From the NCBI GenBank assembly GCA_002067755.1, contig MVQH01000068.1, positions 1-57,724 of the forward strand: a DNA stretch of 57,724 nucleotides, written 5' to 3'. The translations under genes were made by a program, and so were the position numbers. The notes under the pieces were generated by a model. That model did no database searches. It saw only the letters and a program-made list of their open reading frames with translations, and was not told the origin of the DNA. Within the stretch, counting starts at the first letter, position 1. Each line of letters opens with the position of its first letter. Positions 1 through 57,724 of the stretch are shown here, in pieces. Source of the DNA: Methanosaeta sp. PtaB.Bin018. GTDB taxonomy: Archaea > Halobacteriota > Methanosarcinia > Methanotrichales > Methanotrichaceae.

Positions 1-56
1 ATACTAAACGGGGCAGGGCAATTGCAGGCCCTGCAGAAATTATTTTTATAACGCAT

Positions 57-671
57 TTATTCGATCTTTCTTGCTGCCACCTCGATGGCCCGAATGACGC
101 TATCCTGGGGGATGATCGTTGCCACTGGGATGGAGAGCAGCCGCTCCACCGTAGGGCTGACGATGGGGGCGCAAACCAATGCCGATGCCCCATCACGCTC
201 GGCACGGATTGCGGCGATGATGGCCTCCTCAATGGTGGTGGCCGAGTACTCACGCAGCGTGAGCATCTTGTTGCCTATCTTCATCTTCTTCTCGCTGATC
301 TTGTCCAGCACCGGTCGGGCTGCGATGATGGCGATGAAATCGCCCTCGGGGCCCTCCAGTTGGTGGATGGTCTTCACAATCTGGCGCAGCGTCGTAATGT
401 TCGGTTCCCTGTGGCCGGAAAGGATTTTATAGAGAGTACTTTGAGGAATTCCTGAGGCCTTGGAGAACTCCCTGGCAGAAAGTCCGAGATCGCCGAGCAC
501 CTCTTTCAGGGTATCTCGCAGTTTATCATCGGACTGAAAGGCAGAGCGCATCACCCTCTCGACGCTTTGCATACTCTTGGGTAATGCTGGAGCAAATATT
601 TCTACTTTTGGATTCGGAAGCTCATCAGGAGCAAAGAGCCAATGCCTAGTGTGCACAGCTAGTTGAGCCAA
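57..671 (-). CDS. COG1709-type HTH transcriptional regulator
   Basis: A predicted archaeal DNA-binding regulator of about 204 residues. Residues about 60-105 form a Cro/XRE-type helix-turn-helix (key stretch LSAREFSKASGIPQSTLYK). The C-terminal ~80 residues are a small alpha/beta domain with a run of TIEEAI and ALVCAPIVSP that resembles a ligand-sensing domain in the COG1709 family. It is transcribed divergently from the cysteate synthase gene, with a 92-bp shared control region, so control of the coenzyme M/cofactor genes next door is a reasonable inference. The TTG at 671 lies only a few bases from a TATA-like TATAC, so the real start may be the GTG at 656 or the ATG at 572. Its target genes and effector are unknown. 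Confidence 0.8.
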   Translation of the reverse strand: MAQLAVHTRHWLFAPDELPNPKVEIFAPALPKSMQSVERVMRSAFQSDDKLRDTLKEVLGDLGLSAREFSKASGIPQSTLYKILSGHREPNITTLRQIVKTIHQLEGPEGDFIAIIAARPVLDKISEKKMKIGNKMLTLREYSATTIEEAIIAAIRAERDGASALVCAPIVSPTVERLLSIPVATIIPQDSVIRAIEVAARKIE

Positions 672-732
672 ATGTATACTATTGTAAATTTTCTTTCACA
701 ATTAGGAAAACGTTTATCCTGAAATAGAAAAC

Positions 733-741
733 ATTATATCC
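733..741 (+). promoter_or_regulatory. TATA box of cysteate synthase operon
   Basis: The AT-rich stretch with core TTATATC sits about 26-30 bases before the ATG at 764, the normal archaeal TATA-to-transcription-start distance. No Shine-Dalgarno sequence precedes the ATG, so the message is probably leaderless or nearly so. Confidence 0.55.
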
Positions 742-763
742 TCTACAAAGAGAAGTTCCCTCC

Positions 764-1990
764 ATGGGCGAATACACTGTCAGGTGTGTGAGCGATGGAA
801 AGACAGTTCCTGCTTTTTCCTTGGTCTGCCCTGATCACGACTCCCTCCTGCGTGCCGATTACATGTCAAAGTGCCTGGAATTGAGAGCACTCCCTGGCAT
901 CTGGCGGTTCTATGACTGGCTGCCTGTGCACGGCATCATCCCAGAGGCGGGCGAAGGCCCGATCACCTACAAAAGCCGGGGCCTTGCTGCTGAGCTGGGA
1001 TTGGAGAGCCTTTACATCAGCTTTAGCGGCTACTGGCCTGAGCGCGGAGCAAAGATGCCCACCTGCAGCTTCAAGGATTTGGAGGCTGCCCCTACAATGC
1101 AGAGGCTGATGGAGCGTGGCGATGGCTTAACCCTGGTTGTGGCATCGGCAGGAAATACCGCGCGCGCCTTTGCCCAAGTTGCGTCGCAGACAGGCCAGCC
1201 TCTGGCCTTGTTCGTTCCCGAGAGGGCCCTTCCCAGAATGTGGATAACTGTGAGACCAGGTCCAATAACCATGGTGGGCGTAAAGGGCGATTACTATGAT
1301 GCCATCACAGTGGCAGAGAAGGTTCAGACGAGGCCAGGATATGTTCCAGAAGGCGGAGCCAGGAACATCGCCCGAAGGGACGGCATGGGAACTGTAATGC
1401 TCGATGCGGTTCTCAAGCTCGGACGCATTCCACAGCACTACTTCCAGGCAGTAGGAAGCGGCACTGGCGGGATCGCTGCGTGGGAGGCTGCGCTGCGACT
1501 GATAAGGGATGGCCGCTTTGGGTCAGATCTTCCGATGCTGCATCTGGCCCAGAATGTTCCCAATGCGCCCATCTACTTTGCCTGGAAGTGCAAAGAGCCT
1601 GATGCCTTCGCTGCTGAGATGTTCGATGACGTCCTCTTCAACAGGAGGCCGCCATTCGCAATTGCCGGAGGGGTCAAGGACGCCCTGGAGGCTACGGGCG
1701 GCGATGTCTATGGAATATGCGACCGGGAGGCGGCAGATGCCAAACGGCTCTTCGAGCAGTCGGAGGGAATCGACATCCTGAATGCGCCAGCCATAGCAGT
1801 GGCAGCGCTGGAGCAGGCTGTGGAGACGGGCAAAGTCTTGCAGGGCGACATCATTCTTTTGAACATCACAGGCGGCGGAGTGGCAAGGGCCAGAGAGGAT
1901 CTCACCTTGTACAGTCTGCAGCCGGACATAATCGTCTCTCGATGGGAGGACGCAGTGGAGTTTTTGGAGGACAGAGCATGTTCCAGGTAG
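764..1990 (+). CDS. Cysteate synthase (coenzyme M biosynthesis)
   Basis: A PLP-dependent enzyme of 408 residues in the threonine-synthase-like fold, matching the methanogen cysteate synthase family, which makes L-cysteate from O-phosphoserine and sulfite in the Methanosarcinales/Methanomicrobiales route to coenzyme M. The PLP lysine is K104 in CSFKDLE; the phosphate/carboxylate-binding loop [10 protein letters not shown] follows at about 129-138, and a glycine-rich loop GSGTGG is near residue 232. Length matches the family. The start follows a TATA box at leaderless distance. Its last 13 bases overlap the next gene, which suggests translational coupling. Threonine synthase is the main alternative, but the diverged N-terminus ([20 protein letters not shown]) fits cysteate synthase better. 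Confidence 0.85.
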
Positions 1991-2754
1991 CAGATCAAAC
2001 CAAGAAGCCCCTCACTATGACTATCATCGGCGGCGTGGACAAAGATGGAAATGCAGATGCACAGGACAGGATTGATATTAGCCGGGGAGAGATAATTGGA
2101 ATCGTAGGCCCGACAGGCTCAGGCAAGAGCACGCTCATCGCTGACATCGAGCAGTTTGCTCAGGGCGACACCCCCTCCTGCAGGAGGATCCTCATAAACG
2201 GCGAGCCCCCTGACTCACAGCAGCGCAATGACCCCAGGAAGAAGCTCGTGGCTCAGCTCTCGCAGAATATGCACTTCCTGGCCGACATGTCTGTTTGCGA
2301 GTTCCTGAGGATGCACGCCAAATCCCGTGGGAAGGATCCAGGTCTTGCCAGCAAAGTCATTGAGCTTGCCAACACACTTACTGGCGAGCCGATCGATCCT
2401 GGGCACCATCTCACCATCCTGAGCGGAGGCCAGTCGCGAGCCCTCATGACTGCGGACATTGCCGTCATCAGCGACTCTCCAATTGTGCTCATCGACGAGA
2501 TCGAGAATGCAGGCATAAAAAAGCAAGAGGCCCTTCGCCTGCTTGCTGGAGAGGGCAAGATCGTGATAGTAGTGACTCATGATCCCATGCTGGCACTGAT
2601 GGCATCCCGCAGGATAGTGATGAAGAACGGGGGCATGACTAAGATCATAAGCACAAGCAAGCAGGAGCACAGCGTCTTCAAAGATATCGAAAAAGTGGAC
2701 GGCTGGCTCACGGGCCTGCGTGAGACCATCCGTCAGGGCGAGGTAGTGGCTTGA
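1978..2754 (+). CDS. Soluble ABC-type ATPase of unknown role
   Basis: A stand-alone ATP-binding cassette protein of 258 residues. Seen: Walker [10 protein letters not shown] (about residue 44-52), a Q-loop region QLSQNM, signature [16 protein letters not shown], Walker [12 protein letters not shown] and an H-loop TH in VVTHDP. There is no membrane domain and no permease gene beside it. The signature is followed by [14 protein letters not shown] rather than the usual transporter pattern, which points to a non-transport ABC ATPase. The start ATG lies inside the end of the cysteate synthase gene and the stop overlaps the following GTPase start, so the genes are tightly coupled. A role in metallocofactor assembly together with the two genes that follow is my inference; the substrate is unknown. 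Confidence 0.8.
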
Positions 2755-2756
2755 AG

Positions 2757-3449
2757 ATGGTGGTGGTGGCCGGGACGCCTGGCTCAGGCAAAACCTCGGT
2801 GCTCATCCATGCGGTCAGGGACCTGCTGCGTGCTAGCCAAAGGCCTGCTCTGGTCAAGATCGACTGCATATGGACAGAGGACGACTCGAGGTTCAAGAGG
2901 CTTCAGGTGCCTGTCGCAGTGGGCCTCTCCCGAGATATGTGCCCCGATCACTACGCCATTTACAATGTGGACGAGATGCTTCGATGGGCAAAGTCCGAAG
3001 GAGCAGATCTACTGCTATGCGAGACCGCAGGGCTTTGCCTTCGCTGTGCGCCCTATCCAGACAAAGCCCTGGCGGTTTGTGTGATAGATGTGACTTGTGG
3101 CCCCAACAGCCCTCTGAAAGTGGGGCCGCTCCTCACAACAGCTGACGCTGCTGTGATGACCAAGGGTGATCTGGTATCACAGGCGGAGCGTGAGGTCTTC
3201 AGGGAGCGCATAATAGAGACAAACCCCAAATGCAGGATCATCGAGGCCAATGGCCTCACTGGCAAGGGCTCGTCAGAGATGTCGGAGCTGGTCCGTTCCT
3301 GGCCGGAGATCTCAGGCGAGATGCTTCTGCGGCACAATCCACCCCTTGCTATCTGCACATTGTGCACAGGAGAGCTTCGCGTAAGCAAGGAACGCCACCA
3401 TGGAATGCTGCGCCATCTCGACGGCTTCATGCAATACAGTGGCGAGTGA
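2757..3449 (+). CDS. HypB/CobW-like P-loop GTPase
   Basis: A 230-residue P-loop protein. Walker A is [10 protein letters not shown] at the extreme N-terminus; a switch-like [10 protein letters not shown] segment (residues ~90-99) has three cysteines; VIDVTCGPN and the guanine-specificity motif TKGD follow as in HypB. The C-terminus has a further CTLC pair. HypB and CobW relatives deliver nickel or cobalt to metalloenzymes, and the extra cysteines suggest metal or Fe-S contact. An alternative TTG start at 2751 overlaps the upstream stop codon (TTGA); ATG 2757 is chosen because it leaves the Walker A strand intact. No histidine-rich metal-storage tail is present. The exact client is unknown; CO dehydrogenase/acetyl-CoA synthase or a corrinoid protein are possibilities given the next gene. 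Confidence 0.75.
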
Positions 3450-3473
3450 AAAGGGGTTTGGCGGGGGGAGGGC

Positions 3474-4103
3474 ATGTCGCATATCGCAAAGCTTCTGCCG
3501 GGGTTCAATTGCGGTGAATGCGGCCACAGAAGCTGTAGGGATTTCGCAGCCACACTGGTGGACGTGAGGAGCCTGGAGAGATGTCCTATTTTAAAGCAGG
3601 ACAGGTTCCGTGGCAGGGCCGAGAAGATCGCAGAGCTTCTGGCAGCTCGGACAGCAGAGCAGGAGGAGATAATCGGCGTCATGGATGGACTGCACGCCGA
3701 CTTCACACTCGGCCCGCTTCCAGGCGAGCCCTCCTGCAGAGAGGACCTGCATCCCTTCAACGCAAAAGCCGATCCGAAGGATGGTGAGGTGCTGCGCTAC
3801 CGTCCTCTCGGATGCCCCATCACCCATTTTGCCAGGATCCTCAGGTACGAGCAGGGGATCGCCACGGTGCATCTCGTAGGGCCTGTGCATCTCATAAATG
3901 GATCTTTGATGCCAAGGGACATTGGAATTTGCATGGTCGTTGCCTTTGAGGGCGTGATCTGCAAGGGAAAGAGGCCTGATGTGGGCGAGACAGTGAGGTT
4001 TCTGCCCCAGCACTGCATGATGCAGAAGGTGCACTCCGGAGTTGTGGTGCACTCAGAGGGGGCAAGGCTGCGAATAGAGGCGATCGACCTGAAGGTGTGG
4101 TAG
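3474..4103 (+). CDS. CdhE-type Fe-S domain protein
   Basis: A 209-residue protein whose N-terminus carries a four-cysteine motif C13-x2-C16-x4-C21-x15-C37 (GFNCGECGHRSCRDFA ... CPIL). This is the pattern of the 4Fe-4S domain (PF04060) found in the corrinoid iron-sulfur protein of CO dehydrogenase/acetyl-CoA synthase and in corrinoid activators. The remaining ~150 residues form an uncharacterised region with further cysteines (CPITHFARIL, GICMVV, VICKGK). A good Shine-Dalgarno (GGGAGGGC) precedes ATG 3474. It is the third gene of a compact plus-strand set with the ABC ATPase and GTPase, arguing for one functional module. Electron transfer to, or cluster loading of, a metalloprotein is inferred only. 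Confidence 0.75.
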   Translation: MSHIAKLLPGFNCGECGHRSCRDFAATLVDVRSLERCPILKQDRFRGRAEKIAELLAARTAEQEEIIGVMDGLHADFTLGPLPGEPSCREDLHPFNAKADPKDGEVLRYRPLGCPITHFARILRYEQGIATVHLVGPVHLINGSLMPRDIGICMVVAFEGVICKGKRPDVGETVRFLPQHCMMQKVHSGVVVHSEGARLRIEAIDLKVW

Positions 4104-4580
4104 TTGCAAAGCTCGGGCATTTTGCTCTTCAGGTTCAGAGATGGAGAGCTCGAGGTGTTGCTCGTCCACCCTGGAGGTCCATTCTGGGCGAAGAAGGATG
4201 ATGGTGCCTGGTCGATGCCCAAAGGCCTGATCGAAGGGGACGAGAGCCCTCTGGCTGCTGCAAAGCGCGAGTTCAAGGAGGAGACCGGCTTTGAGGTCGA
4301 CGGCGATTTTATTGCGCTGGGAGAGCTTAGGCTTCGGAGCAGAAAGACCGTCCACGCTTGGGCCCTGGAGAAGGACCTGGACGAGACTAAGATCGTGAGC
4401 AATAAATTTCGCATTGAATTGCCAAAAGGCTCAGGGATCATAAGAGAGTACCCGGAAATAGACAAAGCAAGCTGGTTTGGCATAAACATTGCAATGAAAA
4501 AGATTCAAAAGGGACAGTCTGATCTCATCAGACGGCTTGTCGTCCAGGTTCGGGCGACTGGAGACGTCACACAGCCATAA
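4104..4580 (+). CDS. NUDIX hydrolase
   Basis: A 158-residue NUDIX-fold hydrolase. The Nudix box is complete (G-x5-E-x7-REFKEETGF, around residues 40-62), so the Mg2+-binding glutamates are all present and the protein should hydrolyse a nucleoside diphosphate linked to another moiety; the substrate cannot be read from the sequence. The TTG start abuts the stop codon of the preceding Fe-S gene with no gap, consistent with reinitiation and with membership in the same transcript. The family resembles diadenosine-polyphosphate-type hydrolases (KDDGAWSMPKG just before the box), but assignment to that activity is uncertain. Confidence 0.85.
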   Translation: MQSSGILLFRFRDGELEVLLVHPGGPFWAKKDDGAWSMPKGLIEGDESPLAAAKREFKEETGFEVDGDFIALGELRLRSRKTVHAWALEKDLDETKIVSNKFRIELPKGSGIIREYPEIDKASWFGINIAMKKIQKGQSDLIRRLVVQVRATGDVTQP

Positions 4581-4694
4581 GGCAAAGTTTCTCAGCCATT
4601 CGGCTGGAAACAACTCACATAGCTCCCTTTCGATCAGAATCTCTTTTTCGATCAGATTCTCTTCCTCGAACGAGTAGCTTTTAAACACCTTCAT
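4572..4694 (-). pseudogene. N-terminal transposase fragment (IS4-like)
   Basis: A minus-strand start region with a strong Shine-Dalgarno (GGAGGAGG) before the ATG at 4694 opens a frame whose first ~40 residues contain ERELCELFPAEWLR. That segment resembles, from memory, the N-terminus of IS4-type archaeal transposases. After about residue 41 the frame runs antisense into the NUDIX gene and no longer looks transposase-like. It appears to be a broken left-over with its expression signals intact; the rest of the transposase is absent. Confidence 0.45.
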
Positions 4695-4828
4695 CGACCC
4701 CTCCTCCGAGGTTAGAGAGAAATATATATTATTTATATGTTATTAACAGAGTTATTCCAATGAGCCGCCACACATGAATGGTATTCGAACCCAAAAGCTA
4801 AAAAATTAACACCTGTCCTGCCTTCAGG

Positions 4829-5596
4829 TTAGCTGAAATCCAACACAGTTCTCTTCTCTGGCTGCCTCCCCGCGGCCATCAATGCCTCATTCTTATTATT
4901 GAGTAGATCCTGGTTGGATGGGTCCAAAGATGCAGCCTTATCAAGGCACATCAGTGCATCTTCGCTACTGTTTAGCTCCATAAGAACAAGCCCTTTCGTG
5001 TTCCAGGCATCGGCATTCTTCGGATTCCGTTCGATCGCCAAATCCAAAAAATGCAAAGAGTCGTTGTACCTGCCCATCATCCCTAAAACAAGGCCCTGTC
5101 GATACCATGCTTTGTCAAGAGATGGATCAAGGGTCGTAGCTCTGCTGAACGCATCTAAAGAGTCGTTGTATCTCTTCTGCTTCTCCAGGATTATGCCCTT
5201 GTTGTACCAGATGTTGGCGTCGTTCGGGTTGATCTCAAGGGCTTTATCTAGAGAATCCAAAGCATCTTGGTCTTGCCTCAGAGCACCTGAAAGGATTAGG
5301 GCACGATCATTATAGGCCTGGGAGTTGGACGGATCAAGCTGGATGATCTGATCAAAGCTATCAATCGCTTCTTGATATCTTTTCAGCTTGATCAACAGAT
5401 TGGCCTTGAAGTTCCATGCCCATAGATCGGATGAGTTCAGATCAAGGTATTCGTCGATGTCCTGTAGTGCAAGGGAGTAGGTGCCATTGTGGTAGTCACT
5501 GGCCGCCTGTGCGAGCCAGTATTCAGCATCCTGGCCCGTCCCTGCCATGATCATTGCCAAGGAGATGGTTAGTAGATAAAGTGCGATATGCCTCAT
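4829..5596 (-). CDS. Secreted TPR-repeat protein
   Basis: A 255-residue protein with an N-terminal hydrophobic signal sequence (MRHIALYLLTISLAMIMAG) followed by about six tetratricopeptide repeats with the usual spacing of 34 residues and hallmark WYNKGIIL, AWNTKGLVL and AYNDRALIL helices. TPRs are protein-interaction scaffolds; here they would act outside the membrane. The gene is monocistronic on the minus strand, downstream of adenine deaminase. It resembles the much larger TPR protein at 38.1-41.1 kb in architecture. No catalytic domain is seen and the partner is unknown. Confidence 0.85.
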   Translation of the reverse strand: MRHIALYLLTISLAMIMAGTGQDAEYWLAQAASDYHNGTYSLALQDIDEYLDLNSSDLWAWNFKANLLIKLKRYQEAIDSFDQIIQLDPSNSQAYNDRALILSGALRQDQDALDSLDKALEINPNDANIWYNKGIILEKQKRYNDSLDAFSRATTLDPSLDKAWYRQGLVLGMMGRYNDSLHFLDLAIERNPKNADAWNTKGLVLMELNSSEDALMCLDKAASLDPSNQDLLNNKNEALMAAGRQPEKRTVLDFS

Positions 5597-5735
5597 GCTG
5601 TATAATGTATTGTAGGAAGTGGATATAGGTTGCGGTCGATCACATGTTCGGATGTTCCATTTACATGATGCTTTTATCAGGCAATTTTAGATTTATAACC
5701 AAACTCATATATTTTTAATATACTCGTCCAGGATG

Positions 5736-5750
5736 GCGAGCCAGGCTCGC
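5736..5750 (-). terminator. Short hairpin after adenine deaminase
   Basis: A perfect inverted repeat GCGAGCC-A-GGCTCGC lies 14 bases past the adenine deaminase stop codon. As the loop cannot be one base, it would fold as a 5-bp stem with a 5-nt loop. Read along the minus strand it is followed by A/T-rich sequence, fitting a transcription end site. Confidence 0.35.
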
Positions 5751-5763
5751 ACCAAACAGATCT

Positions 5764-7488
5764 CTATGATCCTTTGGATGTTTGGTCGAACAAAGGCACA
5801 AAGCCAAACTCGTTCACATCCACCAGGCCCCTGTCGGTCAGCTTCAGCTCAGGAATTACCGGCAGGCATAGAAATGAAAGGGTCATGAAAGGGTCCGGCA
5901 GATTGCATCCCAGCACGCGGGCTGCGTCAATGCATTCTTCTATCCCGTCTGCCACTTCTCGCATATATCTCTCTGAGAGCATACCTGCCACTGGCAGCGG
6001 TAATCTAGCCAGGGCCTTGCCGCCCAAAACTACAGCCATGCCTCCGTTCATCTGGGCAATAGACTGAACGGCTGCAAGCATATCTTCATCTGTGACCCCG
6101 ACGGAGACGATGTTATGGGAGTCGTGGGCGACTGATGTGGCAAGAGCTCCTGATAAAAGGCCGAAGCCCTGTACCAGCCCAAGGGCCACATTGCCAGTCG
6201 CCTTGTGCCTCTCTACGACGGCCATCTTCAAAATATCCTGCTGGGTGTCAGAGACAACCCTGCTGCCCGCAATCTTGGGTCGAAGGCGCAGGGATTTTGT
6301 GATGATCTGGTCGGGTATTATGCCGATGACCCTGGCCATGCCAGCTTTGGCTGCTATCTCGAATGATTGAAGGCCAATCTTGCCGATTTGCATAGACCTT
6401 CTTTTGGGCACGGGGGCACTCTGCAGCCCTACGATAAGATCGCCTTCCTCTGCCACAGTCCTTCCATCCTTAATCACCATGACAACATGTGGGTTTCTCA
6501 GACTGTCCAGAACCGCAATATCAGCCCTGTATCCGGGAGCTATGGCTCCAAGATCTCTCAAGCCGAAGTACTCTGCAGCATTCAGGCTTGCGATCTGCAG
6601 AGCAAGGATTGGATCGATCCCCTCTTCGATGGCGGTCCGTATCATGAAGTCGATATGCCCCTCTTTGAGAATGTCTGCAGGATGCCTGTCGTCTGAGACG
6701 AAGATGAAGCGCCTGGCGTTTTGAGGCGTGACGAGCGGCACGAGATCGCGCAAGTTCTTCGCTGCGCTCCCCTCCCTGATCATGATGTACATTCCCTGGC
6801 GTAGCTTCTCCTTCGCCTCTTCCAGGCTCGTACACTCGTGGTCGGACTTGATGCCCGCCGATATATACGCCGACAAGTCGCGCCCGGAGAGCCTCGGAGC
6901 GTGGCCGTCCACGCGCTTTCTTCCTGCCAGCCTGATTTTTTTCAGGACTTCCGGATCGCGGAAAATTACTCCTGGATAGTTCATAACCTCGGCAAGGCCA
7001 AGGACCCTCTCGTGGTCGATCAGCTTGGCAAGGGTTTCAGAGTCCAAGGTCGCCCCGGAGGTCTCCATGCTGGTAGCTGGAACGCAGGAAGGAAGCATCA
7101 AAAAGACATTCAAAGGAACATTTTTGGATGAGTCGAGCATGTAGTAGATGCCCTCTTCGCCCCATACATTGGCTATCTCGTGGGGATCGATGACCACAGA
7201 AGTCGTGCCCTTTGGGACTGTTGCGCGCGCAAACTCCGGAATGGTGACCATGGCGCTCTCGATGTGCACATGTCCGTCGATGAATCCCGGCGCGAGGATC
7301 CTGCCGCCGAGATCTAAAACCTGGAGAGCGCTTGTGCAGTCGAAGCCAACTATTCGGCCTTTGTGGACAGCGACGTTTGCTCTGTGCACCTCGCCTGAGA
7401 GAACATTAGCGATCCTTGCGCCTTCGATCAGGAGGTCAACCTCCAGTTCTCCGCGGGCGGCTGCAATCAGTTCTTCGAGGCGATCCAT
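5764..7488 (-). CDS. ade: Adenine deaminase
   Basis: A 574-residue amidohydrolase matching the AdeC/Ade family, which converts adenine to hypoxanthine and ammonia for purine salvage. Visible hallmarks are the metal-binding HVHIES motif (H73, H75), DPHEIANVWG at about 101-110, the SDDRHPAD segment, and the C-terminal domain with ATSVAHDSHNI. Full family length, with start ATG at 7488 in a short AT-rich region that it shares with the divergently transcribed Cdc48 gene. No truncation or missing metal ligand was noticed. Confidence 0.93.
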   Translation of the reverse strand: MDRLEELIAAARGELEVDLLIEGARIANVLSGEVHRANVAVHKGRIVGFDCTSALQVLDLGGRILAPGFIDGHVHIESAMVTIPEFARATVPKGTTSVVIDPHEIANVWGEEGIYYMLDSSKNVPLNVFLMLPSCVPATSMETSGATLDSETLAKLIDHERVLGLAEVMNYPGVIFRDPEVLKKIRLAGRKRVDGHAPRLSGRDLSAYISAGIKSDHECTSLEEAKEKLRQGMYIMIREGSAAKNLRDLVPLVTPQNARRFIFVSDDRHPADILKEGHIDFMIRTAIEEGIDPILALQIASLNAAEYFGLRDLGAIAPGYRADIAVLDSLRNPHVVMVIKDGRTVAEEGDLIVGLQSAPVPKRRSMQIGKIGLQSFEIAAKAGMARVIGIIPDQIITKSLRLRPKIAGSRVVSDTQQDILKMAVVERHKATGNVALGLVQGFGLLSGALATSVAHDSHNIVSVGVTDEDMLAAVQSIAQMNGGMAVVLGGKALARLPLPVAGMLSERYMREVADGIEECIDAARVLGCNLPDPFMTLSFLCLPVIPELKLTDRGLVDVNEFGFVPLFDQTSKGS

Positions 7489-7574
7489 AATTTTTCATAT
7501 CTCCTCTCTTCCTTATAAAATTGCGTTCAATGTCGGATAGATTTAAATCTATTGGGTTAAAATAAAGGCAAGGT

Positions 7575-9788
7575 GTGTGGGAAGTGAAGGATATTCTTCT
7601 CAAAGTGGCTAAGGCCTATCCGAACGACTCAGCCAGGGGCATTGCCAGGCTGGACCCAAATGCTCTGCTCACTTTAAGGCTTTCTCCGGGAGATATCATC
7701 GAGATCGAGGGAAAGAGGCTAACTGCAGCCAAGGTATGGCGCGCTGACCGGCAGGACTGGTCACAGGATTACATCAGGATAGACGGATTCATTCGCCAGA
7801 ACGCTGGGGTGGGAATTGGAGATCGCGTGAAGATTCGCAAGGCCAGATATGCTGACGCACAGCGCATTGTCCTCGCTCCGCCATCTGGCTCGCACATGCA
7901 TTATGGCGACGAGGCAGCCGATATGATTCGCCGCCAGACGCTGAAGCGTCCTGTGGTGGAAGGCGATATTCTTCCCATCATGAGCTCCGGCACTCATCCA
8001 TTCGTGGGCCGTATGGAGGCAGTGCCTCTGGTCGTAACAGAAACAAATCCCAATGGCGTCGTTGTAATATGCGAGCGAACCGAGATCATTCTCCTGGAGA
8101 AGCCGGCCAAAAGCGTTCGCTCCGTCAAGGCCACGGGGACCACTTATGAGAATGTTGGCGGGCTGCGAGCGGAGGTGCAGCGTGTTCGGGAGATGATCGA
8201 GCTGCCCATGAAGCATCCCGAAGTCTTTCAGAAGCTTGGAATTGAGCCGCCAAAGGGCGTACTTCTCTTTGGGCCCCCAGGCACAGGCAAGACGCTCATC
8301 GCGAAGGCAGTGGCCAATGAGAGTGGAGCTAACTTCTTTTCCATAGCAGGGCCGGAGATAATGTCTAAGTATTACGGCGAGAGCGAGCAGAGGCTGCGAG
8401 AGATCTTCGAAGAGGCTCAGAAGGGGGCACCATCCATCATATTCATCGACGAGATCGACTCAATTGCTCCCAAGCGCGGAGAGGTCACGGGTGAGGTAGA
8501 GCGGCGCGTAGTGGCTCAACTCCTGGCAATGATGGATGGCCTGAAGGAGCGCGGCCAGGTCGTGGTGATAGGGGCGACAAACAGGGAAGACGCCATCGAT
8601 CCAGCCCTTCGGCGTCCCGGCAGGTTCGACAGGGAGATTGAGATAGGAGTTCCAGATCGAGCGGGAAGGGTGGAGATACTGCAGATCCACACGCGAAATA
8701 TGCCAATTGCCGAAGACGTCAACCTTGAAAGCATGGCTGACAGGATGCATGGCTTTGTGGGCGCAGACATAAGCGCTCTATGCAAAGAAGCTGCCATGAG
8801 AGCCCTGCGCCGTTACCTCCCGGATATGGCCTCAGAGGATGAGATTCCAAAGGAGGTCATCGACAAGATGCTGGTTGTGGGCAGCGATTTTGAGGATGCC
8901 CTGAAGGAGATCGAGCCTTCCAGCATGAGAGAAGTTCTGGTAGAGGTGCCGCATGTGACCTGGAACGACCTGGGTGGTCTTGGTACCCTTAAGCAGGAGC
9001 TCATCGAGGCGATCGAGTGGCCACTCATGCGACCTGAGAAGTTCCGCCAGATGGGCATTCGCCCTCCCAGGGGCATCTTGCTCTACGGTCCGCCCGGCAC
9101 TGGCAAGACCATGATCGCCCAGGCAGTTGCCAACGAGACCAACGCCAACTTCATCAGCGTGCGTGGGCCCCAGATGCTCTCCAAGTGGGTTGGAGAATCG
9201 GAGAAAGCCATACGAGAGATCTTTCGCAAGGCAAGGCAAGTCTCTCCTGCAATCATATTCTTCGACGAACTTGATGCCATCGCGCCTATGAGGGGGCTGG
9301 AAGAGAGCAGCCATGTTATGGAAAGGGTGGTAAACCAGTTATTGGCTGAGCTGGATGGTCTGGACTCCCTGAAGGACGTGGTGGTAATAGCAGCCACAAA
9401 CCGCCCGGACATCCTTGACCCGGCGCTCTTGCGCTCTGGCAGGTTCGATCGATTGCTCCTGATAGGACCGCCGGATAAGCTGGGCAGGTATGAGATCCTT
9501 AAAATTCATGCTAAAAGGATACCAAACAGCGAGGATGTCAATTTGGAGGAGCTGGCAGAACTGACAGAGGGCTATGTGGGCTCTGATCTGGATTCGCTTT
9601 GCTGCGAGGCTGCAATGCTGGCAATGCGTGAGAACCTTGATAGAGTGGATATGAGCCACTACCTTGAGGCCTTAAAGAAGGTCAGGCCGAGCGTGGAGGA
9701 GAGCATGGTAAGCTACTACGAGCGCATCAGCGAGAGGTTCAAGGGCGGAGTGAAGATCGAACCCAGCTCGTTGATCGGCTACAGATAG
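7575..9788 (+). CDS. Cdc48/VCP-type AAA+ ATPase
   Basis: A 737-residue archaeal Cdc48 (VAT-like) unfoldase that extracts and unfolds proteins, feeding the proteasome. Layout: N-domain with double-psi barrel (residues 1-180), D1 AAA+ with Walker [14 protein letters not shown] near 233 and Walker [14 protein letters not shown]2 with Walker [14 protein letters not shown] near 505 and Walker [13 protein letters not shown]; arginine-finger-region [13 protein letters not shown] and [12 protein letters not shown] follow each. The start is a GTG preceded by an AAGG purine run. The C-terminal tail has no obvious HbYX motif, ending in a tyrosine-arginine (GYR). A PRC-barrel gene follows 45 bases later. 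Confidence 0.95.
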
Positions 9789-9833
9789 AGACCAGATCGC
9801 ATTTGAATTGCTCAATGGGATGGTGTTTGGAGA

Positions 9834-10094
9834 ATGGGAAAGGTGTTCGCGGGAACTATGGCCGGCAAGGAGATTGTGAACATCGACGGGGCGGTGTTGG
9901 GAGAGCTTGAGAACGTGGTCTTCGAGCTTAAGACAGGAAAGCTCGTGGACCTGGTGGTGAGGCCCGATTCAGAGCTCAATCGCATGAAGTACAGGGAGCA
10001 GGGAAAGTTCGTGCTAATACCCTTCAGTTCCGTAGTTGCAGTGAAGGATTACATCGTTGTGGACGAGAGCCGGGCAGTGAAGAAGGATGGATGA
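9834..10094 (+). CDS. PRC-barrel domain protein
   Basis: An 86-residue protein consisting of a single PRC-barrel (GKEIVNIDGAVLGELENVVF, VDLVVRP, LIPFSSVVAVKDYIVVD). In archaea such small proteins occur near cell-division and RNA-processing genes; some (CdpB type) take part in division. Its function here is not known. It lies 45 bases after cdc48 on the same strand and its 3' end overlaps by 46 bases the end of the convergent AK6-like gene. Confidence 0.85.
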   Translation: MGKVFAGTMAGKEIVNIDGAVLGELENVVFELKTGKLVDLVVRPDSELNRMKYREQGKFVLIPFSSVVAVKDYIVVDESRAVKKDG

Positions 10095-10597
10095 CGCTGT
10101 TCAATGTAATACATCCAGTCTACCTGGCCGGGAGGCAGATCGATCTCGCCTTCGATTATTTTCGTAATCAGATTTGCTACCTCCTGCGGCGTCCTTCCTG
10201 TGGTGTCGATCTCATCCACGCGGTGGCATTGCTCCACGGCCTCGACAAGAATCACATCTAGCGCCTCAGCTTCCAGATTCTCTCGTGTCTTCTCATGCGA
10301 ATAGCCGCGCGCCTCCAGACGCAGTCGAAGAACTGCGGGATCCAGCCTCAGGACTATCGACCGGTCTGCGAAGTGGTGGGATAGATGGCCTTCCAGTATG
10401 CAGATCTCTTCAGAATACTGCTCTTTCAGGCGCTTGCCAAGCCCCTCCATGTCAGCCTCAAGGCAGCCCCGACATGGGTCCAGCCCAAAGTTAAGCCCGT
10501 CCTTCACAAGAGCATTGATGTCTATGACTTTGTAGGGAAGGAGCCGGGCGGCCGTCGTCTTTCCAGTGCCCGGAGTGCCAGTGAGCGCTATGTACAT
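10049..10597 (-). CDS. AK6/Fap7-type adenylate kinase
   Basis: A 182-residue P-loop kinase of the archaeal AK6 (Fap7/hCINAP) family, a dual adenylate kinase/ATPase linked in archaea and eukaryotes to 30S ribosome maturation. Walker A is TGTPGTGKTT at the start; CRGCLEADMEG and ILEGHLSHHFADRSIVLRL are typical of the NMP-binding region. A true adenylate kinase with a zinc LID is encoded separately at 47.6 kb, so this one is more likely a ribosome factor. It overlaps hisC by 10 bases at its start and the PRC-barrel gene by 46 bases at its end. Confidence 0.85.
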   Translation of the reverse strand: MYIALTGTPGTGKTTAARLLPYKVIDINALVKDGLNFGLDPCRGCLEADMEGLGKRLKEQYSEEICILEGHLSHHFADRSIVLRLDPAVLRLRLEARGYSHEKTRENLEAEALDVILVEAVEQCHRVDEIDTTGRTPQEVANLITKIIEGEIDLPPGQVDWMYYIEQRHPSFFTARLSSTTM

Positions 10598-11634
10598 ATC
10601 TCTCGGAATGCAGAAAGAAAGCGGTCGTTCTCTGCTGGCGTCCCCACTGTCACGCGCACGTGGTTCTCACCCGCTCCCCTAAATGAGCGGCAGTCCCGAA
10701 TGATGATGCCTCTTTTCAGGAATCTCTCCACGAACTCGTCTGAAGGCTCTGCTGTATCGATGTAAATGAAGTTGGCTTGCGAAGGATGGGATTCGATCTC
10801 CTTTTGCAGTCGCATCCTCTCAGCACGAATTTTTTTCACAGACTGATGCATGAAGTCCAGATCAGAGAGCGCAGCCACTCCCGCAGCCACAGAGGCGCAG
10901 GTTATGCTGAAGAATGGAGGGGCAGCTCTGCGGTACTGATCTGCGATCCATTCATGCGCAACGGCATAGCCGAGGCGCATGCCCGCCAGTCCGAAGGCCT
11001 TGGACATGGTTCGGCCGACTACGAGGTTCTCGTACTCCTTCACCAGGTCGATGAGGGAGGCGTCGGCGAACTCTACATAGGCCTCGTCCAGGAATATTAT
11101 AGCATCAGTGCTCTCCAATATGGTTCGTAAGTCCTCCTCGGAGATGACGTCACCAGTGGGGTTGTTCGGGGAGCATATGAAGGCCATCTTCGTGCCTTTG
11201 GGCAGATCCGTTGAGGCCCTGAATCCGTCTTCTCGCGGCGAAAAAACCGGCGTGGCTCCGGCCATGATGGTCAAGATCTCGTAGTAGCTGAAGGTCGGCG
11301 TGGGAATGAAAGTTCTGTCGCCAGGCTCCAGGAAGAGCCGCGTTAAAGTGTCCATCACCCCATCCATGCCAGCCCCAATTGCTATCATCTCCTCGGGAAA
11401 ACCAGTATACTTCGCCAGACCTGCCATCAGCTCCTCTGGCTCAGGGTACCTCGAAGGAGATATTCTCTTCAAAGCCTCTGCTACCTTTGGGCTGGGACCA
11501 TAGGGATTCTCATTGCTGCCCAGCTTTACGATATCCTCCGGCTTCAGCTCGTATCTTTGGGATACCTCTGCAAAGCCCTTTCCTGCGACGTAAGGCTTGA
11601 GCATACTCAGACACGGTCGGAGCTTAGGAAGCAT
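10588..11634 (-). CDS. hisC: Histidinol-phosphate aminotransferase
   Basis: A 348-residue fold-type I aminotransferase that converts imidazole-acetol phosphate and glutamate to histidinol phosphate. Seen: substrate-binding LGSNENPYGPSP near residue 38, SPNNPTG near 155, FLDEAYVEF, and the PLP lysine in RTMSKAFGLAGMR. Full length for the family. It begins inside the last 11 bases of argD and ends inside the start of the AK6-like gene, forming a tight minus-strand operon. Another histidine gene, hisG, lies 6 kb away in the window, so the his genes are dispersed. Confidence 0.9.
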   Translation of the reverse strand: MLPKLRPCLSMLKPYVAGKGFAEVSQRYELKPEDIVKLGSNENPYGPSPKVAEALKRISPSRYPEPEELMAGLAKYTGFPEEMIAIGAGMDGVMDTLTRLFLEPGDRTFIPTPTFSYYEILTIMAGATPVFSPREDGFRASTDLPKGTKMAFICSPNNPTGDVISEEDLRTILESTDAIIFLDEAYVEFADASLIDLVKEYENLVVGRTMSKAFGLAGMRLGYAVAHEWIADQYRRAAPPFFSITCASVAAGVAALSDLDFMHQSVKKIRAERMRLQKEIESHPSQANFIYIDTAEPSDEFVERFLKRGIIIRDCRSFRGAGENHVRVTVGTPAENDRFLSAFREICT

Positions 11635-12784
11635 TTTTTAGCGACTCTCCAATGACCCTCACCACTCTGTCGATCTGCTCTTCAGTTACCACCAGGGGCG
11701 GGATGAGGCGAATGGTGTGCTCGTTTGTGCTGTTGAGCAGGACCCCTTTTTGCAGTGCATTCTCCACCAGGGCCTTGCAATCTGCGTCCAGGTCCATGCC
11801 CACCATCAGGCCAAGGCCTCTTATCTCGCGCGGACAAAGGTCTTTCAGCTTTGCACGCAGGTATGCCCCCAGCTTCGCAGACCTTTGCACCAGATTCTCC
11901 TTCTGTATGACCCTGATTGTTGCCAGCGCAGCGGCACTGATAAGTGCACCTCCGGCAAAGGTAGACCCGTGGTCGCCCCTCTGGAATGCATCTGCTACAG
12001 CACCCGTGGCGAGCATGGCGCCCATGGGCAGGCCTCCTGCCATGGCCTTGGCCAGGGTAATCATATCCGGCAAAACCCCGGAATGCTCCTTTGCAAACCA
12101 CTTTCCAGTGCGGCCAAAGCCTGTCTGCACCTCATCGAAGATGAGCAGAGCGCCAACATCGTCGCAGATCTGGCGAGCGGCGCGTAGGTAGTCTGCATCT
12201 GCCACATAGACTCCTGCTTCGCCCTGAACTGGTTCCAGAATTACTGCGCCCTTGTCCTGGGTCACGGCTGCCTTCAGGGCTTCTTGATCATTGTATGGAA
12301 CGAACGTTGCCTCATCGAGGGGGCGGAAAGGCTCGCGGTAAATTGGCTTGTAGGTGTTGCCCAGGGCTCCAAGGGTGCGGCCGTGAAAGCTGCGCTCGGC
12401 AGCTACGATCTTCGACTTGCCAGTGGCACGACGTACTAGCTTGAGGGCTGCCTCCACGCTCTCGGCTCCTGAGTTGCAGAAATAGGCCCTACTCATGCCC
12501 GTGAGCTTCTTCAGCTCCTCTGCCAGAATAACCTGGTTCTCTGTGTAGTACAGATTGGACGTATGGATAAGCGTCTCAGCCTGTTTTTTTATGGCCTCGA
12601 CGACGTCTGGATGGCAATGGCCCACGTTGTTGACTGCGATGCCTGCCACGAAGTCCAGGTACTCTTTGCCGTCTGAGTCCCACACAGTTGCACCTGAGCC
12701 ACGCACCAGCGCAATGCTCTGGCGGGTGTAGGTCTGAAATATAGCTTCAGACTCGCGTTTCATGAGCTCTTTCTTGTCTATCAT
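11624..12784 (-). CDS. argD: Acetylornithine aminotransferase
   Basis: A class-III aminotransferase of 386 residues for arginine (and possibly lysine) synthesis: N-acetylglutamate semialdehyde + glutamate to N-acetylornithine. Motifs: VAGIAVNNVGHCHP, FCNSGAESVEAALKL, FDEVQTGFGRTGKWF, and the PLP lysine in TLAKAMAGGLPMGAM. The open frame extends 17 residues further upstream to 12835, but that extension is hydrophobic and not family-like, so the ATG at 12784 (MIDKKELMKRE) is preferred. First gene of an argD-hisC-AK6 operon with 10- to 11-base overlaps. Confidence 0.92.
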   Translation of the reverse strand: MIDKKELMKRESEAIFQTYTRQSIALVRGSGATVWDSDGKEYLDFVAGIAVNNVGHCHPDVVEAIKKQAETLIHTSNLYYTENQVILAEELKKLTGMSRAYFCNSGAESVEAALKLVRRATGKSKIVAAERSFHGRTLGALGNTYKPIYREPFRPLDEATFVPYNDQEALKAAVTQDKGAVILEPVQGEAGVYVADADYLRAARQICDDVGALLIFDEVQTGFGRTGKWFAKEHSGVLPDMITLAKAMAGGLPMGAMLATGAVADAFQRGDHGSTFAGGALISAAALATIRVIQKENLVQRSAKLGAYLRAKLKDLCPREIRGLGLMVGMDLDADCKALVENALQKGVLLNSTNEHTIRLIPPLVVTEEQIDRVVRVIGESLKNAS

Positions 12785-12966
12785 AGCGCACTCTTCGCAA
12801 AGCATTGAAAGCAAGAGCAAATATAGCTTCCGCACAGAAAATGGTCAAATCTCCTTTTGGCACGATCCCCTCATCCTTTGCTAGCACTGGTCGGCCCCAT
12901 AAAATGTGACCACTCCCGCAAATGAATTGGAGGGAATTGGCCCTGCTTTTATCCTAAAAGGCACTT

Positions 12967-13899
12967 CTACGAGTCCAGGCTTCTGCAGATTCGGCCGCTG
13001 GAGAGGAGAGCAACCCTGCTGAGTGGCACATCCATCGAAAGCTCATAGCCCATCTCATTCCCGAGCGCTCTTGCAAAGCTCAAGACTTCGGCATGATCTG
13101 GCATGGCCTGTCGGTCGAGCCTGGTTCTCGAGCGGCCAAGATGCATATAGGCTTTAACCTCTACAAAATCAGGTTCTGCAGACTCAAGAAGTCGGGCAAA
13201 ATCCACTGGCCGCTCCATATTCAGGCCGCGTGCTACGGTCATGCGGACGACGCTGCGACAATTGTGATTTTTTAGAATGCTCAAGCTCTCTTGGATCTTG
13301 GGCCAGAATGGACCATTGGGTTGTGATATGCGCCGATACATCCCCTCATCGGGTGCATTAAGGCTGATGTATAGCTGGGTCGGCCTGATGCTCTCCAGGA
13401 CCTCTGGGTTCGTTCCATTGCTGACCAAGAAAGATGTCATTTTCCGTCTTGAGATAAGATCGATGAGCTCTTGCAGATATGGATAAATGGTAGGCTCGCC
13501 CATGAGGGAGATGGCGACGTGTTTGGGCTCCAGGGCCTCCTTTAGCCTGGATCTGTCTGTGGTCTTGGCCCCGCCGTATCCTGAGAGTATTCTCTGCTGC
13601 TCGTGAAGGATGCCATCCAGAAGCGCAGCAGGCTCCATGGGCTCCTCCTCTGGCAGAACGCTGTCGATCGGCCTCCAGCAGTACAAGCAGAGGTGATTGC
13701 AGCGAAGTGTTGGCGTCATTTGCACGCAACGATGGCTAGAGATGCCGTAAAAGTGGTGCTTGTAGCACTGATCCCCGCCGCGCATACTGCGATTGAGCCA
13801 GAGGCAGGGCTTGACTGCTCCTGAGCCGACGAGATGATAACCCTGCTTGGCGAGTGTCTTTTTCGCCTCAATGCCGTCTATGTTATCTGGACTGTCCAT
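12967..13899 (-). CDS. taw1: tRNA 4-demethylwyosine synthase (Taw1/TYW1)
   Basis: A 310-residue radical SAM enzyme that condenses pyruvate with N1-methylguanosine-37 of tRNA-Phe to form the tricyclic 4-demethylwyosine. The radical SAM cluster motif is C-x3-C-x2-C in RCNHLCLYCWRP; the family-specific N-terminal CLWLNRSMRG and CYKHHFYGISSHRCVQMTP supply the second Fe-S cluster ligands. SLMGEPTIYPYL and FLVSNGT are typical SAM-barrel strands. The next enzyme of this pathway, Taw2, is encoded at 54.1 kb in the same window. Start ATG 13899 lies in a divergent promoter region. Confidence 0.92.
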   Translation of the reverse strand: MDSPDNIDGIEAKKTLAKQGYHLVGSGAVKPCLWLNRSMRGGDQCYKHHFYGISSHRCVQMTPTLRCNHLCLYCWRPIDSVLPEEEPMEPAALLDGILHEQQRILSGYGGAKTTDRSRLKEALEPKHVAISLMGEPTIYPYLQELIDLISRRKMTSFLVSNGTNPEVLESIRPTQLYISLNAPDEGMYRRISQPNGPFWPKIQESLSILKNHNCRSVVRMTVARGLNMERPVDFARLLESAEPDFVEVKAYMHLGRSRTRLDRQAMPDHAEVLSFARALGNEMGYELSMDVPLSRVALLSSGRICRSLDS

Positions 13900-14035
13900 G
13901 TTACCTGGAAAAAAGATTTGTCCGTGGGTAAATACTTATCTTATGTGGCGCGAAGCCTGTCCAATGTCCCTTCTCGCTCCCCAGGTGAGATAAAAAGAAT
14001 TATATTGCCATCAGGACCATCCATATCTTCGGAAA

Positions 14036-15475
14036 ATGTCTCGTCGGATTGTGGTTGTTCTGGCCCTGCTGCTTGTCATCGTCGCGGGAGGCTGTAGTGC
14101 ATCGGCAAAAGCACCCTCCCAGGTCCCAGCCAGCGAAATCATCTCCAGGATGGCTGAAGGCCAGCCGGTTTATTGCGAAGGCGCAACTATCGTGGGGGAC
14201 ATTGACCTGTGCGCTCTTCCCGAGGCCAGGGCAAAGAGCGTTCTTTCGCTCATAAACTGTACCGTCGCCGATGCCAACTTCAATGGCCTGACCCTGGAGA
14301 AGGATGTAATCTTTCTTGGTACCACCTTTGGAAACGTCAGCTTCACAGGCACAGCCTTCCACCAGCCTGCTGCCTTCGATGGTGCAAAGTTTCTGGGATT
14401 TGCGAGCTTCGTGGACTCTCAGTTCGACAAAGATTCCAGCTTCAACGATGTTGAATTTCGGGATGTAGATTTTAACTATTCGAAATTCGGAGGCTATTCC
14501 TTCTTCTCTGCCGCCCTTTTCCTTGGCAACGCCAGCTTCTCAGATGTGGGCTTTCTGGGGGCGGCAGATTTCAGTTCTGCCAAATTCAGCAGAGAGGCCA
14601 ACTTCATTCGCAGCAGATTCGACGACGGAGCCAGCTTTTCTGGTGCCTTCTTTGGCGGACCGACGAAATTCGGCCTTTCGAGGTTTCAGGGGCTGTGCTC
14701 TTTTGGCGATGTCACCTTTGCAGGAGAGGCAAACTTCGGACTGGCTCGCTTTTCAGACGCCGCTTACTTTTCAGGAGCTCAATTTCAGGACAGAGCAATC
14801 TTTGGACTGACCAAATTCGAAGAGATCGCAAGCTTCCAAGGGGCTTCTTTTGCAGATGATCTGATCCTGAAGGGCGCTCTGATCTCAACCTTCCTTCTGG
14901 AGAATGGAAATTATGGTCGAAATGCTCGAATCATCCTGAATGACTCCAACATCGATCGGCTTAAAGTCCATTGGAGAGAGATCAAAGGTCACCTGCTTTG
15001 GGATCCAGGGGCCTATCTTGCGCTTGTGAACAACTATCGCAACCTGGGATGGTCCAGCGATGAGGACGACTGCTATTATCAATACAGAAGACTGAACCAG
15101 GAGCATAAGAGCCTGGGCTGGTCAAAAGCCATTGATGCCCTGGCTCATCTATCCTGCGGCTACGGCGTGAGGCCCAGCTATGCTGTGGCCTGGTCGCTGC
15201 TGACAATTTTGATCTTCGCCATGGTCTTCTGGCTTGGAGATGGCATTCGCAGGTCTGCCCAGCCGCTGCAAGGTCCTGCAGAGACATACGCTCTGCCAGA
15301 GCATGTGACATTCAGAAATGCCATCTTCTTCAGCACCATGATATTTCTGTCCCAGGGGCCCATTGACTTCCTTCCCGTTGGCAGGCACAGATATTACGTC
15401 ATACTGGAGGGAATCTTGGGATGGCTGCTGCTCGCCCTCTTTTTAGTCACCCTTGGCAAGGTGATGATCAGATGA
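14036..15475 (+). CDS. Pentapeptide-repeat protein with channel-like C-terminus (copy 1)
   Basis: A 479-residue membrane protein. Residues 1-20 are a signal sequence with a lipobox-like VAGGC; residues ~70-300 are phenylalanine-centred pentapeptide repeats (AxFxx units such as ANFIRSRF, ASFSGAFF), predicted to form a right-handed beta-helix. The C-terminus has two membrane helices (~375-400 and ~445-475) around a re-entrant segment RNAIFFSTMIFLSQGPIDFLP, the arrangement of a two-TM ion channel, but the usual TVGYG filter is missing and replaced by FLSQGPID. The stop codon overlaps the start of a paralogue (ATGA). The function is unknown; an ion-conducting or stress-sensing role is inferred only from shape. 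Confidence 0.85.
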   Translation: MSRRIVVVLALLLVIVAGGCSASAKAPSQVPASEIISRMAEGQPVYCEGATIVGDIDLCALPEARAKSVLSLINCTVADANFNGLTLEKDVIFLGTTFGNVSFTGTAFHQPAAFDGAKFLGFASFVDSQFDKDSSFNDVEFRDVDFNYSKFGGYSFFSAALFLGNASFSDVGFLGAADFSSAKFSREANFIRSRFDDGASFSGAFFGGPTKFGLSRFQGLCSFGDVTFAGEANFGLARFSDAAYFSGAQFQDRAIFGLTKFEEIASFQGASFADDLILKGALISTFLLENGNYGRNARIILNDSNIDRLKVHWREIKGHLLWDPGAYLALVNNYRNLGWSSDEDDCYYQYRRLNQEHKSLGWSKAIDALAHLSCGYGVRPSYAVAWSLLTILIFAMVFWLGDGIRRSAQPLQGPAETYALPEHVTFRNAIFFSTMIFLSQGPIDFLPVGRHRYYVILEGILGWLLLALFLVTLGKVMIR

Positions 15476-16953
15476 CGGTTTTAATCAGATGGATGGCGAT
15501 ATTTGCAGCCTTTCTGCTGCTTTGCGGAGCCTGCGTGGCGCAGCCCGATTTCATCGAACCGCCTTTGGATGGCGCAGGTCCGACTGTCATCAAGGCCCAG
15601 GAGATCTTGTCCAAAATCGTGACAGGCGAACCACTGAATTATGATAATGTCACAATAGCCGGGTCCCTTGATTTGAGCCACCTGGCCGAGCCTGTGAGGC
15701 AGTCGGTGAGGATCACTAACTCCCAGTTCCAGGGATCTTTGAACTTCGTGGGCGTGACATTCAATGAGCCACTGGACCTCAGGGGCACTGTTTTTCAAAA
15801 GAATGTCAGCTTTTCCAAGGCCAGATTTCTTGGGGATGCCAAGTTCGCAGGTTCCAGGTTCTTTGGGCAGGCTGACTTCATCGATGCTGTCTTTGCGGGC
15901 CTCGCCTCCTTCACGAGCGCGCGCTTCTTCAACGACACGAGTTTCGGAAGCGTTCAGTTTGGACAGGACGCGATCTTCATGGCAGCCAGCTTCTCCAGAG
16001 ATGTGGACTACAATTTTGCAAAGTTCTCCAGGCTCGGTTATTTCGAGAATGCTCGCTTTGAGAATGTGAGCTTTCTGCAGTCCCAGTTCGAGGGCCATGT
16101 TACCTTTCTCAATGCTCAGTTCCGGGGAAATGCCACATTTGCAGCCACGCGCTTCAATAGCGATGTGGTCTTCCGAGGCGCTCGGTTCCTCAGAGGCAAT
16201 ACCTTCGGCCTGGCGAACTTCGGGGGATTCTCAGATTTTGCCAATGTGCTCTTCGTGGATCCAGCCTTCTTTGGGGTGACAAGGTTCTCAGACAACGCTT
16301 ATTTTGTCAATGCCAGGTTCGATAAAGGCTTGATCCTCGAGGACGCCAGGCTCTATAGCATGCAGCTTGACAATGTGTCGTTCGGAGATAGCGCAAAGAT
16401 CAACCTAAATGGGGCAGACTTTACCAAGTTCGTGGTGCGGTGGAACGCCATAAAGGATCGCATGGTATACGATGGGGCTGCGTATCTTGCGCTGGTGAAG
16501 AACTACAAGAGCCTGGAGTGGTTCGATGATGCAGACGACTGCTACTACCAGTACCGCAAAATAGGTCAGGACCTGGAGCCATGGGGTTGGGCGAAGATCT
16601 CGGACATCGTATCATGGATCTCCTGCGGCTATGGGGTTCGCGTGAGCTATACTGCAGTCTGCTGCCTCTTTACCATTCTCTTGTTTGGCGTGATATTCTG
16701 GGCTGGAAAAGGAATGAACAAGTTTGAGATAGAGGGATTTGAGCTTCCAGGAAATTCGGGGCTGCGGCCCAGCACGCGCGTGTCCCTGACTGATGCCCTC
16801 TATTTCAGCATCGCCATGTTCACCACCTCCCAGGCTCCTGTTAATACTTATCCAGTGGGCTTCTACAGACATCTTGCAATGCTGGAGGGGATCTTGGGCT
16901 GGTTCTTCCTGGGACTCTTCGTGGTTGTGTTGAGCGGCGTTTTGATCCGCTAG
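15472..16953 (+). CDS. Pentapeptide-repeat protein with channel-like C-terminus (copy 2)
   Basis: A 493-residue paralogue of the gene just upstream, with the same order of parts: signal sequence (FLLLCGACVAQ), pentapeptide repeats (residues ~70-310, e.g. AKFAGSRFF, ATFAATRFN), a conserved linker with DDCYYQYRKIGQDLEPWGW, then helix, pore-like loop and helix. The pore segment reads LTDALYFSIAMFTTSQAPVNTYP, closer to a K+ channel (TDALYFS, TT, YP) than copy 1, but the glycine-tyrosine-glycine filter is again lost. The ATG at 15472 overlaps the previous stop by four bases, so a co-translated hetero-oligomer is plausible. The start upstream at 15421 lies inside copy 1 and is not used. Confidence 0.85.
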   Translation: MTVLIRWMAIFAAFLLLCGACVAQPDFIEPPLDGAGPTVIKAQEILSKIVTGEPLNYDNVTIAGSLDLSHLAEPVRQSVRITNSQFQGSLNFVGVTFNEPLDLRGTVFQKNVSFSKARFLGDAKFAGSRFFGQADFIDAVFAGLASFTSARFFNDTSFGSVQFGQDAIFMAASFSRDVDYNFAKFSRLGYFENARFENVSFLQSQFEGHVTFLNAQFRGNATFAATRFNSDVVFRGARFLRGNTFGLANFGGFSDFANVLFVDPAFFGVTRFSDNAYFVNARFDKGLILEDARLYSMQLDNVSFGDSAKINLNGADFTKFVVRWNAIKDRMVYDGAAYLALVKNYKSLEWFDDADDCYYQYRKIGQDLEPWGWAKISDIVSWISCGYGVRVSYTAVCCLFTILLFGVIFWAGKGMNKFEIEGFELPGNSGLRPSTRVSLTDALYFSIAMFTTSQAPVNTYPVGFYRHLAMLEGILGWFFLGLFVVVLSGVLIR

Positions 16954-17009
16954 GTTGATTTTTGATTCGCTAGGTTGATATACGTGCTGGTTATACGAAA
17001 AGGCGAAAA

Positions 17010-17084
17010 GGGCGCGTGGCCTAGTCAGGATAAGGCGGCAGCCTCCTAAGCTGTAGATCGGGGGTTCGAATCCCCCCGCGCCCG
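17010..17084 (+). tRNA. tRNA-Arg(CCU)
   Basis: A complete cloverleaf: acceptor GGGCGCG/CGCGCCC with discriminator G, D-arm GCC/GGC, anticodon stem GCAGC/GCTGT with loop CTCCTAA giving anticodon CCT at 17045-17047, T-arm GGGGG/CCCCC around TTCGAAT. The CCA end is not encoded and there is no intron. It reads AGG codons. It stands between the pentapeptide-repeat genes and hisG. Confidence 0.95.
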
Positions 17085-17091
17085 CTGCTCT

Positions 17092-17964
17092 TCAAGGAAC
17101 TATCTTTGAGATTGCCAGCTCCAAGATGTCCTCAGCCCCTGCTTTTTTCAACTGGGGAATGAGCAGGTTGACAAGAGATCTGTCAACGACCGTCTCAACG
17201 GCACAGTAGCCTGAGTTGTAGAGCTTCGAGATCGTGGGGTTCTTCATGCTAGGCAGAATGGCAATCAAACCGGTTATCTTGTCCTCAGGCACGTTCATCT
17301 TCAGCAGCACTTTGCCCCGTGCCCTCATGACTGCAGAGAGGAGCGTCTCCACAGCTACGATGTCATCGTGTTTCTGCGGGTCCGCCCAGCTCCTCTTGTT
17401 TGCGATCAGCTCTGATGTGGACTCAAGCATGACTTCTATGATCTTCAGGCCATTCTTCTTCAGGGTCGATCCGGTCTCTGTGAGGTCCACAACAACATCG
17501 GTCAACTCCGGAACCTTGGCTTCTGTGGCGCCAAAGGAGAACTGAATCTCCACAGGTATGCCAAGCTTCTGGAAGAATGACCTGGTCAAGTTGGGATACT
17601 CAGTGGCCACACGGCTTCCCTGTTTTATCTGGCTGGCAGAGTAAATCTCCTCAGATTCAGGCACAGCCACCACCAGCTTCACCTTGCCGGGACCCATCTT
17701 GCCATAGTTCAGCTCTGTGACCTTGGTCACTATGGAACCAGACTCCATTATCCAGTCTGTGCCTGAGATCCCCAGGTCGAAGTAGCCCTTGGCCACATAC
17801 CCTGGTATCTCCTGGGGGCGGAGGATTTTTACCTTGCCGATGCGGGGATCATCGATTCGAGCATTATACTCTCTCTCTGTTCTCTTGACCTCAAGGCCTG
17901 CCTGTTCGAAGAGCTGTAGCGTCTGGTTTTGCAGGCTGCCCTTGGGAATGGCGATGTCGATCAT
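17092..17964 (-). CDS. hisG: ATP phosphoribosyltransferase, long form
   Basis: A 290-residue HisG catalysing the first step of histidine synthesis (ATP + PRPP). It is the long form that includes the C-terminal regulatory domain (after about residue 210: LKMNVPEDKITGLIAILPSMK), so it does not need HisZ and should be feedback-inhibited by histidine. Catalytic-domain landmarks are IAIPKGSLQNQTLQLFEQAG, DLGISGTDWIMESG, and the PRPP loop VDLTETGSTLKKNGL. The 3' end lies 8 bases from tRNA-Arg, which is convergent. Confidence 0.93.
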   Translation of the reverse strand: MIDIAIPKGSLQNQTLQLFEQAGLEVKRTEREYNARIDDPRIGKVKILRPQEIPGYVAKGYFDLGISGTDWIMESGSIVTKVTELNYGKMGPGKVKLVVAVPESEEIYSASQIKQGSRVATEYPNLTRSFFQKLGIPVEIQFSFGATEAKVPELTDVVVDLTETGSTLKKNGLKIIEVMLESTSELIANKRSWADPQKHDDIVAVETLLSAVMRARGKVLLKMNVPEDKITGLIAILPSMKNPTISKLYNSGYCAVETVVDRSLVNLLIPQLKKAGAEDILELAISKIVP

Positions 17965-18096
17965 TTCAATAGTTTTGCTTTTTTAGAACATATTTTTGCC
18001 TTTTGCTTGAAAGGGCTCTCAACTGCATCATAATTCAATCTGCCCACAACTTATTTATAAATAATAACAGTAATAGAATGATGAGTTACGGAGGGG

Positions 18097-19044
18097 ATGC
18101 ACACGACATCGATAGTGATCTCAGATACCCATTTTGGCTTATCATCATCGACATTGAAAGATCCAAAGAAGGTCGACCAATTGATGCAAGAGATATCGAT
18201 CTTTGGAAATGGTTGCGATGAGGTCGTGCTTCTCGGGGATATCTTCGACCTATGGAGGGTGCGGCCTGAGAAGGCCATTCGCGACTCGATATATCTTTTG
18301 AAAAGCCTTAATGATATGGATTTGAGGATACGCTACGTGGTTGGAAACCATGATCATCATCTCGTGGTCCTCAATCAGGAGGATGAATTCATGGAGCGAA
18401 TGGCACGTGGCGATCTTTATCCAGTTTACGTTCCCTCTCTTCGCTGGCACCAGATCATCAATGGATTGGAGATCGAATTGTTCTATCCAACTTACCAGGC
18501 TCGCTGTTGTCATCGGAGATTTCTCTGCACCCACGGCCATCATCTGGGCGGCATGCAGGCCATGTCCATGCAGGTGATGGGAGGGCTTCGTAGGCTCTCT
18601 GGAGAGGAGCTGCTGCCAGCAGATCTCGAGATGATGATGACCTATGCCTACGAGAGCATCTATCGCTCTGCCTACATCGGGGAGATGGTGAATTTAGAGA
18701 ACTGTCTGTGGAATTTCTCCGGTCTGCTGCAATGGTTCAAGTCAGGTGTTTTCAAGAACCACAGCTTCACCCCTGTGGAGCGGCAATACGAAGCCATCTT
18801 GAGGTTCCTTCGCGATCATAACCTCGGGCGGGTGGACTGCTTCATTTACGGGGATACACACCAGGCTGGAATCTATCAGAGAAAAGGAGGCCCACTGGCC
18901 CTGAACGCTGGCAGCTTTATGCGAGAGAGCGGAAAGTGCCCAGGCCAAAAGACGCCGGACACCTACCTGATAATGAATGAGGACGGTCTGGCATTAAGGC
19001 AGCTTGGCCAGATGACGCCTCTATATCTATGCGAACTATCCTAA
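18097..19044 (+). CDS. Calcineurin-like metallophosphatase
   Basis: A 315-residue metallophosphoesterase with the full metal-site set: SDTHFG near the start, LLGDIFDLW, VVGNHDHH, THGHHLGG and YGDTHQAG. The order and the GDIFDLWR motif resemble UDP-2,3-diacylglucosamine pyrophosphatase (LpxH) and relatives, but archaea make no lipid A, so the substrate must be different, perhaps a phospholipid or nucleotide. Preceded by a GGAGGGG Shine-Dalgarno and a TATA-like TTATTTATAAATA. It is not closely linked to a neighbour. Confidence 0.85.
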   Translation: MHTTSIVISDTHFGLSSSTLKDPKKVDQLMQEISIFGNGCDEVVLLGDIFDLWRVRPEKAIRDSIYLLKSLNDMDLRIRYVVGNHDHHLVVLNQEDEFMERMARGDLYPVYVPSLRWHQIINGLEIELFYPTYQARCCHRRFLCTHGHHLGGMQAMSMQVMGGLRRLSGEELLPADLEMMMTYAYESIYRSAYIGEMVNLENCLWNFSGLLQWFKSGVFKNHSFTPVERQYEAILRFLRDHNLGRVDCFIYGDTHQAGIYQRKGGPLALNAGSFMRESGKCPGQKTPDTYLIMNEDGLALRQLGQMTPLYLCELS

Positions 19045-19065
19045 AGTCCTGAGAAATTTCTGGCA

Positions 19066-19222
19066 CCTCGCGATTTCGTATGGTTGAACCCGAATCGCAA
19101 AATCCCGTTGGTCTTAATGACTCTGTACTGAAACGTGATGCACTAACTCATCCACGGAGACACGAAGGCGCTGAGGAGATATCTTATGCCCGATCTCACC
19201 AACACAATTTAGCGAAGAGCCA
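19066..19222. repeat. Dispersed ~155-bp repeat A, copy 1
   Basis: This segment matches 34442-34596 over its whole length (estimated ~80% identity by eye), including TGAACCCGAATCGCAAAA, CTCTGTACTGAAACGTGAT, GATATCTTATGCCCGATCTCACC and CACAATTTAGCGAAGAGCCA. It ends 44 bases before the start of the molybdopterin oxidoreductase gene. No open frame of interest runs through both copies. It looks like a non-autonomous mobile or regulatory repeat. Confidence 0.7.
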
Positions 19223-19265
19223 AAAGTTTGTTATATTCTGCCTGCCAGGTCTATCCTGAAAATTC

Positions 19266-21299
19266 ATGGAGAAGGTTCTCACCACCTGCATATATTGCGG
19301 ATGCGGTTGTGGGATGTTCCTGCACGTCGATGGCGGCCGGATCGTGGGGACATCACCATCGCTCGCCCATCCCATGTCTAGGGGCAGTCTTTGCATCAAG
19401 GGCTGGCTGGCTGCAGACTTCGTCGGCCATCCGGACAGGCTGAAAAGCCCTCTCATCCGGCAGGGCGATCTACTGATCAAAACCACCTGGGACGAAGCCC
19501 TCGCTCTGACTGCGGCGAGCCTGAGGAGCATTCAGAAGGAGTTTGGGCCGCAGGCTCTGGGAGTCCTCACCTCTGCCAAGGGAACCAATGAGGAGAATTA
19601 TCTGCTGATGAAAATGGCCCGGGCCGCTCTGGGGACGAACAACGTGGACCATGTGGCCAGGCTCTGCCACGCTCCGACAGTTGCAGCCTTGGGCTTTGCT
19701 CTTGGAAGCGGCGCCATGACCGGCTCGATCTCCAGCCTGCAGAGCTCCGATGCAATTTTGGTCGTCGGCTCCAATACCACTGAGCAGCACCCACTGGTGG
19801 CCTCCTACATTCTGCGGGCCCGGTCCAGAGGAGCAAAGCTGATAGTGGTCGATCCACGAAAAACACGCCTGGCTGAGCTGGCCGACCTATGGCTTTCTCC
19901 TCGCCAGGGAACTGATGTGGCATGGATCAACTGCCTCTTAAATATCATCGTGCAACAGGATCTGGCAGATCGACAGTTCATAAAAGAGCGCACCGACGGC
20001 TTCATAGAGACGCTGCAGGCCACGAGTGCCTACACAGCAGAAAAGGCCGAGGAGATATCGGGAATTCCAGCAGCTGATTTGGTCAAAGCTGCATCCATCT
20101 TTGGACTGGCGAGTCGCGGGGCAATCGTCTATGCCATGGGCGTCACCCAGCACTTTCGAGGAACTGACATCGTCCAGGCCCTCGCCAACCTGGCTCTGGC
20201 CACAGGGAATGTAGGACGGGATGGAGCGGGCGTCTATCCGCTTAGAGGTCACCAGAACGTCCAGGGGGCATGCGACATGGGCGCCCTTCCCAATGTACTC
20301 TCAGGATACCAGCTTCTGTCCAGCCCCCAGGCCCAGGCCAAATTTGTTGAGGCTTGGGGAGGCCAGATTCCCTGCGAACCTGGGCTGACCGCCCTTGAGA
20401 TGCTGTGGGCAGCAGAATCAGGAAGTCTCAAAGGCCTGATAATAGTTGGCGAAAATCCCGTCCTGAGCTATCCCCACACATCCCGAGTGCAAAAAGCCCT
20501 CAAAGGGCTGGAGTTCCTGATGGTAAGCGATATCTTCCCAACGGAGACCACAGCTCTGGCCGATGTGGTCCTTCCAGCCGCCTGCTTCGCCGAAAAGGAT
20601 GGCACTTTCACCTCCACCGAGAGACGGGTTCAGCGCGTCCGGAAGGCCGTAGACCCTCCCGGTGAGGCCCGGGCAGAATGGGAGTGGATCTGCGACCTGA
20701 CAGAACGGCTGGGAGCAAAGGCCGAATACTCTTCGCCTGGCGACGTCATGGATGAGATCGCATCGCTCACTCCCATCTACGGAGGGATCAGCTATGAACG
20801 CCTGGGACCAGATGGGCTGCAGTGGCCCTGTCCTACGAAAGACCATCCTGGAACTGGCGTTATGCATGTCAGCCGCTTCCCACATGGCCGGGCCTGCTTT
20901 CGCCCGGTTCTGTACCTCGATCCTCCTGAGACTCCAGATGCGGATTATCCCTTCATGCTCACCACAGGGCGAAGCATGTACCACTTTCATACCGGGACCA
21001 TGACCCGCAGGACTTCTCTCCTTGACAGAGAGGTTCCCACGCCTTTTGTAAAGATGAATCCCGAGGATGCGAGGCTCATGGGCATAAGAGATGGCACCAA
21101 AGTCAGAGTGGAGACCCGACGTGGAAGCATTTCTGTGGAGGCAAGGCTGGCCGATGGAGTTCACAAAGGCGATCTTTTCCTGCCGTTCCACTTCTCCGAA
21201 GCACCTGCAAATGCTCTGACTGCTCAGTCTCTCGATCCGGTTTCCAAGATTGCGGAGCTGAAGGTCTCAGCAGCACGTCTGAAAAAGGAGGCACCGTGA
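19266..21299 (+). CDS. Formate dehydrogenase alpha-like molybdopterin oxidoreductase
   Basis: A 677-residue catalytic subunit of the FdhA/FdhF branch of the DMSO-reductase family. It has the N-terminal 4Fe-4S motif C8-x2-C11-x3-C15-x27-C43, the active-site cysteine and histidine C134-H135 in ARLCHAPTVAAL (cysteine, not selenocysteine, as Mo/W ligand), bis-MGD-binding stretches GSNTTEQHP, VDPRKT, GENPVLS and a C-terminal MopB-binding barrel (TGRSMYHFHTGTMTRRT). Formate oxidation/CO2 reduction is the likely reaction, but the family is broad. No signal peptide, so cytoplasmic. The stop overlaps the following subunit (GTGA). A short AT-rich TATA-like TTATATTC lies ~30 bases upstream, right after repeat A. 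Confidence 0.85.
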   Translation: MEKVLTTCIYCGCGCGMFLHVDGGRIVGTSPSLAHPMSRGSLCIKGWLAADFVGHPDRLKSPLIRQGDLLIKTTWDEALALTAASLRSIQKEFGPQALGVLTSAKGTNEENYLLMKMARAALGTNNVDHVARLCHAPTVAALGFALGSGAMTGSISSLQSSDAILVVGSNTTEQHPLVASYILRARSRGAKLIVVDPRKTRLAELADLWLSPRQGTDVAWINCLLNIIVQQDLADRQFIKERTDGFIETLQATSAYTAEKAEEISGIPAADLVKAASIFGLASRGAIVYAMGVTQHFRGTDIVQALANLALATGNVGRDGAGVYPLRGHQNVQGACDMGALPNVLSGYQLLSSPQAQAKFVEAWGGQIPCEPGLTALEMLWAAESGSLKGLIIVGENPVLSYPHTSRVQKALKGLEFLMVSDIFPTETTALADVVLPAACFAEKDGTFTSTERRVQRVRKAVDPPGEARAEWEWICDLTERLGAKAEYSSPGDVMDEIASLTPIYGGISYERLGPDGLQWPCPTKDHPGTGVMHVSRFPHGRACFRPVLYLDPPETPDADYPFMLTTGRSMYHFHTGTMTRRTSLLDREVPTPFVKMNPEDARLMGIRDGTKVRVETRRGSISVEARLADGVHKGDLFLPFHFSEAPANALTAQSLDPVSKIAELKVSAARLKKEAP

Positions 21300-22312
21300 A
21301 GGCATTCCTGCCGAAGGACCAGCTTCCTTTCCTGCTGGAAGAATTGGGAGAGCGAATTGAGGTCATTGCGCCGGTGTCAACAGATGCAGGGCCATCATTT
21401 GTCACCTGGCAGGGCCAACCCCTCGATCTGAAAGACAAGCCCCTCACTCCGATCACAGAGTTCCTGCTTCCCCATAAAGAGGCGCTTTTCACATACGTTC
21501 AAGAAGCTGGTCGCTACATCTTTAAAGAGGAGGAGATACCATCCCGGCTGCTGTTTGGCATCCGGCCCTGCGACCTGCATGCCATAGCCCTTCTGGACAG
21601 GATATTCGGGCGAGAGCCACCCGACCAGGCCTACTTCCGCCGCCGCAGAGCCACGGCCCTGGTCGTTCAGAACTGCACTAGCCCCGGAAGAGAGTGCTTC
21701 TGTGCAGGGCTTGAGGCTGGACCCGAGGCCAAAGATCCGTGCGACCTTCAGCTCACCGACGTAGGGGACGGATTTCTATGCCAGGCCGAGACTCCTGCAG
21801 GGATTCTCATTCTGAATGCGGGCAGGGCCCTCCTGAAACCTGCGCTGCCAGAGCATCTTCAGGAGAAAGCAAAGCTGCTGCAAGAGGCGAGAAGGGCAAT
21901 GCCACAGGATAGGTCCTGCTCTCAGATCAGGCAGGCTATGGAGAGAGCAGACTGGGAGGCTCTGGGTCGAGAGTGCCTCTCCTGCGGAGGATGCAGCTTC
22001 GTCTGCCCGGTCTGCCACTGCTTCAATATCCTGGACCTGGGCGTTCCGGACGGCCAGAGGCTGCGCTGCCGGGATTCTTGCATGCTGCCAGGATTCTCCC
22101 GCCTGACCGGCGGGGCCAATCCCAGGCGCACGCCAGGGCAGCGCCTGCGTCACTGGTATCAGGAAAAGTTCGAGGACATCCCCCAGATCACCGGCCTTCC
22201 TGGATGCGTGGGCTGCGGACGCTGCCATCTAACCTGTCCTGCTGCCATAAATCGGGTCGATCTGACTGTGGCCAGCCGTTTTGTGGACGACAGTTCGGAG
22301 GCAAGAAGATGA
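21296..22312 (+). CDS. AsrA/HydB-like Fe-S subunit
   Basis: A 338-residue protein like the beta subunit of sulfhydrogenase/anaerobic sulfite reductase A. N-terminal region with FGIRPCDLHAIALLD (a family hallmark), then VVQNCTSPGRECFC and a C-terminal pair of 4Fe-4S motifs: CLSCGGCSFVCPVC and CVGCGRCHLTCP. It would carry electrons between the molybdopterin subunit and the flavin subunit encoded next. The GTG start overlaps the stop of the upstream gene by four bases and the gene ends inside the next start, so all three are translationally coupled. Confidence 0.85.
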   Translation: MKAFLPKDQLPFLLEELGERIEVIAPVSTDAGPSFVTWQGQPLDLKDKPLTPITEFLLPHKEALFTYVQEAGRYIFKEEEIPSRLLFGIRPCDLHAIALLDRIFGREPPDQAYFRRRRATALVVQNCTSPGRECFCAGLEAGPEAKDPCDLQLTDVGDGFLCQAETPAGILILNAGRALLKPALPEHLQEKAKLLQEARRAMPQDRSCSQIRQAMERADWEALGRECLSCGGCSFVCPVCHCFNILDLGVPDGQRLRCRDSCMLPGFSRLTGGANPRRTPGQRLRHWYQEKFEDIPQITGLPGCVGCGRCHLTCPAAINRVDLTVASRFVDDSSEARR

Positions 22313-23103
22313 ACGAGTATATTCCCATGCAGGCGGAGATCGTGGATATCGACATAGAGTCTCCAAACACCTACCTGTTCACCTTGGAGCTGCAAGACGA
22401 AGGAGCTGACTTCAGGTATCTGCCAGGGCAGTTTGTGATGATATCGGTCTTCGGACTGGGCGAGTGTCCCATCTCAATAGCCTCATCTCCCACCAGACGA
22501 AGCCTGCAGCTGTGCATCCGTCGCGCGGGAAAGGTTACCAGCGGGATCATGGACTGTCTGGTCGGAGATGTTGTAGGAATACGCGGCCCTTACGGGAAAG
22601 GCTTTCCACTGGACAGAATGATGAGGGATGTGGTCATCGCCGGCGGAGGCTCCGGATTTGCCACCCTTCGATCGCTGATCAACTACATCGCCGACCGCAG
22701 GGATGAGTTCGGCAAAGTGGCTGTAGCATACGGAGCGCGGACCAGCCAGGACCTCTATTTCATGCAGGAGTACAAGAGCTGGCAGAGCGCAGGAATGGAG
22801 GTAGCTGTGACAGTGGACATCGGAGATGAGTTGTGGAAGGGAAATGTGGGACTGGTCACAAGCCTCATCGACAGCTTTGACCTGACTCCTGGCTCTGCGG
22901 CCATCTGTGGCCCGCCAGTGATGATCGATGCAGTGGCCAGAAAGCTCATGGATCGAGGCTTTCACCGGTCTGATATCTACGTCTCCTTGGAACGGCATAT
23001 GAAGTGCGGGGTGGGCAAATGCGAGCATTGCGCCATCGGCCCTTACCATGCCTGCCAGGACGGGCCGGTCTTCAGCTATGACCGGGTAAGGGACGCGCTT
23101 TGA
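22309..23103 (+). CDS. AsrB/HydG-like FAD/NAD(P) oxidoreductase subunit
   Basis: A 264-residue ferredoxin-NADP reductase-type protein. FAD domain with RYLPGQFVMIS and GLGECPISIAS (residues ~35-62), NAD(P)-binding domain with VVIAGGGSGFATLRSL and AICGPPVMID, and a C-terminal 2Fe-2S cluster (MKCGVGKCEHCAIGPYHAC). In sulfhydrogenases this subunit exchanges electrons with NAD(P)H or ferredoxin. Start ATG 22309 overlaps the preceding stop (ATGA). Together the three genes encode a soluble complex linking a formate-dehydrogenase-like site to a pyridine nucleotide or ferredoxin pool; coenzyme choice is not visible. F420-binding FdhB is absent here. Confidence 0.85.
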   Translation: MNEYIPMQAEIVDIDIESPNTYLFTLELQDEGADFRYLPGQFVMISVFGLGECPISIASSPTRRSLQLCIRRAGKVTSGIMDCLVGDVVGIRGPYGKGFPLDRMMRDVVIAGGGSGFATLRSLINYIADRRDEFGKVAVAYGARTSQDLYFMQEYKSWQSAGMEVAVTVDIGDELWKGNVGLVTSLIDSFDLTPGSAAICGPPVMIDAVARKLMDRGFHRSDIYVSLERHMKCGVGKCEHCAIGPYHACQDGPVFSYDRVRDAL

Positions 23104-23618
23104 AATTGCTTCACCCGTGGCCGGACTCGATCTATGAGGACGGATGCTTGTGGATGAGCGCGATGATGCCAATCATTTCTGGATTTTTAAAATACGTTTG
23201 GTTTTTCTTTGGAGCCATCATCTTTGACAGCGACTGGATCTACTATTGCGTCGTCGCTGTATTACGCCGTCGTTGTATTATTTGCTGGATCAACCTTGGA
23301 TTATCACCCTAAAACCTGTAGGGGAGAGGATCTCGAAAGCGCCCTAAGCCGTTGTTAATTCCATAGTCATTAAGTATGATACGATTTAGGTGAGCGTGGC
23401 AGCATTCCAAATCTTTGCTGTCTGGATGAGCTCATTAGACTTATCGAGCTTTATCTTCAGAGTGCAGCACATGTTAGTAAGCATGTAATAATTTTACTAG
23501 ATTTATATTTTTTTGGTATCAGGGCAAGGGGCTTCGCTCTCATCCCCACCGTTCACGGCCACCGTTCCCGGTGGGGTCTTCTCGCCCCGCCCTTCGCAAT
23601 CCTGCGAGATAAAATCCA
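23104..23618. other. Non-coding stretch after the oxidoreductase operon
   Basis: A 515-base region without a convincing gene. A 70-codon hydrophobic frame starting with TTG at 23100 is not supported by composition or signals. The second half is AT-rich (23480-23520) and then holds the hairpin listed separately at 23544-23576. Confidence 0.6.
23544..23576. terminator. Hairpin between convergent genes
   Basis: A perfect 7-bp stem CCCCACC/GGTGGGG with a 19-nt loop that itself contains CACGGCCACCG. It lies 43 bases beyond the end of the minus-strand ZIP gene and downstream of the plus-strand operon, so it may end transcription from either side. Confidence 0.4.
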
Positions 23619-24377
23619 TCAATAATTCTGCATCATCCCAAGGCCAATCATCATGATGAAAAATCCCGCAATGATGCCCAGGTTTGTGAGATGCTCGCTG
23701 CCATATCTATTGGCAATTGGAATGAGCTCGTCAAGGCTCAGGAAGACCATTATCCCGGCCACCATGCCTGAGGCTGCCGCCAGCAGCCAGTCATTGAGGA
23801 AGGGATAGAGCAGAAGTATGGCCAGAATCGCTCCAAGCGGCTCAGTCATGCCAGCGGCAAAAGAGATCAAGCAGGATTTTTTCCGGTCGGATGTGGCACA
23901 GTAAAGCGGTATGCTACAAGCCAGCCCTTCTGGGATGTTATGGATGGCGATGGCGATTGCCACTGGTATCCCGAGGCGAAGGTCGGCTAAAGAGACCAGG
24001 GCCACAGTCATTCCCTCAGGCAGATTATGAATGGCTATGCCGATAGTGGTCATAATTCCGCTTCGGTAAAGGCGACTGCACTGGGCGTCCACCTGCCCGT
24101 CCATGTGAACATGCGGAACAAACCTGTCAAGAGAATATATGAGGATCAACCCTAGCAGGAAGAAGAGATTGGCATAGCCGAACCCGAGGACGAGCTTGGA
24201 GTTGCAGAAGAGGTCCACAAAGCCCACGTAGATCATCACCCCGGCCGCAAAGCCCAGGCTCAATGAGAGGTAGCGCAGGTCGGGCTTGGGGACGAAGTAG
24301 GCGACCAAGCTTCCTATGCCAGTGGCCAGACCGGCAAATAGAGTCAAAGCTAAAGCTGCAAGGATGCTGCCTTCCAC
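23619..24377 (-). CDS. ZIP-family divalent metal transporter
   Basis: A 252-residue membrane protein of the ZupT/GufA branch of ZIP transporters. About eight hydrophobic helices; the metal-site motifs HNLPEGMTVAL and HNIPEGLACSIP in helices 4 and 5 are both intact, as is EPLGAILAILL. It should import zinc or iron into the cytoplasm. The ATG at 24377 is followed directly by the first helix. The upstream region carries two adjacent hairpins (24530-24569) that separate it from the phosphorylase gene on the same strand. Confidence 0.9.
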   Translation of the reverse strand: MEGSILAALALTLFAGLATGIGSLVAYFVPKPDLRYLSLSLGFAAGVMIYVGFVDLFCNSKLVLGFGYANLFFLLGLILIYSLDRFVPHVHMDGQVDAQCSRLYRSGIMTTIGIAIHNLPEGMTVALVSLADLRLGIPVAIAIAIHNIPEGLACSIPLYCATSDRKKSCLISFAAGMTEPLGAILAILLLYPFLNDWLLAAASGMVAGIMVFLSLDELIPIANRYGSEHLTNLGIIAGFFIMMIGLGMMQNY

Positions 24378-24529
24378 AAGGAGTCAAAAGGATCGAATAT
24401 ATTTCAATATGATGCCTGAATCAGATTAGAGCCTCTCTGTGAGGGGCACAATTTCTCCCTCGATTGCTCTATGAAGTTTGACCTTGATGTCTCCTATCTT
24501 AGAGAGCGAAAGCAATAGGCACGGGCTGT

Positions 24530-24569
24530 GCCACGACTATGTCGGTGGCAGTCTCGACGTAGTCGAGAC
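24530..24569. other. Two adjacent inverted repeats
   Basis: Hairpin 1: GCCACGAC-TAT-GTC(G)GTGGC at 24530-24549 with one bulge. Hairpin 2: GTCTCGAC-GTA-GTCGAGAC at 24551-24569, a perfect 8-bp stem. They lie between alpha-glucan phosphorylase and the ZIP gene and could be a terminator pair, a leader structure or a protein-binding site. Confidence 0.45.
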
Positions 24570-24648
24570 GTATCCCGCCAATGAATAGGATCAGCCCTGC
24601 TTTTATCCTAACTGCTTCTTTCGGTGAGTCTTGAAGCTGGTTGAATGA

Positions 24649-26838
24649 TCAGATTCTTCTGAACAGATCCACCTTCGCGCCACCTTTTTCGGTCCTGTAT
24701 TCCGCTTTAATGCAGGCCTCGATGGCCTTGCGGTAGAACCTGTCTGTGTACTCCTTGACCATCCTGCGGGCTGAGAAGTTGGGTCCCGTCATCTTGATGG
24801 CCTCCTTCATCACGCTCACCCATCCATGTGGGATGCCCAGCTCATCGACATTGTAGAAGAGAGGCACAATCTCCTTCTCAAGGAGGTCATAGATCGCTGC
24901 AGCATCCATGTCATCTCTGTTTGGACCTTCCGGCGCTCCCTGGACCGCCCAGCCGTTCTTGCCGTTGTAGCCCTCGATCCACCACCCGTCCAGGACGGAA
25001 AGCTGCGGCACTCCGTTCAGAGTTGCTTTCATGCCGCTCGTCCCACTGGCCTCCATTGGCGGCCTTGGATTGTTCACCCAAACGTCCACCCCATGCACCA
25101 AATACTGCGCCAGCAGCTCATCATAATCTTCCACAAACGCGATGCGTCCTCCAAATGACTGATCCTTGGCAGCGCCAAAGACCTTCTGCAAGAGCTGCTT
25201 GCTCTGCTGATCGTCCTGGTGAGCCTTGCCCGCGAATATAATCTGAACCGGCTTCCATGGATCATTCAGGATCGATCTAAGCCTGGCCATGTCCTGCAAG
25301 AGCAGTGTGGGACGCTTGTAGGATGCGAAGCGGCGGGCAAATCCTAGTGTCAAGGCAGACGGATCGAGAAGCACTCCTGAGGCCATGATCAGGCGCGGAT
25401 CAGTGCCTGAATTCAGCCACTTCTCACGGGCTCGCGCCCTTATCTTGGCTATGAGCATGCCCTTCATGGCGACGTGGTGCGCCCAGAGTACATTGTCAGG
25501 AATCTCGTCTATCAGCTCCCAAATGCGGGGTTGATCATGTTCCTCCAGCCAGTTTCGGCCCAAATACCGATTGAATATCTCGTCGCCAAGCCTGCGATCG
25601 ATCCAGGATGGGACATGCACGCCATTGGTAATATACTCTATGGGAACCTCATTGGGCGTCAGGTCCGGCCAGAGCTGCTGCCACATCTCGCGGGTGACAT
25701 CTCCATGCTTTTTGCTCACCGCGTTGCGATAGGCTGAGGAGCGCATGGCAAATGCGGTCATGTTAAAGCCATCTGGCTTTGAAGGATTCACGCCCAGCCT
25801 GAAGAATTCGTCTCGGGAGAGTTCCAGGCCAGGCAGGTAAGAGCCGAAGTACTTGTCCATTAGCTGAAAAGAGAAAACATCATGTCCTGCAGGCACAGGC
25901 GTGTGTGTGGTGAAGACAGTGGTGCTGCGGACCTCATCGAAGGCATCACGGTAGCTCATGCCTCCGTTTACCTTCTCGCGCACCCTCTCCAGTACCGCAA
26001 AAGCCGGATGGCCTTCGTTCAGATGAAGGACAGAGTAGTCCAGGCCCAGGGCCTGGAGGACGCGAACGCCCCCAATCCCAAGGACGATCTCTTGACGCAG
26101 ACGCTGTTCCAGGTCTCCGGTATAGAGGCGGTCGGAGATGCAGCGGTTCCACGGATCATTGGCCTCGCTGGATGTGTCAATTAGATAAAGGTTTGTCATC
26201 CCCACTTTAACCTGCCATACCTCAAGGTAGACGGGCGGGTCCATTACCGGGACTTTGATGGAGATCGGATTCCCATCTGAGTCCATCATCCTGCGAATGG
26301 GTGCATTCTCCCTGTCTAGTATCTCGCATGCTCCCTCCTGCCAGCCATCTGGCGAGATCATCTGCCGCAAGTAGCCTTGCGGATACATGAACCCGACCCC
26401 GACCATTGGGACTCCCAGGTCACTTGCCTCTTTCAAAAAATCGCCTGCAAGGAATCCCAATCCGCCTGCATAAAATGGGAGAGCGTGATGCAAGCCATAC
26501 TCCGCCGAGAAGTAGGCTATGGTATGCAATTTGGGCTCTGCTACATTGGCACAAAACCAACCGCGAGATATGTCCATGTAGCTCTCAAAACGAGCCAAAA
26601 CCGCGTCATAATGTCTCAAAAAGTGAGGATCCCTGGAGGCTGCATCCAAGATCTTCTTGTCGGTGAAGTTTATCATCTTAACAGGGTTGTGGTTGCTCAG
26701 ATACCAGCCCTGGCGGTTGAGCAGCTTGAAGATCGCACGGCCCTCAGGGTGCCAGCTCCACCAGAGGTTGTAGGCCAGCTCTCTCAATCCTGAGATTCTC
26801 TCGGGCAAATTTGGGAATTCATCTTTGATGCCTTTCAT
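24649..26838 (-). CDS. glgP: Alpha-glucan phosphorylase
   Basis: A 729-residue glycosyltransferase family 35 enzyme of the short, archaeal/thermophile-type maltodextrin phosphorylases; it releases glucose-1-phosphate from glycogen or maltodextrin. Seen: N-terminal LRELAYNLWWSWHPEG, catalytic-region HTPVPAGHDVF, and the PLP-lysine motif EASGTSGMKATLNG near residue 600, followed by LDGWWIEGYNGKNGW. It implies storage of glycogen. No partner glycogen genes are in the window. ATG 26838 is retained because MKGIKDEFPNLPERISGLRE aligns with the family's start. Confidence 0.93.
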   Translation of the reverse strand: MKGIKDEFPNLPERISGLRELAYNLWWSWHPEGRAIFKLLNRQGWYLSNHNPVKMINFTDKKILDAASRDPHFLRHYDAVLARFESYMDISRGWFCANVAEPKLHTIAYFSAEYGLHHALPFYAGGLGFLAGDFLKEASDLGVPMVGVGFMYPQGYLRQMISPDGWQEGACEILDRENAPIRRMMDSDGNPISIKVPVMDPPVYLEVWQVKVGMTNLYLIDTSSEANDPWNRCISDRLYTGDLEQRLRQEIVLGIGGVRVLQALGLDYSVLHLNEGHPAFAVLERVREKVNGGMSYRDAFDEVRSTTVFTTHTPVPAGHDVFSFQLMDKYFGSYLPGLELSRDEFFRLGVNPSKPDGFNMTAFAMRSSAYRNAVSKKHGDVTREMWQQLWPDLTPNEVPIEYITNGVHVPSWIDRRLGDEIFNRYLGRNWLEEHDQPRIWELIDEIPDNVLWAHHVAMKGMLIAKIRARAREKWLNSGTDPRLIMASGVLLDPSALTLGFARRFASYKRPTLLLQDMARLRSILNDPWKPVQIIFAGKAHQDDQQSKQLLQKVFGAAKDQSFGGRIAFVEDYDELLAQYLVHGVDVWVNNPRPPMEASGTSGMKATLNGVPQLSVLDGWWIEGYNGKNGWAVQGAPEGPNRDDMDAAAIYDLLEKEIVPLFYNVDELGIPHGWVSVMKEAIKMTGPNFSARRMVKEYTDRFYRKAIEACIKAEYRTEKGGAKVDLFRRI

Positions 26839-27082
26839 GGACTAGTCAGCTCCAAAACAAGCCATCATATGGTCTTCTTGAGAGATATATCTTTCGACAA
26901 AATATTATATAATTATTGGCTTTTGATGATTCGGCATGCCTTCTATTCAGTAGGCCAGCATCACCTTTGGCAAGATCTGACGATCTGCATCATCCTGCCT
27001 CCTTCCAAGGGTCATCGACAGTTCCTTGCAAAATTCGGCTTGGGCGCACAGGCTCATCAGCTTTTTTTGGCGAAAGAGTTGC

Positions 27083-27121
27083 AGACTTACAAAACGCTAC
27101 AGACTACAAAACGCTATATAC
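27083..27121 (+). promoter_or_regulatory. Direct-repeat operator overlapping TATA box
   Basis: Two adjacent 17-18-base direct repeats, AGACTTACAAAACGCTAC at 27083-27100 and AGACTACAAAACGCTATA at 27101-27118, sharing ACAAAACGCTA. The second copy runs into the TATA box GCTATATAC, which is ~25 bases before the GTG of the permease. The layout fits a repressor site that blocks TBP/TFB binding and a leaderless transcript. Confidence 0.5.
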
Positions 27122-27141
27122 ATTCCAGTCAACGATGATCT

Positions 27142-28416
27142 GTGAGACAGAAGGCTGAGCTCAAGCGCGTTCTCGGGCTTTTTGAGGTTACATTATCTGG
27201 CATTGGCATCATCCTTGGGGCCGGCATTTATGCACTCATAGGAGAAGCGGCAGGGCTTGCTGGAAACGCCGTCTGGATCTCCTTCGCCATATCTGCGCTG
27301 GTCGCACTGCTAACTGGAATGAGCTATGCAGAGCTGTCATCCATGTTCCCCAAGGCCAGCGCAGAGTATGAGTACACAGCCCAAGCATTCAGCCGCCGTC
27401 CGGGCTTTGTCGTAGGCTGGATGATCATCTTCAGCGGAGTGATCGGAGCTGCCACAGTGGCCCTGGGATTTGCCGGCTATTTTCAGTCACTCGTGGGAAC
27501 TCCACTGGTTCCCTCTGCCCTAGTCCTGCTGATAGCTCTTTGTGCAATTGCCCTTGCCGGAGTAAAGCAATCAGCTCAGGTGGCTGTGATATTAACGATA
27601 ATAGAAGCCTCCGGCTTGATCTTCGTGATATTACTGGGGATTCCACATCTTGGAAGCGTAAATTATCTGGAGATGCCTTTTGGAGTGTCAGGCATATTTC
27701 AGGCATCTGCCCTGATATTTTTTGCCTTCATAGGCTTCGAGGAGATGGTAAAGCTCTCAGAAGAGGCCAAAGACCCAGAGAAGAACATCCCAAGGGCACT
27801 GATCATGGCAATATCAGTGAGCATCGTCCTGTACATAATGGTGGCGCTCTGCGCAGTCAGCGTCCTTGGCTGGCAGGGGTTGAGCCAATCTGCTGCGCCT
27901 TTTGCCGAGATTGCCCATGCCGCCCTTGGCCAGAGCGCTTCCATCGCAATTTCGGTGATGGCTCTCTTCGCTACTACTAACACAGTGCTGCTCATGATAC
28001 TGGCCTCGTCCAGGATCATATACGGCATGGCCGAATCGTCTTCACTTCCCAGGGTGCTCGCCCAAGTTCATCCCAAAACCGGAACACCCTGGGCGGCCAT
28101 AATCCTATCCGTAGTCCTAAGCATGGCCTTTGTGCTCTTGGAGGATATCGCTTTCGTGGCCAATGTCAATAACTTCACCGTCTTCCAAACGTTCATTGTG
28201 ATCAATGCTGCCTTGATAGTTCTGAGGTACAAAGATCCCGAGAAGCCCAGGCCTTTTCACGTGCCCATATCTTTAGGCAGGATGCCGGTGCTGCCGGTCC
28301 TGGGCGTCCTGGTCAACGCCTTCATGCTGCTACAGCTATCCTGGCAGGTTCTGGCGATAGGCGTCGGGCTCACTCTTCTTGGGGTCGCAGCATCCTTTTT
28401 GGTTGAGCAGCCATAG
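27142..28416 (+). CDS. APC-family amino acid permease
   Basis: A 424-residue polytopic membrane protein with about 12 helices and the APC-superfamily opening SGIGIILGAGIYALIGEAAGLAGNAV split by a glycine-rich helix break, plus the FAFIGFEEMVKLSEEAKDPEKNIPRA segment typical of the cationic-amino-acid and YfnA-like branch. Substrate cannot be told from sequence; an amino acid or polyamine is likely. It starts with GTG (27142) at leaderless distance from a TATA box preceded by direct repeats. It converges on queE 67 bases downstream. Confidence 0.88.
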   Translation: MRQKAELKRVLGLFEVTLSGIGIILGAGIYALIGEAAGLAGNAVWISFAISALVALLTGMSYAELSSMFPKASAEYEYTAQAFSRRPGFVVGWMIIFSGVIGAATVALGFAGYFQSLVGTPLVPSALVLLIALCAIALAGVKQSAQVAVILTIIEASGLIFVILLGIPHLGSVNYLEMPFGVSGIFQASALIFFAFIGFEEMVKLSEEAKDPEKNIPRALIMAISVSIVLYIMVALCAVSVLGWQGLSQSAAPFAEIAHAALGQSASIAISVMALFATTNTVLLMILASSRIIYGMAESSSLPRVLAQVHPKTGTPWAAIILSVVLSMAFVLLEDIAFVANVNNFTVFQTFIVINAALIVLRYKDPEKPRPFHVPISLGRMPVLPVLGVLVNAFMLLQLSWQVLAIGVGLTLLGVAASFLVEQP

Positions 28417-28483
28417 CAACTTCGTTGTGCTGCGATCTGACAACGAGTTTGCTGAAGACGTGTTTCATCATTTTCTCCTATCA

Positions 28484-29083
28484 TCATTCTCTCCTAAGAC
28501 GAATATGCAGTCGATCGGAGTAGTTGACGCCCAGTCGAAGCGCAAGGCTCCAAGCCTCCTGGGCTTCGGGCAGATCGGGATCGGTTCCAAAAGCCATTAT
28601 CCAGACTCTTTCTTTGGGCAGAGCACATACATGTTTTTCGAGCTGCTGGGATCTCCAGCACCATGGAGCTTTTCCGATCACGAACTTGAAATGAACGTTC
28701 CCTTTTACCGACCAGTAAGCCGGATGAAAATCCGACCCGCGCTTGGGGCTGACCACTGCGCAGTGGACCATTTTCAAGACATCTTCTGAGATGAGATTTG
28801 TGCCATTAGTCTCAATATGAATCTCCTTGCCAGCCCTGTGAAGGAGCATGATCAAATCAGATAACTCAGCCATCTGCAGCGTTGGCTCTCCACCCGTGAT
28901 TATCACTCTATTTCCAATGACCTTCTCCTCTACTGATAGCGGAGTTAGTTCTTGCCATTGCCCAAGTTCGGTGTCGCATCCTTCGCATCTGAGGTTGCAG
29001 CCTGCTAGCCTGACAAATGTGGCCGGCCGTCCCATTGCCGGGCCCTCGCCCTGCAATGAGTCGAAGATCTCTGCTATTCGCAT
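28484..29083 (-). CDS. queE: 7-carboxy-7-deazaguanine synthase
   Basis: A 199-residue radical SAM enzyme of the QueE family, converting carboxytetrahydropterin to 7-carboxy-7-deazaguanine for archaeosine in tRNA. The opening EIFDSLQGEGPAMGRPATFVRLAGCNLRC is split into IFDSLQGEG and the cluster motif C-x3-C-x2-C (AGCNLRCEGCD), with the SAM-binding ITGGEP and HIETNGT. Slightly short but complete. No other queuosine/archaeosine genes are near it. Confidence 0.92.
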   Translation of the reverse strand: MRIAEIFDSLQGEGPAMGRPATFVRLAGCNLRCEGCDTELGQWQELTPLSVEEKVIGNRVIITGGEPTLQMAELSDLIMLLHRAGKEIHIETNGTNLISEDVLKMVHCAVVSPKRGSDFHPAYWSVKGNVHFKFVIGKAPWCWRSQQLEKHVCALPKERVWIMAFGTDPDLPEAQEAWSLALRLGVNYSDRLHIRLRRE

Positions 29084-29143
29084 CTAATCGAATTCCTCTC
29101 TCAATGATCTTTCATATTCTCTGGGCTTAAGTATCTTAAGTAT

Positions 29144-29617
29144 GATGGAGCTTTCTCGCCCTGGCTGGGTACCGCTATAGATGTCGATACCAGGCTGAGA
29201 GTCGGACAGCTATCGGTAAGACTGGGGAGGAGGTCGCTCTGGCTATGATGTCTCAGATCAGAGATCGCAGCAATCCCATTGAACCGCCGGCAATAGCAAG
29301 CGATGGAAGTGATAGTTATTCAGAAGCGATGCTCGATACCTGGAGAAAGATACCAGTGTAATCTGGTCGGGGACGGCCTCCAACCCGCAAACAACCACTG
29401 CCTGAGTGGAAATGTCTTCAAATAACAAAACACCGGTCAGTTGGGCGATTGATCGGCATCTCTCAAAGGGCAGTCTACGGCGATCCCAAAGAGGTTCCGG
29501 ATCTGATGGGTCTTAGCATGGCCTATTGCGATGGCTGCAGGGTTAACAGATCATGTTTGGACGATCGAAGAACTTATGATGAAAGTCGTGGTTCCCAACC
29601 TCGACAACATAACATAG
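29144..29617 (+). pseudogene. IS1-family transposase relic
   Basis: A decayed transposase spread over three frames. Frame 1: [16 protein letters not shown] (29159 on); frame 2 after a shift near 29208: [39 protein letters not shown]; frame 3 after a shift near 29355: SGRGRPPTRKQPLPEW, GISQRAVYGDPKEVPDLMG; then an internal deletion near 29520 joins a terminal piece MAAGLTDHVWTIEELMM that ends at TAG 29615. The order and phrases are those of archaeal IS1-like DDE transposases, lacking the N-terminal zinc/HTH part and the segment with the final glutamate. No terminal inverted repeats or target duplication were found, so this is an old remnant. Confidence 0.8.
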
Positions 29618-29728
29618 AGAGACTACCCCCATCAAATGTAACCGTTAATAATTTAAGTGAGTGCGCAGAGATTGATGGTGGGGTCTGACAGAATCTGCGC
29701 AGATCTCTTACAGCTGGATGTGATATGT

Positions 29729-30382
29729 ATGAAGAGAGGATTGGTTTTGTGCCTGTGCATGTCTCTTGTCCTCCTCTCGACCGCAGCCATGGCACAGATG
29801 CCCGTGGAGAAGGTATCCTCTGGCACTATGGCAGAGCTCACGAAGAGGCCCGAGACGGCAACAGGCGCTTATGTGATACAGAGGCCTGACCTGACTGTGA
29901 AGTCAGCGAGGGTCACAGGCAGCCCTGTGATCTTCAGGAGGGCTGTGATAGTGCCCCTTGAGATCACTGTTGCAAACCTAGGCTCAGGCACATCAGAGGA
30001 CTTCAATGTGGGTGCAGAGGGAAGGGCTCTGGATGGAAACGCCTACGGGTTTGACTTCTCAGGCCCTGGATATGCCACGATGGAGGAGCGTGGAGGGGTC
30101 CTTGTCCATGGCATGAGAGCCGGCGAGGAGCGGACATTCTCAGGCCTTCTGATGCTCGGCCCAAGCCCGCTGAACGCTCAACTTCAGCCTGGGACCAAGT
30201 GGAAGATCCGCGCCATGGTAGACTATAACCTCGACCCTGATGCAGGCTACTACGAGTGGGGAGTGCGGGAGTCAGACGATTCAAACAACGAGCTTGAGAT
30301 CACCTACCCCATAACAGCCATGACAGGGACGATGATGAGGTCTCCTGCGGTCCCAGCAGTCCAAGGTCCAGCGCTCCAGTGA
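29729..30382 (+). CDS. Secreted protein with CARDB-like domain
   Basis: A 217-residue exported protein. The open frame begins earlier, but the ATG at 29729 starts a clear signal peptide (MKRGLVLCLCMSLVLLSTAAMAQ). Residues ~55-190 contain PDLTVKSARV and VPLEITVANLGSGTS, then DDSNNELEITYPI, the beginning and end signatures of a CARDB/APHP-type adhesion or structural beta-sandwich. It would sit at the cell surface or in the sheath space. Function is not known. It lies immediately downstream of the IS1 relic. Confidence 0.75.
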   Translation: MKRGLVLCLCMSLVLLSTAAMAQMPVEKVSSGTMAELTKRPETATGAYVIQRPDLTVKSARVTGSPVIFRRAVIVPLEITVANLGSGTSEDFNVGAEGRALDGNAYGFDFSGPGYATMEERGGVLVHGMRAGEERTFSGLLMLGPSPLNAQLQPGTKWKIRAMVDYNLDPDAGYYEWGVRESDDSNNELEITYPITAMTGTMMRSPAVPAVQGPALQ

Positions 30383-30642
30383 TGGATCTGCATAGCCTTT
30401 TTTTGCATCATGATCAGGGATGTCTCCTTATGAAGAGATCCCGAAGATCTCATCCTGCCACGCCTTGGGCCTTACTATTAGTACTGTCCTGCCAATTCTT
30501 CTCTGCCTTTTCAACATGCACCATGCCAGCCCTCTCCAGACGGCGTACAGCGGCATAGGTTTTGCCTGGCGACCAATCCAAGGCCGTATTTCATGGAGAA
30601 GTTCCAGGAGAATAAATTATTTTCCAGGACTCCACAAATCCG

Positions 30643-31140
30643 ATGACCAACCGCAAAACATTTAAGTCCAAAATGTTCATTATAAAATATTATAATCTAC
30701 CTCCGGGCACGATCTTGAGGTTTGTCTCAAAGCAGGTTTCGGGAGGGAGACGAAGATTGATAAAAATTGGAATTGAGGTCAGTCACGAAAGGCTTCAATA
30801 CGACCTCATTACGCACCCGGCCAGATACTTCTTTATCCTTGCAGTAGACGGTAAGGTCTTCCTGTGCATCCGAACCTGCGATCCAATGGGCGAGGATATA
30901 ACATCGCATGTCGTCGACGGCCTTATCCTTGATAGAGATGGAAATCTCGTTTCGATCTTCGAAGATGGTCTTAATGATGCAATCCTTGAGCTGGAAGGTT
31001 ATAAGACACACTCGTGTGAGGGTGATGAATATCCCATCACCCCTTGTCTGGCGAGGATTATCTCTAAGGTACCTGAATTGACCGAGTGGATTATATCATC
31101 CCTTCTTATCGATGGCAGGAACTTGGTAATCAGAATCTAA
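30643..31140 (+). CDS. Hypothetical protein
   Basis: A 165-residue protein that I do not recognise. It is predicted to be soluble with mixed alpha/beta content (IKIGIEVSHERLQYDL, YFFILAVDGKVFLCIR, GLILDRDGNLVSIFEDGL) and acidic C-terminal half. An AT-rich TATA-like run (AAATTATTTT) ends about 25 bases before the ATG 30643; a second ATG at 30673 is also possible. The minus strand carries a competing frame but of poorer composition. Confidence 0.5.
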   Translation: MTNRKTFKSKMFIIKYYNLPPGTILRFVSKQVSGGRRRLIKIGIEVSHERLQYDLITHPARYFFILAVDGKVFLCIRTCDPMGEDITSHVVDGLILDRDGNLVSIFEDGLNDAILELEGYKTHSCEGDEYPITPCLARIISKVPELTEWIISSLLIDGRNLVIRI

Positions 31141-31204
31141 AGCTGATGGTATTCATCGTAACTGACAAATAGAATGAAAAGATTTCTTCTAAACAGAGAG
31201 GATC

Positions 31205-31588
31205 ATGTTCATAAAAGATTTGGCGAAGAGCAATTATTTTATCGCTGCGGATAATACGCATCTTTGCGAGCTTCTTCACCCAAGTCATGGAGATCTGAAT
31301 CTGCCTTACAGCATTGCTCATGCAATTCTAAAACCAGGGGAGAGATCTCTTCCCCACAGGCTGAAAACATCTTCTGAGGTATACTTCCTCCTGGAAGGAG
31401 AGGGCGAGATGCATGTAAATGACGAGCAAGTTCATGTCGGGCCTGGCCAGATGATTCTTATTCCCCCTGGTTTCTGGCAGCACATCTGTAACACAGGAAC
31501 CATAGATTTAAAATTTCTTTGCATAGTCCATCCCATGTGGCGTGCTGATGATGAAGAGATGAATTATGGAGGGCTGCGATCCAGGTGA
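31205..31588 (+). CDS. Cupin-domain protein
   Basis: A 127-residue single-domain cupin. Cupin motif 1 is HRLKTSSEVYFLLEGEGEMHV (partly shown: SSEVYFLLEGEGEMH) and motif 2 is GPGQMILIPPGFWQHICNTG, with histidines and the glutamate available for metal. Small cupins of this kind are sugar-phosphate isomerases, metal-dependent enzymes or ligand binders, and nothing here settles which. The Shine-Dalgarno region AGAGAGGATC is close to the ATG. It ends 4 bases before tspO, so both are likely cotranscribed. Confidence 0.85.
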   Translation: MFIKDLAKSNYFIAADNTHLCELLHPSHGDLNLPYSIAHAILKPGERSLPHRLKTSSEVYFLLEGEGEMHVNDEQVHVGPGQMILIPPGFWQHICNTGTIDLKFLCIVHPMWRADDEEMNYGGLRSR

Positions 31589-31592
31589 TAAT

Positions 31593-32078
31593 ATGGAGAA
31601 CATCAGATCAGGCGAGCTTCCAACTCTCATATTTTGCATAGTAGTCTGCCAGTTAGCCGGGGTCTTGGGCTCGGTCTTTACCAGAAGCTCAGTTCATACC
31701 TGGTATCAGACTCTGACCAAGCCATGGTTCACGCCCCAGGGCTGGATCATCACTACCGTCTGGCTCGTGCTCTTCACTTTAATGGGATTGTCACTCTTTT
31801 TGGTTTATCGCGAAGGCCTGACGCGGGTGGATGTTAGAATGGCCCTTGGCATCTTTGCCGTCCAGCTCCTGGTCAATGTGCTCTGGTCGATGGTCTTCTT
31901 CGGCCTGCGCTGGCCGATGGGAGGACTTGCAATAATTGCCGTGCTCTGGTTCTTGATCGCGCTGACCATCTTGAAGTTTTGGGCGATCTCAAGAGAGGCT
32001 GCACTGCTTCTTATACCTTACCTTCTGTGGGTATGCTTTGCCGCGTTTCTCAATTACAGCATCTGGAGGCTTAATTAA
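31593..32078 (+). CDS. TspO/MBR family membrane protein
   Basis: A 161-residue five-helix membrane protein of the TspO (tryptophan-rich sensory protein/translocator) family. Landmarks: WYQTLTKPWFTPQGWIITTVW, NVLWSMVFFGLRWPMGG and the terminal FAAFLNYSIWRLN. Family members bind porphyrins and act in tetrapyrrole handling or stress response; in a methanogen the ligand could be a haem or corrin/F430 precursor, which is inference. The frame opens at 31566, inside the cupin gene, but ATG 31593 has an AGGTGAT ribosome-binding site and is preferred. Confidence 0.85.
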   Translation: MENIRSGELPTLIFCIVVCQLAGVLGSVFTRSSVHTWYQTLTKPWFTPQGWIITTVWLVLFTLMGLSLFLVYREGLTRVDVRMALGIFAVQLLVNVLWSMVFFGLRWPMGGLAIIAVLWFLIALTILKFWAISREAALLLIPYLLWVCFAAFLNYSIWRLN

Positions 32079-32871
<793 letters not shown>

Positions 32872-32909
32872 AGCTTTTTTATCTGCCAGTAGCAAAAAAA
32901 AAATAAAAT

Positions 32910-33425
32910 TTAAGCGATGATCTTCGCGCAAAGCATCTTGACCTCTTTTAGCGGCCTGTCAGCGGAGTTGGTCTTGACTTTTCCTATGGCGTCCACCACG
33001 TCCATGCCCTCGATCACGTCTCCGAAGACCGGATGGGCTGCGTCGAGGTAGTTGTTGTCCACAAGGTTGATGAAGAACTGGCTGCCGCCTGTGTTAGGTC
33101 CTGCGTTGGCCATGGCGATTGTGCCGCGATAGTTCCTGTTGTGGCTGGTGAACTCATCCTTGATGGCGTACCCAGGTCCGCCCCTGCCTGTGCCTGTTGG
33201 GTCTCCACCTTGGATCATGAAGCCGTCGATCACTCTGTGAAATATTGTGCCATCATAGAAGCCTGCCTTCACAAGCTTCTCGAAATTGCCAACTGTGATG
33301 GGCATATCGCTGTAGAGCTGCAATGTGATGTCGCCCATGCTGGTCTCCAGAAGGACCTTCGTCGAGTTGCCCTGTGCTGCAGCCGGCGCATTTGTGGCTG
33401 CCAGATAAAGCGATGCTCTCGTCAT
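32910..33425 (-). CDS. Cyclophilin-type peptidyl-prolyl isomerase
   Basis: A 171-residue cyclophilin that catalyses prolyl cis-trans isomerisation. Visible: VLLETSMGDITLQLYSDMP split as strands, FHRVIDGFMIQGGDPTGTG with catalytic arginine, GTIAMANAGPNTGGSQFFI and HPVFGDVIEGMDVV. The frame extends upstream to 33632, but the ATG at 33425 has an AGGTG ribosome-binding site and the longer form has non-family, arginine-rich sequence that overlaps the neighbour. The first ~18 residues (LYLAATNAPAAAQGNST) are weakly signal-like; export is uncertain. Confidence 0.9.
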   Translation of the reverse strand: MTRASLYLAATNAPAAAQGNSTKVLLETSMGDITLQLYSDMPITVGNFEKLVKAGFYDGTIFHRVIDGFMIQGGDPTGTGRGGPGYAIKDEFTSHNRNYRGTIAMANAGPNTGGSQFFINLVDNNYLDAAHPVFGDVIEGMDVVDAIGKVKTNSADRPLKEVKMLCAKIIA

Positions 33426-33490
33426 CGACACCTTAAATGCTCGGATTGGATAAAACCTTTCCCAATAAAAGGATGATGACGAATATCGCC

Positions 33491-34270
33491 TCATCTCTTC
33501 TGGGCAACGATGATAATGGAGTAGGACCCGTCTACATCTTCGACTGTGGGATATGCAGCAACGTACGCCAGCCACCGGATCATCTCCGGAGTGTGCATGA
33601 TCGGCTCTTCTGAGAGCTTTCTTGTCAGGCACTTGGCGTGTGATAGCTGCTGTTCTCTGCGAAAGAGTGCTCTGGACCAGGACTGCCCCAGCCGGTACAA
33701 CACTTGCATCTCATGGCTTTGCACGATCCTGCTCAAAGAACCGAATGAAAACCACTGTTTATGGGATTTGTTCCTGGGAAGGCCCGCATCATCGCCGGAC
33801 TCAAATTGCGCATTAGGAACAGAACAGATTAAAAAGCCTCCGGGCTGCAGGACTTGAGCGAACTGAGATACAGCTCGATGCGAATCTGCCAGATGCTCCA
33901 ATGTCTCAAAGCTGACCACGGCATCCACTGAGCAGTCTGCTAAATCCGGGGCCAGATCTTCGCAATCGAGGTCTTTTTTAAGAAATCTGGCGCCAGTATC
34001 CTTGCACCGCATGGATGCGGCCTCGATCAATTCCTGGCTGCAGTCAACCCCTATGACATTTCTGGCTGCCCTGCTGAGCTCCTTTGTGCCGTATCCAACG
34101 CCACAAGAGATGTCGGCCACAGCGTCTGGTCGATATCGGCTCAAAAAATCGGCTGCAAAAAGGTAGCGCCCCAGGTATTCTGCCTTCCTCCAGAGGTTGG
34201 AGTCACTGGCATCGAAGGGGTCTATCTGTTCCGTGCCTCGTCCACCAAAAGCCGAATTAGACGACTGCAT
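33491..34270 (-). CDS. Class I SAM-dependent methyltransferase
   Basis: A 259-residue methyltransferase with motif I VADISCGVGYGTKELS, post-I GVDCSQELIEAA, motif II DAVVSFETLEHL and a following LQPGGFLICSVPN. This is the Methyltransf_11/UbiE-COQ5-like pattern; the substrate is unknown. The last part is tail-like with ISVVDG-type beta strands. It reads from 34270 on the minus strand towards the cyclophilin gene, with 65 bases between, and may share its transcript. Confidence 0.82.
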   Translation of the reverse strand: MQSSNSAFGGRGTEQIDPFDASDSNLWRKAEYLGRYLFAADFLSRYRPDAVADISCGVGYGTKELSRAARNVIGVDCSQELIEAASMRCKDTGARFLKKDLDCEDLAPDLADCSVDAVVSFETLEHLADSHRAVSQFAQVLQPGGFLICSVPNAQFESGDDAGLPRNKSHKQWFSFGSLSRIVQSHEMQVLYRLGQSWSRALFRREQQLSHAKCLTRKLSEEPIMHTPEMIRWLAYVAAYPTVEDVDGSYSIIIVAQKR

Positions 34271-34441
34271 TAGGATCAGATAAACTTGTGCTCGCCCTCA
34301 GCCAATAAAACTTGCTATCGGATTGGACGTCTGTAGAACGCAGCGAAACTGCTGCCTCTAACGGATCTATCTTGTCTTTTGCGATTGCATAGATTGATTA
34401 ACCAAAAAAAACATTGAAGGATGTATACAACAAAAAGGGCT

Positions 34442-34596
34442 CCTCGCTATTTAGTATGGGTGAACTTGAATCGCAAAACCTCTGTGTCTTCGTGACTCTG
34501 TACTGAAACGTGATTCGCTAACTGAACCACAGAGACACAGAGGCACAGAGGAGATATTTTATGCCCGATCTCACCCACACAATTTAGCGAAGAGCC
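34442..34596. repeat. Dispersed ~155-bp repeat A, copy 2
   Basis: Second copy of the repeat at 19066-19222. This copy also contains partly complementary runs CCTCTGTGTCTTCGTG and CCACAGAGACACAGAGG, so it can form an imperfect hairpin that copy 1 has lost. It lies just upstream of the VOC-family gene, as copy 1 lies upstream of the oxidoreductase genes. The rest of the 380-base gap 34271-34650 shows nothing further than AT-rich sequence. Confidence 0.7.
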
Positions 34597-34650
34597 ACAA
34601 AAAGAGAGGAGATGTAAAAATCAAACGCGCTATAAGGAGGAGCCAGAAAA

Positions 34651-35004
34651 ATGTCCAGCATAGTCCATTTTGAGATACCGGCAGACGATATCCAGAGGGC
34701 GAGAGCATTTTATTCCAACCTTTTTGGATGGAGGATCGAAGGCGTTCAAGGCATGGATTACATGATGATCGACGTTTATGGCGCTCCAGGTGGAGGCATG
34801 ATGAAGAGAATGCATCCAAGCCAACAGATTATTGAATACATCGGGGTGCCTTCGGTGGACGAATACGCAGCAAAAGTTGAGAGGCTTGGCGGAAAGATCA
34901 TCGTTCCAAAGAAGTCCGTTCCTGGGATGGGGTATTTCGTAATCTGTTTGGATACTGAGAACAATGCCTTTGGCATCTGGGAGATGGATCAAAAAGCAAA
35001 GTAA
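34651..35004 (+). CDS. VOC/glyoxalase-fold protein
   Basis: A 117-residue vicinal-oxygen-chelate fold protein: IVHFEIPADDIQRARAFYSNLFGW at the start, GGGMMKR in the middle, and CLDTENNAFGIWEMD at the end. This is the short two-beta-alpha-beta glyoxalase/bleomycin-resistance type, with H and E metal ligands at both ends. Members include lactoylglutathione lyase-like and antibiotic-binding proteins; the true substrate is unknown. A strong GGAGGAG ribosome-binding site precedes the ATG. Confidence 0.88.
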   Translation: MSSIVHFEIPADDIQRARAFYSNLFGWRIEGVQGMDYMMIDVYGAPGGGMMKRMHPSQQIIEYIGVPSVDEYAAKVERLGGKIIVPKKSVPGMGYFVICLDTENNAFGIWEMDQKAK

Positions 35005-35082
35005 TATTGCGATATGGGAAGATCACAAAATTACATGACACTCTTCGCGGAAAGCGCCACTTCTGCAGGTGTCTGGAAAAAC

Positions 35083-35115
35083 TATATATATGTCAACTTT
35101 CGTGGGTTGACATAT
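35083..35115 (+). promoter_or_regulatory. TATA box plus perfect palindromic operator
   Basis: The TATA box (TATATAT, 35083-35090) is followed by a perfect 10-bp inverted repeat ATATGTCAAC-N8-GTTGACATAT (35088-35115) whose right arm reaches into the ATG at 35114. Such a dyad over the transcription start is what an autorepressor would bind; the adjacent HTH gene is the obvious candidate. Confidence 0.65.
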
Positions 35116-35560
35116 GAACTTGTTTATCAATGAAAAACAGTTCGAATTCTGGAAGCTGAGGCGCGCCAAGACACCAAATGTAGCCATAGCAGCCAGCTTT
35201 GGCATCACCCGGCAGGCAGTCTCAAAAGCACTTCTCACGATCGACAGGAAGATCGAGACCGCTCTTCGTGAGATGGCAAAGGCCAATAAAATTGCAACTG
35301 TGAAGGCTAATCCGCAGATGGGAGTCCTCTTCGGTCGTTCGGTTCCTCTGGGCGTAGATGCAATCGTATTTGTCTCTGCAAGCCATGGTGTCCAGGTCTG
35401 GTATGAACACGATGGCGACTGTGGAGCATGCGAGGAATATGCGGCGTGCACCGAATTGCTCTGGGATTATGCAAATGAGCTCGGCATTACTCTAAACTGC
35501 GCTGCCGATCCCACCAAAATGGCAGAGGAATTGTTTGCAAAGATGAAGGAGTTGGTTTGA
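35114..35560 (+). CDS. Cysteine-containing HTH regulator
   Basis: A 148-residue protein. Residues 9-50 form a helix-turn-helix of the sigma-70 region 4/LuxR style (FWKLRRAKTPNVAIAASFG, ITRQAVSKALLTID). The middle is a small beta domain (VDAIVFVSASHGVQVWYEHD), and then C103-x2-C106-x5-C112, with C129 later, which could bind zinc or an Fe-S cluster or sense thiol redox state. ATG 35114 is at leaderless distance from a TATA box and lies in a perfect palindrome. The following orphan STT3-like gene is on the same strand. The regulated genes are unknown; autoregulation is inferred. Confidence 0.75.
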   Translation: MNLFINEKQFEFWKLRRAKTPNVAIAASFGITRQAVSKALLTIDRKIETALREMAKANKIATVKANPQMGVLFGRSVPLGVDAIVFVSASHGVQVWYEHDGDCGACEEYAACTELLWDYANELGITLNCAADPTKMAEELFAKMKELV

Positions 35561-35663
35561 CATGCAATTTGCGGAAATTATCGAGCATTGGACTGGGTGG
35601 TGCCCAAAGAAACAGAATCTGCGAAAGGCTTCCAGGACCTTTTTTCTGTCGGAGGAATCATCT

Positions 35664-36338
35664 ATGCAATCTCGGAAAAGCATTAGAAGTAAGACAAAAG
35701 GCATGGTGGCAGTTGTGCTGGTGGCCCTCGCAGCACTCGCTGGAATGCGGCTTGAATTCGACAGCATGCAGTCCCCTGAGTGGCTATTTAGAGACTCCAA
35801 AGCAGTGGAAGGTTACCAGTGGCTCGCGAACAGCACGGAGAATGACGCTGTAGTTCTGGCCTGGTGGGATTACGCAGATGGGATTGAGATGATTGGGCAC
35901 CGCGGAGTTGTGATCAGGGAAGCGTCCCAAAAAATCAAAAATACTATCGGTGGATATCAAGATCCCGGGAAGCCGTGGCATAAGCTAGAATATGCCCTGT
36001 GGTATCCCTATGAGCCCAATGAGAAGGTCAGAGATGTGGCTGCATTCTTCATATCAGAGAACGCAACGTCTGCTAAGGAGATCTCCCGAAGGTTTGGTGC
36101 AGACTACGCGCTCGTAATGTCAGGAGATTTGGGCAAATATTTCGCAGTATTGTTGGCAGCTGAGAAGAACTTCAGCGACTATGTGATGGCTCCGAAAAAT
36201 CCAGGCGCAGGCAAATTCGATATAAGATCAAACCTGAAATTGGAGACCATCTATACCAAAATGGTCAACGGCAAAAGCATTGAAGGATTCACGAAGGAAT
36301 TCGATAACGGTCAAATCAGGATTTATAAGATCGTCTGA
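35664..36338 (+). CDS. Orphan STT3/AglB C-terminal-domain-like protein
   Basis: A 224-residue protein with one N-terminal membrane helix (MVAVVLVALAALAGM) and an extracellular domain that begins WLANSTENDAVVLAWWDYAD. WWDY-x is the signature of the catalytic C-terminal domain of STT3/AglB oligosaccharyltransferases, and the following GHRGVVIREAS and FFISENATSAKEISRRFGADYALV also fit that domain. The 10-13 helix membrane part is missing, so it cannot transfer glycans on its own. ATG 35664 has a GGAGGA site and is preferred over ATG 35562; the extra upstream codons (EIIEHWTGWCPKKQN) resemble the start of a DUF1673-type protein and may be a remnant. Confidence 0.65.
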   Translation: MQSRKSIRSKTKGMVAVVLVALAALAGMRLEFDSMQSPEWLFRDSKAVEGYQWLANSTENDAVVLAWWDYADGIEMIGHRGVVIREASQKIKNTIGGYQDPGKPWHKLEYALWYPYEPNEKVRDVAAFFISENATSAKEISRRFGADYALVMSGDLGKYFAVLLAAEKNFSDYVMAPKNPGAGKFDIRSNLKLETIYTKMVNGKSIEGFTKEFDNGQIRIYKIV

Positions 36339-36765
36339 TAAGGGTGCAAACTTTGACCTTCTGGCCGTAAAGGATGTTGCTCTCCGCCGCGCAAGGAACC
36401 CTTGACATCTCGCCTTTTGGGCATTTCACAGTAAATTTCTCTGCGCACAACATCCTCTAAATTCCATTGATCTTTGAGTTTAAGTTTAAGCTCAATTTTT
36501 CAATAATTCAATATCTGCAGAGCTTTGTGAAATGGATTCACAACTGCAAAACACCCTTGCGAATAGAGGAAAAAGGCTCTATTGATAGCTATTATCCTAA
36601 TAGTAACCGCCTGAAAATTCTTTTCACATCACATTATAATACAATTTCTGAGTCTATCCATCTCTTGTGAAATACTATTCTGACTACTATGAAGGTTTTA
36701 TTTCTAAAAATAAACTGAATTAAGTGTTTTTATCTAGTAACTACAACGTTCAACTCTTAGAAAAG

Positions 36766-36774
36766 TTTATATAC
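36766..36774 (+). promoter_or_regulatory. TATA box of a possible non-coding transcript
   Basis: TTTATATAC preceded by the purine-rich AGAAAAG, a good archaeal BRE/TATA pair. No protein-coding frame starts within the next 200 bases, so the transcript starting near 36797 would be non-coding. A hairpin (ACAGGT/ACCTGT) would lie at its 5' end. Confidence 0.45.
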
Positions 36775-37209
36775 AACAAAAACAAGCTTAATACTGTGCC
36801 AGAACAGGTAGACAACCTGTCTGATCGCATCACGAGGGGATGACTAGAAGGGCTATTCGTCAGAGGGGATGGATTAACCTTCACAATATCTCCAAACTGT
36901 AGTAGGAGCGTATGGTGAACGTATCTAAAGGCTTTATTTAAAAATGCATGTCACCGAGAGGGGATGGCGCGAGGAGTAGCAATGAAGGGGATTCGATGAA
37001 CTCGCAGTCGACCATTGTAAATACGTCTCACAATGCGCTTCTTCGAAGGGATGGCACGAAACATGTAGCAAAATGATGTACGTCCATATCTAAACGCTGC
37101 GTTTCGGCTAACGCAAAAGGTTCGCTGCTGGAAAGGGACGGCAGTGAACCTCTGAAGGGGTAGCAGGGATGGATGGTACAAATTGAGGGGCACAGGCTCG
37201 TGGAAGGGG

Positions 37210-37270
37210 ATGACCCAGGGTCACCCATGTGGATGAAAATGGATCTTTGCGAGAACCATTTTTCATACCA
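37210..37270 (+). repeat. Repeat B (61 bp, two hairpins), copy 1
   Basis: Almost identical to 52191-52250 (three differences, one a single-T indel). It begins with the palindrome TGACCC-A-GGGTCA and continues with a second stem in which TGGATGAAAATGGATC pairs imperfectly with GAACCATTTTTCATACCA. Both copies are intergenic. Confidence 0.8.
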
Positions 37271-37604
37271 GATCCGGTAGTGTGGTTCATGGGGGACTGT
37301 TCAAGGCTGCCCAACGCCAGTCTGTGAGTTGCAAGGGATGGCACAGAAAAATATATAAGATCGGATCCGGCACAAGTTGCAAAATTCGTGCAGGATCCGA
37401 TCTAGTTGAAGACAACCAAAATGAATGTGAAATTTGCGAGGGAAGATGAGAGGAGACATCAAGCTGTTCATGCTGCAGATGAATCCAGAGAGAGCAGGGC
37501 CGCAAAAACTGCAAATAGCACCTGCTTTGGCTCCTACAGGATGGCATCTGCCAGTCATGCACTCGCCCCGTGGATTGTTAACGGCAAGATGAAGAAGTGA
37601 TAGC

Positions 37605-38072
37605 ATGAAGATCCGGATAGAGGTAGAGAACAAAGGGCTCAGGTCTTACCACGAGTTCGAATCGCAGAACATGGGTGGAGAGGCCTTAAAAGAGATGATC
37701 TTAAGCTTTCTGTCGACCTCCGGCATCTTCGAGAACACAGGTGAGCATGCCACTGCACCTGTTCATGAGTACAACAGCAGTGGGACGTTGATGGATCGTC
37801 TGGCGAACTTCATCAGATATGAGTTCCCTGACACATGGTTCACGACCCAGGAGCTGAGAGAACGATATGAGACTGTGGCGGATGATATCAAGCTCAGCAC
37901 AGTTTCCACATATCTCTCGCGCATGAATCGCGATGGCCTGCTGGATAGAAGGGGCAATAGGAACAACAGGCAGTACAGATTGATCGAAAGGGCCGAGCCT
38001 GAGATGATCGCAGAGCAGAATGTCCAGCGCCAGAGTAATTATGAAAAACGAAGAGCTGAAGGCAGATGGTAG
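37605..38072 (+). CDS. Winged-helix DNA-binding protein
   Basis: A 155-residue protein. The N-terminal ~55 residues form a small beta-rich domain; residues ~65-128 are a predicted winged helix (LMDRLANFIRYEFPDTWFT, LSTVSTYLSRMNRDGLLDRR, GNRNNRQYRL). The C-terminus is charged and helical. It resembles archaeal wHTH proteins that control neighbouring genes, but no specific family is recognised. It is preceded by the motif-rich non-coding region and converges on the giant TPR gene. Confidence 0.7.
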   Translation: MKIRIEVENKGLRSYHEFESQNMGGEALKEMILSFLSTSGIFENTGEHATAPVHEYNSSGTLMDRLANFIRYEFPDTWFTTQELRERYETVADDIKLSTVSTYLSRMNRDGLLDRRGNRNNRQYRLIERAEPEMIAEQNVQRQSNYEKRRAEGRW

Positions 38073-38087
38073 CATAACCGAGATGCA

Positions 38088-41000
38088 TTACATTGTGCCG
38101 TTGAGGTATTCGCGGGTCAGGTTCAGGCTGTAGTTGGCGACGGAATTTCCTGGATCGATATCCAATGCGGTCTGGAAAGCTACTTCAGCCTCCTGGAAGC
38201 GCCTTTGTGCAACAAGAACCAGGCCTTTATTGTACCATGCATCGATGTTCTGCGGCTGGAGCAAAATGGCTTTCTCAAAGCACTCCAGAGCCTCGCGAAA
38301 GAGACCTGTCCGACTCAATGCCAGCCCGCTGCCAAGCCAGGCAGCCGCATCATCTGGACGAAGTTTTGTAGCATTCTCATAACAACTTGCCGACTGATTA
38401 TAATTGCCTAGCGCGTAATGCACCATGCCCAGATTGTACCACACAGTCTCATCGGATGCGTTCTGCTGAAGAGCCCTCTGCAGACAGAATGCAGCATCCT
38501 TAAAATTTCCAAACGTCGCCAACAGGCATCCTTTATTGGACCAGGCAGCAAAGTTTTCAGGATCGAGGGCGATGATCTTATCAAAGCACAGCAGAGCTTC
38601 GCTATTATTTCCAAGCGCCGCCAAAGCCAGGCCCTTGCCCAGCAATGCATCGACGCTGTTTGGCTCCAGGCTCAAGGAGCTTGCAAAGAACTGCAATGAC
38701 TCGTTGTATTCTCTAGCTGCGCAAAGAGCATTCCCCTCGCCCAGATACGCCCTAGCATTCCTCGGATCTAGGGCGATGGCTCGCTCATAATATGGACGTG
38801 CTGCGCCACAGTCTCCTCCTGCGCAAAGCACGTCGCCCATTCCTGAAGATGCCTCGGAGCTGTTCGAGTCGATGGCAAGGGCCCGCTCGTAACACTTCCT
38901 GGCCTGCAAAAGATCCTTCAGGCCGAAGAGTGCATCGCCCTTGCCAGTCCATGCTTGGGAATTGTTCGATTGCAGGGCCAGAGCATCCTCGAAGTATTTT
39001 AGGGCTGAACTGTAGTCGCACTGAGATAGGAAGGCCATTCCGCCGCCTAGCAGGGCCCGAACGTTCTTGCCATCGATGGCGAGAGCTTTTTCATAACAGT
39101 CCAGAGCCTCCCCTGGGCGATCGTTGAACAGCAGGAGACTGCCCTTGCCAATCAGAGCTCGAATGCTTTTCGCATCGAGAGCGAGGGCCTGGTCGTAGGC
39201 GATCAATGCACCGGCAAGATCGTTTTGCAGCGATAGGAGGTCGCCCTTTCCCAAAAGGGCTATGAGGTTATCAGGCTGCTTGGCGAGGACCATCTCGTAG
39301 CACTGAACAGCTCCTTCAGCCTGGCCTTGCAGTCTCAAAGCCTCGCCTTTTCCCACCAGTGCCCTGATATTTCCGGGATCCTGGGCGAGAGCGTCCTCGT
39401 ATGAGGAGAGAGCAGAGACGTAATCGTTCAATGCCAGAAGTGCATCGCCCCTACCAACCAATGCGCGGACGTCTTGAGGAGATATCTCCAGGACGGAGTT
39501 GAAGGCCTGCAAGGACGAGGCATTCTCATGAAGAGCATAAAGAGTTTGGGCCTCTCCAAGAAGCGATCCTACATCTCGTGGGCTGTGAGTTTGTGCTGCC
39601 CCATAGGATTTGAGGGCCCGATCGTAGTCCTCAAGGAAAAAACTGGCATCTCCAATCCCCCGCAAAGCAGTCACATTCGTCTCATCGCGGCTCAAAACTC
39701 CTTCGAAGCATTCTTGTGCCTCGTGGTAGCGTCCAAGTTCAAGCAGGAGGCTGCCCTTGCCAAGCAGCGCTGCAGTGTTATTTGAATCAAGCCGTGCTGC
39801 CTGTTCAAAGCTTCGCAAAGAGGCCTCATAGTCCTCCAATTCGCTTTGCACTGCTGCTTTGCTGGCCCAGAGTGTGGAGTTGTTCGGATCCAGCCGCAGG
39901 GCAGAATCAAAGCATAAAGCGGCCATTCTGTATCTTCCCATTCTGAGCTGGATGGTCCCTTTTAATGCCCATGCTTCTGCGCTGGACTGATTTTTCTCCA
40001 GGGCCTTGTCCAGAGAGGTCGCAGCCTCCTGGAGCCTGCCCAGACGGAAGAGGGCCTGCCCTTTGAAAAACCACGCCTCAGCATGTCCACCATCCATCTC
40101 AATGGATCTATTGAAATTTTCCAGGGCCCTTTCATAAGATCCATTACGGATCTCTTCTATGCCCCGGTCAAGATAATAGTTGTAATCGGTCTTTGGCGTT
40201 GCCTGCAATCTCGCAGTGATCTTGGGCCTTTCAGCTTGCAGGGCGGACTGTGCCGCCTCTTTCCCGGCCAGTGCCTCGGAGTTTGTAGGCCAGAGTGACA
40301 GTGCTGCTTCAAATTCCTCCAAAGCCTCTGAGAAGAGGCTGCGATTGGATAGCGCATTCCCTTTCGCGACCAGGGCATCTGCCCTTCCCTGCACAGCATC
40401 CTGATTTTCCGGATCAAGCGAAGAAGCATTTTCAAAGATCCTGTAGGCATCGTATGTTCTGCCATCTGCCAATAGCCTCTGGCCCATTGCCACAAGAACT
40501 GCAGCCTTTCCACTCTTTGCACCCGGATCCATGGGGTCCATCTCAAGGGCCTCGTCGTAGCTCTCCAAAGCTGCCTCGAGCATCCCCTGCTTCAAAAGAG
40601 AAGTGCCCCTGGCGAGCAATGTCTTTATCGCTCCTGCCCTGGCCAGAGCCTCAGCGCCGAGCCTGGATGCATTCTCGTAGCAAAAGAGAGATTCATTATA
40701 GTCGCCCATTTTCAAGGAGATATTGCCCTTTCCCAGCCATGCCTCAGCCAGACGATCATCAAGAGCCAGGGCCCGATCGTAGCTGACGCCTGCCTGGATA
40801 TAATCTCCGTCTCTCTCGTTGACCATGGCTTCAGCGAGCCAGAGCCTTGCGTCCTCGGGGCAGCTCTTCAGGGCAAGATCGAAGCACAGCTCTGCCATCT
40901 TGTACCGGCCAAGCATTGCAAGTGCTTCGCCTTTGCCCATCAACGCCGAAGCATTTTCAGGATCGATTTTGAGGACGCGATCATAGCAGTTTTGAGCCTC

Positions 41001-41138
41001 CTGGAAACTGCCGCTCTTAAATGAGTCTTGGCCTTTTTGCAGCCAGTAGGAGATGTCTTCTTGAGCCGAAGAAGAATTGAGGATGGCGAGGATCAAAGCA
41101 ACCAAAATCACAACGCACGGTGAAGCCTCATCTGTCAT
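38088..41138 (-). CDS. Giant secreted TPR-repeat protein
   Basis: A 1016-residue protein with an N-terminal signal/anchor segment (CVVILVALILAILNSSSA) followed by roughly 28 tetratricopeptide repeats of 34 residues almost to the C-terminus. The units share phrases such as ALLGKGDALF, YDRALALD and AWYNKGLVL, so the gene contains many near-copies at DNA level. It would be an extracellular or membrane-facing scaffold. There is one non-TPR break near residues 290-320. The start overlaps the ribK stop by four bases (ATGA), an odd partner for a scaffold. Homologous to the shorter TPR protein at 4.8 kb. Confidence 0.9.
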   Translation of the reverse strand: MTDEASPCVVILVALILAILNSSSAQEDISYWLQKGQDSFKSGSFQEAQNCYDRVLKIDPENASALMGKGEALAMLGRYKMAELCFDLALKSCPEDARLWLAEAMVNERDGDYIQAGVSYDRALALDDRLAEAWLGKGNISLKMGDYNESLFCYENASRLGAEALARAGAIKTLLARGTSLLKQGMLEAALESYDEALEMDPMDPGAKSGKAAVLVAMGQRLLADGRTYDAYRIFENASSLDPENQDAVQGRADALVAKGNALSNRSLFSEALEEFEAALSLWPTNSEALAGKEAAQSALQAERPKITARLQATPKTDYNYYLDRGIEEIRNGSYERALENFNRSIEMDGGHAEAWFFKGQALFRLGRLQEAATSLDKALEKNQSSAEAWALKGTIQLRMGRYRMAALCFDSALRLDPNNSTLWASKAAVQSELEDYEASLRSFEQAARLDSNNTAALLGKGSLLLELGRYHEAQECFEGVLSRDETNVTALRGIGDASFFLEDYDRALKSYGAAQTHSPRDVGSLLGEAQTLYALHENASSLQAFNSVLEISPQDVRALVGRGDALLALNDYVSALSSYEDALAQDPGNIRALVGKGEALRLQGQAEGAVQCYEMVLAKQPDNLIALLGKGDLLSLQNDLAGALIAYDQALALDAKSIRALIGKGSLLLFNDRPGEALDCYEKALAIDGKNVRALLGGGMAFLSQCDYSSALKYFEDALALQSNNSQAWTGKGDALFGLKDLLQARKCYERALAIDSNSSEASSGMGDVLCAGGDCGAARPYYERAIALDPRNARAYLGEGNALCAAREYNESLQFFASSLSLEPNSVDALLGKGLALAALGNNSEALLCFDKIIALDPENFAAWSNKGCLLATFGNFKDAAFCLQRALQQNASDETVWYNLGMVHYALGNYNQSASCYENATKLRPDDAAAWLGSGLALSRTGLFREALECFEKAILLQPQNIDAWYNKGLVLVAQRRFQEAEVAFQTALDIDPGNSVANYSLNLTREYLNGTM

Positions 41139-41548
41139 TCCAAAGCCACCTCAACATAGTCTCCATCAGACAGGCGAAGAGCATCTCTCAGGCGAACTGG
41201 AGATACGATCTCCACCATATTTGCAGGATAGCTGCTCTTCTCAGGTCGCACTATCGCAGCCTCGATGCCATTGACCTTGATCTTGTAGCACCTGCACCCG
41301 CCGAAGATCCTGCCCTTATCCCTGAAGCCTTCGATCCTGATCTCTTTCAATTTCGAGGCTGCAAAAGGCTCATCAAGCATTATGTTCAATGTCCCTGGAA
41401 ATGGCTCAAAGCCGAGCTGCTGGAGGAACTGGCTGCGGTAGCCCTTTTGCGAGATGTAGTACTGTCCCTCTCCAAGGCCCCCGACGACTTTGCCGCGGAA
41501 AAACCTGGCGCTTGTTCCTTCAAATATGTCTTTATTTTCAACTTCCAT
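41135..41548 (-). CDS. ribK: CTP-dependent riboflavin kinase
   Basis: A 137-residue archaeal riboflavin kinase (DUF120 fold) that uses CTP to make FMN. Typical stretches: GKVVGGLGEGQYYIS, FPGTLNIMLDEP, IFGGCRCYKIKVNG and IVSPVRLRDALRLSDGDYVEV. It lacks the N-terminal wHTH domain found in the RbkR regulators, so it is enzyme only. Riboflavin synthase is at 32.4 kb. Its stop overlaps the start of the giant TPR gene by four bases. Confidence 0.93.
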   Translation of the reverse strand: MEVENKDIFEGTSARFFRGKVVGGLGEGQYYISQKGYRSQFLQQLGFEPFPGTLNIMLDEPFAASKLKEIRIEGFRDKGRIFGGCRCYKIKVNGIEAAIVRPEKSSYPANMVEIVSPVRLRDALRLSDGDYVEVALE

Positions 41549-41619
41549 CTCTTAATTTTGTGAGGCTTATCATTATAGATAGGTTTCGCAAAAATGGTTA
41601 GCGGCAAGTACAGTTGATC

Positions 41620-42927
41620 TTAGGATCGCTTCCTTCTAACAAGCAGCTTCGATCCATCCTTGGCCACAACCATCACCTTCTCGCCTTTCTCCACCGTCTC
41701 ATCTGCCTCAGCCTGCCAGTACTCACCTTTCAAGAGGACGTAGCCCCCGGGATCCAGCCTATCAAGGACTTCCGCCTCCTCGCCAATCACCCGTCCCAGT
41801 ACAGGCGGTGCAAACCTGGCCTGAGCTACTTTGTAGAGGGCAAAGGCCAGAAAACCACCAAGGATCAGCGATGGAAGGATGATTGCAAGGGCCATGGACT
41901 GCTGGTAGCTTCCAGGAACATACCACTGTGGAAAGCTGGTTGGCACAAAGAGGATGCTTCCAACCACAACGCAGATCAGTCCCGCCACAGCTAAAATTCC
42001 AAAGGAGTGGCTGTGCAGCTCGGCAAGGATAAGGCCGACCCCGAGCAAGAGCAGGAAAATGGCTCCCAGGTTCACATTGAATCCAAGACCAATCAACCCC
42101 ATGGCCAGAGCGACAACCCCAAATGCTTCAGCGCCCACTCCTGGGCTGGAGAGGCCAAAGATGAGAGCATACAGACCGACCAGCATCAAAAGCCCTGCAA
42201 TGGTCGGGTCGGAAAGTATCTTCAAGAACTGCAAACTGAGGGGCGGCTCGAAATAATCCACCTCAGAGCCCGATGTGTTCAGGGTAATTTTTTTTACTTT
42301 GCGGCCACTGATCTGATTTAGCAGATCTTCGGGCGTGGGGCTGATGTACTCGACAACGCCCCATTTTTTAGCATCATCTGCGTTCAGGTTCAGATTTGAG
42401 ACAACGAACTCCCTTGCTGCAGTTGTATTTCGCCCGTGCATGCGAGCCTTCTCCTCGATCAAGGCTACAATTGCATTTGTAGTCTTACTGTCATTGATGG
42501 GCTCTGTGCCGCCCAAAGGCGAGAGCTGAACCGGCTGAGCCGATCCAATGATCGTGTGCGGTGCCATGGCAGCCAAGTCCGAGCCTTGCAAGATGAGTGT
42601 TCCAGCCGACCAAGCAGTTGCGCCCTCTGGATAAACATACCCGATCACCGGAAGCCTCGTCTCCTCTATCTGCTTGATGATCGACGTGGTCTCAGTCAGG
42701 CCGCCACCAGGCGTGTCCAAAAAAAGAATCAAGGCCTGGTAACCGCCTGCCTCTGCCTCTTGCACAGCCGCCGCGACTATATCGTCGCTTGCAGGAGTGA
42801 TGGCGTCGTTGATCTGGACGGCCAGGACAGGACTGCTAACAGCAGATGATGGAAGAGCCAATATCAATGATATTAAAACCACAAAAAAGATTGGATGCTG
42901 CAGGCGCATGGAGCTGCTCCCTATCAA
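41620..42927 (-). CDS. NfeD-type membrane serine protease
   Basis: A 435-residue membrane-bound ClpP-class protease (NfeD1b/PH1510 type) that cleaves stomatin. After a signal helix (FFVVLISLILALP) comes the protease domain with catalytic Ser107 in ATAWSAGT and Lys148 in NDSKTTNAI, exactly 41 residues apart as in PH1510; then four or five membrane helices (residues ~225-355) and a C-terminal OB-fold NfeD domain (GRVIGEEAEVLDRLDPGGYV). The start overlaps the stop of the stomatin gene by four bases, so the pair is coupled. The internal ATG at 42909 is an alternative start. Confidence 0.92.
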   Translation of the reverse strand: MIGSSSMRLQHPIFFVVLISLILALPSSAVSSPVLAVQINDAITPASDDIVAAAVQEAEAGGYQALILFLDTPGGGLTETTSIIKQIEETRLPVIGYVYPEGATAWSAGTLILQGSDLAAMAPHTIIGSAQPVQLSPLGGTEPINDSKTTNAIVALIEEKARMHGRNTTAAREFVVSNLNLNADDAKKWGVVEYISPTPEDLLNQISGRKVKKITLNTSGSEVDYFEPPLSLQFLKILSDPTIAGLLMLVGLYALIFGLSSPGVGAEAFGVVALAMGLIGLGFNVNLGAIFLLLLGVGLILAELHSHSFGILAVAGLICVVVGSILFVPTSFPQWYVPGSYQQSMALAIILPSLILGGFLAFALYKVAQARFAPPVLGRVIGEEAEVLDRLDPGGYVLLKGEYWQAEADETVEKGEKVMVVAKDGSKLLVRRKRS

Positions 42928-43757
42928 CGGCCGCTTTTGGACGCCTCTCTTCGTGCCTCATCAAGCCGGGATGCTTCCCTTTCTGTGAGCTCCCTGTTTA
43001 GGGCCGCCGTAATGCCTGCAGTCGATCCAGTTGCGAGATCGCCACTTGGGGTCACCACAATGAGCGTCTTTTCTCTGGCGATATCCACAAGGGTCTGCAG
43101 CTCCCTGAGCTTCAGAGCAGCCGGAACTTCCTCATAAAGCCTGGCTGCGTCCGTCATGGTCTTAGAGGCCTGGAACTCGCCGTCCGCGAGGATGATGCGC
43201 GACCTCTTCTCCCTCTCCGACTCAGCCTGCTTGGCAATCGCCCTGCGCATCGATTCTGGCAGAGCCACATCCCTCAAAGTGACGGCAGTCACCTTGATTC
43301 CCCAGGGATCTGTATGGCGATCCAAGATCTCCTGTAGCTTCTTGTTCAGCTCATCGCGCTTGGAGAGCAGGTCGTCCAATTCGATCTGACCGAGGACATC
43401 CCTCAATGTCGTCTGCGCCAGCAGGGACGTGGCCAGCTTGTAGTTCTCCACCTGGATCACAGCCCTTGAGGGATCGACGACGCGGTAGTAGATTACTGCA
43501 TCCACTTCAACGCTGACGTTATCACGGGTGATTACCACTTGCTTGGCCACATCGATGGTGAACACCCTCAGGTCAAGCAGAATTACCCGATCGATGATTG
43601 GAATTATAAAGAATATGCCGGGCCCTTTCACTCCGCTGAAGCGTCCCAGGCGGAATATCACAACTCGCTCGTACTCTCGAACGATCTTGATGGCCTGTGA
43701 AAGAATTACGAAAACGACCAGCAGAGCTATTAGGGTAGCTAAATCAAATTGAGCCAC
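42924..43757 (-). CDS. Stomatin/prohibitin-family (SPFH) protein
   Basis: A 277-residue SPFH protein: one N-terminal membrane helix (LATLIALLVVFVILSQAI), the SPFH domain (EYERVVIFRLGRFSGVKGPGI as two pieces, DNVSVEVDAVIYYRVVDP), and a long coiled-coil tail (ESEREKRSRIILADGEFQAS). Stomatins form ring-like assemblies in the membrane, and the linked NfeD protease cleaves their hydrophobic tail. It is first in the two-gene minus-strand operon. Confidence 0.93.
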   Translation of the reverse strand: MAQFDLATLIALLVVFVILSQAIKIVREYERVVIFRLGRFSGVKGPGIFFIIPIIDRVILLDLRVFTIDVAKQVVITRDNVSVEVDAVIYYRVVDPSRAVIQVENYKLATSLLAQTTLRDVLGQIELDDLLSKRDELNKKLQEILDRHTDPWGIKVTAVTLRDVALPESMRRAIAKQAESEREKRSRIILADGEFQASKTMTDAARLYEEVPAALKLRELQTLVDIAREKTLIVVTPSGDLATGSTAGITAALNRELTEREASRLDEARREASKSGR

Positions 43758-43828
43758 ATTGACACCAAATGCAAATGGCTCTCATATCTTAAATAGCTAC
43801 CCTGCACTAACTGTTGGACGATGTAGGT

Positions 43829-44005
43829 CTATTTCTTGAACTCGGTATACCCGCATTTGCCACAACTATTGCGGTTGGCATGCTCCGCCATGAATACGCC
43901 ATTTCCACATCTTGGGCAGACCGGCTTCTTGGACTTGATCGAGTCTGCACTTATCTCATAATATTTAGACACTCCGCCGACCTCGCCCTTCTTGGCTGCA
44001 GCCAT
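43829..44005 (-). CDS. rps27ae: 30S ribosomal protein S27ae
   Basis: A 58-residue zinc-ribbon ribosomal protein. Zinc ligands are C30-x2-C33 (PVCPRC) and C48-x2-C51 (SCGKCG), with [16 protein letters not shown] before them, as in archaeal S27ae. ATG 44005 follows the S24e stop codon with no gap. It ends the seven-gene minus-strand translation/transcription operon. Confidence 0.95.
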
Positions 44006-44314
44006 CTAGCTCGCCTCCGGCTTTGCTTCCTCAGCCTTGACGAATGTGTTCCGCTCTATGATATGAGGCCTCTCCACTTGCTTGGCTCTTTCTGCAGTCT
44101 CATAGATCTTGGCATAGCCAATGGTCTCACGTTTCCCAAATTCCGTCTTCAGGCTGTCCACGAATACAAGTCCCACCTTCGAATTCATGGTTGCTGCAAG
44201 CCTCTCCACAACATCCTTCCTTGAGGGCGTGGACTCATCGTGAATGACCTTGAAGACAACCTCTCTGCGGTTCAGCAATGGGTTGTTCGTCTCCTCTATA
44301 ACCTGTATATCCAA
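44006..44314 (-). CDS. rps24e: 30S ribosomal protein S24e
   Basis: A 102-residue ribosomal protein with the family core NNPLLNRREVVFKVIHDESTPSRK (split as NPLLNRREV and HDESTPSRKDV) and FGKRETIGYAKIYET. It uses a TTG start at 44314, with a GGAGG ribosome-binding site seven to ten bases upstream, inside the end of the dephospho-CoA kinase gene region. The tail is acidic and alanine-rich. Confidence 0.95.
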   Translation of the reverse strand: MDIQVIEETNNPLLNRREVVFKVIHDESTPSRKDVVERLAATMNSKVGLVFVDSLKTEFGKRETIGYAKIYETAERAKQVERPHIIERNTFVKAEEAKPEAS

Positions 44315-44317
44315 ACT

Positions 44318-44848
44318 TCATTCCTCCACAATCATCCGCTTCATCAATTCTTCAATTTGCCTCTTCTTATCGGGGGTAACCACAACCAGAACGCTTCCCT
44401 CATTGGGCTGGCCATAGACCACAACGGAGCCCACGGGCGCATATAGGATGGCAGGAAGAGTTGCCAGATCCTCCTCGCCATCGACTATTATTTTCACACG
44501 CTCATCGCCTTTCAGAGTGGCTCTGATGAGATCGATGAGCTCGCTTGTAAGGGTCGCAGCAGGATTCTTCACATCGATCGTTTTATAGCTGTCGTGATCC
44601 AGGCTCTTCACCACGTGGTCAGGCACAGGCATTCTCTTGGTCTTGTTGTCCACGATGGCAAGATCGGGCACAATTGATGCCTTTAAGAGATAAAATGCAG
44701 TCATGTCGCCTACAGCCGCAACTTTTTTGGCTGCCCGAAGCTCATGCTCCATTGCCTGCACGCATTCCAGGCCATCCCCTTTGCACAGCTGCCCTAGAGG
44801 GCTCTTCAGCATAGAGCGCAGCTCTTCTGGCAAAAGGAGTCTGCTCAA
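44318..44848 (-). CDS. GTP-dependent dephospho-CoA kinase
   Basis: A 176-residue protein of the DUF359 family, shown in Thermococcus to be the archaeal GTP-dependent dephospho-CoA kinase, the last step of CoA synthesis. Conserved: LRSMLKSPLGQL, AAVGDMTAFYLL, PDLAIVDNKTKR, VKNPAATLTSELI, VDGEEDLATLPAI and VVYGQPNEG. It is found in the RNA polymerase/ribosomal operon in many euryarchaea, as here, between spt4 and rps24e. Confidence 0.92.
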   Translation of the reverse strand: MSRLLLPEELRSMLKSPLGQLCKGDGLECVQAMEHELRAAKKVAAVGDMTAFYLLKASIVPDLAIVDNKTKRMPVPDHVVKSLDHDSYKTIDVKNPAATLTSELIDLIRATLKGDERVKIIVDGEEDLATLPAILYAPVGSVVVYGQPNEGSVLVVVTPDKKRQIEELMKRMIVEE

Positions 44849-44849
44849 T

Positions 44850-45035
44850 CTATCGCACCTTCAAAGCATATTTTCCGGGGAGAGTTATCTCCAGCTTCTT
44901 CGCGATGATCGACTCTTTTGGATCGATGATCACAACATAACCGCTCCAGTCCTTGCTGAGCGAGGCTGAATTACAGATGGGACAGATCTGACCTTCAATT
45001 ATTCTGCGACATTCTCTGCAAGCCTGCTCTGTCAT
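44850..45035 (-). CDS. spt4: Transcription elongation factor Spt4
   Basis: A 61-residue zinc-ribbon protein (formerly RpoE''), partner of Spt5 in processive transcription. Zinc ligands CRECRR and CPICNS; the SLSKDWSGYVVIIDP segment contacts Spt5. The start overlaps the end of rpo7 by four bases. Confidence 0.95.
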   Translation of the reverse strand: MTEQACRECRRIIEGQICPICNSASLSKDWSGYVVIIDPKESIIAKKLEITLPGKYALKVR

Positions 45036-45601
45036 TTAGCCTCTGCCTCTGCACCAGTTTTGTCGCTGGCCTCAAGCCATTCAAGCTTGCCCAGCCCCGT
45101 CTGCCTCATCGTGAGCCCTATCTTGCTCTCACGAGGCTCTTTTTCATTCAGGCTCACTGCTATGACCCTAGCTCGAACCTTGTCCCCCTCGCCCAAGGAT
45201 TTGTTCGAATCTTTGCTTACCAGCCGCGCGTTCTTTTCATCATAAGATATATACTCATTGGTGATCTGGCTGACATGCAACAGGCCATCGAAAGGCCCCA
45301 TGGAGATGAATGCGCCGAATTTGACGATCTCCACGACTTCCCCCTCGATGATCTCCTGCATCTCGGGTTTGAAGACGAGGGCATCAAAGATGACATTGTA
45401 ATATATGGATCCATCACCTGCCAGGATGTGCCCTTCTCCGATCTGATCCGCTCCCAGCACGGCCACGATGGTCCCAAGCGTCTTGTCCACTACCGCCTCG
45501 TATTTATCACGCAGTGACCTATTCACTGCAGCTTCGAGGGGATCTCCCAGATGATCTGGTTCTATCTTGGCCACGCCCTCAAGCTTCATCTTTTTATACA
45601 T
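45032..45601 (-). CDS. rpo7: RNA polymerase subunit Rpo7 (E')
   Basis: A 189-residue RNA polymerase stalk subunit. The N-terminal tip domain begins MYKKMKLEGVAKIEP; the C-terminal S1 domain is seen in VEIVKFGAFISMGPFDGLLH and MRQTGLG. It partners Rpo4, which is elsewhere, and binds nascent RNA. The start codon overlaps the stop of the PIN-domain gene by one base (TGATG). Confidence 0.95.
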   Translation of the reverse strand: MYKKMKLEGVAKIEPDHLGDPLEAAVNRSLRDKYEAVVDKTLGTIVAVLGADQIGEGHILAGDGSIYYNVIFDALVFKPEMQEIIEGEVVEIVKFGAFISMGPFDGLLHVSQITNEYISYDEKNARLVSKDSNKSLGEGDKVRARVIAVSLNEKEPRESKIGLTMRQTGLGKLEWLEASDKTGAEAEAK

Positions 45602-45984
45602 CAGTACTCCTTCTTCGTTGCCTCTAGATATCGCCCTTGGCGCAGGTATATTACCGTGATGCCGCTACTAAATAACCTTTTCTTCAAATGCTTATCGTTG
45701 GTGAAGACTGCAGCATCTTTCGCATGCGCAAGCCTCTCGATGGCCAGATCGGCATCGGGAATGTCTTCACCGATCACAACACATCGCCCGGCCAGCTCCA
45801 GCGCCACACGGGCGGCGACCTTGTCTCTCCCTCTGTCAGCATTTCTCGCCAGAGAGCGAAGCTCTCCAATGACGGATGATGGAACAAGCCATTGTACATA
45901 TCCGAGGCGCTCAAGCTCGCTGAATATATCCACACCAAACTGCTCAGGCACCATTAGGGCATTGGTATCCAGGATGACCTTCAT
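45601..45984 (-). CDS. PIN-domain nuclease (Fcf1/Utp24-like)
   Basis: A 127-residue PIN domain with acidic residues in VILDTNALM (D6), GELRSL, DIPDADLAIE and FTNDKHLKK, i.e. a complete nuclease site. In archaea this gene typically sits between aIF2 gamma and rpo7 and is related to Fcf1/Utp24, which cuts pre-rRNA; it is not a VapC toxin, as there is no antitoxin beside it. RNA processing is the likely role. Confidence 0.85.
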   Translation of the reverse strand: MKVILDTNALMVPEQFGVDIFSELERLGYVQWLVPSSVIGELRSLARNADRGRDKVAARVALELAGRCVVIGEDIPDADLAIERLAHAKDAAVFTNDKHLKKRLFSSGITVIYLRQGRYLEATKKEY

Positions 45985-45985
45985 G

Positions 45986-47269
45986 CTACTCGATTATGGT
46001 GCCAACGCCGATCAGGCGCCAGCGCGCGCCGATGCGTCTGCTGACGGCGACGCTGTCACCAATGTCCGCGCAGACGGGCCTTTTGAGCTGCACCTGGACG
46101 ACACCACCCTCACGAGCGCTATTGACAACTCCTACAGTAGTTGCCGTTCCGACGTTGAGCATCAGCGGCTCGCTGGAGTGGATGGGCTCCACCATCGACT
46201 CGTCAGTGACACCTACAACCCTCTCCAGGAGCTGCATGTTCATTGTGAAGGCATTGAGAACTTTCGGGAGCTTTCCGGGCTCGCCAGCCACCTGGCCAAC
46301 CAGCGCATCGCTCTTGGTCATGACTGGATCAAGCTGAGTGCCCACGCCCACCAGGCCCCCGGGCGTGATCTCATCCTGAGCATGTGAGCCTGCCAGCAGG
46401 CTTATTACCTTGGTCTGGATGGGGACCCACTGCTTGCGCCCCTCGTAATCCACATGTCGACCAGGACAAATCTCGATCTTGTCGCCAACTCTAAGCCTCC
46501 CTTGTGAGAGCGATCCTCCAATGACGCCACCTTTCAGGCTATCGGGCGTAGCCCCCGGTCGATTGACATCGAATGATCGGGCAATTTTAAGCAATGCTGG
46601 CTTGGAGACGTCCCTGGGGGGCGTGGGTATGGCATTCTCAATGGCCTCGATGACCATATCGATGTTTATATTTTGCTGGGCCGAAATAGGTACTATGGGA
46701 GCGTTCTCGGCTACAGTTCCCTTCACGAAATCCTTGATTTGCTGATAATGCACCATAACCTGCTCACGCGACATGAGATCGATCTTGTTTTGTACAATCA
46801 CGATCCTGTCGATGCCAGTGATGTTGAGGGCCATGAGGTGCTCCTTGGTCTGCGGCTGGGGGCATGGCTCATTGGCAGAGATGACCAGTACTGCTCCATC
46901 CATGATGGCAGCCCCACATAGCATGGTGGCCATCAGAGTCTCATGACCTGGTGAGTCAACGAATGAGACAGTTCGCAAGATCTCCGATTCTGTGCCGCAG
47001 TGAGGGCATCTCTCTTCTACAGTATAGGCATCAGGCTCTGGGCATTTTGGGCACTTTCGGAAGGTTGCATCTGCATACCCCAGGCGAATGGAGATTCCCC
47101 TCTTGACCTCCTCGCTGTGCTGATCTGTCCAAACCCCTGAGAGGGCCTTTACAAGAGTGGTTTTGCCGTGATCGACGTGGCCCACCATTCCGATGTTAAC
47201 CTCTGGTTTTTTGGCTATTGGCTTTTTAGCCTCGCTCTTTGAATCTGATTTGATGTCGGATTTTACCAA
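45986..47269 (-). CDS. eif2g: Translation initiation factor aIF2 subunit gamma
   Basis: A 427-residue GTPase that delivers initiator Met-tRNA to the ribosome. G1 [11 protein letters not shown]2 [10 protein letters not shown]3 DSPGHE, G4 QNKID, and the archaeal/eukaryal zinc knuckle [19 protein letters not shown] seen as two CxxC pairs. Domains II and III follow ([19 protein letters not shown]). It is the first gene of the operon aIF2gamma-PIN-rpo7-spt4-DPCK-S24e-S27ae, a widespread archaeal arrangement. Confidence 0.96.
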
Positions 47270-47349
47270 ATTGAGATCTCCTTGATGATTGTAATGACCA
47301 AAGGTTGATGGAGATCTCTATATAAATACTTCATGGCTCAGTCATATGC

Positions 47350-47480
47350 CATCAGGGCTACAGCCTCTACGCTACAATCCTGGACGTGTGCCGCATCAGT
47401 GCCGCATCAAGTGTGCGACGGCTCCAGCGACTGAAGTTGCAGGAGGCGTCACATGCATGCTCCTCTTGCCAGCCCTGATG
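47350..47480. other. Structured intergenic segment with terminal inverted repeats
   Basis: Perfect 10-bp ends CATCAGGGCT (47350-47359) and AGCCCTGATG (47471-47480) enclose 111 bases with further internal complementarity and a tandem GTGCCGCATCA repeat (47389-47410). It fills most of the 304-base gap between adk and aIF2 gamma. It may be a small RNA or a tiny non-autonomous element (MITE). Confidence 0.45.
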
Positions 47481-47573
47481 AAAAAAGGAGATGCGGCAGA
47501 ATTAATAGCAAAATGAAGTGACTCCAAGCTACGCCGAGCAGCTCCGGGAGAAAAAGAGAAGAAGATGCTGGGC

Positions 47574-48212
47574 CTATCCCAGAACCTTCGTGATCTCGGC
47601 GAAGATGGCCTTGATGTCGCCCACGCCAAGAACTGTCTTGACAAGTCCTCTCTTGTTGTAGTAGTCGATCAGCGGCTGTGTCTGGGCATGATAGGCCTGG
47701 AGCCTCTGCTTGACGGTCTCCTCTGTGTCGTCCTGCCTCTGGTAGAGGTCAGCGCCGCAGGCATCGCACTTTCCAGCGACTTTTGGCGGGTTGAACTGGA
47801 CGTGATAGGTGGTTCCGCATTTGCACATCCTCCTTCCTGTGACGCGCTTGACCAACTCCTCGTCAGGAACATCGATGTTCAAGACCACATCGATCTTCTG
47901 GCCTAGCGCCGGAAGGATCTTGTCCAGGGCCTCTGCCTGAGGAATGGTCCTCGGATAGCCATCCAGCATCCAGCCACCCTTGACATCTGGCTTGGCCAGC
48001 CTGTCCTTTATGATATCGATGAGAAGCGAATCGGGAACGAGCTTTCCTGCATCCATGTACTTCTTGGCTTCGACTCCCAAGGGCGTTCCGTTGCGAACGT
48101 TCTCCCTGAGTATGTCTCCGGTGGAGACGTGCAAAACCTTGTATTTGTCAGCGATCATCTTGGCCTGTGTACCCTTACCGGATCCTGGTGGACCGAGCAG
48201 AATAATATCCAT
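47574..48212 (-). CDS. adk: Adenylate kinase
   Basis: A 212-residue long-form adenylate kinase (ATP + AMP to 2 ADP). P-loop GPPGSGKGTQAKM at the start, NMP site LHVSTGDILRENV, LLDGYPRTIPQAEAL, and a zinc-bearing LID with CKCGTTYH and CDACGA cysteine pairs. This bacterial-type, zinc-containing form is normal in Methanosarcinales, whereas the AK6-like enzyme at 10.0 kb is a separate family. Confidence 0.95.
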   Translation of the reverse strand: MDIILLGPPGSGKGTQAKMIADKYKVLHVSTGDILRENVRNGTPLGVEAKKYMDAGKLVPDSLLIDIIKDRLAKPDVKGGWMLDGYPRTIPQAEALDKILPALGQKIDVVLNIDVPDEELVKRVTGRRMCKCGTTYHVQFNPPKVAGKCDACGADLYQRQDDTEETVKQRLQAYHAQTQPLIDYYNKRGLVKTVLGVGDIKAIFAEITKVLG

Positions 48213-48309
48213 TAAAGCTTCCTCCTATTCCCTTGACAAAGCAGCCATTGCCGCTTGTGCCCAAGCGAGGTTAGGGTACAATCCCATATTTAAAAAACCT
48301 TTCTAGAGC

Positions 48310-48933
48310 CTAGCCTACGTGCGCTGCCGCGCTCATCAGAGCGCCTGCAAATAAAGGAATCGTGAGATTGTCGTCCAGGCCACGACGGCGGATGATGATT
48401 GCCACAGAATCTGCAACTGTCGCTCCAACAGCTCCTGCAAAATAGACGCCGATTGGAAGCTTCGTCAGGCTCGAGGAGAGATAGCCTATGAGGATGCAGG
48501 CAGAGAGCATGACTGCGACTATTGGCCACGGCTTGATGCGCCACTTTTCGTTTCGATCACGCACATTGGAGTTCTCCAGTGCTGAGCCCACGAGGCCGCT
48601 CACAGTATCGCCCAGGGAGAGAAAAAGCATCGATGCCAGAGCGATCATTGGCGAGAAGAGAACGACTGTGAGAAGGCTGCCCACGATGTAATAGATGTAG
48701 CCTGCAACCTTCTCTTCCTCCTGGTCCCTGACCTCTGGCAGGCGTATCCTTCCCTTGAGCCTTCCTGCCTCCAGAAGGAGTGCTATGAGCAGGGCCAGGC
48801 CGATCATCACAGCTGTGAAAGCCCTGCCGAATGCCAGGATGCCTACAGGGACGGACAGGCCAGTTAGGTGAATGCACTTTCTCCTGATCTCCTTGATCAG
48901 TTTGTAGCGCCACTGCCTGGAGACTTTGCACAA
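48310..48933 (-). CDS. Polyprenol/phytol kinase-like membrane protein
   Basis: A 207-residue integral membrane protein with about six helices in the CTP-dependent lipid kinase family (SEC59 dolichol kinase, DGK1, VTE5 phytol kinase). It opens with EIRRKCIHLTGLSVPVGI, where RKxxH is a family hallmark; LSLGDTVSGLVGSAL and GATVADSVAIIIRRRGLDDNL carry the conserved aspartates for CTP. It could phosphorylate dolichol or a geranylgeraniol for lipid or glycan carriers. It lies downstream of glyS with 32 bases between them. Confidence 0.85.
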   Translation of the reverse strand: MCKVSRQWRYKLIKEIRRKCIHLTGLSVPVGILAFGRAFTAVMIGLALLIALLLEAGRLKGRIRLPEVRDQEEEKVAGYIYYIVGSLLTVVLFSPMIALASMLFLSLGDTVSGLVGSALENSNVRDRNEKWRIKPWPIVAVMLSACILIGYLSSSLTKLPIGVYFAGAVGATVADSVAIIIRRRGLDDNLTIPLFAGALMSAAAHVG

Positions 48934-48965
48934 GGGTTATCTCATCCTTCCTGGAATGGAACGCA

Positions 48966-50711
48966 TCACTTCTCTTTCGCAGGCATGACCAGCGTGCCTG
49001 CCTCCAAGAACTTCACTCTTCCACTGAGCAGCGACTGAAGGGTGTCGGCCACCTCTTCGATGGCCACTCGAACCTGTTGCATGGAGTCTCTATCGCGGAT
49101 GGTGACGGTGCCCTGCTCCAGCGTCTCGTAGTCCACTGTGACATCATAGGGCGTTCCGACCTCGTCATTCCTCCTGTATCTGCGACCGATGGACCCGGAA
49201 GTGTCCCAGTCAACGCGCAAACCGCGAATTCGCAGCTCTTCCAAGATCTTCTTTGCAGGTATTATCAGCTCTTCGCGATCCATCAAGGGCAGAACTGCCA
49301 CCTCAATTGGGGCAACAGCAGGCTTGAACCTGAGGACTGCCCTGGTCTCTCCATCGACTGCGTCCTCGTAGAATGAGTGATCGAGGACGGTGTAAAGTAT
49401 CCGGTCGATGCCAAATGACGGCTCGATTACATGTGGTATGATCTCCTCGCCTCGAACCTCTTCTTCCACGGTCTCGCATGAGACGAGAGAGGGCTCTATC
49501 TCGATGGACTCGCCATCAACTAAAACTGTTATTTTATCCCCCTGCAGCTTTGCAGCGGGCAAAGCCTTGAGGGCCTCGGCGACTGCCTTGGCCTTGCCCT
49601 TGAACCTCGGCCCCAGGGCCTTGAAGTCAGGCTTGACCACAATCTTCTGCCGCTTCTTGGGCCGATCATAGTGCACGAAAACGCTGAGGTTGACCTTGCT
49701 GGTTGCCGCGTGGGCCTTGAGGTCAAAGTCCGTCCTGTCTGCCACACCCACGATCTCTATCCAGCCCAGACGATCCAGGAATACCTCAGCATCCCAGCAA
49801 TCTGCAGCGTAATGGGCCATCTCATCCGCTTTGTGCTGGCGGAAACGCATCTTGTCAGGAGACACGCCCACAGCCAGAAGGAACTGGTAGGTGCGGGCGA
49901 CGTAGTAGGCAAGCATTTGGTGAGCGACAACGCCGCGCTCGACGGCTTCTCCAAAGGTCATCTCCTCTTCGGTGCCAGTCTCTTGTGCTGCTTGCGAGTA
50001 GAACTTCATCTTGATGTCTTTTATCTCGGCAAAGCGTGGATGGGTCTTGTCTCGAGGATCGATGAAGATCTCAGCTTCTGCCTGGGTGAATTCCCTCAGC
50101 CTGATCACACCCTGACGGGGTGAGATCTCGTTTCTATAGGATTTGCCTATCTGAACTGCTGCGAAGGGCAACGAGTCACGGAAGTGGCGCAGAAGCCTGG
50201 GAAAGTTGATGAACATGCCCTGTGCCGTCTCAGGCCGCAGATAACCAGTCATCTTGTTTCCAGGTCCTATCATCGTCTTGAACATTAGATTGAACTCATA
50301 AACAGGAGAGAGCTCTCCGCCGCATTCCGGGCAGCCAATCTCATTCTCCTGAATTGTCCTGTAGATCTCCTCATTGGTGAGCGCGTCTGGAACCTCGACG
50401 ATGTGCTTGATGAGGTGATCGGCGCGGTAGATCTCTTTGCACTCCTTGCAGCTGGTGAGGGGATCGGAAAAGCCGCTCAGGTGTCCTGAGGCCTGGTAGA
50501 TTCCTTCGACTCCGATGGTTGGCGCCTCGATCTCAGCAAACCCCTCCTGAATGACGAAGAACTGCCGCCAGATATCCTCGATGCGCCGTTTTAGCGGTGC
50601 CCCAAGAGGGCCGTAATCGAAAAATCCCGCTGCACCTCCATAAAGCTCAAAGGCGGGCCAGAGAAAGCCGCGCCTGCGGGCGAGTTCATTAACCTTCTCG
50701 TTTTTATCCAT
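48966..50711 (-). CDS. glyS: Glycyl-tRNA synthetase
   Basis: A 581-residue class II synthetase of the alpha2 archaeal/eukaryal type. N-terminal LARRRGFLWPAFELYGGAAGFFDYGPLG (first part only), motif 2 around SYRNEISPRQGVIRLREFTQAE, motif 3 EPSFGIDRILYTVLD, zinc-like CKECKEIYRADH and CPECGGEL, and an anticodon-binding domain near the end (VAVLPLMDREEL, DWDTSGSIGRRYRR). Full length. First gene of a minus-strand set with the polyprenol kinase-like gene. Confidence 0.96.
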   Translation of the reverse strand: MDKNEKVNELARRRGFLWPAFELYGGAAGFFDYGPLGAPLKRRIEDIWRQFFVIQEGFAEIEAPTIGVEGIYQASGHLSGFSDPLTSCKECKEIYRADHLIKHIVEVPDALTNEEIYRTIQENEIGCPECGGELSPVYEFNLMFKTMIGPGNKMTGYLRPETAQGMFINFPRLLRHFRDSLPFAAVQIGKSYRNEISPRQGVIRLREFTQAEAEIFIDPRDKTHPRFAEIKDIKMKFYSQAAQETGTEEEMTFGEAVERGVVAHQMLAYYVARTYQFLLAVGVSPDKMRFRQHKADEMAHYAADCWDAEVFLDRLGWIEIVGVADRTDFDLKAHAATSKVNLSVFVHYDRPKKRQKIVVKPDFKALGPRFKGKAKAVAEALKALPAAKLQGDKITVLVDGESIEIEPSLVSCETVEEEVRGEEIIPHVIEPSFGIDRILYTVLDHSFYEDAVDGETRAVLRFKPAVAPIEVAVLPLMDREELIIPAKKILEELRIRGLRVDWDTSGSIGRRYRRNDEVGTPYDVTVDYETLEQGTVTIRDRDSMQQVRVAIEEVADTLQSLLSGRVKFLEAGTLVMPAKEK

Positions 50712-50806
50712 GCCAATCCTCGCTGTGGTTTTAAGAGTACCAGGGTGATTTAATCTTTGTCTTCGAACGACTGAAAAATAGTTGAGCGCTCAGAGCAGGA
50801 GATATT

Positions 50807-50845
50807 GGCTCTGAAAGACTAGCTCTGAAAGACTAGCTCTGAAAG
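50807..50845. repeat. 14-bp tandem repeat
   Basis: Units (A/G)GCTCTGAAAGACT at 50807-50820 and 50821-50834 followed by a partial third copy to 50845. It lies between glyS and the next small gene; the GAGCGCTC palindrome sits just upstream at 50784. Confidence 0.75.
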
Positions 50846-50849
50846 GAAG

Positions 50850-50984
50850 TTAGCCAAAGGTGGAGAGTGCTAAAAGCATCCCAAAGGCTGCACTCACAGT
50901 GAATAGGAGGATTAAATCGCAGTACTTATTGTGCATCAACTTCCCGAGGCCGTACAAGATAATGCTAGATTCTTTCTCGTCCAT
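50850..50984 (-). CDS. Small single-pass membrane protein
   Basis: A 44-residue predicted membrane protein: a charged N-terminus (MDEKESSIILYGLGKLMHNK) then one hydrophobic helix (LILLFTVSAAFGMLLALSTFG). The frame opens at 51032, but ATG 50984 has an AGGAGAGTGAGG ribosome-binding region. No family is recognised; reality of the gene is moderately supported by the RBS and the helix. Confidence 0.45.
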   Translation of the reverse strand: MDEKESSIILYGLGKLMHNKYCDLILLFTVSAAFGMLLALSTFG

Positions 50985-51342
50985 TTCCTCACTCTCCTCT
51001 TTCATTCCTAAAACCCCACTCACCATTTGCATGTACCATAAGAGGGCAGTTTTGATTTAAGTAGCTATTTTTCACATTGAGGTGTTATTAGAGCTTTTGT
51101 CTCTAATTTTGAATCATATGAATCTCATATATCCCTCGTATAGGTTAATTTAGAAGGCTAGAGAGAGTTTGGCTGCAGACAAAGTCTTGCGATTTTTGGC
51201 CTGGAACGATTAACGGTAAATATCAAAATAGAACTGTCCAGGCCGCTTTGAAAGTGAATCGAACCTTCGTTTAAGAAATATCCAGAAACCCTTCCATCGT
51301 TCGTTCTGTCATGATTTCATATATGGTTCGAGGAGTGTTGTG
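50985..51342. other. Intergenic region before secreted repeat protein
   Basis: A 358-base AT-rich gap between divergent small genes. It contains several A/T-rich stretches that could be promoters for the downstream gene (e.g. TTTCATATATGG at about 51315) but nothing else was recognised. Confidence 0.4.
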
Positions 51343-51981
51343 ATGTGTATTAATGAAATCACGGAGAGAATTTGCATGACAGCACGGAATTGTTTGGCAA
51401 CCCTACTGGTGTTGGGTTGCATGGCCTTCGTGGCATCTGCCGCAGATCAAATTGCGCTGACCATTCACGTCCACGAGGGAGACCTCAATGGAACACTGCT
51501 CTCGGGCGTCCGGATCACTGGGCAGGATGCATCTGGAGAGGACTTTGATGTAACAACAGATTCTGATGGCATTGCGATCGTAAAAGGCGAACCAGGAACA
51601 TGGACTTTTGCCTTCGAAAAGACCGGTTATGAGACACTTTACCTGAATTGGGATGCTACAAAAACAGAGGATACTGCCGCATACCTTGAAAGAACATCCT
51701 CTAAAATGAGCTCATCCTCACAAGACCAGGTAACATTGACAGTATATGTTCATGAAGGCTCTCTGGATGGGGACCTTCTCTCCGGTGTACAGATTTCCGG
51801 AGAAGATGCTGCAGGAGATAGCTTTGAGGCAACAACGGACTCTAGCGGCACTGCAGTCATTACAGGAGCTCCGGGAAGCTGGCAGTTTACCTTTGAGAAG
51901 AGAGGTTATGAAACACTGACGCTGAACTACGATGCGACTCAGACAGAGGCTACAGCAGCTTATCTTGAGAAGTCTACTTGA
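51343..51981 (+). CDS. Secreted protein with duplicated beta-sandwich domain
   Basis: A 212-residue exported protein. A signal peptide (NCLATLLVLGCMAFVASAA) starts near residue 16; then two ~75-residue repeats, each beginning with a LT-x-V/H-VHEG motif and ending GYETL-LN-DAT-TE-TAAYLE. The repeats resemble carboxypeptidase-regulatory/Cna-B-like surface domains. GAGGAG upstream of ATG 51343 is the likely ribosome-binding site, although ATG 51376 directly before the signal peptide is possible. Its stop codon lies in a 31-bp tandem duplication, which suggests recent length change downstream. Confidence 0.7.
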   Translation: MCINEITERICMTARNCLATLLVLGCMAFVASAADQIALTIHVHEGDLNGTLLSGVRITGQDASGEDFDVTTDSDGIAIVKGEPGTWTFAFEKTGYETLYLNWDATKTEDTAAYLERTSSKMSSSSQDQVTLTVYVHEGSLDGDLLSGVQISGEDAAGDSFEATTDSSGTAVITGAPGSWQFTFEKRGYETLTLNYDATQTEATAAYLEKST

Positions 51982-52030
51982 TCTTGAACATGATCTTGAG
52001 AAGTCTACTTGATCTTGAACATGATCTTGA
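51962..52030. repeat. 31-bp tandem duplication at the stop codon
   Basis: Two exact 31-base copies at 51962-51992 and 51993-52023, then the first seven bases of a third. The gene's TGA (51979-51981) lies in the first copy, so the second copy is a duplicated, untranslated gene end. Confidence 0.9.
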
Positions 52031-52065
52031 GGCTACTTGATCTTCAATCGGACCCGATTTAATTT

Positions 52066-52152
52066 TTTATTATTTTTTTCAGTAATCTTTTTTAATTTAT
52101 TAATTTTTTTAATCTTTTTTAATCTTTTTTAATCTTTTTTAATTTTTTTCCT
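52066..52152 (+). terminator. Long T-rich terminator tract
   Basis: A stretch almost made of T, with three to four copies of AATCTTTTTT at 52110-52140, just after the secreted repeat protein. Archaeal termination uses oligo-T without a required hairpin, so this is a strong candidate terminator. Confidence 0.65.
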
Positions 52153-52190
52153 CAATAAAATTTTAAAAAATAACAAAGTAAAAAATGCCC

Positions 52191-52250
52191 ATGACCCAAG
52201 GTCACCCATGTGGATGAAAATGGATCTTTGCAAGAACCATTTTCATACCA
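52191..52250 (+). repeat. Repeat B (60 bp, two hairpins), copy 2
   Basis: Second copy of the element at 37210-37270. The first stem here reads TGACC-CAA-GGTCA; the G-to-A change shortens it by one pair. It lies between the T-rich terminator and the end of the convergent hsp20 gene. Confidence 0.8.
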
Positions 52251-52284
52251 AAAGATTTTAAAAAGGATAAATTTTAGATTCTGC

Positions 52285-52872
52285 TTACTCGATCTTCACC
52301 TCTCTGCCTTTCCTCTTCTCTTTTTTGTCCAGCTCCAGTGTCAGGACGCCGTTCTTGTAGGATGCTTTTGCGCTTCCCACATCGACTGTTGAGTCAAGTT
52401 GGATCATCTTGTAGAACTTTTTATCGTCCTCTGTCTTGATCTCTACGCTGTCATCGGCCACGTCGAGCTTTACTTTCTCCTTGTCAACGCCAGGCAGCTC
52501 AACGAAGATTTTGTACTTATCCTTCTCGTCCATGATGTCGACCATCGGCTCGCGCCCAAGGCTCGGCTCTATGCCCCTATAAGATGGCTTGATGTTGCCG
52601 AACTCCCTGAATACGGGCTCCTTTCCCGGCTCTGCAGTGTAGCTGAAACCGTAGACGAACGGGCCATACCTCCGAGTGACGCCCATTGGGGTCACCTCCT
52701 CGCGCACAAAATCCTTCAACTCAGATGGCATGGACTCTTCAAATCTCTTGATCATCTCCTCGAAGGGCTCCCTGAACCAGTCCTCTTCCGGCTTTGCCTT
52801 TCTCTCAAAGGGAAAGCCCTTTGCAAAGCTCTCGAATATATCGAATATAGATGGATATCTCTTGTCCCACAT
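52285..52872 (-). CDS. Hsp20 small heat-shock protein
   Basis: A 195-residue alpha-crystallin-domain chaperone with a long N-terminal arm rich in F, E and P. The alpha-crystallin domain (residues ~105-190) contains DEKDKYKIFVELPGVDKEKVKLD split across strands, and the conserved A-x-x-x-N-G-V-L-x-L motif ASYKNGVLTLELDKKE. The tail KGREVKIE includes the I-x-I/V-type anchor. It should bind unfolded proteins under heat or oxygen stress. The N-arm is longer than usual for the family. Confidence 0.9.
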   Translation of the reverse strand: MWDKRYPSIFDIFESFAKGFPFERKAKPEEDWFREPFEEMIKRFEESMPSELKDFVREEVTPMGVTRRYGPFVYGFSYTAEPGKEPVFREFGNIKPSYRGIEPSLGREPMVDIMDEKDKYKIFVELPGVDKEKVKLDVADDSVEIKTEDDKKFYKMIQLDSTVDVGSAKASYKNGVLTLELDKKEKRKGREVKIE

Positions 52873-52916
52873 TTGACCTCACCTCATAGTTACTTCTACA
52901 TACTAACTTAGAGATA

Positions 52917-53327
52917 GTGATAAGATATAAAGATTTTGTTCTGTTTGCAGCCATGGCAATCTTCAATAGGGAAGAGATACCAAAAACAGCAATGATGATA
53001 TTGCTCAAAGGCTTGGTGCAGTTTGAGGCGGAGATTCAGGGCCCAACGGAAATCCGATCGAGAATCATCTGGCCCGATTCAGAAGGCCCATGGATTGAAG
53101 GCGGACTGCAAGACCTGATGGTCCATTTCACCTATGCTGCCTGGACTGCTTACAACCTTGAATGCGCACTGTCCATGACCTTGTCCAGTCATGATGAAGG
53201 CCTAAGTCGCAGCGTTTCGGATATGATGACAAAGGTGGTCTCAGTTATGGGTGCCATACAGGTTGCTGAGATCAGGCTCACGCGCGAAGCCTTAGACGAG
53301 CTGAAGAGAGACCGAATAGAGCCCTGA
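52917..53327 (+). CDS. Hypothetical protein
   Basis: A 136-residue predicted helical protein that I do not recognise. Features: GLVQFEAEIQGPTEIRSRI, WIEGGLQDLMVHFTYAAW and several methionines in the C-terminal helix. The first 12 residues are less family-like and ATG 52953 is an alternative start. It is divergent from hsp20 and ends just before tRNA-Gln, which is on the opposite strand. Confidence 0.5.
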   Translation: MIRYKDFVLFAAMAIFNREEIPKTAMMILLKGLVQFEAEIQGPTEIRSRIIWPDSEGPWIEGGLQDLMVHFTYAAWTAYNLECALSMTLSSHDEGLSRSVSDMMTKVVSVMGAIQVAEIRLTREALDELKRDRIEP

Positions 53328-53346
53328 CGCAAGAGACGGGGAAAAG

Positions 53347-53419
53347 TAGCCCGGCTAGGATTCGAACCTAGGTAGGGAGGTCCAGAGCCTCCAGTGATTG
53401 ACCGCTACACTACCGGGCT
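53347..53419 (-). tRNA. tRNA-Gln(CUG)
   Basis: Minus-strand cloverleaf: acceptor AGCCCGG/CCGGGCT with discriminator A, D-arm GTG/CAC, anticodon stem GGAGG/CCTCC with loop CTCTGGA (anticodon CTG at 53385-53383), T-arm CTAGG/CCTAG around TTCGAAT. CCA is not encoded, no intron seen. Archaea charge this tRNA through Glu-tRNA amidation. Confidence 0.95.
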
Positions 53420-53452
53420 TCGTCTCTTTCCTTGCAGCAGATAGTTATTAAT

Positions 53453-54112
53453 CTATCGATCGGCTGCCACCCCAGCATCTGGGCAACTGAGGAGCGCAAC
53501 CCATCTCCTTTCATCGAGATCTTCTCGTGTCAATTTCAAATTCGCCATGGGTCCCACGACCTCACGGCCCACAAGAAAATCGTCCACAGGGTTCAGCTCG
53601 AAGCTCAGGTTTTTGGTCTTATAGTGCATGGGCACAGCCACAACTGGACTGAGCTGTCTCATCACTGCGTCAGCACCACGCGCATCTATGGTGTATATCC
53701 CGCCAACGGGCAGAAAAAGCAAATCTACGGGGCCGATGGCCTCGGCTTGAGCCTGGCTTAGAGAATGCCCCAAATCTCCAAGGTGACAGACTCTGATGCC
53801 ATCCATCGTGAAGCTGAAGACAATGTTCTCGCCACGCAGCAGCCCGCGTTCTTCATCGTGGTATGCAGTCATGCCCAAAAACTCGATTCCAAAGGCCACA
53901 TGGCGACCTGGCACTCTGATAACCTTCGGGTGGCCCAGCACGGCCGAGACGTTGTTATGGTCATTGTGGTCATGGCTTATCAAGACTATATCAGCCCTTA
54001 CGCGAGGCATAATATAGCCAACCTCATCTTCATTAAATGGATCTACGAGGATAGAAGGACCTTCAGAGCCCCTCAGGAAAAAGCAGGAATGTCCGAACCA
54101 ATTGACGATCAT
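53453..54112 (-). CDS. MBL-fold metallo-hydrolase
   Basis: A 219-residue metallo-beta-lactamase-fold hydrolase. Metal motif H-x-H-x-D-H is present in LISHDHNDHNN; the start WFGHSCFFLRG, the GDLGHSLS segment with the second aspartate, and VPMHYKTK match the UPF0173/UlaG-like group. Substrate is unknown. Soluble and cytoplasmic. 21 bases separate it from taw2 upstream on the same strand. Confidence 0.87.
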   Translation of the reverse strand: MIVNWFGHSCFFLRGSEGPSILVDPFNEDEVGYIMPRVRADIVLISHDHNDHNNVSAVLGHPKVIRVPGRHVAFGIEFLGMTAYHDEERGLLRGENIVFSFTMDGIRVCHLGDLGHSLSQAQAEAIGPVDLLFLPVGGIYTIDARGADAVMRQLSPVVAVPMHYKTKNLSFELNPVDDFLVGREVVGPMANLKLTREDLDERRWVALLSCPDAGVAADR

Positions 54113-54133
54113 AATGATTGAGACCCTCTCAAG

Positions 54134-55168
54134 TTAGATGTCCATTTCGATCTGCGCATCAACCACCGCATGAACCACGCCGGGAGAGAACTTCTTCACC
54201 CGGATACACTGCAAGATCTCCGCTTTTCTGCCTTGTGATTTTGCAGCCTCGATCACATCCTCCACAGCAGCCTCGGGAAATCTCCAGGATGGAACTGTCT
54301 GATGGTAGTGCAATATGCCGCCGGGCCGCAGTGCTCGAATGCCCTTCTGAATATATTTGTCGGTTACCTGGACCATGCCCATCACCACTCTATCTGCCAC
54401 GCCCTCAGGCGTCATCTTCGCGCAATCTCCAAGGACTGGTTCTACGATCTCCTCCACGCGATTGAGGACGATGTTCTGGCATAGATACTCAAAGGCGACT
54501 GGGTTCAGCTCAATGGCCATCACCCTGCGAGGACGGGAGTGAACTGCCATTTGCAATGAAAAATAGCCAATCCCGGCAAACATGTCCACCACAAACTCGC
54601 CTTTTCCAAAATGGCTCATGCGCATACGTTCTTTCAGATTGCCAGCCGAAAACATCACCTTCTGGGCATCCAGCTTGAATAGGACGCCGTTCTCCCTGTG
54701 AACGGTCCTTGCACACATCCCTGCAATAATCTCCCGCCTGGGCTCTCGCAGCTGACCCTCGATGCCATAGTCCCGCAGAACCGCATGGCATCGAGGATAA
54801 ATTGACAGAAGGGCACGGCCAATTAGAGACGCGTACGGCGTCAGGTCAGGATGGATCTTCACGACGATTATATCCCCCAGGATGTACCAGCCTCGTGGAA
54901 GAAGACGCAGAGCATTTGGCGGCAACTCATTGTCAAGGGCGCTTGCGAGATCTTGCGTCTCTCTGTAGTACGACGGCTCTTCTTGAAGGACTACCTCGCA
55001 GTCGGGAAGGGATTCCTTGACTGGAATCTCCACGAAGCCGTTTTTCTCCAGAACCTTGCGGCTCTTGTCAAGAATGCCAAGGGAGATGACCCTTTTCAGA
55101 GTCGTATCGGCATCTATTCTCTTTGTCCTGACCGCCAGGCTAGCGTTTCTCGCTGTAGCTCTGCTCAA
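54134..55168 (-). CDS. taw2: tRNA wyosine aminocarboxypropyltransferase (Taw2/TYW2)
   Basis: A 344-residue enzyme of the Trm5/TYW2 family that moves the 3-amino-3-carboxypropyl group of SAM onto 4-demethylwyosine-37 of tRNA-Phe. Motif I is DMFAGIGYFSLQMAVHS, with the aromatic GYF of TYW2 rather than GPF of Trm5; later VVMGMVQVTDKYI and GILHYHQTVP also fit TYW2. It takes over from Taw1 (12.97-13.90 kb). The gene upstream overlaps its start by 29 bases. Trm5, needed for the m1G37 substrate, is not in the window and a Trm5 identity is the main alternative. Confidence 0.8.
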   Translation of the reverse strand: MSRATARNASLAVRTKRIDADTTLKRVISLGILDKSRKVLEKNGFVEIPVKESLPDCEVVLQEEPSYYRETQDLASALDNELPPNALRLLPRGWYILGDIIVVKIHPDLTPYASLIGRALLSIYPRCHAVLRDYGIEGQLREPRREIIAGMCARTVHRENGVLFKLDAQKVMFSAGNLKERMRMSHFGKGEFVVDMFAGIGYFSLQMAVHSRPRRVMAIELNPVAFEYLCQNIVLNRVEEIVEPVLGDCAKMTPEGVADRVVMGMVQVTDKYIQKGIRALRPGGILHYHQTVPSWRFPEAAVEDVIEAAKSQGRKAEILQCIRVKKFSPGVVHAVVDAQIEMDI

Positions 55169-56354
55169 AGCTGACGCCTTCCTTGGTCAGGTTGAACATC
55201 AGTACCAGTGTGTCATTTTTGTGCGTGACGAAGTAGTCTTTGCCGTGAACTACAATGCTGGTATCGAACCCTGCGGGCGCCGCGAAATTAAGGCCAACGG
55301 GAACAGTTGTCCAGTTGCCCTCCAGGTAAATTCTTACACTTGCATCGCTGCTGGAGTTCAATCGCACCAGAGTATTATTAGCATGAGAGATTGTCACTGT
55401 GCCTCCTCGCGCGCTGATGCTCTGGTCGATCTCCTTGGGCAAAACCATCTCCATATCGTTGATCATGCCCTTCGGATTGCTGATGTCCAGCCCAAGATAA
55501 CTTTCATTGCTGGAATTTGAGAGGTAGGCAGAATATTCGACAAGTATCGGAACGCCCTGGTTCATTGTGCCCGAGAAGAATATCACAGCGCCAGCCACCA
55601 GAATGACTGCAGCAGCTGCAAGTGCAATAGACACTGGCGGAATACTTAAATCCTTTTTTTTCTTGGATACCGGCGTCTCAGGAGGCCTTTTCTGGGATGT
55701 GAGAGCTTCTTCTTTCTCTGGTGCTGGCTCAGGGGCCGGCATTGCTGCAGCAGCCTCCCTCACCAGGCTATCTATCTCAGAAAAGGGCTCAGGAGTGTGA
55801 GGTGGATAATTTTCCGGCATTGCTTTTGCGGCTTTTGGCGTGGCAGGTTCCTCTTTCATAGGAGGCTGCTCTGATACAACTGGTTCTGGTTTTAAAATAT
55901 CAGGCACGACTGCAATTTCAGGAGACGGAGTCTCCGCGACTGGTGGCTCGGGCGTCTTCCTGCGAGTTGGCATCACAACAGCACCCTCATCGAGGTTTAA
56001 GATCAGGTCGGTGTAGGTGCCAGTGACATCTACGAACCTGAGTGCGCGAGGGACCAGATAGGAGACTCCGGAGATCTTTACCTCCTCGAAGAACTCAGTG
56101 TTCTTCATCAGGCGATCTTTGAATGCGTAAACAGCTCCGCTCTCCATCTTGGCGTCGATCTCGCTGAGGCTAGGAAAGCGATCCTCCTGCGCGGCCAGCT
56201 CCTTGGTAGCGACCACGTATGCCTCAAAGAAGACCCTGCTCATCCTGTTGAGCCTATTTGTGTAACGCCTATCGAAAAGGAAGGAGAAATTATCTCCTTT
56301 GAGCTGCAAACTCTCTTCTCGCGAGTGCCGCCAGGCAGAGAACGATACGTCCAT
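55140..56354 (-). CDS. Single-pass membrane protein with proline-rich linker
   Basis: A 404-residue protein of unknown function. Residues 1-125: soluble domain (FSFLFDRRYTNRLNRMSRVF, FVDVTGTYTDLILN). Residues ~125-235: flexible linker rich in Pro, Glu and Ala with the two halves of VPDILKPEPVVSE and PPHTPEPF. A membrane helix (VSIALAAAAVILVAGAVIFF) at ~235-258. A 150-residue extracellular domain with many Asn-x-Ser/Thr sites. The TTG at 56378 starts the frame, but ATG 56354, ~25 bases after a TATA-like ATACTTATTT, is preferred. Its 3' end overlaps taw2 by 29 bases. Confidence 0.7.
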   Translation of the reverse strand: MDVSFSAWRHSREESLQLKGDNFSFLFDRRYTNRLNRMSRVFFEAYVVATKELAAQEDRFPSLSEIDAKMESGAVYAFKDRLMKNTEFFEEVKISGVSYLVPRALRFVDVTGTYTDLILNLDEGAVVMPTRRKTPEPPVAETPSPEIAVVPDILKPEPVVSEQPPMKEEPATPKAAKAMPENYPPHTPEPFSEIDSLVREAAAAMPAPEPAPEKEEALTSQKRPPETPVSKKKKDLSIPPVSIALAAAAVILVAGAVIFFSGTMNQGVPILVEYSAYLSNSSNESYLGLDISNPKGMINDMEMVLPKEIDQSISARGGTVTISHANNTLVRLNSSSDASVRIYLEGNWTTVPVGLNFAAPAGFDTSIVVHGKDYFVTHKNDTLVLMFNLTKEGVSFEQSYSEKR

Positions 56355-56534
56355 CAGAGGTGCATATCTCCAAACCAAATAAGTATTTTATGTATAGTAC
56401 TGCTTTCGAGCCTTGGGGGCCGGGCACAGAATTTTCCTGGAACATATCTCGAGGCGGAAAATTCGGTTTCAACCTCATATCAATCTCGTATGACAGGTAT
56501 CTTTAAATCCCGCCTACTAAAGAATAACGAGCCG

Positions 56535-57146
56535 ATGAAGCATCTGGGATTATTGCCCATAATTCTGCTCCTGGGAACGGGGTTCATCAGTGGCATGGCT
56601 GCTGCAGAACTGACAGCCAGTCAGCAGGTGCCATCTCCTGCCGCTGTTGGAGAGACCGTTATGGTGACGGTACTGCTCACCTACAACGGGGCTAACTCTA
56701 CGCTGGCAGTCATCACGCCAAGCCTTCCCTCTGGCGTGGTGAGCGATGCGCCTGGCAGCCAGACAACAGAGCTGTATCCTGGGGCTCTCGCGCCTGTCAG
56801 CTATCCCATCCGAGCAGAGCAGAGCGGGACATATTGGATAGTCTCTCAAATTGCCTATGACGAAAATGGAATCTGGCGCAGGCTGCGTTTAGAGTCACCT
56901 TTCACTGCTACTGGTGGAGTTCGGCCGGAACCTCAGTCGGTTCCAGGTGGCATATCGACTCCAGGCCAGCAGCCTCCTGGTGGCATATCGACCCCAGGCC
57001 AGCAGCCCCCTGGTGGCATATCGACCCCAGGCCAACAGGTCCCCGATGGCACACCGGCCCCCGAGCCTCCTGGCGATGCAGTTCCAGAAGGTGACAAAAC
57101 GTCTAACGGAACAGCATTTCTTAACGGGACAGCACTTACAGGCTAA
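56535..57146 (+). CDS. Secreted proline/glycine-rich repeat protein
   Basis: A 203-residue exported protein: signal peptide MKHLGLLPIILLLGTGFISG, a beta-sandwich-like region (ETVMVTVLLTYNGANSTLAV, GTYWIVSQIAYDENG), and a C-terminal tail with three PGGISTPGQQP units and N-glycosylation-type Asn-x-Thr sites. ATG 56535 is preferred since it starts the signal peptide; a TATA-like ATCTTTAAATC lies ~30 bases upstream. Function unknown; a surface or cell-sheath protein is plausible. Confidence 0.7.
   Translation: MKHLGLLPIILLLGTGFISGMAAAELTASQQVPSPAAVGETVMVTVLLTYNGANSTLAVITPSLPSGVVSDAPGSQTTELYPGALAPVSYPIRAEQSGTYWIVSQIAYDENGIWRRLRLESPFTATGGVRPEPQSVPGGISTPGQQPPGGISTPGQQPPGGISTPGQQVPDGTPAPEPPGDAVPEGDKTSNGTAFLNGTALTG
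56946..57044. repeat. Three in-frame 33-bp repeats
   Basis: Three tandem 33-base units at 56946-56978, 56979-57011 and 57012-57044, with the third diverged at its end. Each encodes the 11-residue unit GGISTPGQQPP. The length keeps the reading frame, so copy number may vary between strains. Confidence 0.9.
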
Positions 57147-57177
57147 GTCCTTCCGCAATGAGCAGCTTGCAGCTAAA

Positions 57178-57723
57178 TCAAATATTTTTATTCAAGTCAT
57201 TGCGCGAGAATAGGGCTTGAAGCACATATCCACGCTCTCTTATCGCCTCGCTTCCACCTTCCTGTCGGTCCAGTATTGTCAGGGCTTGCACAGGCTGGTA
57301 TCCTGCTGCAGCGATGCGTTCAATTGCTTTTAGGAGAGACGCGCCCGAGGTGACGACGTCTTCGACCACTGCAACCTTTGCGCCTTTTTCCAAGGCAGGC
57401 CCCTCCACATAGCTCATGGTGCCATGCTTCTTGGCCTCTTTTCTAACGATCAGAGCGGCGAGATCTCTGCCCTGCAAATGGCTTAAAACTGCAATGGATG
57501 AGACAATAGGGTCCGCCCCAAGGGTAAGTCCTCCTACAGCCGAAACATCCGGACCGATCATGTCCAGCATCAGCTTGGCCGTCAGGTAAGCTCCCTCCGC
57601 GCTGAGGGTTACGCGCTTGCAATCCATGTAATAATCGCTGATCTTGCCCGACGATAGGGTGACCCGTCTCATCTCCAGGGCTTTGCTCACCAGCAGCTCC
57701 AAAAGCCTCTCTTTATCATTCAC
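57178..57723 (-). CDS. pyrE: Orotate phosphoribosyltransferase
   Basis: A 181-residue pyrimidine-synthesis enzyme adding PRPP to orotate. LSSGKISDYYMDCKRVTLSA and VGGLTLGADPIVSSI mark the substrate end, and the PRPP loop is VVEDVVTSGASLLKA. The reading begins with GTG at 57723, one base from the window's edge; since the N-terminal MNDKERLLELL matches the family start it is probably complete, but an upstream start cannot be excluded. Confidence 0.92.
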   Translation of the reverse strand: MNDKERLLELLVSKALEMRRVTLSSGKISDYYMDCKRVTLSAEGAYLTAKLMLDMIGPDVSAVGGLTLGADPIVSSIAVLSHLQGRDLAALIVRKEAKKHGTMSYVEGPALEKGAKVAVVEDVVTSGASLLKAIERIAAAGYQPVQALTILDRQEGGSEAIRERGYVLQALFSRNDLNKNI

Positions 57724-57724
57724 T

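Follow-up and report, generated by a model that had tools for sequence, protein, structure and literature searches.

The question raised by this locus is whether two adjacent genes of a methanogenic archaeon in the window (viz. the whole stretch of 57,724 nucleotides that was analysed), whose products were read in a preliminary description as pentapeptide-repeat proteins ending in a K+ channel-like pore that lacks the selectivity filter, are derived from K+ channels, and what has become of the pore and of its orientation in the membrane. The features of the two genes, referred to as A and B, and of their surroundings are listed below.

12967..13899, minus strand: radical-SAM protein (TYW1-like by eye), syntenic upstream neighbour outside the system (same in 20 loci)
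14000..14006, plus strand: TATA-box-like TTATATT, ~30 nt upstream of the A start (read from the sequence)
14036..15475, plus strand: gene A, predicted exported pentapeptide beta-helix/filter-less P-loop protein, 479 aa
14036..14104, plus strand: A signal peptide MSRRIVVVLALLLVIVAGGCSAS (KD 2.67 over 19 aa; AF2 helix 2-17)
14117..14965, plus strand: A pentapeptide-repeat beta-helix, residues 28-310 (Pentapeptide_3, E 8.7e-34; AF2 strands, pLDDT about 93-98)
15065..15088, plus strand: A DDCYYQYR linker motif (family-wide)
15119..15166, plus strand: A amphipathic helix before TM1, residues 362-377, with SCGYGVRP at its end (AF2; conserved columns)
15173..15238, plus strand: A TM1, residues 380-401 (AF2, hydropathy)
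15311..15346, plus strand: A pore helix, residues 426-437 (AF2; hhalign)
15350..15376, plus strand: A filter-equivalent loop SQGPIDFLP (hhalign to T-I-G-Y-G-D-W-Y-P of GYG relatives; kept in orthologues)
15386..15469, plus strand: A TM2, residues 451-478, no tail beyond (AF2)
15460..15465, plus strand: Shine-Dalgarno-like GGTGAT ahead of the B start (read from the sequence)
15472..16953, plus strand: gene B, paralogue of A, 493 aa, from ATG 15472
15472..15540, plus strand: B signal peptide MTVLIRWMAIFAAFLLLCGACVA (KD 2.23 over 19 aa)
15595..16434, plus strand: B pentapeptide-repeat beta-helix (Pentapeptide_3, E 3e-30)
16534..16557, plus strand: B DDCYYQYR linker motif
16642..16698, plus strand: B TM1 (KD 2.33)
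16822..16854, plus strand: B filter-equivalent loop TTSQAPVNTYP, exceeding the A loop by one residue
16891..16947, plus strand: B TM2 (KD 2.65)
17010..17085, plus strand: tRNA-Arg(CCT), local landmark
17092..17964, minus strand: hisG-like ORF (by eye), syntenic downstream neighbour (same in about 19 loci)

The gene pair and its relationship to K+ channels

Both open reading frames are present as originally described, and the two genes are co-directional with an ATGA overlap; the frame of gene B opens at 15421, ahead of its ATG. Coupling through ATGA holds for this pair, but as a general feature it was rejected, as it is seen in the nearest species only, and in other genomes with an identifiable B start codon gene B begins 7-107 nt downstream of A. 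The transcript of gene A may possibly be short-leader or leaderless. Further, the described order of a signal sequence, a pentapeptide domain and a C-terminus of two helices and a loop is supported by Pfam, by hydropathy and by an AlphaFold2 (AF2) model of A. Pentapeptide_3 (PF13576) matches A with 115.9 bits and B with 104.6 bits, both above its gathering cutoff of 27 bits, and the hydrophobic segments in both proteins are the N-terminal signal sequence, TM1 and TM2. The AF2 model, which covers full-length A only (mean pLDDT 91.8), contains the beta-helix fold followed by linker helices (residues 324-357), the amphipathic helix, TM1, the pore helix and TM2. In Foldseek comparisons, the TM1-pore helix-TM2 fold of this monomer model matches KirBac3.1, Kir6.2, CNG and KcsA (probability mostly 1.0, E 0.02-0.08), with a TM value of 0.71 to KcsA by KcsA length.

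No selectivity filter of the TVGYG type is present in A or B, where SQGPI and SQAPV stand at this place. The Ion_trans_2 profile (PF07885, cutoff 22.5 bits) scores A below its cutoff, at 14.4-16.8 bits alone and 20.6 bits in the genome search, and gives no match to B. Since a profile of the filter-less sequences alone also matches no channel in the PDB, the channel origin of A and B is a transitive one, established through their relatives. The filter-less profile and the profile of the GYG family match each other from end to end (hhalign E 3.5e-59), in a register where SQGPID of A sits under TIGYGD of the GYG relatives, and the GYG family in turn matches solved K+ channels (best E 2.6e-9) as well as Ion_trans_2 above the cutoff (E 3.2e-14 and 6.9e-16). 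The linker, CGYG[VL][RK]P, the pore helix and TM2 are shared by the GYG relatives and the filter-less set. The proposed search for the same architecture and for filter variants recovered GYG relatives and intermediates across Methanosarcinia: intact filters (TVGYGDWYP, TIGYGDWYP, TLGYGDWYP) are present in many members outside the genus of the window, and intermediate ones (TFGNND, TIEYGDW, TMSYKEW) were also found, whereas nearly all of the Methanotrichaceae paralogues are without a filter. As these relatives retain TVGYGDWYP and match Ion_trans_2, the membrane domain of A and B can be traced to a K+ channel, and the profile comparisons establish its homology to the archaeal GYG channels, with the filter since replaced. 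Due to this, the earlier reading of a K+ channel pore stands in so far as this is a P-loop domain of the K+-channel type which has lost its filter, but the match is firm only through the relatives, the Pfam score being sub-threshold. The substitution of TVGYG by FLSQGPID (A) and TTSQAPVNTYP (B) agrees with the alignment to T-V/I-G-Y-G-D-W-Y-P of the relatives.

Constraint on the genes and the role of the membrane domain

Homologues of A and B are found in 48/50 genomes of the family, often as many paralogues, and the C-terminal domain in 77/238 genomes of the class. The DDCYYQYR linker had been suggested to be a gating or assembly part shared by A and B. A gating role specific to this pair is not supported, as in the form DADxAYYQYR the linker is common to the whole family, GYG members included. 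The loops of the paralogues are highly diverse (GRNPQN, AKTQVKW, ANSKG, GGTP, HTHPP). In one gene A copy (L024, G027:C41), the sequence is missing from the filter loop onwards to within TM2 (FFSTMVFLFLVTLGRVMIR). The genome of the window also encodes a paralogue (L004, contig C101, about 134130-135497) with a signal peptide, the pentapeptide domain and the linker and without a membrane domain, which is apparently secreted, and a K+ channel of the ordinary voltage-sensor-like kind, in which TVGYGD is present (L164, contig C63), due to which K+ channel function in this genome need not depend on A and B.

Synteny of the A/B locus extends over 16-20 loci in the genus and beyond it in other genera, and the comparison of these loci demonstrates vertical inheritance. 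In trees built without the loop columns, the loop reads S[QR]GP in the A clade and [SA]Q[AG]P in the B clade almost throughout. Mean entropy is lower in the loop than elsewhere (0.28 vs 0.57 for A and 0.05 vs 0.52 for B) in groups that were chosen by the loop motif and with which the clades from the loop-free trees agree; the loop codons vary synonymously, with 3-5 codons at most columns, and the pore helix is likewise conserved within the orthologue groups. In view of these fixed loops with synonymous variation and of the synteny, A and B are constrained genes that are not decaying. An obligate heteromer of A and B was considered and rejected as probably not required: B is found without an intact A in G017, G026, G030 and G038, some of which are incomplete genomes, and in G016 the two genes are separated. 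Since B persists without A, such a heteromer is unlikely, and A and B would each probably be able to function alone.

In the mechanism proposed here, A and B would descend from a pentapeptide-repeat K+ channel and be exported, with the filter replaced by SQGPIDFLP (A) or TTSQAPVNTYP (B), the signal peptide placing the beta-helix outside the cell and the pore domain inverted. The subunits may still form a P-loop pore as tetramers, with the selectivity for K+ lost, and the outer beta-helix may act via the linker and the amphipathic helix on TM1, gating or stabilising this pore. We hold such a pore, of altered selectivity and controlled by the outer beta-helix in this manner, to be a serious candidate for which doubt weighs slightly more than belief. 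The diversity of the paralogue loops could also be drift in proteins which have ceased to conduct, and the A copy in L024 has lost the loop and a part of TM2. These same observations suit an explanation that shares the origin and the inverted topology and in which the pore domain is an anchor or oligomerisation platform displaying the beta-helix on the cell surface. If so, one can understand why the filter is gone in nearly all Methanotrichaceae paralogues and many unrelated sequences stand in the loop, why the same genome has a secreted paralogue that lacks the TM domain, and why the beta-helix makes up most of the protein. However, conservation within each orthologue group includes the loop and also the pore helix, and we regard this dead-channel explanation as a substantial possibility that is rather more doubtful than probable.

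Orientation of the pore domain in the membrane

The preliminary reading did not include the inversion of topology that a signal peptide brings about. If the signal peptide exports the beta-helix and a single TM segment lies ahead of the P-loop, then the P-loop will enter the membrane from the cytoplasm. Hydropathy reveals no additional membrane segment between the beta-helix and TM1 in A, in B or in the GYG relatives, and 10 of the 10 Methanosarcinia GYG members with readable N-termini carry signal peptides. It is thus strongly suggested that in A and B the beta-helix is outside, TM1 runs from out to in and the P-loop dips into the membrane from the cytoplasm, so that the membrane domain appears to be upside down in comparison to ordinary K+ channels.

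The positive-inside rule is an established check on membrane orientation. In the TM1-to-P and P-to-TM2 loops together, proteins with a signal peptide have on average 6.3 K/R, versus 0.95 in members of the same clade without one and 1.9 in outgroups without one; the former of these signal peptide-less groups has 6.7 K/R ahead of TM1. The presence of a signal peptide, assigned by hydropathy and inspection, tracks the K/R content of the loops with an AUC of 0.964 over 106 proteins, with a full split in the first 70. However, the signal-peptide trait changes ~5 times on a poorly resolved tree, with 1 contrast on well-supported branches, and due to these 1-5 independent changes the association carries no phylogenetically corrected significance; an independent-pairs test of signal peptide against charge had no power for the same reason. 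N-glycosylation sequons were dropped as a sign of export, as the repeat pattern enriches them in members with and without a signal peptide alike.

The GYG members from haloarchaea, other Halobacteriota and Nostoc lack signal peptides and presumably have cytoplasmic repeats, which could be taken to indicate that the N-terminal segment of A and B also does not export the beta-helix, and that the pore is oriented as in ordinary K+ channels, with only its filter changed. We consider this unlikely, as A, B and their GYG relatives have classic signal peptides, the K/R bias of their loops is opposite to that of the signal peptide-less relatives, and no extra TM segment intervenes between the beta-helix and TM1. 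Returning to the inverted topology, since the clade with signal peptides includes channels with an intact GYG filter, the inversion probably preceded the loss of the filter. Some Methanotrichaceae paralogues (339-aa type, GRNPQN loop) may then have lost the signal peptide and flipped back, or never have flipped. A paralogue of this kind in the genome of the window (L003, contig C24:3742-4458) has no signal peptide, a loop reading FLGRNPQN and a strongly positive segment ahead of TM1, and it is predicted to be oriented oppositely to A and B in the same cell. Two GYG members (L127 and L128) contain a ~85-aa Lys/Glu-rich insert between TM1 and the pore helix, in the predicted cytoplasmic loop, and for this insert a PH-like fungal domain gave only weak similarity (E 0.03).

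Comparison with known systems

HalA, the effector of the anti-phage system Hailong, is a channel that a DNA ligand keeps closed. Among PDB folds it (9nyi) comes closest to the full-length model of A (E 9.5e-5), and likewise to the C-terminal domain of A; the second match to full-length A, AlbG, is weak (E 0.02). A viral fold library gave no match at E <= 0.001, and what it matched weakly were repeat proteins and small K+ channels of viruses. Based on its likeness to HalA, A could be viewed as a similar defence effector. However, the implied localisation differs, as an exported beta-helix would not meet a cytoplasmic DNA signal, and A and B are vertically inherited. Further, no HalB nucleotidyltransferase is seen at the locus, a housekeeping syntenic one whose neighbours are the radical-SAM-like ORF, the tRNA-Arg and the hisG-like ORF, and HalA is not among the PDB sequence matches listed, some of the lists giving the first 60. 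PADLOC gave no match with a 2023 library that may predate Hailong. We regard a HalA-like role as very improbable. That the two membrane helices with their loop look like a K+ pore merely by chance, as the sub-threshold Pfam score and the missing PDB match of the filter-less rows alone might allow, is refuted by the end-to-end hhalign match to the GYG channels and can practically be dismissed.

A beta-helix-gated channel that is non-selective or inactive had been considered new in the preliminary description. The architecture of pentapeptide repeats with a channel pore is in itself known from haloarchaea and Nostoc, where the records carry the names pentapeptide repeat-containing protein or potassium channel family protein. 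In these proteins (from haloarchaea, other Halobacteriota and a Nostoc plasmid) the repeat is likewise N-terminal to a 2TM P-loop pore of the Ion_trans_2 type, and many have the GYG-type motif before TM1. However, they lack signal peptides, have few K/R between TM1 and the P-loop and retain a GYG-like filter, whereas A and B are predicted to be exported and are filter-less. KirBac3.1 and the Kir channels, which also consist of 2TM and a P-loop, are the best sequence matches of the mixed profile and near-best structurally, and Kir channels have an amphipathic helix before TM1, as in A; they differ in having a cytoplasmic C-terminal gating domain, an intact filter and the normal orientation.

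Elsewhere, such an inverted arrangement is familiar from glutamate-receptor channels, both those of brains and those of cyanobacteria. GluR0 and the prokaryotic iGluRs possess a signal peptide, an extracellular domain and an inverted P-loop domain derived from K+ channels, and the sequence evidence suggests the like for A and B. Their ligand domain is a split periplasmic-binding protein, whereas A and B have a pentapeptide beta-helix and end with TM2. The SQG of the A loop presumably resembles the QQG motif of iGluRs, and this was not used as evidence. In GluR0 and the glutamate receptors the P-loop enters from the cytoplasm, and the origin of these receptors is explained by an inverted K+ channel inserted into a binding protein (PMC6385376). 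Some of the GluR0/prokaryotic iGluR members are without a recognisable K+ filter (PMC2950845, PMC6385376), and a 2010 survey found no Group 1 or 2 prokaryotic iGluR members in archaea (PMC2950845).

Pentapeptide-plus-channel annotations and the inverted K+ pores of GluR0 are thus known already. A search of mostly non-subscription papers gave no report of pentapeptide-repeat channels in Methanothrix or in archaea generally, and in this literature we also did not find the two features combined in archaea, in a single family that has both orientations and loses the filter by degrees. Tentatively, we propose an archaeal inverted K+-channel pore, apparently independent of the glutamate receptors and gated from the outside by an exported beta-helix, where Methanosarcina-type species keep the filter and most Methanotrichaceae paralogues have lost it, and where both orientations occur in one gene family and even in one genome (A and B with a signal peptide, the C24 paralogue without); this proposal may well be correct, with the balance falling a little on the side of doubt. 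Inverted P-loop channels are usually discussed for glutamate receptors only. If the topology is true, then this family will add a second inverted case, in which the exported domain is much simpler, close relatives have the opposite orientation, and a graded series leads from TVGYG to no filter. The evolutionary flipping of a pore in the membrane and the loss of selectivity would then both be open to test.

Among the signal peptide-less pentapeptide channels, five from other archaea of the phylum (L206-L209 and L216) share a conserved variant of GYG in their filter (TSLGYSNIQPN or TSLGYANIQPN), and L206-L209 carry a Cys/His N-terminal motif (ECPLEALPGEEYCYWH).
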